From the IMG/VR virus record IMGVR_UViG_3300017770_000114, positions 1 to 27,984 of that record: a stretch of DNA of 27,984 bases; one strand, 5' to 3'. The DNA comes from a virus. Positions 1-27,984 of this stretch are shown here, piece by piece. The translations under genes were made by a program, and so were the position numbers. The number at the start of each line of letters is the position of its first letter. Position 1 is the stretch's first letter. Below the pieces are notes generated by a model. It did not search any database, had not been told where the DNA came from, and saw only the letters and a program-made list of their open reading frames with translations.

Positions 1-31
1 ACTGCTTCTATTAAATAGAAAGTAAACTCGT

Positions 32-394
32 ATGTACGAGAAGATAACAAGTGATAACATAATAATGTTTGCTATCAAACATTATGACAATAGACAATGC
101 CATGGTGAAGAAGAATTTTTTGATGATATGAAAAGAATAAAATATATCAAAAGATTATTCAAGCGTTATCTAGATACAGGTGAATTAAAAGAACGTTTAC
201 TTTTAAATCATTTCATAGTCCTTAAAAATATGTTTGGTTCAGATGCTTCCATAACATTGCTCCTATTTAAATTAGAGAAAGAATATTGGTCTTTACTAAA
301 GACTTTTTTAGTCTTTCTAAATATGTTAAGGGAAGGTGAATTAACAGACATAGAAGTTAATGATACAATCCTTAATAAATTAAAGGAAATATAA
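32..394 (+). CDS. Conserved T4-like marine phage protein, DUF7207-like
   Basis: 120 residues, opening with MYEKITSDN and carrying a central segment (LLLNHFIVLKNMFG, about residues 56-69) followed by an EKEYWSLLKTFLVFLN stretch. From memory this pattern is typical of a small family carried by T4-like cyanophages and related marine phages (DUF7207-type); no function is known to me. It is soluble-looking, charged at the N-terminus and hydrophobic in the second half, with no signal peptide. The ATG at 32 follows an AT-rich leader with no strong Shine-Dalgarno. One base separates it from the next gene, so the two are probably co-transcribed. The family assignment is recall of sequence pattern and was not searched. 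Confidence 0.85.
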   Translation: MYEKITSDNIIMFAIKHYDNRQCHGEEEFFDDMKRIKYIKRLFKRYLDTGELKERLLLNHFIVLKNMFGSDASITLLLFKLEKEYWSLLKTFLVFLNMLREGELTDIEVNDTILNKLKEI

Positions 395-395
395 A

Positions 396-1010
396 ATGGG
401 AAGAGCAGTAGATTTATTTGTAACTTACAGATTTTTGAAGTTACTTACAATGCCATTTGAAAAACAAGATGCATACAAATTAGGTATCATCGATAAGAAT
501 GGTCACAGAATTAAAAAAGAAAAATCTACCAAACCAGCAGTAGAACTATCTACTACTGAATTAAAAAATTCATATACAATCCTACACAAATTAGTTTTCA
601 ATATCAAAAAGATTTTTGCAAAAGTGCCTGGTCTTAGATCGAAGGTTGGTACTTATGCGGCCGCATTATTCCTATTGAAAGATACATTTAAAGAAAGTGT
701 GGATGACCCAGATACCTTTGAAAGACAGTTTTTAAACTATCTAGAAGAACAAGGAATACAACTAGACGGGTCTATTTCTGAAGAAATCATAGGATTTGGC
801 GAACAACTTCCAAAAGGTAAGTATCGTCTAAAACAAGATATACTAAATAAACAAGAGGAAGAATTATCGGCAAAGAAAGGCGATATAGTTATTGCATTTG
901 ACGATGAGGCACCAGTAGATACTGTACTTGGTGTTGACATTTTTCCTGTTGTACATGAAAAAACACAAGAAAAAATATATATTAGTTTAGAGGATATAGA
1001 AAATGCCTAA
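396..1010 (+). CDS. Conserved marine T4-like phage protein, possible structural protein
   Basis: 204 residues beginning MGRAVDLFVTYRFLKLLTMPFEKQ. A basic, partly hydrophobic segment (IKKIFAKVPGLRSKVGTYAAALFLLKDTF, about residues 70-98) is followed by an acidic C-terminal half. I associate the N-terminal pattern with a conserved protein found beside the DUF7207-like gene in marine T4-like phages, but know no established function. It overlaps the next gene by 8 bases, which suggests translational coupling. A virion or assembly role is possible from the context of conserved phage genes but is not shown by the sequence. Confidence 0.85.
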   Translation: MGRAVDLFVTYRFLKLLTMPFEKQDAYKLGIIDKNGHRIKKEKSTKPAVELSTTELKNSYTILHKLVFNIKKIFAKVPGLRSKVGTYAAALFLLKDTFKESVDDPDTFERQFLNYLEEQGIQLDGSISEEIIGFGEQLPKGKYRLKQDILNKQEEELSAKKGDIVIAFDDEAPVDTVLGVDIFPVVHEKTQEKIYISLEDIENA

Positions 1011-1821
1011 GACGTTTACAGATATGAGAGAGAACAGAGCCGCTGATATGATTAAGTATTACGATGGTCAAAAAACTAATCGTACACTTATGTTAAAGTA
1101 TGATAGAAATCCAACTAAAGTTGCATCAGCTTTAAAACAAATGGGAAAAAGATTAAAACTTTCTTCAAAGACAAAAGGCAAAGATCAATTTGAAATCAAA
1201 GGCGATCTAAGAGATTTAAATATGTTTATGAGATACTTAAATACTAAAGGTATCGAACCAGATGTAAAATTAGAAGATGTACAAAAAGAAGACATGGACA
1301 AGTATTACAGTGACCCTAAAATGGGTATCGGTAAACCAAAAACTTACAATGTTAAAAAACAAAAATTTGATGAAGATGCACCAATGAATTCAGCAGGTGC
1401 TGGAAATGTAGCAGGTATTGGAGTTGGACCAGACGGTGAACCTGGTATGAAAAAAAAGAAAAAGAAAAACCCATACGATGGTCGAACAAAAGAAGCAAGA
1501 AAATTTTTTAATAGAATGACAGAAAGAAAATCTAAATTAGCAGCTAAAGTTTCAAAACAAGTAGAGAACTTTAATCACGAATATACTCTAGTAGAAAACA
1601 ATATTGATATGTTAAAAGATATTGTTAAAAAGAAACAAAACAAACCTGTTAAATTCAAAGACGGACAAATGAAAGTTGATCTATATACAGCATCAGCAAT
1701 TACGCAAGTTTACGATAAAGTTAATTCAGCAAACAAATCAAAAATTGACAAGATGGTAAACTCTAGAAAAGCAGACTTTTTAAAGATTTCAAATGCAGTC
1801 TTTAAAATGTTAAACAAATAG
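1003..1821 (+). CDS. Lysine-rich phage protein, unknown function
   Basis: 272 residues, very rich in lysine, with a clear poly-lysine run (MKKKKKKN, about residues 148-155) after a glycine-rich linker (AGAGNVAGIGVGPDGEPG). The N-terminal half (to about residue 110) and C-terminal half (from about 160) look like two helical basic domains joined by this flexible linker. No membrane segment or catalytic motif was recognised. The composition would suit a nucleic-acid-binding or internal virion protein, which is inference. It begins inside the end of the upstream gene and is followed 8 bases later by the DUF1353 gene, whose Shine-Dalgarno (GGAG) lies at about 1822-1825. Confidence 0.8.
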   Translation: MPKTFTDMRENRAADMIKYYDGQKTNRTLMLKYDRNPTKVASALKQMGKRLKLSSKTKGKDQFEIKGDLRDLNMFMRYLNTKGIEPDVKLEDVQKEDMDKYYSDPKMGIGKPKTYNVKKQKFDEDAPMNSAGAGNVAGIGVGPDGEPGMKKKKKKNPYDGRTKEARKFFNRMTERKSKLAAKVSKQVENFNHEYTLVENNIDMLKDIVKKKQNKPVKFKDGQMKVDLYTASAITQVYDKVNSANKSKIDKMVNSRKADFLKISNAVFKMLNK

Positions 1822-1829
1822 GAGTACTT

Positions 1830-2423
1830 ATGTTTGAATTAATTTTATCACTAGCAATTAAATTTTGGATGTGGACAGCAGTTATCACATTTATAATCAT
1901 AGGTTTTATTATCAATATGTTTGATAAAAAAATTGATGGCAGAGTAGGTTTTAAATACAAAGAATATCCAAGCATGAAACCAATAAGAATTGCAACAAAA
2001 GGTAAAGGTTTTTTTAGTGCAATTAAAATGTGGTTATTAGGTTCTAGACAATGGGAAATATCAGAGGATTTTGAATATCAAATAAACAAACAAACTTACG
2101 TTATTCCAAAAGGATTTAAATTTGATGGTGCTAGTATTCCAAAATTTTTTAGAAGTTTCTTATCACCAACAGGTGTATTACTATTAGGTGGACTTGTTCA
2201 TGATTATGCTTACAAGTATGCAGCTTTAAAACCAGGTGGAAGAGGTGCAAGAAACAAACCTTTATTACTACTAGATCAAAAAAGAGCAGATGAAATTTTT
2301 AGAGATATTAATATTGAAATTAATGGTTTCTTTTTATTAAACTATCTAGCATATTGGGGTTTAAGAGTTGGTGGTTTCCTTGCATGGAACGGACACAGAA
2401 AAGTAAACGCAAAGATCAAGTAA
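1830..2423 (+). CDS. DUF1353 family protein with N-terminal membrane anchor
   Basis: 197 residues. A hydrophobic segment at about residues 5-30 is followed by a basic linker and then the DUF1353 core: FEYQINKQTYVIPKGFKFDGASIP, a VHDYAY motif (about 127-132), and an acidic DQKRADEIFRDINIEING segment near the C-terminus. DUF1353 proteins are widespread in phages and bacteria and have no settled enzymatic role. The conserved DGASIP and HDYAY motifs suggest a small enzyme-like domain. GGAG at 1822-1825 supports the ATG at 1830. The next gene starts directly after this stop codon. The family call is from motif recognition. Confidence 0.85.
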   Translation: MFELILSLAIKFWMWTAVITFIIIGFIINMFDKKIDGRVGFKYKEYPSMKPIRIATKGKGFFSAIKMWLLGSRQWEISEDFEYQINKQTYVIPKGFKFDGASIPKFFRSFLSPTGVLLLGGLVHDYAYKYAALKPGGRGARNKPLLLLDQKRADEIFRDINIEINGFFLLNYLAYWGLRVGGFLAWNGHRKVNAKIK

Positions 2424-2717
2424 ATGAAATCATTTAAAGAGTACGGTTTAGATATTACTGTTGGTGGAAGAGGTGGTGCATATGGACTTATGGTTCCTCA
2501 AGCTGACTTGAGAACTGAACCTTTAAATGCTAATAAAACAACACCACTAGACAATGTATCTGCAAAACTAAACCCAAAAGATAGATTGGAATATCTTAAA
2601 TTGTTAAACAAAGCATTATCAATAATGCCTGCTTCACACAAACAAAAAGAGATTATCAAACAATTAAATGTTTATCGTGTGAAGGCCAAAGCTAAACCCT
2701 TGACAATACCCAAATAA
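2424..2717 (+). CDS. Small hypothetical protein
   Basis: 97 residues, not recognised. It opens MKSFKEYGLDITVGGRGG and ends in a lysine-rich tail. A glycine-rich N-terminus precedes a helical KLNPKDRLEYLKLLNKALS segment. The ATG follows the upstream TAA with no gap, so expression is probably by coupling, since no clear Shine-Dalgarno is present. Its last codons contain the -35 element of the next promoter (CCCTTGACA at 2697-2705), so the coding end and the promoter share sequence. Confidence 0.7.
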   Translation: MKSFKEYGLDITVGGRGGAYGLMVPQADLRTEPLNANKTTPLDNVSAKLNPKDRLEYLKLLNKALSIMPASHKQKEIIKQLNVYRVKAKAKPLTIPK

Positions 2718-2728
2718 TCTGTTACATT
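2700..2728 (+). promoter_or_regulatory. Sigma70-type promoter, leaderless, upstream of the 2735 gene
   Basis: TTGACA at 2700-2705, a 17-base spacer, and TACATT at 2723-2728. The -35 is preceded by AACCC, as in several other promoters of this window. The ATG at 2735 lies exactly 7 bases past the last -10 base, which is the expected +1. An inverted repeat, ATCTGTT (2717-2723) and AACAGAT (2730-2736), overlaps the -10 and the start codon and could be an operator. Confidence 0.75.
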
Positions 2729-2734
2729 AAACAG

Positions 2735-3325
2735 ATGAAACTCAAAGAATATGTTAAACAAGATTATGTTAATAATTTAGATTATTACAAAGACACTATT
2801 GGTTATGCAGATTTAGAACAACCTGGTTGGACAAGATTAAATAATGTTGAAATACCTGATATAGATTTTATCAAAAGTATTACAAATGATGAAAGATCAG
2901 ACGGACATAATGATGACAATGTTTACACATATGGTAGACATGACGAATTAGATTTATGGGGAAAGACAACTTTCCCTAATGTAAAATTTCAAGATTGCAG
3001 AGTACAACTGCAAAAGCCTGGTGACAAGGTTGACCCACATGTAGATACCTTAATAGGTCATATACAAAAATGGATTGATCGAGACCCAGCAATAGGAGAA
3101 TTAGAACATTCTATAGAGCATCCAAATGCTGATTTAAAAGCAGTAAGATACTTTATCGGAGTACAAGATCACATTCCTGGTCAAAATTTCATAATAAATA
3201 ATAAACAGTGGATATGGAAATCAGGTGATGTAATCTCGTTAAATGTTTGGCGTGGTCTACATTATACAGAAAACAAAAGTAATGTTGATCGATATATAAT
3301 TAAATTAACAGGAATAGAGGAGTAA
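2735..3325 (+). CDS. 2OG-Fe(II) dioxygenase-like protein
   Basis: 196 residues. A cupin-type 2-oxoglutarate/Fe(II) oxygenase signature is visible. H102-x-D104 (DPHVDT) and a distal H176 (WRGLHYTEN) would bind iron, and R186 ten residues later would bind 2-oxoglutarate. The KSGDVISLNVWRGLHY segment resembles aspartyl/asparaginyl beta-hydroxylase-like folds. The substrate is unknown; such enzymes hydroxylate proteins, nucleic acids or small molecules, and they are frequent in marine phages. It is first in its transcript, with a consensus promoter whose +1 falls on the ATG and no Shine-Dalgarno. The small membrane protein gene starts 5 bases after its stop codon. Confidence 0.75.
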   Translation: MKLKEYVKQDYVNNLDYYKDTIGYADLEQPGWTRLNNVEIPDIDFIKSITNDERSDGHNDDNVYTYGRHDELDLWGKTTFPNVKFQDCRVQLQKPGDKVDPHVDTLIGHIQKWIDRDPAIGELEHSIEHPNADLKAVRYFIGVQDHIPGQNFIINNKQWIWKSGDVISLNVWRGLHYTENKSNVDRYIIKLTGIEE

Positions 3326-3329
3326 AGAT

Positions 3330-3494
3330 ATGAAACAATGGATAACTAGCAGATTAAAGGAAAGAACTACAATAGATGGCGCAGTACTAATAGGCGCTGG
3401 AGTTGCGTTCTTAATTTTTAAACCAATTGCAGCTATCGTTGCATATGTTGCCATAGGATATGGCGCTTGGACTATTTGGAAGAAAGAGAAATAA
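3330..3494 (+). CDS. Small membrane protein, possible holin or lysis accessory
   Basis: 54 residues. A basic N-terminus (MKQWITSRLKERT) is followed by an almost continuous hydrophobic stretch (about residues 17-50, rich in A, G, V, I) and a basic tail KKEK. GAGG at 3317-3320 is a usable Shine-Dalgarno for the ATG at 3330. It sits immediately before the overlapping spanin genes, and the next ATG is 3 bases past its stop. Size, topology and position suit a holin or holin-associated protein, but a general small phage membrane protein is equally possible. Confidence 0.65.
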   Translation: MKQWITSRLKERTTIDGAVLIGAGVAFLIFKPIAAIVAYVAIGYGAWTIWKKEK

Positions 3495-3497
3495 ATA

Positions 3498-3968
3498 ATG
3501 TTTTCATCAATCAAAATTTTTATGATTGGCATAATCGCCACTGCTGTAATAGGTGGTGGCTTTTATGTAATGAAGTTGAGAAGTGATAATGCTATCCTAA
3601 AAGCAAATCAGATTAAACTTGAGGAAGCAGTACAAGATCAACAGGCAGTCATAGAACAACAAAAGGTAGACTTCAAAAAAATACTTGAAGCAAATAAAAA
3701 ATTAAACGAAACAAACAATATTCTAAAAGCAGAGTTTAAAGCTTTAGACGAAAGATTTAATAAAAAAGGCAGAGACTTTGGTAATCTTGCAATAAAGAGA
3801 ACTAAAGTAATTGAAAAAATAATTAACAAAGGGAGTGCGAATGCAAAGCGTTGCGTTGAAATAGCAATGGGTGCTCCTTTAACTGAAAAGGAAAAAAATG
3901 CTACTAAGAAGTCACAGATTAATTCTGAATGTCCTAGTCTCGCTAATCCTAGTTACGTCCCTTACTAG
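3498..3968 (+). CDS. Rz-like i-spanin (inner-membrane spanin)
   Basis: 156 residues. An N-terminal signal-anchor/TM segment (about residues 6-24, IFMIGIIATAVIGGGFYVM) is followed by a long charged coiled coil (about 28-95, rich in Q, E, K, N, L). This is the architecture of Rz-type i-spanins, which span the periplasm and work with an outer-membrane lipoprotein to fuse the membranes at the last step of lysis. The decisive context is that a lipoprotein gene with a clear lipobox starts inside its 3' end in another frame (3898-3968 overlap), the classical Rz/Rz1 arrangement. The C-terminal periplasmic part holds two cysteines that could form inter-subunit disulfides. The functional call rests on topology and gene arrangement, since spanins have little sequence conservation. 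Confidence 0.75.
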   Translation: MFSSIKIFMIGIIATAVIGGGFYVMKLRSDNAILKANQIKLEEAVQDQQAVIEQQKVDFKKILEANKKLNETNNILKAEFKALDERFNKKGRDFGNLAIKRTKVIEKIINKGSANAKRCVEIAMGAPLTEKEKNATKKSQINSECPSLANPSYVPY

Positions 3969-4281
3969 TTGTACAGGTGTAAAAAGATTAGATATATTTA
4001 AGACAGAGGTAAAGAGAGAACCACTTAATCTTCCAGCACCAGAACCTGTGCTGTTAGAAGATTTAAATTTTATTATTATTACTTCAGAAAATGCTGAAGA
4101 AGTATTTAAAAAATTAAAAAAAAAAAATATAGACCCTGTGTTATTTGGTCTCACAGATGATGACTATGAAACTCTTGCTAAAAACTTTGCACAAATAAGA
4201 GCATATATCATAAAACAAAATATAACTTTAGAACAATACAAAGAGTATTACGAATCCCAAACTGAGCAAAAAGATAAATAA
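3898..4281 (+). CDS. Rz1-like o-spanin lipoprotein
   Basis: 127 residues. A basic N-terminus (MLLRSHR), a hydrophobic signal core and the lipobox L22-T-S-C25 predict lipoprotein processing with lipidated Cys25. The mature part begins with a proline-containing linker (PLNLPAPEPVLLED), as in other o-spanins, and continues with an acidic, helical domain. It overlaps the i-spanin gene by 71 bases in a different frame; AAGGAA at about 3887-3892 can serve as Shine-Dalgarno. Similar small lipoproteins with a PLNLP/PEPV motif occur in marine T4-like phages. It would be anchored in the outer membrane and bind the i-spanin C-terminus. Confidence 0.75.
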   Translation: MLLRSHRLILNVLVSLILVTSLTSCTGVKRLDIFKTEVKREPLNLPAPEPVLLEDLNFIIITSENAEEVFKKLKKKNIDPVLFGLTDDDYETLAKNFAQIRAYIIKQNITLEQYKEYYESQTEQKDK

Positions 4282-4285
4282 TACC

Positions 4286-4729
4286 ATGAGTGACTTACAT
4301 ACCGATGTAGAAATCCTTAAAAAAGATATGAAAGATATGAAGTCTATTCATAGAAGGTTAGATAATGCTATAATTAAAATAACAGATGTATCATCATCTA
4401 TTAATAAAATGTTAGCAGTACACGAAGAAAAAATATCAGCCCAAGAAGATGCGGTCAAAGATACAAATTTTGTTGTAGAAGGTAGAAGACAAGAGTTTAA
4501 CGAAGACATAAAAGATATTCATTCAAGAATAACAAAAAACAACGAAGAAATTATAGCAAAGATGAATGAACAAGCATTAAAAAGAACTGAAGAATTAAAC
4601 CTTCTCAAAAGTGAAATGATGACTAAAGTTGGAACGTTAGAAAAATGGCGTTGGATGATTATTGGTGCATGTATTGTAATTGGATTTGCATTACACAAAA
4701 TGATGAACTTTCAATTGTTGATTAATTAA
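4286..4729 (+). CDS. Coiled-coil protein with C-terminal membrane anchor (XhlA-like topology)
   Basis: 147 residues. A long charged helical region (about 1-118) with heptad-like spacing ends in WRWMIIGACIVIGFALHKMM (about 120-140), a single C-terminal TM segment. This coiled coil plus tail-anchor topology resembles hemolysin XhlA-type, holin-associated proteins. Its position directly behind the spanin pair supports a lysis-related role, but no conserved catalytic motif exists. No clear Shine-Dalgarno precedes the ATG, and the start lies 4 bases after the o-spanin stop, which fits coupling. Confidence 0.7.
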   Translation: MSDLHTDVEILKKDMKDMKSIHRRLDNAIIKITDVSSSINKMLAVHEEKISAQEDAVKDTNFVVEGRRQEFNEDIKDIHSRITKNNEEIIAKMNEQALKRTEELNLLKSEMMTKVGTLEKWRWMIIGACIVIGFALHKMMNFQLLIN

Positions 4730-4749
4730 TATTATTTTTTTGCTATATT

Positions 4750-5796
4750 ATGGATAAAGCTTATTATAAAACCTTACAACCACTTATTGATAGTGGACAC
4801 TTAGAAGCTGCAATAAATGGTACATATAAATTTCCTGGTGGTGTTAATCTTTTCCCTGGCACTAGTTGCATGTTCGAATGTGCCTTTTGTGGAAGAAACT
4901 ACAATGCCAGACATCCCAACTATAACTATTTTTACGATACCCTTTTAGATCAAGACCCTAAAGATAATCCAAAAAGATATAATATTTCTGGTGGATTAGA
5001 ACCTCTTACATATAACGAAATAGATAGACTAGCAAAAGACCTAGTTGATAGAGGATTCATATCTAGACTAGTAACAAATGGTTACTTGTTAACAAAAAAG
5101 AATTTACAAAAGAAACCAAACCTATTAAGACTACACCATATACGAGTATCACTTTATGGTTATTCAAGACCACAAACCCTCTTGACAACTAGACATGAAA
5201 AGGCGTATGATGTAGTTAAACAAAATCTTACAGACTATAATAAATTAAATGATAAACCACCTTTACATATTAACCATGTCATACTACCAACAGACTTTGA
5301 AAACTTAGATAATATATTGAATTACATAGACGACATTGGAGGGGTAGATACTTTATCATTAAGAGAAGACTTTTCTTTTAAGTACCCGATTAGCGATAGA
5401 CAGCGACTACAGGACAAGCTTCTAGACTTCAATGAGAAGATAAATACTAGATCAATGAAAGTTGATTACGGATACGCTCTAGAGGGATTGTTAGAGGGAA
5501 GAGAAGTAGAACTTCTAAGAGTTAATTATAAACAATTAACAGATACACAATCACCTCAAGTAAGAATAGCGATAGACCCAAAGGGTGATATATATTCATA
5601 CTTTGAGGCAGCTTTTATTGATAGAAATAATTCAGAAAGGCATATCTTAGGAAATGTTATCAACTCATCAATTCAAGATGAACTTAAAAATCTAAAAAAA
5701 ATTAAACCAGAGGAAAATGATATTGAATTTTTCGATGCATTCAATCACGTTATAGAAGGTTACAAATGGATGAAATTACAAGAAACGAACCAGTAA
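4750..5796 (+). CDS. Radical SAM enzyme, DesII-like (amino-sugar lyase type)
   Basis: 348 residues. The [4Fe-4S]/SAM motif CxxxCxxC is C40-C44-C47 (SCMFECAFCGRNY), followed by a GGLEPL motif (GGE-like, SAM-binding), a TNGYLL strand and an SLYGY strand, as expected for a partial TIM barrel. The CMFECAFCGRN context and the following NARHPN resemble dTDP-4-amino-4,6-dideoxyglucose ammonia-lyase (DesII)-type enzymes as I remember them. The close partnership with a DegT-type aminotransferase, overlapping by 31 bases, strengthens that reading. DesII enzymes deaminate a 4-amino sugar by radical chemistry. No Shine-Dalgarno is obvious before the ATG at 4750. The radical SAM call is firm; the DesII-type substrate is inference. 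Confidence 0.8.
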   Translation: MDKAYYKTLQPLIDSGHLEAAINGTYKFPGGVNLFPGTSCMFECAFCGRNYNARHPNYNYFYDTLLDQDPKDNPKRYNISGGLEPLTYNEIDRLAKDLVDRGFISRLVTNGYLLTKKNLQKKPNLLRLHHIRVSLYGYSRPQTLLTTRHEKAYDVVKQNLTDYNKLNDKPPLHINHVILPTDFENLDNILNYIDDIGGVDTLSLREDFSFKYPISDRQRLQDKLLDFNEKINTRSMKVDYGYALEGLLEGREVELLRVNYKQLTDTQSPQVRIAIDPKGDIYSYFEAAFIDRNNSERHILGNVINSSIQDELKNLKKIKPEENDIEFFDAFNHVIEGYKWMKLQETNQ

Positions 5797-6407
5797 TAAA
5801 GTTTGAAAAAACAATCGCTGAATTTTTTGGAGCACCATATGGTGTTGCAGTTGATAGTTGTACAAATGGATTAGAACTTTGTTTTAGATTAGATCAACAA
5901 CAAAGAGGTAAGAAAGTTATCATTGCAAAAGTACCTCTTTACACATATGTTTCTATTCCTAATATGCTAGACAAGATTGATCAACAATGGAAATGGGAAG
6001 ATAACAAATGGATAGGATACTATAATCTAACAGATGAAATTATTGATGCAGCAGTATATTGGAAAAAAGGTGGTTATGTACCAGGCACAAAAATGGTTTT
6101 AAGTTTTCAAAGAACAAAACATTTATCCACAGACAGAGGTGGAATGATATTACTAGACAATGAAGAAGATGCATCTTTACTTAGAAAAATGGCATATGAC
6201 GGAAGAGCCAGAACAGATGTAGCATGGTGGAAACAAGAAATAGATGTAGTTGGGTATCATTACTATCTATCACCATCCAAAGCAGAATTGGGAATGAAAA
6301 ATTTTGAAGCAGTAAAAGACGCCCAAGTCAAAGAGAAAAATTGGGATTACTACAGAGATATAAGTAATTACCCTATATTCAAAACTAGAAAATTCGATTT
6401 AAAATAA
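5766..6407 (+). CDS. DegT/DnrJ/EryC1/StrS-type PLP aminotransferase, C-terminally short
   Basis: 213 residues. Sugar-aminotransferase landmarks appear in order: FEKTIAEFFGAPYGVAVDSCTNGLEL (start of the PLP fold, SGT-like loop), IIDAAVYW with D94 (the DAA motif that contacts the PLP ring nitrogen), and SFQRTKHLSTDRGGMI with K118 at the Schiff-base lysine position. YHYYLSPSKAELGMKNF matches the family segment just before the C-terminal domain. Typical members have about 370 residues, so roughly the last 150 are absent; the frame ends cleanly 3 bases before the next promoter. AGAAGG at 5754-5759 supports the ATG at 5766 inside the radical SAM gene. It may be a minimal enzyme, a partner subunit, or a catalytically altered form. 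Confidence 0.78.
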   Translation: MDEITRNEPVIKFEKTIAEFFGAPYGVAVDSCTNGLELCFRLDQQQRGKKVIIAKVPLYTYVSIPNMLDKIDQQWKWEDNKWIGYYNLTDEIIDAAVYWKKGGYVPGTKMVLSFQRTKHLSTDRGGMILLDNEEDASLLRKMAYDGRARTDVAWWKQEIDVVGYHYYLSPSKAELGMKNFEAVKDAQVKEKNWDYYRDISNYPIFKTRKFDLK

Positions 6408-6410
6408 CCC

Positions 6411-6439
6411 TTGACAATATCATGATTTAGGTGTATTAT
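6411..6439 (+). promoter_or_regulatory. Sigma70-type promoter, leaderless, for primase
   Basis: TTGACA at 6411-6416, a 17-base spacer, and TATTAT at 6434-6439, preceded by the shared AACCC. The primase ATG at 6447 lies 8 bases after the -10 end, on or next to the expected +1, with no room for a Shine-Dalgarno. The GGTGTATTAT context around the -10 is identical to that of the promoter at 22164. Confidence 0.85.
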
Positions 6440-6446
6440 CATCCTA

Positions 6447-7442
6447 ATGTACTTAGAACAAAAATATCTATTATTAGCATCACCACAATTAGGGCTCTTT
6501 AAGAAAAAGAGTAATACCCTATACAACTTTCGTTGTCCTTATTGTGGCGATAGTCAAAAACATAAAATGAAGGCAAGAGGATATTTCTTTGCCAAAGATA
6601 ATAGTCTTATTTACAAATGTCATAACTGTGGTGTAGGTGCAAACTTACCCAACTTCTTAAAAAAGTTAGACCCTAAATTATACAATGAATTTATGACAGA
6701 AAAGTTTAGGGAACAACCTGAACGATTTGCAGAGATCAAACTAAAAGAAGAAACTAAAAAATTATTAAAAGAAACTACATCTAAGTTAAGATCAGTTAAA
6801 AAAATATCACAACTTCCGATTGAACATTCGGCAAGAAAGTTTTGTGATATGCGAATGATTACTAATAACAAGCATTACTTAATTTATTACACTGATCAGT
6901 TTTATAAATTTATAAACACACTTGTTGAAAATAAGTTTCCTAGTATTGAAAAAGATCATCCTAGATTATTAATTCCTTTTTTTGATGAAAAAAATATTTT
7001 ATTTGCCATTCAAGGGCGGTCTCTAGGAAATGAGAGTCCTAAATATATCACTATCAAAATTAATGAGGACAAAGATAAACTCTACGGATTAGAACGAGTT
7101 GATTGGAACAAGACTGTTTATGTAGTAGAGGGGCCTCTAGATAGCCTATTTTTAGATAATGCAATTGCAACAGCTCAGTCTGATTTAAGAGTTGCAAACA
7201 AAGAGGTAGCAGTTTTGGTACCTGACAACGAACCACGAAATAAAGAAGTGGTAAAACAGATTGAGAAATATATAAATGAAAAATACAATGTTGTGATTTG
7301 GCCAAGTGATATAAAACAAAAAGATATAAATGAAATGATAATGTCTGGTAAAACTGAACGAGACATTAAAGATATTATTGCCCGTAATACATTTAATGGT
7401 TTACTTGCAAAAACAAAGCTTAGTCAATGGAAAAAGGTTTAA
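6447..7442 (+). CDS. DNA primase, T4 gp61-like (zinc finger + TOPRIM)
   Basis: 331 residues. An N-terminal zinc finger is formed by C30-x2-C33 (FRCPYCGDS) and C58-x2-C61 (YKCHNCGVG). A TOPRIM core follows with E228-G-P-x-D232 (VVEGPLDSLFL) and VLVPDNEPRN (D260). Size and domain order match the T4 gp61 family, which makes pentaribonucleotide primers for lagging-strand synthesis with the gp41-type helicase; neither the helicase nor polymerase genes are in this window. It is first in a transcript with a near-consensus promoter and apparently no 5' leader. Its last 16 bases overlap the next gene. Confidence 0.92.
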   Translation: MYLEQKYLLLASPQLGLFKKKSNTLYNFRCPYCGDSQKHKMKARGYFFAKDNSLIYKCHNCGVGANLPNFLKKLDPKLYNEFMTEKFREQPERFAEIKLKEETKKLLKETTSKLRSVKKISQLPIEHSARKFCDMRMITNNKHYLIYYTDQFYKFINTLVENKFPSIEKDHPRLLIPFFDEKNILFAIQGRSLGNESPKYITIKINEDKDKLYGLERVDWNKTVYVVEGPLDSLFLDNAIATAQSDLRVANKEVAVLVPDNEPRNKEVVKQIEKYINEKYNVVIWPSDIKQKDINEMIMSGKTERDIKDIIARNTFNGLLAKTKLSQWKKV

Positions 7443-8608
7443 AAGATAAACGGGGTAATCCTGTACCAAGTTTTCAAAAAGATTTTAAAAACCCTTTTGG
7501 GTCAAAGTCTTATTGTACCAAACCTTTTTGTCAAACATTTACAGATGCAGCTAATAGATATAGGTTGTGTGCTGATGCTGGGATAACGGAAGAAATAAAA
7601 GATATGAATATAGAAACAACTTTACCTTTAGACTATCATTACTCACCAGAAATGGATAAAGTAAGAGAGAAAATGTTAAAGGGTGAAAAGGTAAGTGGTT
7701 GTGAAATTTGTTACGAACAAGAATCTAAAACAGGTTGGTCTTATCGTCAACAATACATGTCAAGGATTGATGAATATGGTTTAACAGAATTTCCTAGAGC
7801 ACCTTTAAAACCACGTATCAAATTAAGAACGATTGGTACTAAATGTAATCTTGGTTGTTTTATGTGTAGAGCTTATGATTCATCAACAAGACGTAAAGAA
7901 TTAACTCAAGCAAACTTATGGGATGAGTGGCGTGATACAGGAATTAAAGAATATGAAAATACTAGAGTTAGAAGTGTAGGTAATAAAAGACATAAAGAAA
8001 TTTTGAAACATCTTAAAGAACACGAAGATGGTATTCATATGTTTCATATGTGTGGTGGAGAACCATTAATATTAGATAGATGCTGGGAAATACTTGATCA
8101 AGTTTCAGACAAAGCAGCCTCTAAACAAAAATTAGTTATTACTACAAACTTAACAACTTTAGATTATAAAGGTCATAGTGTAAATGCATTAGCAGAAAAA
8201 TTTGGAAAACTAGAACTTGAAGTTTCATGTGATCATTATGGTGAAAAATTTAGGTGGATTAGATACCCAATTGATGTAGATGTATTTGAAGAAAATCTAT
8301 ATAGAATGAGACCACACATTGAAAGAATACAATGTACAGTTTCAATACTTAACATATTTGACCTAAAAGAAATAGAAGATTATTACATGGATAATTTTGG
8401 TATTACTGTTCATTGGTATGCGCTGTATAGTCCTACCTCATTATCGATAAAGAACTTACCAAACAAAGATGAGATTCCATATATACCAACAGACGAAATT
8501 AAAGGCGAGTTAATGAAAGAATGTGTTCCTAGTGAACTTGCAAAAGGATACAAATATATTAATAGCCTTGAGGCTCATAGAGGGTTTAAATACCCATCAA
8601 ACAGATAG
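7427..8608 (+). CDS. Radical SAM protein with N-terminal twitch-like cysteine domain
   Basis: 393 residues. The radical SAM motif is C140-NLG-C144-FM-C147, with a CGGEPL motif around residue 210 and TTNLTTL/EVSCDHYG strands. Before it lies a cysteine-rich segment with C30, C35, C48 and then C92-x2-C95 (GCEICYEQE), preceded by MDKVREKMLKGEKVS. This arrangement is what is annotated as a twitch domain-containing radical SAM protein in marine phages, with an auxiliary cluster domain placed ahead of the barrel. The substrate is unknown; peptide or tRNA-like modification is possible. It lies between primase and nrdA, overlapping the former and 8 bases before the latter, so it is probably expressed with the nucleotide-metabolism genes. 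Confidence 0.85.
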   Translation: MEKGLKDKRGNPVPSFQKDFKNPFGSKSYCTKPFCQTFTDAANRYRLCADAGITEEIKDMNIETTLPLDYHYSPEMDKVREKMLKGEKVSGCEICYEQESKTGWSYRQQYMSRIDEYGLTEFPRAPLKPRIKLRTIGTKCNLGCFMCRAYDSSTRRKELTQANLWDEWRDTGIKEYENTRVRSVGNKRHKEILKHLKEHEDGIHMFHMCGGEPLILDRCWEILDQVSDKAASKQKLVITTNLTTLDYKGHSVNALAEKFGKLELEVSCDHYGEKFRWIRYPIDVDVFEENLYRMRPHIERIQCTVSILNIFDLKEIEDYYMDNFGITVHWYALYSPTSLSIKNLPNKDEIPYIPTDEIKGELMKECVPSELAKGYKYINSLEAHRGFKYPSNR

Positions 8609-8616
8609 GAAGAATA

Positions 8617-10380
8617 ATGAAGAAGCAATACTTAGGAATACAAATAGATTTAAACAGAGACGAAAACTTATCAGATCAAGCCTCAAAATTACTTAAAGAT
8701 TATTATTGTATAGAAGGTGAACCATCACCACAGTATGCATACGCAAGAGCGGCTAGAGCATATTGTTATGATGATAAAAAACTTGCACAAAGAATTTATG
8801 ATTATGCTTCTAAAGGTTGGTTTATGTATTCATCACCTGTATTATCAAATGCACCTTTACCTAATAAAAAACCAAAGGCATTACCTATCTCATGTTTCTT
8901 AACTTATGTACCAGATACACTAGAAGGTTTGATTGATCATACTTCAGAATTAAGATGGTTGTCTGTTAAAGGTGGTGGTGTTGGTGGACATTGGACAGAC
9001 GTAAGATCAGTTTCAGATATTGCACCTGGGCCTATTCCTTTCTTACATACTGTTGATGCTGACATGACAGCATATAGACAAGGTAAAACAAGAAAAGGTT
9101 CTTATGCAGCTTACTTAGATGTATCACACCCAGACATTATGGAGTTTTTAACTATTCGTATTCCAACAGGTGACATTGGTAGAAAATGTTTGAACTTACA
9201 TAACGCAGTAAATGTTACAGATGACTTTATGAATGCAGTTAGAAATGATGAAATGTGGGAACTCAAAGACCCAAATGATGATACTGTTAGAGAAATTATT
9301 AAGGCAAGAAAATTATGGGAACAAATTTTAGAAACAAGATTTAGAACAGGTGAACCATATGTAAACTTTATTGATACAGCGAATAAGTATCTACCAGAAA
9401 CACAAAAGAAACTAGGATTAAAAATACATGGTTCTAATTTGTGTAATGAAATACACTTACCAACAAATGATGATAGAACTGCTGTGTGTTGCTTATCATC
9501 TTTGAATTTAGAATTGTATGATGAATGGAAAGACACACCTGTTGTGAGAGACTTAATTCGTTTCTTAGATAATGTATTACAATACTTTGTGGACAACGCA
9601 CCAGACACATTAAAAAGAGCAAAGTATTCTGCATCGCAAGAAAGATCATTAGGTCTTGGTGCAATGGGTTATCATTCATACTTACAAAAACATATGATTC
9701 CATTTGAAAAATCAGGTGAAATCAATAAAGAAATTTTTAGTTTTATTAGATCAGAGGCAGATGCTGAAACTCTTACGTTAGGAAAAGAAAGAGGAGAAGC
9801 ACCTGACATGAAAGGTACAGGAAGAAGAAACGCACACTTATTAGCAATTGCACCTAATGCCAATTCGTCTATGATTGTGTCAACATCACCCAGTATCGAA
9901 CCCCATAAAGCAAACGCTTATACGCATAGAACAAGAGCAGGTTCACATCTAATAAAGAATAAATATCTGTCGCAACTCTTAGAAAAGTATAACATGAATA
10001 AGAGTGAAGTTTGGACAGGGATTGTGACTAATAGTGGTTCAGTACAACACTTGCAGTTTTTAACAGTTGAAGAAAAAGAAGTTTTTAAAACAGCAGTTGA
10101 GTTAGATCAAATTAGAATGGTTGAACTTGCAGGTCAAAGACAAAAGTATCTAGACCAAGGTCAATCATTGAACATCTTTTTTCCAGCAGGTGCATCTAAA
10201 AAGTATGTACAACAAGTACACTTTAGAGCATGGGAAACAGAATGTAAAGGATTATATTATTTAAGAACAGAGGTAAGTAATCGTGCAGAAAATATTACAA
10301 CAAAAGTAGAATTAAATAAATTAACAGATTATTCTGAAGTTAAGAAGGCTGAAGAGGAATGTGTTTCTTGTCAAGGATAG
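8617..10380 (+). CDS. nrdA: Ribonucleoside-diphosphate reductase alpha subunit, class Ia
   Basis: 587 residues. Active-site residues are visible: C93 (ISCFLTYVPD) and C292 (VCCLSSLNLE) as the redox pair, N274-L-C276-N-E278 (thiyl radical Cys, with Asn and Glu), and a C-terminal CVSC (C582, C585) for glutaredoxin or thioredoxin re-reduction. It reduces ribonucleoside diphosphates to deoxy forms for phage DNA synthesis. It is clearly shorter than the roughly 760 residues of E. coli and T4 NrdA. It begins close to the catalytic domain and lacks an N-terminal ATP-cone, so dATP feedback through that domain should be absent. AGGAAG at 8608-8613 supports the start. The glutaredoxin-NrdB fusion follows 14 bases downstream. 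Confidence 0.95.
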   Translation: MKKQYLGIQIDLNRDENLSDQASKLLKDYYCIEGEPSPQYAYARAARAYCYDDKKLAQRIYDYASKGWFMYSSPVLSNAPLPNKKPKALPISCFLTYVPDTLEGLIDHTSELRWLSVKGGGVGGHWTDVRSVSDIAPGPIPFLHTVDADMTAYRQGKTRKGSYAAYLDVSHPDIMEFLTIRIPTGDIGRKCLNLHNAVNVTDDFMNAVRNDEMWELKDPNDDTVREIIKARKLWEQILETRFRTGEPYVNFIDTANKYLPETQKKLGLKIHGSNLCNEIHLPTNDDRTAVCCLSSLNLELYDEWKDTPVVRDLIRFLDNVLQYFVDNAPDTLKRAKYSASQERSLGLGAMGYHSYLQKHMIPFEKSGEINKEIFSFIRSEADAETLTLGKERGEAPDMKGTGRRNAHLLAIAPNANSSMIVSTSPSIEPHKANAYTHRTRAGSHLIKNKYLSQLLEKYNMNKSEVWTGIVTNSGSVQHLQFLTVEEKEVFKTAVELDQIRMVELAGQRQKYLDQGQSLNIFFPAGASKKYVQQVHFRAWETECKGLYYLRTEVSNRAENITTKVELNKLTDYSEVKKAEEECVSCQG

Positions 10381-10394
10381 AAAGGTAAAGAAAA

Positions 10395-11690
10395 ATGGAC
10401 GTACAAATATATACAACACCAACTTGTGGTTATTGTTTAAACGCAAAGAATTGGTTTAAAGAACATGGAATAGAGTTTAGTGAACACTCACTAGTTAACG
10501 ATGACGATAGACTAGAGTTTTTTCAAAGAGTAAACAATGTAGAAGAAAAATTAGGGAACAATCAACCAGGTGTTATGTCTGTTCCACAAATTTTTATTAA
10601 TGGAGAAAGAATTGGTGGGTTTACAAATCTATTAGAAAACTCTGAAAAGATTTTAAAAAGAAGAGGTGGTGGACTGTATAAGTTTTCTGAAACATACAAA
10701 CCATTTTATTTTCCTTGGGCTGTTGACTTTGTACAGAAACACGAAAAAGTTCATTGGATTGAGGACGAAGTTGATCTATCCGAAGATGTTACTGATTGGA
10801 AAGCTGGAAGAATGACCGAAGTTGAAAAAGACTTTGTAACAAATGTTTTGAGATTGTTTACACAATCAGATGTTGCAGTTGGTCAAAACTATTACGATCA
10901 GTTTATTCCTAAATTTAAAAATAACGAAATAAGAAATATGCTTGGTTCATTTGCATCAAGAGAAGGTATTCATCAAAGAGCATATGCATTACTTAACGAA
11001 ACACTTGGTCTACCAGACGAAGAGTTTCACGCATTCTTAGAATATAAAGAAATGGCAGACAAAGTAGATTTTATGATGGATTCAAATACAAATACTAAAA
11101 GAGGTATGGCACTTGCATTAGCAAAATCTGTTATGAATGAAGGTGTGTCTTTGTTTGCATCGTTTATTATGTTGTTAAACTTTCAAAGATTTGGCAAGAT
11201 GAAAGGATGTGGTAAGATTGTAGAGTGGTCAGTAAGAGACGAGTCAATGCACGTTGAAGGTATTGCACACCTATTCAGAGCATTCTGTTCAGAAAATGCA
11301 TCTATCGTTGACAATGATTTGAAAAAAGAAATCTATGAAATGTCTTCAAAAGTTGTAGACCTAGAAGATAAGTTTATTGATCTTGCATACAAAATGGGTG
11401 AACCACAAGGTCTTCCTAAAGAAGATGTGAAGAATTACATCCGATATATAGCTGATAGAAGACTATTACAATTAGGATTAAAAACAAACTTTAAAGTAAA
11501 AGAAAATCCTATTGCTTGGTTAGAGTGGGTTTTAAATGCAGCTGATCATACTAATTTCTTTGAAAACAGAGTAACAGAATATGAAGTTGCTGGGTTAACA
11601 GGGGATTGGCACGAAGCATATGGCTCACCAAAAGACAGAGTTGTATGTGATGATGATACAGGTACATGTGAAATTAAGGTAGCAGTATAA
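10395..11690 (+). CDS. nrdB: Glutaredoxin-NrdB fusion: ribonucleotide reductase beta subunit
   Basis: 431 residues with two domains. Residues 1-90 form a glutaredoxin: CGYC active site at C11-C14, SVPQIFINGERIGG (cis-Pro loop and GSH-binding GG). Residues 100-420 form a ferritin-like R2 protein with D159, E190-x2-H193 and Y197 in EGIHQRAY (diiron ligands and the tyrosyl-radical position of E. coli Y122), then NEGVSLFASF and RDESMHVEG for the second half of the site. The fused glutaredoxin is well placed to reduce the CVSC tail of NrdA directly. The C-terminus carries a CDDDTGTC motif before the tail that should dock to NrdA. It is the second gene of the nrd pair. Confidence 0.95.
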   Translation: MDVQIYTTPTCGYCLNAKNWFKEHGIEFSEHSLVNDDDRLEFFQRVNNVEEKLGNNQPGVMSVPQIFINGERIGGFTNLLENSEKILKRRGGGLYKFSETYKPFYFPWAVDFVQKHEKVHWIEDEVDLSEDVTDWKAGRMTEVEKDFVTNVLRLFTQSDVAVGQNYYDQFIPKFKNNEIRNMLGSFASREGIHQRAYALLNETLGLPDEEFHAFLEYKEMADKVDFMMDSNTNTKRGMALALAKSVMNEGVSLFASFIMLLNFQRFGKMKGCGKIVEWSVRDESMHVEGIAHLFRAFCSENASIVDNDLKKEIYEMSSKVVDLEDKFIDLAYKMGEPQGLPKEDVKNYIRYIADRRLLQLGLKTNFKVKENPIAWLEWVLNAADHTNFFENRVTEYEVAGLTGDWHEAYGSPKDRVVCDDDTGTCEIKVAV

Positions 11691-11691
11691 C

Positions 11692-11853
11692 ATGTCAAAG
11701 AAGACAATACTTTGTGAACATTGCGAGGCATCTTTCTCGTTAAGATATGATATGGATGATGACTACTTTAAACCAAAGTATTGCCCTTTTTGTGGTGACG
11801 ATTTACCAGAGGAAGATGAGTATAGTATATTAGAAGAGGATGACAATGAGTGA
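11692..11853 (+). CDS. Zinc-ribbon microprotein
   Basis: 53 residues. Two CxxC knuckles, C8-x2-C11 (LCEHCEA) and C31-x2-C34 (YCPFCGDD), spaced 19 residues apart, make a zinc ribbon. The C-terminal third is very acidic (EEDEYSILEEDDNE). Such small acidic zinc ribbons often act as protein- or nucleic-acid-binding adaptors; the function here is unknown. It begins 2 bases after the nrdB stop and its stop overlaps the start of the RimK-RimB gene, so all three are probably co-transcribed. Confidence 0.8.
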   Translation: MSKKTILCEHCEASFSLRYDMDDDYFKPKYCPFCGDDLPEEDEYSILEEDDNE

Positions 11854-13243
11854 AAAATTAAAAAACCCTGTAGTAAAAAACTTTACGAGTTTTTATGAAC
11901 AAAAAGATATTACTGTTGATCACAGTATAGTAATTGTCCATGTACAAGAAAAGTTATCACACTCTGTACAAAGACTTATCGAAGAGTGTAAAAAACAAAA
12001 GATAAAATTTTATCTTTGTAATGTTGATGGTGCTTATATTGAAGATGGTTTCTTGTATCGTGGAAAAGACGATAGAGGTTTTAAACTATCTGACAATGTA
12101 GTTTCAATTATCTTAGGGGATGTACATCAAAAAGATAGTTATTTAAACTTCTTATCTGAATTAGAAAGAACAGGATGTACTCTTGTTAATAGTAGAAGAA
12201 CTATTGAAGTATGTTCAGACAAATATAGAACATATCTAAATTTAAAAAGAGCAGATATTTCTCAACCTAAAACAGTTTTAATTCCAAACAAAGATGCTGC
12301 CGAAGATGCATTAGAAAAACTTGATACAAAGTTTCCTATTATTTTAAAGACTACAAAAGGTTCAAAAGGTATTGGTGTTATCTTTATTGAATCCGAAAGA
12401 AGTTATAACGCAACAGTACAATTACTACTTAAAATTGACGAAGACGTTGAGTTATTAATTCAAGAATATATAAAAACAGACGGTGATATAAGAACTATTG
12501 TTTTAAATAATAAAGTTATTGCGTCTATGAAAAGACATGTAATTGAAGGTGACTTTAGATCAAACTTCTCTCAAGGTGGAAAAGTATCTAAGTACAACTT
12601 ATCAAAAGAAGAAGAAGAAAAAGTATTACTAACTGCAAAAAAAATAAATGGAAAATGGGTAGGAGTTGATTTTATTCCTACAAAGGATGGCCCAAAAATT
12701 ATTGAGGTCAATCACTCACCAGGGTCTGAAGGTATCGAAGATGCATCAGGCCAAAATATTATGGGAGAACTAGTTGGACTTTGGAAAGATGAAACAACAA
12801 GAGAACATGTAGCTGAAGAATGTGGTTATCTAGAAATGCTAAACATTGAACCATTTGGCCCAATCATTGCAAAATTTGATAGTGGTAATTCTTCATTGTC
12901 TGTAATTCATGGTGACACAATTAAATACGATGCGTCTAAGAAAACTGTTACATGGAAACTATTTGGTAAGACTATTACAAAACCTTTAGATCATATTAAA
13001 AAAGTAAACCTTGGTGGTCTTAGAGATTACAAAGAAACTAGATATGTTGTTAAGTTAGATGTTGAGTTTGCAGGTAAAACATATGAAGATGTATTATTTA
13101 CTATTGATGATCGACCAGATACTAGAACAAGAATACTACTAAACAGGGGTTTTATGACAAGACTAAATGTTATGGTTAATCCACAGAAAAAATATGTCTT
13201 GACAAACAAGATCATTACTGATAAGATGTTTAGAAGTGATTAA
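11846..13243 (+). CDS. RimK-like ATP-grasp ligase fused to RimB-like retropepsin domain
   Basis: 465 residues from the ATG at 11846 (an upstream in-frame ATG at 11840 would add two). The first part, to about residue 320, is a RimK-type ATP-grasp: a FPIILKTTKGSKGIGV ATP-binding loop (about 163-178) and an IIEVNHSPGSEG metal-binding motif. From about residue 335 the sequence changes to a RimB/PF05618 retropepsin-like domain: IIAKFDSGNSSLSVIH with Asp-Ser-Gly in place of the usual Asp-Thr-Gly, FTIDDRPDTRTRILLNRGFM, and VNPQKKYVLTNK. RimK adds glutamates to the C-terminus of ribosomal protein S6, and RimB is its functional partner, so a ribosome target is plausible. AAGAGGA at 11834-11840 favours the 11846 start. 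Confidence 0.85.
   Translation: MSEKLKNPVVKNFTSFYEQKDITVDHSIVIVHVQEKLSHSVQRLIEECKKQKIKFYLCNVDGAYIEDGFLYRGKDDRGFKLSDNVVSIILGDVHQKDSYLNFLSELERTGCTLVNSRRTIEVCSDKYRTYLNLKRADISQPKTVLIPNKDAAEDALEKLDTKFPIILKTTKGSKGIGVIFIESERSYNATVQLLLKIDEDVELLIQEYIKTDGDIRTIVLNNKVIASMKRHVIEGDFRSNFSQGGKVSKYNLSKEEEEKVLLTAKKINGKWVGVDFIPTKDGPKIIEVNHSPGSEGIEDASGQNIMGELVGLWKDETTREHVAEECGYLEMLNIEPFGPIIAKFDSGNSSLSVIHGDTIKYDASKKTVTWKLFGKTITKPLDHIKKVNLGGLRDYKETRYVVKLDVEFAGKTYEDVLFTIDDRPDTRTRILLNRGFMTRLNVMVNPQKKYVLTNKIITDKMFRSD
13199..13227 (+). promoter_or_regulatory. Candidate sigma70-type promoter for the 13236 gene
   Basis: TTGACA at 13199-13204, a 17-base spacer, and TAAGAT at 13222-13227, inside the 3' end of the RimK-RimB gene. 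It lacks the AACCC extension seen at other promoters. The only available start of the next gene, GTG at 13236, lies 9 bases after the -10, close to +1. The -10 matches consensus at 4 of 6 positions. Confidence 0.5.
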
Positions 13244-13529
13244 GCATTCTGTCATATTTGGCCCTGGGTACGAACATGATAGAATAAAACATTTAAGAAA
13301 GTGTGCATCAATACGAGCAAGATATAAAGTAAGAGTTGATGTAACTGATTATAGAATTATTGGAAATGAAATTTGGAAAGATGAACATTGTAATGCAGAC
13401 CTTATTGAATTCTTCGGTGACAGAAAATTTTGGACGTGGTTTGAAAAGGTATATATATTAAAAGAGAAAAGTGATATAGAAGAAGAAAGATTTAATTATG
13501 AGAACACAATCAGCAAAAGCAAAGGGTAG
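13236..13529 (+). CDS. Small hypothetical protein with GTG start
   Basis: 97 residues, not recognised. The frame has no internal methionine, and the first plausible initiator is GTG at 13236, which overlaps the RimK-RimB stop region. The protein is basic in the N-terminal half (HDRIKHLRKCASIRARYKVRVDV) and has a tryptophan-rich FFGDRKFWTWFEKVY segment in the second half. It has no signal peptide. Its 3' end overlaps the nuclease gene by 32 bases. A promoter-like sequence places transcription start next to the GTG, so it may be read from a leaderless message. Confidence 0.65.
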   Translation: MIKHSVIFGPGYEHDRIKHLRKCASIRARYKVRVDVTDYRIIGNEIWKDEHCNADLIEFFGDRKFWTWFEKVYILKEKSDIEEERFNYENTISKSKG

Positions 13530-13896
13530 AAGACTACAACAGTGGTTTAGAGACCTTTTAATCAAAACACTAAACATCCATGAAGAAGACATAGAGTCAA
13601 GATCGATGGGTGCAGGCGGCGAAGATTTAATTATGGCTCGTGACGCCAGACAAAAATTTCCATATTCAATCGAATGTAAGAACCAAGAGAAAATTAATCT
13701 TTGGGAATCATACGAACAAGCAAAACAAAATTCTAAAACTTATGAACCTATTGTGGTAATGAAACGCAATAATTCAAAACCTTTAGTCTTAGTAGATGCA
13801 GAATATTTTGTATCACTACATAAAAAAAATAATAACAATGGGAGTAGCGATGCCGAAAATGAGAATGTTCAAATTTTGGAACGAAACGGGTCTTGA
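13498..13896 (+). CDS. PD-(D/E)XK nuclease, Holliday-junction-resolvase-like fold
   Basis: 132 residues. The short restriction-endonuclease-like core is visible: a basic first helix (KAKGRRLQQWFRDLL), D43 in MGAGGEDLIM, and E59-C-K61 in YSIECKNQEK, giving the metal-binding D...ExK set. This small family is common in T4-like marine phages. Candidate roles are resolving branched DNA or degrading host DNA. The start at ATG 13498 lies within the upstream gene, and the C-terminus overlaps the next gene by 47 bases. Confidence 0.8.
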   Translation: MRTQSAKAKGRRLQQWFRDLLIKTLNIHEEDIESRSMGAGGEDLIMARDARQKFPYSIECKNQEKINLWESYEQAKQNSKTYEPIVVMKRNNSKPLVLVDAEYFVSLHKKNNNNGSSDAENENVQILERNGS

Positions 13897-14104
13897 AAAA
13901 GAAACGGAACAACTATCTCTGAAGAGAGCTGTAAAAGCAGTACAAGGAGATTATAAAGATCAGTTTATTGGAGTAGAATATATTACCAAAAAAGGTAAAC
14001 AAATAGAACAAAGAATTAAATTACCCTACGGAAGAAAATATCGTCAAGCATTAGCACAGGAAGCGAAAAGAGCAGCTGCTAAAAAAGCTATGGAGAAAAG
14101 GTAA
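13850..14104 (+). CDS. Small basic phage protein
   Basis: 84 residues from the ATG at 13850. I prefer this start over an in-frame ATG at 13796 because GGGAG lies at 13840-13844 and the longer form adds residues buried in the nuclease gene. The protein is basic throughout, with a GVEYITKKGKQIEQRIKLPYG beta-like segment and a K/R/A-rich C-terminal helix (QALAQEAKRAAAKKAMEKR) that could bind nucleic acid. The function is unknown. Confidence 0.7.
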   Translation: MPKMRMFKFWNETGLEKETEQLSLKRAVKAVQGDYKDQFIGVEYITKKGKQIEQRIKLPYGRKYRQALAQEAKRAAAKKAMEKR

Positions 14105-14107
14105 TTT

Positions 14108-14254
14108 ATGATAGGAAGAAATACATCAGGTTATGAAAAACCTAGACCTAAAAAAACTTCTCAAAGTAGAAGAAGTAGAAGCGTGAAAATGTCTTCTATG
14201 AATAAACATAAGAAACGACAATATAAATCATACAGAAAACAAGGAGTAGTATAA
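14108..14254 (+). CDS. Very basic 48-residue protein (Arg/Lys/Ser-rich)
   Basis: 48 residues: MIGRNTSGYEKPRPKKTSQS, then RRSRSVK and NKHKKRQYKSYRKQG. It is almost entirely basic and polar with no hydrophobic core, so it is probably disordered until bound to nucleic acid or another partner. A similar tiny protein occurs in T4-like cyanophages as far as I recall. It starts 3 bases after the previous stop, and its TAA overlaps the next ATG (TAATG). Confidence 0.7.
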   Translation: MIGRNTSGYEKPRPKKTSQSRRSRSVKMSSMNKHKKRQYKSYRKQGVV

Positions 14255-14439
14255 TGGAAAATCCACATGTATATATGTTAAATCAAATCGAAGTCTATAA
14301 AATGGAAAACGAAAGATTTACAGAAAAAGGTATCAAGTCTGCTGGAACAAAGGCAAGAAAAGCATTAGCAGAAATTGGTAAATGTGTTAAACTAAGAAGA
14401 AAAGAAATACAAGAAGCAAAAAATCAGAGTAAGGGTTAA
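14254..14439 (+). CDS. Small helical basic protein
   Basis: 61 residues, mainly helical and basic: MENPHVYMLNQIEVYKMENE, then KGIKSAGTKARKALAEIGKC and KLRRKEIQEAKNQSKG. The KSAGTKARKALAEIGK segment faintly recalls short basic DNA-binding helices such as histone H1-like repeats, but this is too short to assign. AAGGAG at 14241-14246 supports the start. It ends 4 bases before the deacetylase start. Confidence 0.7.
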   Translation: MENPHVYMLNQIEVYKMENERFTEKGIKSAGTKARKALAEIGKCVKLRRKEIQEAKNQSKG

Positions 14440-14443
14440 GTTG

Positions 14444-15058
14444 ATGAACGTACTTGTAATTACGGCACACGCAGACGATTTAGAACTTTCTATGGGCGGC
14501 TCAGTTAAGAAGTGGACAAAGGATGGTGGGACAGTAGATAACATCATCCTAACCACTGATAAAAGAAGAGAAGATGCTATTGATGACACGACAAGAATAT
14601 TAGGACATCAAGCAATCTTTTATCCTAGTCACTTGTTAGAAACTGCAAGACCTGTAATGAATCATAAACTTGTAAAAGACATGGAACAATTTATTAATAC
14701 ATGTCAATTTACAAAACAATTAAAAGAATATGATTATGTAATTACACATTGGAAAGAAGATTGGCATCAAGATCATCAAACTTGTTATAATCTAGTTAGA
14801 TCGATGCAAAGAAATCAACCAATGCAAGTTATGTACATGGAGTCATATCCATATTGTAACAAGTACAGTAACTTTGACCCAAATGTTTTTGTTGACATTA
14901 CCGACACTCAAACTTATAAAGAAGATAGCATATTTGCTTTTGGCGATTTGTTTAATGTTGCTTGGATAAAAGGAGTAAAAGGCCTTGATACATATAGAGG
15001 TTCATTCATCAAAGCAGATTATGCTGAGTGTTATAAGTTGGATACAATGATACTATGA
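14444..15058 (+). CDS. PIG-L/LmbE-type N-deacetylase
   Basis: 204 residues from ATG 14444; a TTG at 14441 is the alternative. The N-terminal AHADDLELSMGG motif (H9, D11, D12) and the HQDH motif (H108, D110, H111) are the zinc and catalytic signatures of PIG-L/LmbE/MshB N-acetylglucosaminyl deacetylases. These remove an acetyl group from N-acetylglucosamine-containing substrates. AAGGG at 14431-14435 is the Shine-Dalgarno. It opens a run of overlapping or abutting genes that also includes an amidinotransferase and a glycosyltransferase, so a role in making a free amine on a sugar is attractive, though inferred. Confidence 0.85.
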   Translation: MNVLVITAHADDLELSMGGSVKKWTKDGGTVDNIILTTDKRREDAIDDTTRILGHQAIFYPSHLLETARPVMNHKLVKDMEQFINTCQFTKQLKEYDYVITHWKEDWHQDHQTCYNLVRSMQRNQPMQVMYMESYPYCNKYSNFDPNVFVDITDTQTYKEDSIFAFGDLFNVAWIKGVKGLDTYRGSFIKADYAECYKLDTMIL

Positions 15059-15600
15059 AAAGATACTTTGATGAAGTCTGGCCAGAAGAAGAAAAGATTT
15101 TAGGTATTGGTTTAAAACAATCAAAATTACACAAAGCAGAGAGACAAGAATTGACATTAGAACAAGAAGTTGAAAAATGGATTGAACAGAGCATATCAAA
15201 ACCAAATAAGATTTTTGGTAATCTACCACCATGTCCTTATGCAAGGAAAGCATGGAAAGATAAAAAGGTAAGTGTGCTAACAGATACATTCTCACTTGAT
15301 TATGACAAACTAAAGACTGGTGAGTTAGATGTAATTCTTATCGTGCTAGAGGGAGCGACCTTTGAAACCCTTTTGGACGAGAAAAAAAGTCTGCAAAAAA
15401 ATTTGGGTAAAGGGGTCGTTGTGTTAGAAGATCACCCAGAGCAAAAAGAAGAAGTTGGTGGTATGAATTTAAATTTTGGTAAACCTGTTTTATTTGTACA
15501 AAGTAGAGATAAATTAAATGAAGCTAGAAAGTATCTAGAAACTAAAGATTATTATAAAAATTTTGATAAGGAGTATAAAGATGATATACTGTCGAATTAA
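15055..15600 (+). CDS. Unknown protein with LPPCPYA motif
   Basis: 181 residues. After a helical N-terminus (EQEVEKWIEQSI), a LPPCPYARKAW motif with one cysteine (about residues 57-67) is followed by alternating strands and helices (VSVLTDTF, LDVILIVLEGATFETLL, GKGVVVLEDHPEQ, KPVLFVQSRDKL). The W(I/L)EQ...CPYA pattern weakly recalls DUF1415-type proteins, but I would not assign it. It overlaps the deacetylase by 4 bases (ATGA) and the next gene by 20 bases, so it belongs to the same translationally coupled cassette. Confidence 0.75.
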   Translation: MKRYFDEVWPEEEKILGIGLKQSKLHKAERQELTLEQEVEKWIEQSISKPNKIFGNLPPCPYARKAWKDKKVSVLTDTFSLDYDKLKTGELDVILIVLEGATFETLLDEKKSLQKNLGKGVVVLEDHPEQKEEVGGMNLNFGKPVLFVQSRDKLNEARKYLETKDYYKNFDKEYKDDILSN

Positions 15601-16018
15601 ACTATCTAAAACTAATTACAAATCTTATGAAAACTCTCTTATATTAGACAAACCTAATATTAAAGAAATACAAAAAATTTACAAACAATATTGTGATCAC
15701 AAAAGATTTAAATCTGTTATGCCAATATTTGAAAACGATGTTAAAATACATAAAGTTATGGCATATTATCATGAAGGTGAGTTTGTGGCATTTAGTTTAT
15801 TATATGAATTAGATGAACACAATATAGAAGCATTACAATTTGCATGGAATTACAAAACACCAAAATTAAGATTAGGTATTGTAAGTTTAGAAAATGAATG
15901 TAATTGGGCAAAAGCAAATGGTTACAAATATCTTTATCTTGGTAGAGGCGATGTTTATAATAATCCCAATAACTATAAAAATCAATTTAAAGGATTTGAA
16001 GTACTAGGAGCTTTATAA
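15581..16018 (+). CDS. GNAT-fold transferase, arginyl-transferase (ATE)-like C-terminal domain
   Basis: 145 residues from ATG 15581, chosen because AAGGAG lies at 15568-15573; an in-frame ATG at 15563 is less favourable. The order KVMAYYHEGEFVAFSLLYEL, then GIVSLENECNWAKANGYKYLYLG and NYKNQFKGFEVL matches the C-terminal acyltransferase-like half of arginyl/leucyl-tRNA-protein transferases, where a YLYLG...YK-QF pattern is typical. The N-terminal cysteine-rich ATE domain is missing. It could transfer an aminoacyl group from tRNA or an acyl group from CoA. Its stop overlaps the next start (TAATG). Confidence 0.65.
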   Translation: MIYCRIKLSKTNYKSYENSLILDKPNIKEIQKIYKQYCDHKRFKSVMPIFENDVKIHKVMAYYHEGEFVAFSLLYELDEHNIEALQFAWNYKTPKLRLGIVSLENECNWAKANGYKYLYLGRGDVYNNPNNYKNQFKGFEVLGAL

Positions 16019-16350
16019 TGGACTTATATACAATATACGCAGATCATCATGAAAATATAGATGCTAAAGAATTTATAGGAAAGATGAAACCTTTCTTAGA
16101 TGGTCTTGTTAAAATGAATAGAATGGTTTCATATAGAATAACTAGAGCAAAACTAGGATTTAGGTCTATGGACTTACCAGAGTTTCGTATTGATATGAAT
16201 TTTAATAACATGCAACAATTAGATGATGCAATGACAAGTATTATTAGAAATGAAAAAAGTATAGATGATAAACATGTAAACTTTAATAAACTCGTAGATG
16301 TTGAAACCATTCAACACTTTTTATATAGGGACTACCCAGATGAAAGTTAA
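16018..16350 (+). CDS. Small protein, possible ferredoxin-like alpha/beta fold
   Basis: 110 residues, unassigned. A strand-helix-strand pattern (MDLYTIYADH, a helix to about residue 34, MVSYRITRAKLG, then a FRIDMNFNNMQQLDDAM strand-helix) resembles dimeric alpha/beta-barrel proteins such as DUF6614-type proteins. No catalytic residues can be pointed to. It starts inside the TAA of the upstream gene and overlaps the amidinotransferase start by 11 bases, so it probably forms part of the same functional unit. Confidence 0.7.
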   Translation: MDLYTIYADHHENIDAKEFIGKMKPFLDGLVKMNRMVSYRITRAKLGFRSMDLPEFRIDMNFNNMQQLDDAMTSIIRNEKSIDDKHVNFNKLVDVETIQHFLYRDYPDES

Positions 16351-17551
16351 TAGTTGGACTCATTGGCAACCTTTGAAACAAGTTGTTCTTGGAAATGTAT
16401 TTTCACCAGAATTTTTTGAAGATGTTAAAGATACAAAGTTAAGAGATTCTTTACAAAGAGTCATGTATGAGACTAAAGAAGATTTAGATGGTATCAAGAA
16501 GACACTAGAAGACTTAGGTGTTGAAGTTATTCAAGTAGATGATCGTTGGGCAGATAGTCTTGGTTTAAATCCTCATAAGACTTTTGGAGAGTTTTTAGAA
16601 AAATCAAAAACATCAAAAGGCCCTATGGCATTAGCAAAACCACTTATGTCACCTAGAGACAATTATATTACTATGGGTAATGATTTACTTATAAGTGCTC
16701 AGTACAATCCACAAATGGCAATAGATGGTAAACATCCTTTAGATATGTTTGATGTTGATCTAACTTTAATTAAAGATATGTGGAAAAACATTGGTAGTAA
16801 ATTAGGTCCATTTAGACCAAATGAACAAGAATTAAAAAATGAGTTGTGGACGGAACAAGAATACTTTGATATAAACATGAAACGAGACCCAGCTGCATTT
16901 AGACAGTATGTATGGGAAACTTGGAATTTTGCAGCACCACATATAACAAGAATAGGTGATACAATACTTATTGATGAGGGGCAACATAATTATAGAAAAG
17001 GAATTTCAGAATGGTATAATAAATTTAGACCAGACCATAAATATAAATTTAAACTTATTGATATTGGTGGACATAATGATGGTTCTATGAATATACCAAA
17101 ACCTGGTTTAGTTATTGGTTCACCATGGATGGAAAAAGATTTCTTTAAAGAAACATTGCCTGGTTGGGATTGTTTGATTATTGAACATCCAAATAATTTT
17201 GAACAACAGTTTCCAAAAGAATATGAAGACTATAAGGCTAAAAAACGAGCTGATATGCTTTGGTATGTTGATGAGGAAAAAAATAATACAGCATTTGGAA
17301 ATTTTGTTGATTTATATTTAAAAGAATGGGTTGGATTTATGGAAGAGTCGGTCTTTGAAGTTAATATGTTAAGCATAGATGAAAAAACTATTTTATCATT
17401 TAACAAACAAAAAGAAGTACACAATAAATTAAGACAACATGGAATAGAACCTATCTACACTAGATTTAGACATAGACATTTTTGGGATGCAGGTTTACAT
17501 TGTTTAACACTAGATACAGTAAGGGAAGGTGGTTGTGAAAGTTATCTATGA
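16340..17551 (+). CDS. Amidinotransferase (arginine:glycine / inosamine-phosphate type)
   Basis: 403 residues from ATG 16340. An in-frame ATG at 16298 would lengthen it by 14 residues into the upstream gene. Family features seen are a WTHWQPLKQVVLGN opening, SPRDNYITMGNDLL, the GGHNDGSMNIPKPGLVIGSP segment (a His/Asp pair aligning with the catalytic His region), VFEVNMLSIDEKTIL, and the C-terminal catalytic cysteine C388 in DAGLHCLTLDTVREGG. Enzymes of this family move an amidino group from arginine to an amine (glycine, inosamine phosphate) through a covalent Cys intermediate. Next to a sugar deacetylase and a glycosyltransferase, the acceptor could be an amino sugar. The downstream gene overlaps its stop by 4 bases. 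Confidence 0.85.
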   Translation: MKVNSWTHWQPLKQVVLGNVFSPEFFEDVKDTKLRDSLQRVMYETKEDLDGIKKTLEDLGVEVIQVDDRWADSLGLNPHKTFGEFLEKSKTSKGPMALAKPLMSPRDNYITMGNDLLISAQYNPQMAIDGKHPLDMFDVDLTLIKDMWKNIGSKLGPFRPNEQELKNELWTEQEYFDINMKRDPAAFRQYVWETWNFAAPHITRIGDTILIDEGQHNYRKGISEWYNKFRPDHKYKFKLIDIGGHNDGSMNIPKPGLVIGSPWMEKDFFKETLPGWDCLIIEHPNNFEQQFPKEYEDYKAKKRADMLWYVDEEKNNTAFGNFVDLYLKEWVGFMEESVFEVNMLSIDEKTILSFNKQKEVHNKLRQHGIEPIYTRFRHRHFWDAGLHCLTLDTVREGGCESYL

Positions 17552-18240
17552 TAAACTTTTGTGTTTTAAAATTTGGTAAAGAATTAAAAGGAAGATCAAC
17601 AATTGATTTAGTAAATGAAATAGTTGAACCTATAAAAGATATTGCTTTACATTGTTATACAGATAATCATGATGGTATCGATGGTAGATTTAATGTATAT
17701 GAATTATCAGAGGAAGATAAAGAAAAACATATTCATTGGAACATGATGAAGTTTTTTGACCCAGAGTTTATCGGTGCAAAAGAAACAGATCAAACTATTT
17801 ACATGGATATTGATGTAACATGGAACAAAGACCCATCGCCTATGATTAATCATGTTATTAACTCTAGTGAAATACTTGGTATTGATAGACATTGGAAAAC
17901 AGATGAAACAAATGATAATTGTAATTTACATGATAGTTTTTTAAAGTTTAATTCACACGATTTTAAATATATTGCACAATGGTATTTTTCAGACCCAAAA
18001 TGGTATCAAACACACTATTATGAAAATAAAAAAGTTTCTGTACCTAGATATGGTGTACAAAATTTTATATGGGAAAGTGTCAATAAAGTCGCAGGCAAAA
18101 ACATAAAATTTCTACCTTCTCACTATGTTATGAAATCTCACAAAGATAAATATAGTATATACGCTGAACAATACAGTAAGAAAACGGGTAGGGACTATTA
18201 TAAAGACTTTGACGAAGCAATACTGCATTATCTCACATAG
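17548..18240 (+). CDS. Glycosyltransferase-like protein with DxD motif
   Basis: 230 residues. The N-terminal strand MINFCVLKFG and IALHCYTDNHDGID, then QTIYMDIDVTWNKDPSPM with D87-x-D89, follow the GT-A plan of nucleotide-sugar-dependent glycosyltransferases, where DxD binds the metal and diphosphate. A late HYVMKSHKDKYSIYAEQY segment could supply the final metal-ligand histidine. Donor and acceptor are unknown. It ends the coupled cassette that starts with the PIG-L deacetylase. Its stop is followed directly by a structured RNA and terminator. Confidence 0.75.
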   Translation: MINFCVLKFGKELKGRSTIDLVNEIVEPIKDIALHCYTDNHDGIDGRFNVYELSEEDKEKHIHWNMMKFFDPEFIGAKETDQTIYMDIDVTWNKDPSPMINHVINSSEILGIDRHWKTDETNDNCNLHDSFLKFNSHDFKYIAQWYFSDPKWYQTHYYENKKVSVPRYGVQNFIWESVNKVAGKNIKFLPSHYVMKSHKDKYSIYAEQYSKKTGRDYYKDFDEAILHYLT

Positions 18241-18368
18241 GACAGAGGAGTCTGCCTTTGACTAGACAGTCGAAGATTAGACTCAGAAAGAAGCGTTTCA
18301 TACAACGCTGTAATAGACGAAAAGTCTATCGTAGAATACTACAGGGGTATATTTCCCCCTCATTTTTT
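18241..18368 (+). ncRNA. Structured 3' RNA with multiple hairpins and terminator
   Basis: The first 128 bases after the glycosyltransferase stop hold consecutive hairpins: GAGTCT (18248-18253)/AGACTC (18279-18284) enclosing TTTGACT/AGTCGAA (18257-18263/18268-18274, one G-U pair); AGCGTT/AACGCT (18292-18297/18304-18309); ATAGAC/GTCTAT (18313-18318/18324-18329); GTAG/CTAC (18331-18342); then a terminator. My count gives 51 G+C of the first 120 bases (about 42%), higher than the adjacent genes. There is no reading frame of note and no convincing promoter, so a 3'-UTR-derived small RNA or a protective 3' end is the likeliest form. Confidence 0.6.
18343..18368 (+). terminator. Rho-independent terminator
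   Basis: AGGGG (18343-18347) pairs with CCCCT (18356-18360) across an 8-base loop. A CA and six T (18363-18368) follow. It ends transcription from the PIG-L-to-glycosyltransferase cassette, ahead of the late promoter at 18454. Confidence 0.8.
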
Positions 18369-18453
18369 GCAAATTTAATTCAAAATATTTCAATTATGGA
18401 ATAGGACTTGCATCTATTTTTGGTCTAGGGTGTCATTTTTTTGACGCTGATTT

Positions 18454-18461
18454 TATAAATA
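18454..18461 (+). promoter_or_regulatory. T4-type late promoter TATAAATA
   Basis: An exact TATAAATA late-promoter octamer, 38 bases ahead of the preferred ATG at 18499 and just past the terminator ending at 18368. It is therefore in the right place to start the next block. One arm of a 9-bp inverted repeat (CATCTATTT 18411-18419 / AAATAGATG 18458-18466) overlaps it. Confidence 0.8.
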
Positions 18462-18498
18462 GATGTAAAAACTAAATTCTATGAGGGAATATTTTCAC

Positions 18499-19053
18499 AT
18501 GCTTAAAAAGTCGATAATTGCCATACTATCAGTATATTGGTTGTTCATGATTGTGGCACCTGCGTTTGCAGAAACTAATACAGTATCATCGACAGTAACA
18601 GGTACAACAACAGTTGATAAAACACCTGGTACAGCATCAGCACCCAATGTAATGGTAAACAATCAAGACGTATGTTCAACAGGTGTATCTGCCGCAGTAC
18701 AAACACAGGTATTAGGTGTCGCAGCTGGAACTACAGTTAGAGATTTAAATTGTGAAAGACTAAAATTATCTAAAGCATTATATGGTATGGGTATGAAAGT
18801 GGCCGCAGTTTCAATGTTATGTCAAGACGCAAGAGTGTTTAATGCAATGGAAATGGCTGGAACACCATGTCCTTACAAAGGCAAAATTGGTTTAGAGGCC
18901 GCAAAAGCATGGGCAGAAGACCCACAGGCAAGACCTGATTACGAGAAGTGGTTAAAAGAAAACAACTTAGAAAAACAAGAAGAGGAATGGAATGATGCTA
19001 AAAAGAAAGCTACTGGCCTTAGTATTTTTGGTTTGTTGTTATTCCTACTCTAA
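18499..19053 (+). CDS. Secreted conserved marine phage protein
   Basis: 184 residues from ATG 18499; an in-frame ATG at 18481 is possible, but GAGGGA at 18484-18489 and the signal peptide favour the inner start. The N-terminus MLKKSIIAILSVYWLFMIVAPAFA is a classical signal peptide with an AFA cleavage site. A Thr/Ser/Pro-rich stretch follows, then a cysteine-containing domain (VCSTGVSAAVQTQVLG, DLNCERLKLSKALYGMGMKVAAVSMLCQDARVF, TPCPYKGKIG) with four cysteines, which suggests disulfides. I recall the same domain in marine T4-like phages without a function. Export to the periplasm or membrane is likely. The next gene overlaps its end by 62 bases. Confidence 0.8.
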   Translation: MLKKSIIAILSVYWLFMIVAPAFAETNTVSSTVTGTTTVDKTPGTASAPNVMVNNQDVCSTGVSAAVQTQVLGVAAGTTVRDLNCERLKLSKALYGMGMKVAAVSMLCQDARVFNAMEMAGTPCPYKGKIGLEAAKAWAEDPQARPDYEKWLKENNLEKQEEEWNDAKKKATGLSIFGLLLFLL

Positions 19054-20797
19054 CGCATACGATCAGCAATATCAAGTAGGTGACACAGGTCCAAATGGTG
19101 GCACAGTTACAGATGTAACCATAACATCAGCAATTACTGACTCAACTTCACAGGTTATCGGTGACTTTATAGAGTACACTGACACTTATCTTTATCAAGA
19201 AACAATTATTGAATCTATTGAAAGTACAACACAAACAACAACTTTAGTATTGCAAGAAACACAAACCTCTAATTTACTTACAACAGAATTACAAGATACT
19301 GGTACAATGACAAATGTTTTTGATTGTAGTACTAAAAATAATTGTTATGGTATGGGAAGTAATGTAGAAATAACTACAGGAAATCAATCAATGAACGGTG
19401 GATCAGCGATTGTAGATTTCGATCTTTCAGAATATAATAATATGACAGAGATAGACTATGGTGGTAAAGTATATTCTCATTCGTCAAACGCTACTGTTCC
19501 TAATTGTAATCAAACTAATGGTGATTGTAAAGATGAATTTAAAGTAACACTAACATTAAAAAATGGTAATAGTGTTGTAGATACTTATGTTCATAATTAT
19601 ACAAATATGAATTGGCAAGGTGTTCAAGACTATGCGTTTAATCAAGATGTATCTAATAAAACTTTTGATGGTGCATCGCTTGAATTTTACGGAATAGACA
19701 GAGGTTATAATACAGGATATTATGGGCCAGGATTTAGTGATGCCTTTCTTCAAGTAACATATTCTCAACTAGTACAACAGATTAATAATATTATTGATTA
19801 CACAATAATGACCACGATCAAACAAACTCAAGAAAATGTAATTGATTCAGTTTACTCACCACAACCAGTGATAGAGTTTGATTTTGAACCAATAGAAATG
19901 GAAGTAGATGTAATTGAATTAAATTTTGAAACATCTACAGATGAAATGATGACTTTTGAAATAGAAATTGTTGAAGTAGAAAACGTTGTAGAAGTAAACA
20001 TGACAACAGAGTTTGGTGGTGAACTAGAAGTAGAAACAATTGAAACAATAGATGTTGTTGAAATTATGGATATGCCTGATACTGCTATGGAAATGGAAAT
20101 GCCAGATATTGATATGCAAATGGCAGAATTAGAAATTGAAATGCCAGAGATAGAAATAAATAGTACTGAATCAGTGGAGGTGACAGTAAGTGAAAACAGC
20201 GCTACAGAAACTACGCCAGAGACTACAGAAATCGAAGTACAAGAGTCCAATAGTGATGCTGAGCAGTCAGTGGAAGACAACGGAGCAACAGACGAAAGTA
20301 CAAGTACTGAACCCGATGTACAATCCGAACCTGAGTCAGAGCAAGAAACTGAGCCTGAAACAGAATCCGAACCAGAATCAGAATCAAGTGACAGAGAAGT
20401 GGATAACGCAAACGAAAGTGAAGACAGAGAAGATTCTAATGGAGAAGTAGAAGAAAAAGAAGAAAAGGAAGAAACAAAAAAAGAAGAAAGTAAAGAAGAA
20501 AAAGTTAAAGCTGCAATCGCAAAAGCAAAACAAAAAGTCGCACAGAAAATACTTGCAAAAATTGTAAGTACAAATGACACAATTGCACTAGATAGCACAA
20601 AACTTGCTTTAATGATTGCATTGTCAGATCAAGATGGTTTTAGCACATACCAACAACTAACATTACAAGATATGGAATTTTATCTAGATGACGGACTACT
20701 TGACGCATATCTACCTACAAATAATATAAGTCAGTATTTTTTATTTGGTGGTTCAGATGTTTTAATGAATGATCTTGTAAATATGCAGTACGAGTAA
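18992..20797 (+). CDS. Exported, highly acidic repeat-like protein (601 aa)
   Basis: 601 residues; ATG ATG at 18992/18995 behind AGAGGA (18981-18986). It has a signal peptide, MLKRKLLALVFLVCCYSYSNA. The N-terminal domain (about 25-285) starts YQVGDTGPNGGTVTDVTITS, is rich in T, S, N and aromatic residues, and looks like a beta-rich surface protein with cysteine pairs. Residues about 290-500 are an extreme low-complexity acidic region (E, M, I, V, then E/T/S/P). A Lys/Glu helix (about 487-523) and a short folded C-terminus follow. The YQVGDTGPNGG start recalls proteins called VrlC in cyanophages, a tentative memory. An antisense frame of 248 codons (19852-20598) is a composition artefact. The function is unknown. 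Confidence 0.85.
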   Translation: MMLKRKLLALVFLVCCYSYSNAYDQQYQVGDTGPNGGTVTDVTITSAITDSTSQVIGDFIEYTDTYLYQETIIESIESTTQTTTLVLQETQTSNLLTTELQDTGTMTNVFDCSTKNNCYGMGSNVEITTGNQSMNGGSAIVDFDLSEYNNMTEIDYGGKVYSHSSNATVPNCNQTNGDCKDEFKVTLTLKNGNSVVDTYVHNYTNMNWQGVQDYAFNQDVSNKTFDGASLEFYGIDRGYNTGYYGPGFSDAFLQVTYSQLVQQINNIIDYTIMTTIKQTQENVIDSVYSPQPVIEFDFEPIEMEVDVIELNFETSTDEMMTFEIEIVEVENVVEVNMTTEFGGELEVETIETIDVVEIMDMPDTAMEMEMPDIDMQMAELEIEMPEIEINSTESVEVTVSENSATETTPETTEIEVQESNSDAEQSVEDNGATDESTSTEPDVQSEPESEQETEPETESEPESESSDREVDNANESEDREDSNGEVEEKEEKEETKKEESKEEKVKAAIAKAKQKVAQKILAKIVSTNDTIALDSTKLALMIALSDQDGFSTYQQLTLQDMEFYLDDGLLDAYLPTNNISQYFLFGGSDVLMNDLVNMQYE

Positions 20798-20798
20798 T

Positions 20799-20806
20799 TA
20801 TAAATA
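20799..20806 (+). promoter_or_regulatory. T4-type late promoter TATAAATA
   Basis: A second exact TATAAATA, starting 2 bases after the preceding stop codon. The next gene begins at 20829 with a GAGAGG Shine-Dalgarno in between, so the leader is about 16 bases. Confidence 0.75.
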
Positions 20807-20828
20807 TAATAGACAAGTAGAGAGGTCA

Positions 20829-21275
20829 ATGATGAAAAAACAAACAGAATTAGAATTTGCTGGTGTAAAAGTAAAAGGAAGTAAGATGCTTCTTATATTA
20901 CCTTTACTCGGGTCAATCATAGGTGCTCTTTGGGGAGGGTTTGTCTTCTATAAAGATTACTTAGATATGAAAGAACAGATTCTAAGTTACACTGCACCAG
21001 ACTTATCAGGTTTTGATAAAAGACTTGAAGTTATGGAATCTGAATTAAATATGATAATGGACGAAGTAACACTAGTTGCAGATGTGGCAAAAGAACTTAA
21101 AAACGATCTTAGACAAGATATTAGAAGAATAGAAAAAATTGTCGAAGATGTAGAACAAAGAGTAAAAGAAGATGCAAGAGAAAATGTTAAAGATTTTAAA
21201 GAACTTAAAGAAGAAGTTGAAAACTCTATTCAAAAAGCGTTAGAAAATCCATTAAACAACATGAGAAAACAATAA
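20829..21275 (+). CDS. Membrane-anchored coiled-coil protein
   Basis: 148 residues; ATG ATG at 20829/20832 after GAGAGG (20819-20824). A short N-terminal cytoplasmic part precedes one TM segment (about 20-42, MLLILPLLGSIIGALWGGFVFY). The rest is a highly charged coiled coil (about 55-148, LEVMESELNMIMDEV... and VEDVEQRVKEDARENVKDFKELKEEVE). The architecture is clear but the function is not. Proteins of this type recur in the late blocks of marine T4-like phages. Confidence 0.8.
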   Translation: MMKKQTELEFAGVKVKGSKMLLILPLLGSIIGALWGGFVFYKDYLDMKEQILSYTAPDLSGFDKRLEVMESELNMIMDEVTLVADVAKELKNDLRQDIRRIEKIVEDVEQRVKEDARENVKDFKELKEEVENSIQKALENPLNNMRKQ

Positions 21276-21276
21276 T

Positions 21277-21381
21277 ATGATTTGGTTATTACTTTTAACA
21301 GTAGGCGTTTACGGAGCATGGCGTCTTGTCGATAAAATATCAGACGACTTGAATCCTTATAATTTCGATACAAAAAAGTAA
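21277..21381 (+). CDS. Tiny membrane protein
   Basis: 34 residues: MIWLLLLTVGVYGAWRLVDK then a polar tail ISDDLNPYNFDTKK. One N-terminal TM segment is followed by a charged end. It starts one base after the previous stop and ends 12 bases before the next start, so it fits the operon spacing. It is too short for a family call. Confidence 0.6.
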   Translation: MIWLLLLTVGVYGAWRLVDKISDDLNPYNFDTKK

Positions 21382-21393
21382 AGGACAGAATTA

Positions 21394-21876
21394 TTGGTAG
21401 ACCCAGTAACTGCGTTAGCGACAGCTAGTGCTGCATTCAATTTAGTCAAAAGAGGTTTTAGCATTGGTAAAGATATTGAATCAATGGGAAAAGACCTAGG
21501 GCGCTGGATGGGCGCTGTAGCAGATATTAAGAAAGCTGAAGAATACAATAAGAAACCCCCAATATTTAAAAAGTTATTTGCGTCTGGTTCAATTGAAGAA
21601 GAAGCAATGCAAATCTTCATGGCCAAAAAGAAGGCTGAAGATATGCGAAATGAACTTAAACAAATCATCATATTTTCTAGAGGCCCAAATGCTTGGCAAG
21701 AACTATTAAGAACAGAGGGTGATATAAGAAAGAAAAGACAAAAAGCAATATACGATCAAAAGGAAAGAAGACGACAATTACTTGAAGGTATATTACTTAC
21801 AATTCTTGTCCTTTTAATTGGTGCTACTTTGATTGCGTCTTCTTGGATGATCTTTAAATCACAAGGTCTAATTTAA
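21394..21876 (+). CDS. Conserved marine T4-like phage protein with C-terminal TM
   Basis: 160 residues with a TTG start at 21394, supported by AAGGAC at 21381-21386 and by the conserved VDPVTALATASAAFN beginning. The pattern AFNLVKRGFSIGKDIESMGKDLGRWMGA, PPIFKKLFASGSIEEEAM, QELLRTEGDIRKKR is typical of a protein conserved in T4-like cyanophages and pelagiphages, with no known function. The C-terminus has one TM segment (about 131-152, ILLTILVLLIGATLIASSWMIF). The next promoter begins 3 bases after its stop. Confidence 0.85.
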   Translation: MVDPVTALATASAAFNLVKRGFSIGKDIESMGKDLGRWMGAVADIKKAEEYNKKPPIFKKLFASGSIEEEAMQIFMAKKKAEDMRNELKQIIIFSRGPNAWQELLRTEGDIRKKRQKAIYDQKERRRQLLEGILLTILVLLIGATLIASSWMIFKSQGLI

Positions 21877-21879
21877 CCC

Positions 21880-21908
21880 TTGACAATATACTCAATATAG
21901 TGTAGATT
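21880..21908 (+). promoter_or_regulatory. Sigma70-type promoter for the non-coding stretch
   Basis: TTGACA at 21880-21885, a 17-base spacer, and TAGATT at 21903-21908, preceded by AACCC. An inverted repeat CAATATA (21893-21899) / TATATTG (21910-21916) straddles the -10 and +1 region. No start codon with a reading frame of note follows directly, unlike the other promoters in this family. Confidence 0.75.
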
Positions 21909-21914
21909 ATATAT

Positions 21915-22150
21915 TGCAGGTTCGGAGTACTAGGCCTAGTAGGAGTTTTCATAACTCACATCGTCAGTAAGATGGCGCACCGCCAACACATTCATGGGCC
22001 ATGGATGGCCTGCACTAAAAATAGAGGTAAAATTGCATATTGTCCATAATACCACAAAATGTTCTAAATCCGACACGCTAGCATCGCCGCTAGGCCCTGC
22101 CGAAGAGGTGTCCGTGTATGATTGTACCCCCGAAAAAGCAGTAAAATCAA
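21915..22150 (+). ncRNA. Candidate structured non-coding RNA, GC-rich
   Basis: This gap of about 290 bases between promoters at 21880 and 22164 has 108 G+C of 230 bases by my count (21911-22140, about 47%), well above its neighbours. Hairpins: TACTA-GGCC-TAGTA (21928-21941), TGGCG-CAC-CGCCA (21973-21985), GGCCA-TGGA-TGGCC (21997-22010), CTAGC-ATCGCC-GCTAG (22078-22093) inside GACAC (22072-22076)/GTGTC (22108-22112). A long-range TGCAGG (21915-21920)/CCTGCA (22009-22014) could close the 5' half. The 3' end is not defined and no terminator was seen before the next promoter. A 57-codon frame (21994-22167) exists but its codons look unlike phage genes. A regulatory RNA, or a leader acting on the bS21 block, is possible. 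Confidence 0.6.
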
Positions 22151-22163
22151 GTAAAATTAACCC

Positions 22164-22192
22164 TTGACATATCACACTAATAGGTGTATTAT
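22164..22192 (+). promoter_or_regulatory. Sigma70-type promoter, leaderless, for the bS21 block
   Basis: TTGACA at 22164-22169, a 17-base spacer, TATTAT at 22187-22192, preceded by AACCC. The ATG at 22200 lies 8 bases after the -10 end, on the expected +1. The sequence from the spacer end through the -10 (AGGTGTATTAT) matches the primase promoter. Confidence 0.85.
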
Positions 22193-22199
22193 AATGACT

Positions 22200-22313
22200 A
22201 TGTTAAAAGCAATATTCTACATTATTATAGGAATGTTACTAATACAAGTGAACTGGTCTCTTACATTTGAGATATTAGGACACTTTTTTTTAAACCTAGC
22301 AAACGGAGGCTAA
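22200..22313 (+). CDS. 37-residue membrane protein
   Basis: MLKAIFYIIIGMLLIQVNWS is followed by LTFEILGHFFLNLANGG: two hydrophobic stretches. An in-frame ATG at 22194 would precede the expected transcription start, so 22200 is preferred and the message would be leaderless. The coding end contains the GGAGG Shine-Dalgarno (about 22305-22309) of the bS21 gene, which starts directly after its stop. It may serve mainly as a translated leader for bS21 or as a real membrane peptide. Confidence 0.6.
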   Translation: MLKAIFYIIIGMLLIQVNWSLTFEILGHFFLNLANGG

Positions 22314-22616
22314 ATGGCATATAATCGTGCAAATAAAAACAAAAGAACTTTTCACAATAAAAGTTTTAATAACAAACCTTTTGAAAAAAAGGAATATGTA
22401 AAACCCAAAGGGTTACAAGTTATTGTAAAAAATGGTGACATCCAAAAAGCATTAAGAAAACTTAAACGTATAATTAAGGATGATGGTCTTTTAGATGATA
22501 TTAAAAATAAATCTCATTACAGGAAACCATCAGAAATTAAAAGAGAAAAGAAAAAGGCAGGTCGTGCCAGATGGTTAAAGAAAAGAAAAGAGTTTAGACA
22601 AAATCATGGTTACTAA
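22314..22616 (+). CDS. rpsU: Phage-encoded ribosomal protein bS21 homologue
   Basis: 100 residues. After a basic, disordered N-terminal extension (1-32) comes the bS21 pattern: LQVIVKNGDIQKALRKLKRIIKDDG (strand and first helix), LLDDIKNKSHYRKPSEIKREKKKAGRARWLKKRKE (second, basic helix). Cellular bS21 has about 70 residues, so this form carries an extra N-terminus. bS21 sits near the 3' end of 16S rRNA and the anti-Shine-Dalgarno. Phage bS21 homologues are known from pelagiphages and other marine viruses. It has a strong Shine-Dalgarno (ACGGAGG) and follows a promoter predicted to give leaderless mRNA. It may replace host bS21 in ribosomes during infection. Confidence 0.85.
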   Translation: MAYNRANKNKRTFHNKSFNNKPFEKKEYVKPKGLQVIVKNGDIQKALRKLKRIIKDDGLLDDIKNKSHYRKPSEIKREKKKAGRARWLKKRKEFRQNHGY

Positions 22617-22966
22617 TGTCAAACGATAATGATAATGATAAAGACCCTAAAATTATCAAGGGGCCTTGGTTGGATGAAAACCAATTAACTCAAGAAGTCA
22701 TCAATGATTTAAATCGATTAGATCAAGAAGAGAAATTTAAAGAACAGGCGAAAGAACAAACACAACCGTTTGAAGAAAGAGTCACTGTAGAACTGATTGA
22801 GTATTTTCAAAGATCGCACAAAAGAAAACAAGAGATAAAGGCGTTAGTTGATTTAAATAAGATTAAAGCTGGAATAATCGAAGGTTTAAGAATACAAGAA
22901 ACAAAACTAAAACAGGTTATTGTAGAATTAGAAAAACGAATAAAAGAGTTGGAAAATAAAAAATGA
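22616..22966 (+). CDS. Charged coiled-coil protein, unknown
   Basis: 116 residues. An Asp/Asn-rich start (NDNDNDKDPK) and an IKGPWLDENQLTQEVINDLNRLD segment lead to a C-terminal coiled coil (LRIQETKLKQVIVELEKRIKELENKK). It lies between bS21 and RNase H; in T4 the gene near RNase H encodes late-transcription co-activator gp33, but I see no sequence resemblance to justify that. Its ATG overlaps the bS21 stop, and its stop overlaps the RNase H start. Confidence 0.75.
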   Translation: MSNDNDNDKDPKIIKGPWLDENQLTQEVINDLNRLDQEEKFKEQAKEQTQPFEERVTVELIEYFQRSHKRKQEIKALVDLNKIKAGIIEGLRIQETKLKQVIVELEKRIKELENKK

Positions 22967-23808
22967 TTATTATTGATATGAATCAAATTAGTGTTGCTAG
23001 TTTAATGATGCATTTATCTATGGAAAAAACAAAGATAGTTGAAACAGATAAAGTAAGACACATGATTCTAAATTCTATTAGAATGTATAGACAACAATTC
23101 AATGAAGAATATGGTGAAGTTGTTTTAGCATATGATAGTAAACATTATTGGCGTAGAGATTTCTTTCCTTACTACAAAAAGAATCGTAAAAAGGTAAGAG
23201 ATAATGATGGTAATAATTGGGAAGATATATTTGAATGTTTAAATAAAATTAAACAAGAGATCAAAGATTATATGCCTTACAAACATCTTGAGATACAAGG
23301 TGCAGAGGCAGATGATATTATTGCAGTATTGGCAAAAAACATCGATGAAAAAATGATGATTGTCAGTGGCGATAAAGACTTCATACAATTGCATAAATAT
23401 AAACAAGTACGACAATATAGTCCTATACTAAAAAAATTAGTACAGGGTGAAGACCCAATCGACTATATAAAAGTACATATATTAAAAGGGGATTCGTCTG
23501 ATGGTATTCCTAATGTGTTGTCAAATGATAATGTATTTGTAGAAGGTATAAGACAAAGACCCCTAAGTAAAAAGAAGATCGAAGCGTGGAAAGAAGGCGA
23601 GTTTGAAGGCACTACAGCAACACAAGAAGTTATGAGAAATTATGAACGAAATAAAACACTTATAAACTTAGATTATGTTCCTGTTGAACTCTCTGAAAAT
23701 ATACTTAAAACATTTCACGAAGCTCCATGTGGAGATCGAAGTAAAATATTAAGTTTTTTTATTAATAGTAAATTAAAAGAACTTACAGAAAGTATAGGAG
23801 ACTTTTAA
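22963..23808 (+). CDS. rnh: RNase H / 5'-flap nuclease, T4 Rnh-like
   Basis: 281 residues. FEN-family landmarks: D5 in IIIDMNQ, LAYDSKHYWRRDFFPYYKKNR (D58 and the basic arch), GAEADDIIAV (E115, D117, D118), SGDKDFIQL (D137, D139) and GDSSDGIPN (D177, D180, helix-hairpin-helix entrance). Length and motif set match T4 RNase H, which removes RNA primers and flaps on the lagging strand and would complement the primase at 6447. The start overlaps the stop of the upstream gene. Confidence 0.93.
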   Translation: MIIIDMNQISVASLMMHLSMEKTKIVETDKVRHMILNSIRMYRQQFNEEYGEVVLAYDSKHYWRRDFFPYYKKNRKKVRDNDGNNWEDIFECLNKIKQEIKDYMPYKHLEIQGAEADDIIAVLAKNIDEKMMIVSGDKDFIQLHKYKQVRQYSPILKKLVQGEDPIDYIKVHILKGDSSDGIPNVLSNDNVFVEGIRQRPLSKKKIEAWKEGEFEGTTATQEVMRNYERNKTLINLDYVPVELSENILKTFHEAPCGDRSKILSFFINSKLKELTESIGDF

Positions 23809-23809
23809 A

Positions 23810-24298
23810 ATGGCAGTAAATAAAAATATATTTAACACTAATACTAACAGCTCGGGTACGTTGTTAATATCTGAAGTGTTAGATAAAGTACACAAAGCAA
23901 AAACAAAAGCAGATAAACTAAAAATTTTGCAAGCAAATGATTCTGCACCACTAAGAATGGTAATCAAATCTTCATTTGACCCAAAAATTGAATGGATATT
24001 ACCAAAGGGTGAAGTACCATTTAAAGCAAATGATGTTCCAGCTGGAACTGAACATACTAGACTTCATTCAGAGTCAAGAAAACTTTATCGTTTCATCAAA
24101 GGTGGTGATGCAGATACACCTCAGTACAAAAAAGAACTTATGTTTGTACAGATGTTAGAAGGTTTACATGAGTCAGAAGCAAGAATGTTAGTAAATGCAA
24201 AAGACAAATCTTTACATAAAGTATATAAAGGTTTATCAAAAGACTTGGTTAAACAAGCATTTAATTGGAACGAAGACTTTAATAGAATAGACGCATAG
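23810..24298 (+). CDS. DUF6433 family protein
   Basis: 162 residues with the pattern of DUF6433 as I know it from T4-like cyanophages: ISEVLDKVHKAKTKADKLKILQANDSAPLRMVIKSSFDP, ILPKGEVPFKANDVPAGTEHTRLHSESRKLYRFIKGG, KKELMFVQMLEGLHESEARMLVNAKDKSLHKVYKGL and VKQAFNW. It is fully soluble and mainly helical, with no known function. Its constant place near replication genes in marine T4-like phages suggests a part in replication or transcription, but this is only context. Confidence 0.85.
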   Translation: MAVNKNIFNTNTNSSGTLLISEVLDKVHKAKTKADKLKILQANDSAPLRMVIKSSFDPKIEWILPKGEVPFKANDVPAGTEHTRLHSESRKLYRFIKGGDADTPQYKKELMFVQMLEGLHESEARMLVNAKDKSLHKVYKGLSKDLVKQAFNWNEDFNRIDA

Positions 24299-24306
24299 GT
24301 GGTAAA

Positions 24307-24858
24307 TTGCAACTTGCAGATTACATTAAAATATACGAAAGTAAATTAAGTAAGAATCTTTGTAATGACATAATTAGTTTTTACAAAGAAAATGCTATTT
24401 GGAAAGACTCAACGTTTTCTAGCAACAAAGAAAACACTGGTTCGTCTAGTGTTAGTATGCGAGAACATTGGGTACGACCAGGTAAAAAATTCCACAATGA
24501 ACTAGACAAAACTTTTAAAGAATGTGTTCATTGGTATACGCAAGAATATCCTAGAATTACACCAATCGCATATACGGCATTTAGAATAAACCACTATGGT
24601 AAAGGTGGATTTATGAGAAACCATGTTGACAATATTTACAAAAGTCATGGTCAACAATATGGTTATCCTCACTTAACATCTTTAGTATTTTTAAATGATG
24701 ACTATGAGGGAGGCGACTTCCTTATGTGTGATCAATCTATCAGACATAAACTCAACCAAGGTGATGTGATTGTCTTTCCTAGTAACTTTATGTTTGACCA
24801 TGAAGTTGAAAAAGTTACTAAAGGTGATCGATATACCTGTATGACATGGATAATGTAA
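24307..24858 (+). CDS. 2OG-Fe(II) oxygenase, prolyl-4-hydroxylase-like
   Basis: 183 residues with a TTG start at 24307, supported by AGGTGG at 24297-24302. Iron ligands H106-x-D108 (MRNHVDN) and H165 (MFDHEVEKV), with R175 for 2-oxoglutarate, sit in the P4Hc-like pattern: HLTSLVFLNDDYEGGDFLM and NQGDVIVFPSN. Enzymes of this type hydroxylate proline or other side chains; some act on ribosomal proteins, which would fit the bS21 neighbourhood, but the substrate cannot be read from sequence. A second oxygenase follows directly. Confidence 0.85.
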   Translation: MQLADYIKIYESKLSKNLCNDIISFYKENAIWKDSTFSSNKENTGSSSVSMREHWVRPGKKFHNELDKTFKECVHWYTQEYPRITPIAYTAFRINHYGKGGFMRNHVDNIYKSHGQQYGYPHLTSLVFLNDDYEGGDFLMCDQSIRHKLNQGDVIVFPSNFMFDHEVEKVTKGDRYTCMTWIM

Positions 24859-24859
24859 A

Positions 24860-25474
24860 ATGAACTACATGAACGGAAAATTCAGACACCAAAGAGTATT
24901 CTCAACACACATTTTTTCTTGCGATAATTTTTATCCATTTGTAGAAGAATTAAATGCTACTGTTCAATTAGGATACGAACCACATATTCCTAATTGGCAA
25001 TCTAGACCTAATCTTCACAAAGAAAATAACTTTAAAAATTTTGCAGAATATATTATCGAAGCAAACAAAGAAGTAATTCGTGATAACTTAGGTTATATAT
25101 TTGATGATATTAGAATTACAGACATGTGGGCAAATGTATTGAAACCTGGTGAGTATCACGCACCACACACACATTCAAATAATTTTTACAGTGGTGTGTT
25201 TTATCTAGACGCAGATAACACATCTGGCATTTGTTTTTCTGACCCCAAATCACAAGCAAATGTTATTGTACCCGAATCAAATCCAAATCTAGACAATGCA
25301 AATGTTCTAGAATACAAGGCCGAATCGAACCGAATCTACATATTTCCTAGTTGGATTTCTCATTGGGTACCCGTATTAAAAGGGAACAAAACTAGAACAT
25401 CTGTATCTTGGAACATTCAACTTAAAGGAAACGTAGGAAAATCAACACATTTTCAGAGTGCTTTTTTTGAATAA
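24860..25474 (+). CDS. Putative 2OG-Fe(II) oxygenase, PF13759-like
   Basis: 204 residues. The core WANVLKPGEYHAPHTHSNNFYSGVFYL carries H103-x-H105, and IFPSWISHWVPV (H168) with R179 in NKTRTSVSWN completes the metal and cosubstrate site. HPHxH-SGVxY is the hallmark of the PF13759 / TIGR02466 group of putative oxygenases frequent in marine phages and bacteria. It has HxH where most 2OG enzymes have HxD. The start is one base after the previous stop, with weak Shine-Dalgarno, so coupling is likely. Confidence 0.82.
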   Translation: MNYMNGKFRHQRVFSTHIFSCDNFYPFVEELNATVQLGYEPHIPNWQSRPNLHKENNFKNFAEYIIEANKEVIRDNLGYIFDDIRITDMWANVLKPGEYHAPHTHSNNFYSGVFYLDADNTSGICFSDPKSQANVIVPESNPNLDNANVLEYKAESNRIYIFPSWISHWVPVLKGNKTRTSVSWNIQLKGNVGKSTHFQSAFFE

Positions 25475-25490
25475 AATGCCAAATTAACCC

Positions 25491-25519
25491 TTGACTTAAT
25501 AGTATATGCTTGATAGTAT
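25491..25519 (+). promoter_or_regulatory. Sigma70-type promoter for the 25546 gene
   Basis: TTGACT at 25491-25496, a 17-base spacer, TAGTAT at 25514-25519, preceded by AACCC. Unlike its relatives it leaves a leader of about 20 bases with a GAGAGAGG Shine-Dalgarno. The palindrome TATAGCTATA (25517-25526) overlaps the -10 end and +1. Confidence 0.7.
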
Positions 25520-25545
25520 AGCTATATAACAAGAGAGAGGTTAAT

Positions 25546-25905
25546 ATGTACAAAGTAGAAAAAACGGCAGAAACACTATTCAACGGAGTTGATAACATGA
25601 TGAACGGTGCCAAAGAAGATTATATTAAATGGTCTACTATGGGTGGCAAAGAGTTAACAGGTTATACAAAAGAACAAGTTGATGGTTGGGACGATAAAAT
25701 CAAAGTAAAAGCTGGACAAAAATACATCAAGATTGTGAGAGACAATTCTGTATTTGCGTTTGTTAATATCAACAATACTAAATTCAAAAAAGGTGATATA
25801 TTTAAACCTGCGGGTTATAACAAACCTGCTTTGAATGCGGCAAGAGGAAATGTTTTAGAAGGTGGATACCACATTCAATGGACAGGTCCTTTATACTTAA
25901 AATAG
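25546..25905 (+). CDS. Small hypothetical protein
   Basis: 119 residues, not recognised. A helical N-terminus (YKVEKTAETLFNGVDNMMNGAKEDYIKW) precedes a probable small beta domain (DKIKVKAGQKYIKIVRDNSVFAFVNINNTKFKKGDIFKPAG, then GYHIQWTGPLYL). The KAGQKYIKIV...GDIFKPAG part resembles a small SH3-like barrel in outline only. It has its own promoter and good Shine-Dalgarno, so it is probably well expressed early. Confidence 0.75.
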   Translation: MYKVEKTAETLFNGVDNMMNGAKEDYIKWSTMGGKELTGYTKEQVDGWDDKIKVKAGQKYIKIVRDNSVFAFVNINNTKFKKGDIFKPAGYNKPALNAARGNVLEGGYHIQWTGPLYLK

Positions 25906-25922
25906 AAAGAGAGGTGTATAAT

Positions 25923-26096
25923 ATGAAAACGTTTTTATTAAGTACTGCGATTTTATCATTAATTATGGCTGTAGGTGCAATCGAAGATTGTGGTGGTCAT
26001 TGTATGGGTCAAGAGAATTGGGCAATGTTCTTTATCATGACAGGTATAGGATTAGTTTCAGGTCTCTTTGGAATATCTTTACAGGATAAACAATAA
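25923..26096 (+). CDS. Two-TM small membrane protein
   Basis: 57 residues from ATG 25923 behind GAGAGG. Two hydrophobic segments (about 3-20, FLLSTAILSLIMAVGA, and 33-51, AMFFIMTGIGLVSGLFGIS) are joined by a short loop with two cysteines (DCGGHC). The first may act as a signal sequence. Its function is unknown. It shares the transcript of the upstream gene, which ends in the RNA structure and terminator below. Confidence 0.7.
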   Translation: MKTFLLSTAILSLIMAVGAIEDCGGHCMGQENWAMFFIMTGIGLVSGLFGISLQDKQ

Positions 26097-26107
26097 AATT
26101 TACGAAT

Positions 26108-26192
26108 TGGGTTATGCGACCTCTCAACCTCATCATCAAAATGCATAACCCATACCCACACTATATTATGAGGTTGACTTGAAAAGTGGGTA
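26108..26192 (+). ncRNA. Predicted intramolecular kissing-hairpin RNA element
   Basis: Three perfect stems interlock. Stem A: TGGGTTATGC (26108-26117) with GCATAACCCA (26143-26152), 10 bp. Stem C: TACCCAC (26153-26159) with GTGGGTA (26186-26192), 7 bp. Stem B: TCAACCTCAT (26124-26133, loop of A) with ATGAGGTTGA (26168-26177, loop of C), 10 bp. The order A-B-A'-C-B'-C' is that of two kissing hairpins. Hairpins A and C abut with no gap, so they can stack. A strong terminator follows. It could be a riboswitch-like attenuator for the 26250 gene, a stable 3' end for the upstream message, or a separate small RNA. I know no family that it clearly matches. Confidence 0.7.
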
Positions 26193-26197
26193 CTATG

Positions 26198-26235
26198 TAG
26201 GGGGGCAACCATTCGGATATGCCCCCCTATTTTTT
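26198..26235 (+). terminator. Strong rho-independent terminator
   Basis: TAGGGGGGC (26198-26206) pairs with GCCCCCCTA (26221-26229), 9 bp, across a 14-base loop. TTTTTT (26230-26235) follows directly. It sits between the kissing-hairpin element and the Shine-Dalgarno (GAGGG) of the 26250 gene. Confidence 0.9.
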
Positions 26236-26249
26236 CTAAAGAGGGAACT

Positions 26250-26558
26250 ATGCCAAAAGTAAAAATTTCACAAAAAGAAAGAGACACAATTTCTCGTAGA
26301 AAACACTATGAGTATATTAAATCTTTAGGTGTCAATATTGACACAGATACAGGTATTATTTCAAATGATTTTTCTGGTTATGATATGCCAGATTATCAAT
26401 CTAATCGATGTTTGATTCCTACCAGTGACAAAATTTCTTATGTATCACCGAAGAAAGCATTACCTAAGTTAGAATTACCAGAGGGAAAGGCAATAAGTAT
26501 AGCATATAACAAGGGAAATTATCAACTCGTAGATAAGGAAGACTTGAAGAATGACTAA
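26250..26558 (+). CDS. Small hypothetical protein
   Basis: 102 residues, not recognised. It is basic in the N-terminal part (MPKVKISQKERDTISRRKHYEYIKSLG) and ends acidic. Hydrophobic content is low and no membrane segment is present. GAGGG at about 26241-26245 supports the ATG. It lies directly behind the terminator, so its expression would depend on read-through or an unrecognised promoter. It overlaps the metallopeptidase gene by 8 bases. Confidence 0.7.
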   Translation: MPKVKISQKERDTISRRKHYEYIKSLGVNIDTDTGIISNDFSGYDMPDYQSNRCLIPTSDKISYVSPKKALPKLELPEGKAISIAYNKGNYQLVDKEDLKND

Positions 26559-27036
26559 AAAGTTTGTAGGAAATATTGTTAGTGTATCTGGTGGAAACAA
26601 AAAACAAAGAACTGAAGTTTTTGAAATGGCATTCTGGTATATTGATAGATATATGTCAAGATTTAGAAGTCTAGAAATAGACATAGAATTAGTTTCAGAA
26701 AAGACTCTTGATTTTGAAGATGCTCATGGGTGGGCAGATAAAATGGATAGACGAAAGTTTGAAATAGAACTTAATAAAAATTTAAAAGGTGATGATTTTA
26801 TTACAATAGTATTTCATGAACTTTGTCATGTAGAACAATGGGCAAAAGGATTGTTATCTGATCTTAACAAAAAAGGTAGTATTGTAAGGTGGAAAGGTCA
26901 TATTTACGAAAACTTTCCATATACAAAACAACCATGGGAAAGACAGGCATATAGAAAACAAGAAGTTGCTTTGAAGTATTGGAAAAAATATAAGAAAAGC
27001 AAGGAAAATAAAATATTGACAATAGATGTAAAATAG
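26551..27036 (+). CDS. HExxH zinc metallopeptidase-like protein
   Basis: 161 residues. H89-E90-L-C-H93 (VFHELCHVEQW) is the zincin motif, and E130 in PWERQAY is the probable third zinc ligand, since a PxE-x-A helix follows the active site in SprT- and related phage metallopeptidases. Its substrate is unknown. It has no signal peptide, so it would act in the cytoplasm. It starts within the previous gene, with AAGGAAG (about 26536-26542) upstream. The promoter for the next gene lies in its last codons. Confidence 0.8.
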   Translation: MTKKFVGNIVSVSGGNKKQRTEVFEMAFWYIDRYMSRFRSLEIDIELVSEKTLDFEDAHGWADKMDRRKFEIELNKNLKGDDFITIVFHELCHVEQWAKGLLSDLNKKGSIVRWKGHIYENFPYTKQPWERQAYRKQEVALKYWKKYKKSKENKILTIDVK

Positions 27037-27044
27037 GTTATTAT
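27016..27044 (+). promoter_or_regulatory. Sigma70-type promoter, leaderless, for the 27051 gene
   Basis: TTGACA at 27016-27021, a 17-base spacer, and TATTAT at 27039-27044. The ATG at 27051 lies exactly 7 bases beyond the -10, that is, at the expected +1. It lacks the AACCC extension and overlaps the end of the metallopeptidase gene. Confidence 0.8.
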
Positions 27045-27050
27045 AGAATC

Positions 27051-27614
27051 ATGAATATATTTGAATTACATAAAGACCCAGTTATTTGTTCCGAAATGCA
27101 TTTAGATAAACATGTTGTAAAGATGCCAACAGAGTATTGTCAAATGTTATGTACAGCTCATCGTGTATTAGACGGAACTGAATACATAGGACAAACAAAG
27201 ACTGGTAGACGAGCAAAAAGGTGGAAACTAGATGATGAACGAGAATATAATCTTATGCTCGCTGGACACATCAAACACCCCGATACATTATGGGTAATGA
27301 AGTCAAGATCAAATTACTATAAGTTATTCTTTTTATACATGGCATTACTTGGCGAATACACTTATAGATACGGAAAGAAACATGGTGCAGGTAATTACTC
27401 TTTCTGGTTGCAAAGAGCACCAAATAATATACCTGATATTGGTTTAACTGAACTACCACAATGTATGCCAGATTATTGTAAAACTGATAATGTTATTAAA
27501 GCGTATCATAAATATTATATCAATGAGAAAAAAGGTTTCGCAACGTGGAAAGGCAAAATTAACGCAAGACCAATTCCGTCTTGGTATTTACAGGGGGAAA
27601 ATGGACTGGCATAA
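27051..27614 (+). CDS. Conserved marine T4-like phage protein, unknown function
   Basis: 187 residues. The opening MNIFELHKDPVICSEMHLDKHVVKMPTE, the CTAHRVLDG motif, HPDTLWVMKSRSNYYKLFFLYMALLGEYTYRYGKKH, and the LPQCMPDYCK...AYHKYYINEKK...WKGKINARPIPSWY tail form a pattern I know from many marine phages as a conserved protein without proven function. The conserved H, D, K and R residues suggest an enzyme, possibly acting on nucleic acid. It is first in its transcript and seems leaderless. The next gene begins inside its last codons. Confidence 0.8.
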   Translation: MNIFELHKDPVICSEMHLDKHVVKMPTEYCQMLCTAHRVLDGTEYIGQTKTGRRAKRWKLDDEREYNLMLAGHIKHPDTLWVMKSRSNYYKLFFLYMALLGEYTYRYGKKHGAGNYSFWLQRAPNNIPDIGLTELPQCMPDYCKTDNVIKAYHKYYINEKKGFATWKGKINARPIPSWYLQGENGLA

Positions 27615-27984
27615 GTTAGTGGATAAAACTTGGTTTTGGACTAAATGTTTATTTGCAGCTGGATTATTTTCTGTTGCAACATTTGTGTATGGTACATTTA
27701 ATCCAAATGCAAAAGTTATTAATAATATTCAAAGTGAATATGATGAAAAGTTAATTCAAAAATTAATTGATATGGATTTGCATGAACCATCATTTGAGTA
27801 TGTTAATAATGTACAGTTTGTTCAAGCAATGCATAAATGTATTGACTTTTTAAATATGACAACTACATATGAAAAGCGTGTACCATATGAAATGATTATT
27901 GGACAGGCAGCTTTAGAAAGTGGTTGGGGCGAATCAAGGTTTGCAAAACAAGCAAATAATCTTTTTGGTATTAGAACTTTTTCA
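27601..27984 (+). CDS. Glucosaminidase-type cell wall hydrolase, partial at the window end
   Basis: The first 128 residues are present and the frame runs off the window. Residues 10-30 (TWFWTKCLFAAGLFSVATFVY) are a membrane segment. The glucosaminidase (Bax/FlgJ-type, PF01832) core begins near residue 68: VPYEMIIGQAALESGWGESRFAKQANNLFGIRTF, with catalytic E106. Such enzymes cleave peptidoglycan glycan strands. The Ala/Gly-containing N-terminal segment could be a signal-anchor-release type sequence, which would let the enzyme act from the membrane without a holin. With the spanin pair at 3498-4281 it completes a lysis set. The GGGGG at 27593-27597 is a possible Shine-Dalgarno. Confidence 0.85.
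   Translation, partial: MDWHKLVDKTWFWTKCLFAAGLFSVATFVYGTFNPNAKVINNIQSEYDEKLIQKLIDMDLHEPSFEYVNNVQFVQAMHKCIDFLNMTTTYEKRVPYEMIIGQAALESGWGESRFAKQANNLFGIRTFS

Follow-up and report, generated by a model that had tools for sequence, protein, structure and literature searches.

A mobile four-gene phage cassette that may act on the guanidine group of arginine, lying between a deacetylase gene and a glycosyltransferase gene

When six phage genes overlap one another end to end, do they all serve a single pathway? The question is raised by positions 14444-18240 of the stretch of DNA analysed here (the window: 27,984 nucleotides of the virus record IMGVR_UViG_3300017770_000114). Six open reading frames on the plus strand, each beginning with ATG (at 14444, 15055, 15581, 16018, 16340, and 17548), run through this region with successive overlaps of 4, 20, 1, 11, and 4 bases; the Shine-Dalgarno sequence AAGGAG lies directly upstream of the ATG at 15581. 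A first-pass annotation had made the same gene calls with the same overlaps, and profile matches bear out the enzyme classes it named, that of the glycosyltransferase only below threshold. Absent from its title was the gene at 15055-15600, which has a weak match to DUF6875. Past the last gene, a hairpin followed by a T-run (18343-18370, plus strand; AGGGGTATATTTCCCCCT CATTTTTTGC), terminator-like by consensus match only, would end the transcript. A candidate late promoter, TATAAATA, was rejected: it occurs twice in the window, below chance expectation, and never before the cassette described next.

The first-pass annotation placed all six genes in one pathway and proposed their co-occurrence across phages as a check. 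That comparison, now made, splits the six into a pair and a cassette. L261, a syntenic relative, lacks exactly the segment corresponding to 15062-17547 of the window and carries 207 bp in its place; its genes for the PIG-L deacetylase and the glycosyltransferase adjoin, and its DNA aligns with that of the window at 84-85% on both flanks of the empty site. More broadly, PIG-L is paired with the glycosyltransferase in 23 of 38 PIG-L loci, and in 18 of those 23 the pair occurs without the other four genes. The four, in turn, are found without PIG-L or the glycosyltransferase in nearly all locus groups. The stretch is therefore two modules, a sugar-directed pair and, inserted between its members, a mobile cassette (15055-17551, plus strand) encoding a DUF6875-like protein, an ATE-like protein, a DUF6614 protein, and an amidinotransferase-like protein.

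The set of four middle genes turns up in many diverged phage locus groups, and in at least 12 gene orders, so its arrangement in the window cannot be chance. With the AGAT-like gene as seed, a DUF6875-like gene lies within 5 kb in 54 of 80 loci and an ATE gene in 49; with DUF6614 as seed, the AGAT-like and DUF6875-like genes are each present in 50 of 80 loci and ATE in 49. In large records where one member is missing locally (G001, G002, G003, G013, and G017), the missing member lies elsewhere in the record. The four families agree modestly in their distance matrices (r 0.21-0.54). In several phages the cassette sits directly behind genes for the scaffold, the major head protein, and the tail tube, or beside baseplate hub genes. 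Among the locus groups compared, neither a conserved substrate or precursor gene nor a DNA-modification gene regularly accompanies it. No deposited phage record that was searched contains an ATE-like or DUF6614 gene, and two scans of genome contigs requiring exact short motifs, which distant relatives could escape, found no relatives of either protein. On the result of those exact-motif scans, a host origin of the cassette was set aside. Judged by NrdA, the nearest isolated phage is Melnitz, and OM43 or SAR11 bacteria are candidate hosts for phages that bear the cassette.

In the sugar-directed pair, the protein encoded by 14444-15058 (plus strand) is a PIG-L/LmbE-type zinc de-N-acetylase, matching PF02585 at 43.6 bits (cut-off 28.2), with a BshB1-like match of 44 bits that falls below its own cut-off; the zinc motifs AHADDLE and HQDH are kept at 41% identity to L004. 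Its partner (17548-18240, plus strand) is a probable GT-A glycosyltransferase, linked to PIG-L, with a DID motif and a match to Nucleotid_trans (PF03407) of 16.1 bits, short of the 22-bit cut-off.

Within the cassette, the 403-aa protein encoded by 16340-17551 (plus strand) belongs to the amidinotransferase superfamily. It matches human AGAT, SxtG, HsvA, and StrB (profile E of 6e-25 for AGAT), and its model, with a pLDDT over its whole length of only 68, scores higher against amidinotransferases (Z 23.5-24.9) than against arginine deiminases (Z 20.4-21.6). StrB, an aminocyclitol-phosphate amidinotransferase, is among its structural neighbours. Cys388 (counted from the ATG at 16340), to which the first-pass annotation had drawn attention, is present and aligns with AGAT Cys407; the protein also has His245, Asp107, and Asp247. 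Equivalents of AGAT R169, D170, H303, D305, and C407 are kept in 51-52 of 52 phage sequences (in all 52 for Cys407, His303, and Asp305, in 51 for Asp170). The phage protein thus shares with human AGAT, SxtG, HsvA, and StrB1 the pentein fold, the Cys nucleophile, His303, and the guanidine-binding Asp170 and Asp305, but it is phage-borne, its structure-based identity to them is 18-23%, and it lacks the triad Asp254. That position is Ala in the window, and just 5 of the 52 phage sequences have an acidic residue (Asp) there, so that, judging from sequence, canonical amidino transfer by the phage protein is doubtful, and we class it as amidinotransferase-like and not as a canonical AGAT member. The loss of Asp254 was overlooked in the first-pass annotation, as was the probable heme oxygenase considered below. 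The same annotation had the enzyme act on a sugar, and nothing was found to link the two.

The protein encoded by 15055-15600 (plus strand) is probably a thiolate-heme oxygenase with a sandwich fold like that of AglA, a thiolate-heme guanidine N-hydroxylase (PMC12866846). Foldseek alone, given the AF2 model (pLDDT 89), returned no significant match; only a second pass with VIA-align put AglA first. AglA entries then took ranks 1-5, with Z 7.3-7.6 over 131-138 aa, the next unrelated fold scoring 4.5, though values below 8 lie in the range where the tool warns of chance. W42, the motif PPCPYA (with Cys60), His127, Gln149, and Tyr167 are invariant in 65 sequences, and Cys60 could be the heme ligand (compare Cys44, which ligates heme in AglA). 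The model thus supports a heme-oxygenase fold without proving it.

How does this protein compare with known heme enzymes? It resembles AglA and heme guanidine N-hydroxylases of the YqcI/YcgG type (DcsA, GntA, Mhr24, and ChmN) in that AglA is its best fold match and in its invariant Cys, a possible heme ligand. It differs from them in being shorter (a domain of about 150 aa), in reaching Z values of only 7.3-7.6 against AglA, and in its relation to PF08892, which matches neither the window protein nor its relatives; nor did any YqcI/YcgG sequence turn up in 12 phage records bearing the cassette. DUF6875 proteins, for their part, have been reported as heme-binding oxidases, and the sole activity for the family found in the literature is C-7 hydroxylation of tryptophan (PMC13307353). 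By profile the window protein weakly resembles tryptophan oxidases such as ZigI, with PPCPYA and His127 both inside the matching region (residues 37-129). It lies, however, below the Pfam cut-off for DUF6875 (PF21780; 14.4 bits against 24.5), has other gene partners, and likely has a different substrate. The same profile matches 18 of 45 relatives at E up to 0.1, the best at 2e-4.

The other two members are small. The ATE_C/GNAT-type transferase (15581-16018, plus strand; 145 aa; range 145-151 aa) matches ATE_C (PF04377) at 34.6 bits (cut-off 25), as do 16 of 19 relatives. The models it matches are all C-terminal ATE or GNAT models, and a profile search found no ATE N-terminal domain, so it may be a plain GNAT; its donor would be an aminoacyl-tRNA or acyl-CoA. 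The protein encoded by 16018-16350 (plus strand) matches DUF6614 (PF20319) at 70.6 bits (cut-off 25), with Arg40, Arg43, Lys45, Arg49, His86, and His100 invariant in the alignment; no paper on DUF6614 was found. Profiles of the DUF6875-like, DUF6614, and ATE-like proteins, searched by sequence against solved structures, yielded no informative match beyond a weak one for ATE (E 0.48). The families of three of the cassette proteins are established.

What might the cassette do? We give about even chances to the view that it handles the guanidine group of arginine, making or installing a hydroxylated guanidino group. By hypothesis, the amidinotransferase-like enzyme would react with arginine or an arginyl compound to give a covalent Cys-amidino intermediate, which it would hand on to an amine, and the ATE/GNAT-like enzyme would load the same scaffold with an acyl group or an aminoacyl group, perhaps arginyl. 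Acting in the manner of AglA, the DUF6875-like enzyme would then hydroxylate the guanidine nitrogen, with DUF6614 as a small accessory protein or a further enzyme. The outcome might be a small molecule bearing an N-hydroxyguanidino group, or a protein modified in that way. Which substrates are used, in what order the steps run, what is made, and how the phage gains are inferences. In favour of the guanidine theme were counted the retention of the AGAT-like residues, the Z of 23.5-24.9, the fact that among folds only AglA clearly matches the heme protein, the report of DUF6875 proteins as heme-binding oxidases, and the argolaphos cluster described below. Counted against the scheme were the loss of Asp254, the AglA Z below 8, the sub-threshold match to PF21780 and lack of one to PF08892, a known DUF6875 activity on tryptophan rather than guanidine, the chance that the ATE-like protein is a plain GNAT, and the modest r between families.

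Other readings deserve weight. Perhaps the cassette modifies a protein of the virion or host, which the ATE-like enzyme would arginylate before the heme and AGAT-like enzymes alter the arginine side chain. The similarity to ATE_C and the proximity to structural genes would fit, but structural operons may be mere insertion sites, the ATE N-terminal domain is missing, and the cassette travels with no conserved substrate gene, all of which makes this rather unlikely. An unlikely alternative of another kind is that the pentein protein is a hydrolase, a deiminase, or an inactive relative, and that the cassette serves to degrade arginine in the infected cell or to divert it. Loss of Asp254 with retention of the guanidine-binding residues would suit this reading, and the nearest folds after amidinotransferases are those of arginine deiminases; yet amidinotransferases outscore all deiminases in both sequence and structure, and breakdown calls for neither a heme oxygenase nor an acyl or aminoacyl transferase. 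If the heme protein instead oxidizes tryptophan or another aromatic amino acid, as its sub-threshold similarity to DUF6875 and the activity reported for that family would allow, the guanidine step would contribute a separate part of the product. This is quite unlikely, given that a guanidine hydroxylase is the closest solved fold and an AGAT-like gene is a partner across many phages.

The original proposal, in which a sugar amine released by PIG-L becomes a guanidino-sugar through the amidinotransferase and is then attached by the glycosyltransferase, draws something from StrB and from gene position. The cassette lies between PIG-L and the glycosyltransferase in two different arrangements (the window type and the L004 type); in L301 and L016, a portion of the cassette is found there. 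But pair and cassette are each found without the other, and the L261 site is cleanly empty; the six-gene pathway was rejected as a single unit, and we consider it very unlikely. Least credible is hypermodification of DNA bases ending in a guanidino group. Phages do hypermodify DNA, and in a few groups the cassette has QueD and a QueE-like gene close by, but such groups number only 3-4, and genes for DNA modification are not regular companions of the cassette.

Parts of the preferred scheme, chemistry on the guanidine group of arginine, have precedents. The argolaphos cluster likewise combines a guanidine N-hydroxylase (of the YqcI/YcgG type) with GNAT proteins, proposed to be aminoacyl-tRNA ligases (PMC8976061), but it makes a bacterial phosphonate antibiotic, and its listed genes include neither an amidinotransferase nor DUF6614. 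Guanidino metabolism is also phage-borne in the GAMT auxiliary gene of Arctic viruses (PMC11360552) and the AGAT homologue of Campylobacter Firehammervirus. These, however, are single genes or have other partners (five radical-SAM genes in Firehammervirus CPt10), with no heme/ATE/DUF6614 cassette. The first-pass annotation considered such phage chemistry undescribed, and a literature search outside preprints and most subscription journals likewise found no paper describing it, or an amidinotransferase cassette in phages.

Auxiliary genes of phages are usually single enzymes borrowed from the central metabolism of the host. Here a set of four has been kept together and reordered, and across many phage lineages it has moved among regions for head, tail, baseplate, nucleotide metabolism, and sugars. 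The enzymes closest to its members serve the biosynthesis of creatine, antibiotics, and toxins. This pattern suggests selection on an undescribed joint product made in infected bacteria. More tentatively, and with the odds somewhat against it, the cassette may be a widespread mobile phage pathway that turns arginine into an N-hydroxyguanidine, or marks a protein with one, by means of a heme-thiolate oxygenase of compact size, a transferase resembling ATE, a new non-canonical amidinotransferase, and DUF6614. The cassette offers new families open to test, small heme oxygenases and amidinotransferase-like enzymes without the usual catalytic Asp. If the scheme is true, phages would run natural-product-style chemistry during infection, of a sort unknown in any phage studied.

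Six overlapping ORFs occupy the + strand of the window: PIG-L, a de-N-acetylase (14444-15058, above the Pfam cut-off); a previously unnamed ORF (15055-15600) with a weak Pfam match to DUF6875; an ATE-like gene (15581-16018, above the cut-off for Pfam ATE_C); DUF6614 (16018-16350, above the Pfam cut-off); an amidinotransferase-like gene (16340-17551, identified by a profile match to solved structures); and GT, a probable glycosyltransferase (17548-18240, below the Pfam cut-off only). Neighbors share 4, 20, 1, 11, and 4 bases, in that order, bearing out the first-pass annotation; the ORFs are genuine and translationally coupled. A terminator-like hairpin lies downstream of GT. Immediately 5' of PIG-L is a gene for an Hc1 histone H1-like protein of 61 aa (14254-14439, 41 bits); such a gene also adjoins PIG-L in one relative locus (L016) and is found near the four middle genes, hereafter the cassette (15055-17551), in three others (L049, L062, L215).

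The same annotation had all six genes acting as one guanidino-sugar pathway, but co-occurrence splits them. When relatives in IMG/VR were gathered by seeding with each gene family in turn, PIG-L gave 38 loci and GT 21. GT lay within 5 kb of PIG-L in 23 of the 38 PIG-L loci, and in 18 of those 23 the cassette was absent. The decisive locus, L261, is syntenic with the window from NrdB to 24298 (protein identity 72-98%). Its DNA aligns at 83.7% across 13489-15061 and again, at 84.8%, from 17548; between these flanks 2486 bases of the window are missing, with 207 in their place; what L261 lacks is precisely the four cassette genes. Two loci (L301, L016) have only the DUF6875-like and ATE genes between PIG-L and GT, and those of the L004 type have the order GT-cassette-PIG-L. 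From the empty site, the partial set, and this alternative order, the cassette is evidently a discrete unit gained or lost within the PIG-L/GT pair. Separate histories are also what the identities between L004 and the window point to: 95% for DUF6614 and 82% for the amidinotransferase-like protein, but only 39% for PIG-L and 34% for GT. A single six-gene pathway is thus improbable, retaining a little credence because the cassette sits between PIG-L and GT in two arrangements, which leaves room for some functional link.

The cassette genes recur together. DUF6875-like, amidinotransferase-like, and DUF6614 seeds each had more than 560 relatives, and the best 80 of each were examined. Ranking was by resemblance to the families of the window, which means that the fractions are not unbiased. 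Within 5 kb of the amidinotransferase seed were DUF6875-like genes in 54/80, ATE in 49/80, and DUF6614 in 29/80, with PIG-L in only 2/80 and GT in only 4/80; the DUF6614 seed was accompanied by amidinotransferase-like and DUF6875-like genes in 50/80 each and by ATE in 49/80. Maps of one locus from each of 66 groups showed at least 12 orders or orientations of the core genes, e.g., DUF6875-ATE-DUF6614-amidinotransferase, DUF6875-ATE-amidinotransferase, DUF6614-amidinotransferase-DUF6875 with reversed ATE, and reversed amidinotransferase followed by ATE-DUF6614-DUF6875. The large records without a local partner carry it at another place in the same record (328-, 106-, and 182-kb records for amidinotransferase-like, 70- and 323-kb records for DUF6875-like); the absent partner was not found in other, mostly shorter, records. 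Any of the records, large or short, may be a fragment.

In other phages, some copies of the cassette directly follow the scaffold, major head, and tail tube genes and others come after genes resembling ribonucleotide reductase; still others adjoin baseplate hub genes or are surrounded by radical-SAM genes. Some cassettes have QueE-like or QueD genes in their vicinity (L198, L205, L225; L122, L185), which may connect those phages with 7-deazaguanine DNA. Among 50,697 deposited phage records, neither the ATE-like protein nor DUF6614 had a match (tblastn, at the limit used). Cyanophages, a Roseobacter phage, and HMO-2011 encode homologues of the DUF6875-like protein alone; L061-L094 and L257 (HMO-2011) carry this gene without the remaining members, and in HMO-2011 a virion structural protein gene directly follows. 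For the amidinotransferase alone, homologues turned up in Synechococcus phage S-SCSM2R, single-cell virus AG-345-D19, and Campylobacter Firehammervirus. In Campylobacter phage CPt10 (L256, 4869-5840) the homologue lies within a run of five radical-SAM genes adjoining PAAR and baseplate genes, a run that may represent another undescribed phage pathway. The closest isolate by NrdA, OM43 phage Melnitz (71%), has no cassette among the annotated genes surrounding nrdAB.

The window has other features. At 4750-6407, a DesII-like radical SAM gene (TIGR04426, 227 bits, below the cut-off of 450) overlaps a short DegT/LegC-type aminotransferase (213 aa) seemingly missing much of its fold, and a Twitch-domain radical SAM protein (7427-8608) exceeds the NF033640 cut-off. 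By its sequence, the ORF at 10395-11690 would encode a ribonucleotide reductase small subunit preceded by a fused glutaredoxin-like N-terminus (CGYC). Close upstream of the cassette is a RimK-family ATP-grasp ligase with an extra C-terminal domain (11840-13243; TIGR00768, above cut-off). The T4-type late promoter motif TATAAATA occurs at 18454 and 20799, in each case just 5' of an ORF, its total count being below chance expectation, and two 2OG-Fe(II) oxygenase-like genes (phrog_61, phrog_81) stand side by side at 24307-25474.

What might the cassette do? The amidinotransferase-like profile matched human L-arginine amidinotransferase (AGAT; 6e-25) as well as SxtG, HsvA, and StrB, and the model (pLDDT 68) scored Z 23.5-24.9 to amidinotransferases versus 20.4-21.6 to arginine deiminases. 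In AGAT, D254-H303-C407 form the catalytic triad, and residues 170 and 305 bind guanidine. Equivalents of Arg169, Asp170, His303, Asp305, and Cys407 (numbering verified on the 1jdw alignment) are kept across 52 representative sequences; the Asp254 position is acidic in only 5 of the 52. The ATE-like protein is an ATE_C core without the N-terminal domain.

An AlphaFold2 model of the DUF6875-like protein (45 relatives as input, pLDDT 89) finds its best fold match in AglA, a thiolate-heme guanidine N-hydroxylase. AglA entries were the top five in VIA-align (Z 7.3-7.6, 131-138 residues, rmsd 3.2-3.5; first other fold, 4.5), although being the same protein they count as one match, and Z below 8 is weak by itself. 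The match is supported by DUF6875 similarity in 18 of the 45 relatives, by a published account of heme binding and tryptophan oxidation by DUF6875 proteins (PMC13307353), and by the invariance of the PPCPYA cysteine, His127, Gln149, and Tyr167. AglA itself has heme ligand Cys44 and hydroxylates a guanidine nitrogen (PMC12866846).

Both of the cassette proteins that are best understood direct attention to the guanidine group, so the cassette is predicted to oxidize or transfer guanidine groups, a reading to which we give about an even chance. The doubt comes mainly from two points: Asp254 is lost, and the chemistry reported for DUF6875 acts on tryptophan. The nearest logical parallel is argolaphos, where a YqcI/YcgG hydroxylase occurs alongside GNAT proteins for which an aminoacyl-tRNA ligase role has been proposed (PMC8976061). 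No description of the cassette was found in the literature searched, most subscription papers and preprints lying outside that search. The folds of the proteins are known; their combination, mobility, and phage setting are new, and we rate the four genes as a phage auxiliary metabolic cassette.

What the first reader, a model, noticed from the sequence alone, without database searches (positions are those of the whole stretch)
26108..26235. Intramolecular kissing-hairpin RNA with 10-bp kiss plus terminator
Two abutting hairpins (10 bp and 7 bp perfect stems) have loops that are perfectly complementary over 10 bases, giving an A-B-A'-C-B'-C' topology. Chance pairing of this extent in 85 bases of AT-rich DNA is very unlikely. 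The element is followed within 6 bases by a 9-bp GC terminator and a T-run, then a gene with its own Shine-Dalgarno. This is the layout of a ligand- or protein-controlled attenuator, or of a nuclease-resistant small RNA. I do not recognise it as a known riboswitch class.
Basis: partly seen in the sequence, partly recalled or inferred. Interest (0 to 1): 0.8.

Follow-up and report, generated by a model that had tools for sequence, protein, structure and literature searches.

The report
Phage RNA with ribosome-site-blocking loop
In uncultured marine T4-like phages, a two-hairpin RNA at the end of a small operon keeps one loop nearly unchanged, and that loop is complementary to the ribosome-binding sites of the operon's own genes, so it probably acts as a small RNA that turns those genes down.

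Summary
Two abutting hairpins (10 and 7 bp), 10-nt complementary loops and an intrinsic terminator are where stated, far beyond chance (0 of 458,734 shuffles). It is a real RNA family absent from Rfam: 23 distinct sequences in marine phage contigs. Across 14 distinct stem types every stem pair is kept, 14 of 15 through two-sided changes; G-U pairs point to the + strand. Loop 1, ACCUCUC..ACCUC(UC)AUCAUCAA, is almost invariant.

Loop 1 is complementary to Shine-Dalgarno sites of the genes just upstream in the same operon: GAGAGGUU (DUF7717-like and small membrane-protein genes) or AUGAUGAGG(U) in distant phages. The same gene in phages without the RNA lacks this complementarity (16 vs 21 distinct sites, mean -13.2 vs -4.6 kcal/mol), although pairing to the 16S anti-SD is equal.

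Best explanation: a phage 3'-UTR small RNA whose anti-Shine-Dalgarno loop represses its own operon and a few other genes. It works like OppZ/CarZ and alpha-proteobacterial aSD-loop sRNAs but is not a member of the latter. Attenuator/riboswitch is not supported: no antiterminator, both neighbouring genes dispensable. The kiss is strong in the window's clade, weak or absent in some relatives. Expression and repression are untested.

The parts
26108..26117 (+). Stem A, 5' arm (TGGGTTATGC)
   Evidence: sequence; covariation across 14 distinct stem types, all pairs kept
26118..26142 (+). Loop 1, nearly invariant anti-Shine-Dalgarno loop
   Evidence: invariant core in all homologues; complementary to upstream ribosome-binding sites
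26118..26125 (+). Seed GACCTCTC, complement of GAGAGGTT/GAGAGGTC in target ribosome-binding sites
26124..26133 (+). Loop-loop partner B (TCAACCTCAT)
   Evidence: 10 WC pairs with 26168-26177; p=0.0007 against shuffled loop 2
26143..26152 (+). Stem A, 3' arm (GCATAACCCA)
26153..26159 (+). Stem C, 5' arm (TACCCAC)
26160..26185 (+). Loop 2, carries SD-like ATGAGGTTGA
26168..26177 (+). Loop-loop partner B' (ATGAGGTTGA), resembles the target SD
26186..26192 (+). Stem C, 3' arm (GTGGGTA)
26198..26235 (+). Intrinsic terminator: stem TAGGGGGGC/GCCCCCCTA plus T6
   Evidence: sequence and fold; a terminator-like hairpin in the same place in nearly all homologues
25535..25542 (+). Predicted target 1: SD GAGAGGTT of the DUF7717-like gene (25546-25905)
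   Evidence: -13.4 kcal/mol with loop 1; rank 2 of 42 ribosome-binding sites in the window; 16 vs 21 with/without-RNA control
25909..25915 (+). Predicted target 2: SD GAGAGGT of the 57-aa membrane-protein gene (25923-26096)
   Evidence: rank 3 of 42; 10 of 12 vs 0 of 38 GAGAGGT with/without RNA
20820..20827 (+). Predicted target 3 (trans): SD GAGAGGTC of the 148-aa gene (20829-21275), behind a T4-type late promoter motif TATAAATA at 20799
   Evidence: rank 1 of 42, -16.5 kcal/mol; promoter motif
25546..25905 (+). DUF7717-like gene (119 aa), first predicted target gene of the operon
   Evidence: Pfam PF24835 matches 9 of 12 homologues
25923..26096 (+). 57-aa small hydrophobic protein gene; its stop codon ends 11 nt before stem A
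26250..26558 (+). 102-aa gene downstream of the terminator (not required by the RNA)
   Evidence: absent next to the RNA in L119 and the L277 group

Best explanation
The element is the 3' end of a short phage operon and gives a small RNA (or acts as part of the operon mRNA) ending at the intrinsic terminator. Stem A displays loop 1, an anti-Shine-Dalgarno antisense loop. Its seed ACCUCUC (in other phages CCUCAUCAU) pairs with the Shine-Dalgarno sites of the genes just upstream, DUF7717-like and the 57-aa membrane protein, and of a few genes elsewhere in the phage, covering the SD and so blocking ribosome entry: a negative feedback loop of the operon on itself. Loop 2 carries an SD-like sequence that pairs with the middle of loop 1 within the same RNA. 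In the window's clade this leaves most of the GACCUCUC seed free; in the AUGAUGAGG-type phages it competes with the target. Shown: structured RNA, + strand, invariant loop, complementarity to upstream SDs and its association with presence of the RNA. Inferred: transcription, processing, repression, and the regulatory role of the loop-loop pairing.
For: Covariation: 100% of 210 cells paired, 14 of 15 pairs with two-sided changes, score 0.971 vs 0.236 in shuffles. Loop 1 core invariant while stems change fully. DUF7717 RBS next to the RNA: 16 distinct sites, mean -13.2 kcal/mol with loop 1, 9 with GAGAGGT and 6 with ATGATGAG; in phages without the RNA nearby 21 distinct sites, mean -4.6, none with either, while pairing to the 16S anti-SD is equal (-7.5 vs -7.0). 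Same for the 57-aa gene: GAGAGGT in 10 of 12 vs 0 of 38. Within loci the DUF7717 site ranks 1st-3rd of 4-42 RBSs in nearly all. Over 13 loci 30 of 266 RBSs pair >=8 nt with the real loop; 300 shuffled loops give mean 6.2, max 14, and shuffles keeping one ACCTC max 16. RBSs of phages without the RNA: 0-1 of 198. In L111 and L055 the DUF7717 gene is replaced by an 84-aa gene but GAGAGGTTAATATG is kept. Further sites 5 kb away (window 20829; L113, L115, L125) argue for trans action. The RNA starts right after the stop codon and ends in a terminator. Known RNAs with this logic exist (PMC7398697; PMC10746234).
Against: No transcript, processing or repression data exist; the phages are uncultured contigs. 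Loop 1 does not change, so seed and target never covary strictly; the support is enrichment and association. The RBSs are homologous between loci, so counts are not independent, and phages without the RNA form other lineages with other SD styles. In L281 (-8.9 kcal/mol) and L421 (rank 8 of 22) the match is weaker. Full-length loop 1 has no unusually stable site in the window as a whole. The loop-loop pairing is 5-6 bp in L117, L416 and L405, and loops 2 of L055 and L093 fit another clade's loop 1 better than their own. Gene starts were taken as first ATG.
Confidence: 0.72

Rival explanations
1. A 3'-end stabiliser: the hairpins, kiss and terminator protect the operon mRNA from exonucleases, and the loop is conserved for tertiary folding or protein binding.
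For: Located directly between stop codon and terminator in nearly all homologues; compact structure.
Against: Does not explain why an almost invariant 23-nt loop matches the operon's own SDs, nor why those SDs differ in phages without the RNA.
Confidence: 0.13
2. Transcription attenuator or riboswitch controlling the downstream 102-aa gene.
For: Layout of structure, terminator, SD and gene.
Against: No antiterminator pairing above 3-4 nt in 7 homologues; downstream gene absent or different in L119 and the L277 group while the RNA stays; terminators exchanged freely.
Confidence: 0.04
3. Loop 1 binds host mRNAs or another phage or host RNA; pairing with the phage's own SDs is a by-product of its SD complementarity.
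For: SD-complementary loops can hit many mRNAs; the host is unknown, so host targets could not be searched (inference).
Against: Own-operon sites are 8-10 nt matches ranking at the top of each locus and absent from the same genes in phages without the RNA.
Confidence: 0.08
4. GAGAGGTTAAT is an operator bound by a phage translational repressor protein, and loop 1 is unrelated to it.
For: The motif is shared by several genes and kept when the gene behind it is swapped.
Against: Distant phages have a different SD (ATGATGAGG) that matches another part of the same loop; complementarity would be coincidence.
Confidence: 0.03

Closest known systems
OppZ and CarZ, 3'-UTR-derived autoregulatory sRNAs of Vibrio cholerae (PMC7398697)
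   Same: RNA at the 3' end of an operon, directly after the last stop codon, ending in a terminator, complementary to the translation start region of genes of the same operon
   Different: There RNase E and Hfq dependence and repression are shown by experiment; here untested. I know of no covarying double hairpin with complementary loops in them, and they are chromosomal, not phage
Alpha-proteobacterial alpha-r14 / cuckoo-type sRNAs with anti-SD loops, such as NfeR1 (PMC10746234) and CcsR1-4 downstream of a DUF1127 gene (PMC10253847)
   Same: Ultraconserved anti-SD motif in unpaired loops while the stems change freely; seed blocks translation start regions; CcsRs are co-transcribed with a small protein gene
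   Different: Motif here is ACCUCUC/CCUCAUCAU, not CCUCCUCCC; only one of two loops carries it and the other is its complement; no DUF1127 gene; found in phages; Rfam models do not match
Phage-encoded sRNAs such as VpdS, PreS, 24B_1, OOP (reviewed in PMC12197685)
   Same: Phage-encoded regulatory RNA acting by base pairing
   Different: Those discussed are mostly from temperate phages with other targets; none is described with this loop or with pairing to SDs of its own operon (passages read)

Membership tests
Any of 4227 Rfam families | Covariance-model score at gathering threshold | tested here: not met
   0 hits in the window; at E<=10 best is sbrA 15.3 bits vs 45 needed, E=0.99
alpha-r14 / cuckoo aSD sRNAs | CCUCCUCCC motif in hairpin loops | tested here: not met
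   Loop 1 is ACCUCUC..ACCUC(UC)AUCAUCAA in all members; motif definition from PMC10746234
alpha-r14 / cuckoo aSD sRNAs | Loop ultraconserved while stems diverge | tested here: met
   Invariant loop core; 14 of 15 stem pairs with two-sided change
alpha-r14 / cuckoo aSD sRNAs | Several hairpins, each with the motif | tested here: not met
   Loop 2 carries the complement of loop 1, not the motif
3'-UTR-derived autoregulatory sRNA (OppZ/CarZ type) | Lies directly after the last stop codon of the operon and ends in a terminator | tested here: met
3'-UTR-derived autoregulatory sRNA (OppZ/CarZ type) | Complementary to translation start region of its own operon | tested here: met
3'-UTR-derived autoregulatory sRNA (OppZ/CarZ type) | Processed by RNase E, Hfq-dependent, represses its targets | not testable with these tools
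   no transcript or protein data for these phages
Attenuator / riboswitch | Mutually exclusive antiterminator pairing | tested here: not met
   longest pairing with terminator arm 3-4 nt in 7 homologues
Attenuator / riboswitch | Constant association with the regulated downstream gene | tested here: not met
   downstream gene missing or different in L119, L277 group, L405
Type III toxin-antitoxin RNA | Tandem pseudoknot repeats before terminator and toxin gene | tested here: not met
   single non-repeated unit; 102-aa gene dispensable and without family match

The most novel reading that the evidence does not exclude
A phage RNA family in which one molecule carries both an anti-Shine-Dalgarno antisense loop and, in a neighbouring hairpin, a built-in copy of its target that holds the loop in a kissing complex: a self-limited feedback switch for a small regulon, kept across diverging marine phages whose stems have fully changed.
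Probability: 0.35. Interest if true: 0.72.

Novelty: new variant of a known kind. Interest (0 to 1): 0.62.

Why it matters
Few regulatory RNAs are known from marine T4-like phages of heterotrophs. This family gives a concrete regulon with predicted seed and target bases, and it can be tested in E. coli with reporter fusions although the phages are uncultured. It also shows how an unknown RNA can be given a function: compare the ribosome-binding sites of the same gene in phages with and without the RNA. The built-in target copy in loop 2 would be an unusual way to limit an antisense RNA.

Tried and rejected
Rfam at gathering and E<=10: nothing. Trans target for full-length loop 1 over the whole window: no better than shuffled loops; the signal appears only when ribosome-binding sites are examined. 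Relatives in isolated phages by blastn or by protein synteny: none in INPHARED; the parts of HTVC008M, Mosig and Melnitz read do not hold the RNA. Bacterial and archaeal genomes: only chance matches to the loop pattern. MAFFT alignments misplace stem A' by one base and misalign L119, so stem counts were made on an ungapped alignment assembled from the stem and loop pieces. Antiterminator: none. Type III toxin-antitoxin and two-piece tmRNA were considered; no repeats, no tRNA-like part. DUF7717 structure was predicted with good confidence but has no significant PDB match, so the role of the regulated gene stays unknown.

Full report
What is there. Window 26108-26192 holds two abutting perfect hairpins (10 bp, 25-nt loop; 7 bp, 26-nt loop) whose loops share 10 complementary bases, followed after 5 nt by an intrinsic terminator. 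At this strength nothing comparable occurs in 458,734 dinucleotide shuffles of the region or elsewhere in 5.9 Mb-strand of phage DNA. The stop codon of a 57-aa ORF lies just before stem A and a 102-aa ORF begins after the terminator.

It is a real RNA family. Relatives of the neighbouring proteins and pattern scans of virus contigs gave 23 distinct element sequences. The window's clade keeps the element 97.7% identical to L013 while the adjacent 57-aa gene is 57% identical. More distant members (L055, L093, L094, L105, L106, L111, L115, L117, L119, L124, then L277, L421, L436, L405) have different, in part entirely different, stems. On 14 distinct stem types all 210 cells are paired, 14 of 15 pairs change on both sides, and the covariation score is 0.971 against 0.236 in shuffles and at most 0.25 when slid. 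This alignment was assembled by me from stem pieces, so it leans to the structure, but contiguous stems were found independently in each sequence. G-U pairs occur on the + strand and not as A-C, which points to a + strand RNA. Rfam has no match.

Where it lies. The order is conserved: 2OG-Fe(II) oxygenase or another gene, DUF7717-like gene, optional 57-aa membrane-protein gene, RNA with terminator, optional about 93-102-aa gene, metallopeptidase-like gene. L119 and the L277 group lack both optional genes but keep the RNA. So the RNA is not a leader of the 102-aa gene, and it belongs with the upstream operon as its 3' end. No antiterminator was found.

What loop 1 does. Loop 1 hardly changes: ACCUCUC(UC)AACCUC(UC)AUCAUCAA. 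Listing the sequences before each start codon showed a likely reason. The DUF7717-like gene and the 57-aa gene have GAGAGGUU (or C/G at the end) before AUG, the complement of the 5' part of loop 1, in the window and nearly all near relatives; in the L277 group and L405 the DUF7717 gene has AUGAUGAGG(U), the complement of the 3' part, 8-10 bp. Where an 84-aa gene has replaced DUF7717 (L111, L055) the GAGAGGUUAAU-AUG remains.

Controls. (a) Same gene with and without the RNA nearby: mean -13.2 kcal/mol over 16 distinct sites against -4.6 over 21; GAGAGGT or ATGATGAG in 15 of 16 against 0 of 21; pairing with the 16S anti-SD is equal (-7.5, -7.0), so these are not just stronger SDs. (b) For the 57-aa gene 10 of 12 against 0 of 38. 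(c) Within each locus the DUF7717 site ranks first to third among all start sites in nearly all cases (window: 2nd of 42; worst L421: 8th of 22). (d) Shuffled loops reach at most 14-16 sites where the real loop has 30 of 266; phages without the RNA have 0-1 of 198. The loci are related, so these counts are not independent trials. 'Without the RNA' means not within the DNA held.

Other targets. The best site in the window is the 148-aa gene at 20829 (GAGAGGUC, -16.5 kcal/mol), which has its own T4-type late promoter motif at 20799, thus probably a separate transcript; L113, L115, L109 and L125 have GAGAGGUU sites before 50-68-aa genes and similar sites before 90-aa genes about 5 kb from the RNA. 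This suggests action in trans on a small regulon.

The loop-loop pairing. In the window's clade and L105, L111: 9-10 WC pairs (p 0.0004-0.003 against shuffled loop 2). In most others 7-9. In L117, L416 and L405 only 5-6, and loops 2 of L055 and L093 pair better with the loop 1 of another clade. A two-base insertion in loop 1 goes with ATGAGAG in loop 2 in L094, L115 and L124 (7 WC bp with own loop, 6 with the window's type). So the kiss is probable in the window's clade, not proven as a family trait. In the window it overlaps the seed GACCUCUC by two bases only; in the L277 group it covers the seed.

Comparison with the known. It works like 3'-UTR-derived autoregulatory sRNAs (OppZ, CarZ; PMC7398697) and like alpha-proteobacterial sRNAs with ultraconserved anti-SD loops on freely changing stems (NfeR1; PMC10746234; CcsR; PMC10253847). 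It is not a member of the latter by motif or by Rfam. Literature searches found no report of this element, within an open-access library only.

Verdict. Structured RNA on the + strand: about 0.97. Anti-SD small RNA acting on its own operon: 0.72. Kiss functional in the window's clade: about 0.6. All function is inferred from sequence; there are no expression data.

Noticed in passing
L119, minus strand, about 90-130 nt after the start of loop 1 (near 4120-4165 of the locus): A perfect sigma-70 promoter TTGACA-N17-TATAAT overlaps the hairpin that sits in the terminator position, in front of the metallopeptidase-like gene.
   Followed up: no
L093, L094, L117, after the RNA: The same long terminator (GGGCGGGTGCAGGTCTTCGGACATGGGGCTA..AAGCCAACCCGCCC) follows RNAs that differ, while sister phages have short unrelated terminators: terminators seem to be exchanged as modules.
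   Followed up: no
L111 and L055, about 470 nt before the RNA: An 84-aa gene (MYNLKNTKID...) replaces the DUF7717-like gene with the Shine-Dalgarno region kept.
   Followed up: partly
window 10395-11690: NrdB-like protein with an N-terminal thioredoxin-like domain (residues 1-81) fused to the ribonucleotide reductase small subunit.
   Followed up: no
window 18992-20797: 601-aa ORF without any PHROG match or tblastn hit in 50,697 phage records.
   Followed up: no
window 27051-27614: 187-aa protein matching only the first half of phrog_624 (DNA binding protein, 1-159 of 309), near the end of the contig.
   Followed up: no
window 18454 and 20799: T4-type late promoter motifs TATAAATA; the second precedes the best predicted trans target.
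   Followed up: partly
window 25516-25551: The DUF7717 Shine-Dalgarno is predicted to lie in the loop of a weak hairpin (-2.7 kcal/mol), so contact with the RNA could itself be loop to loop.
   Followed up: no
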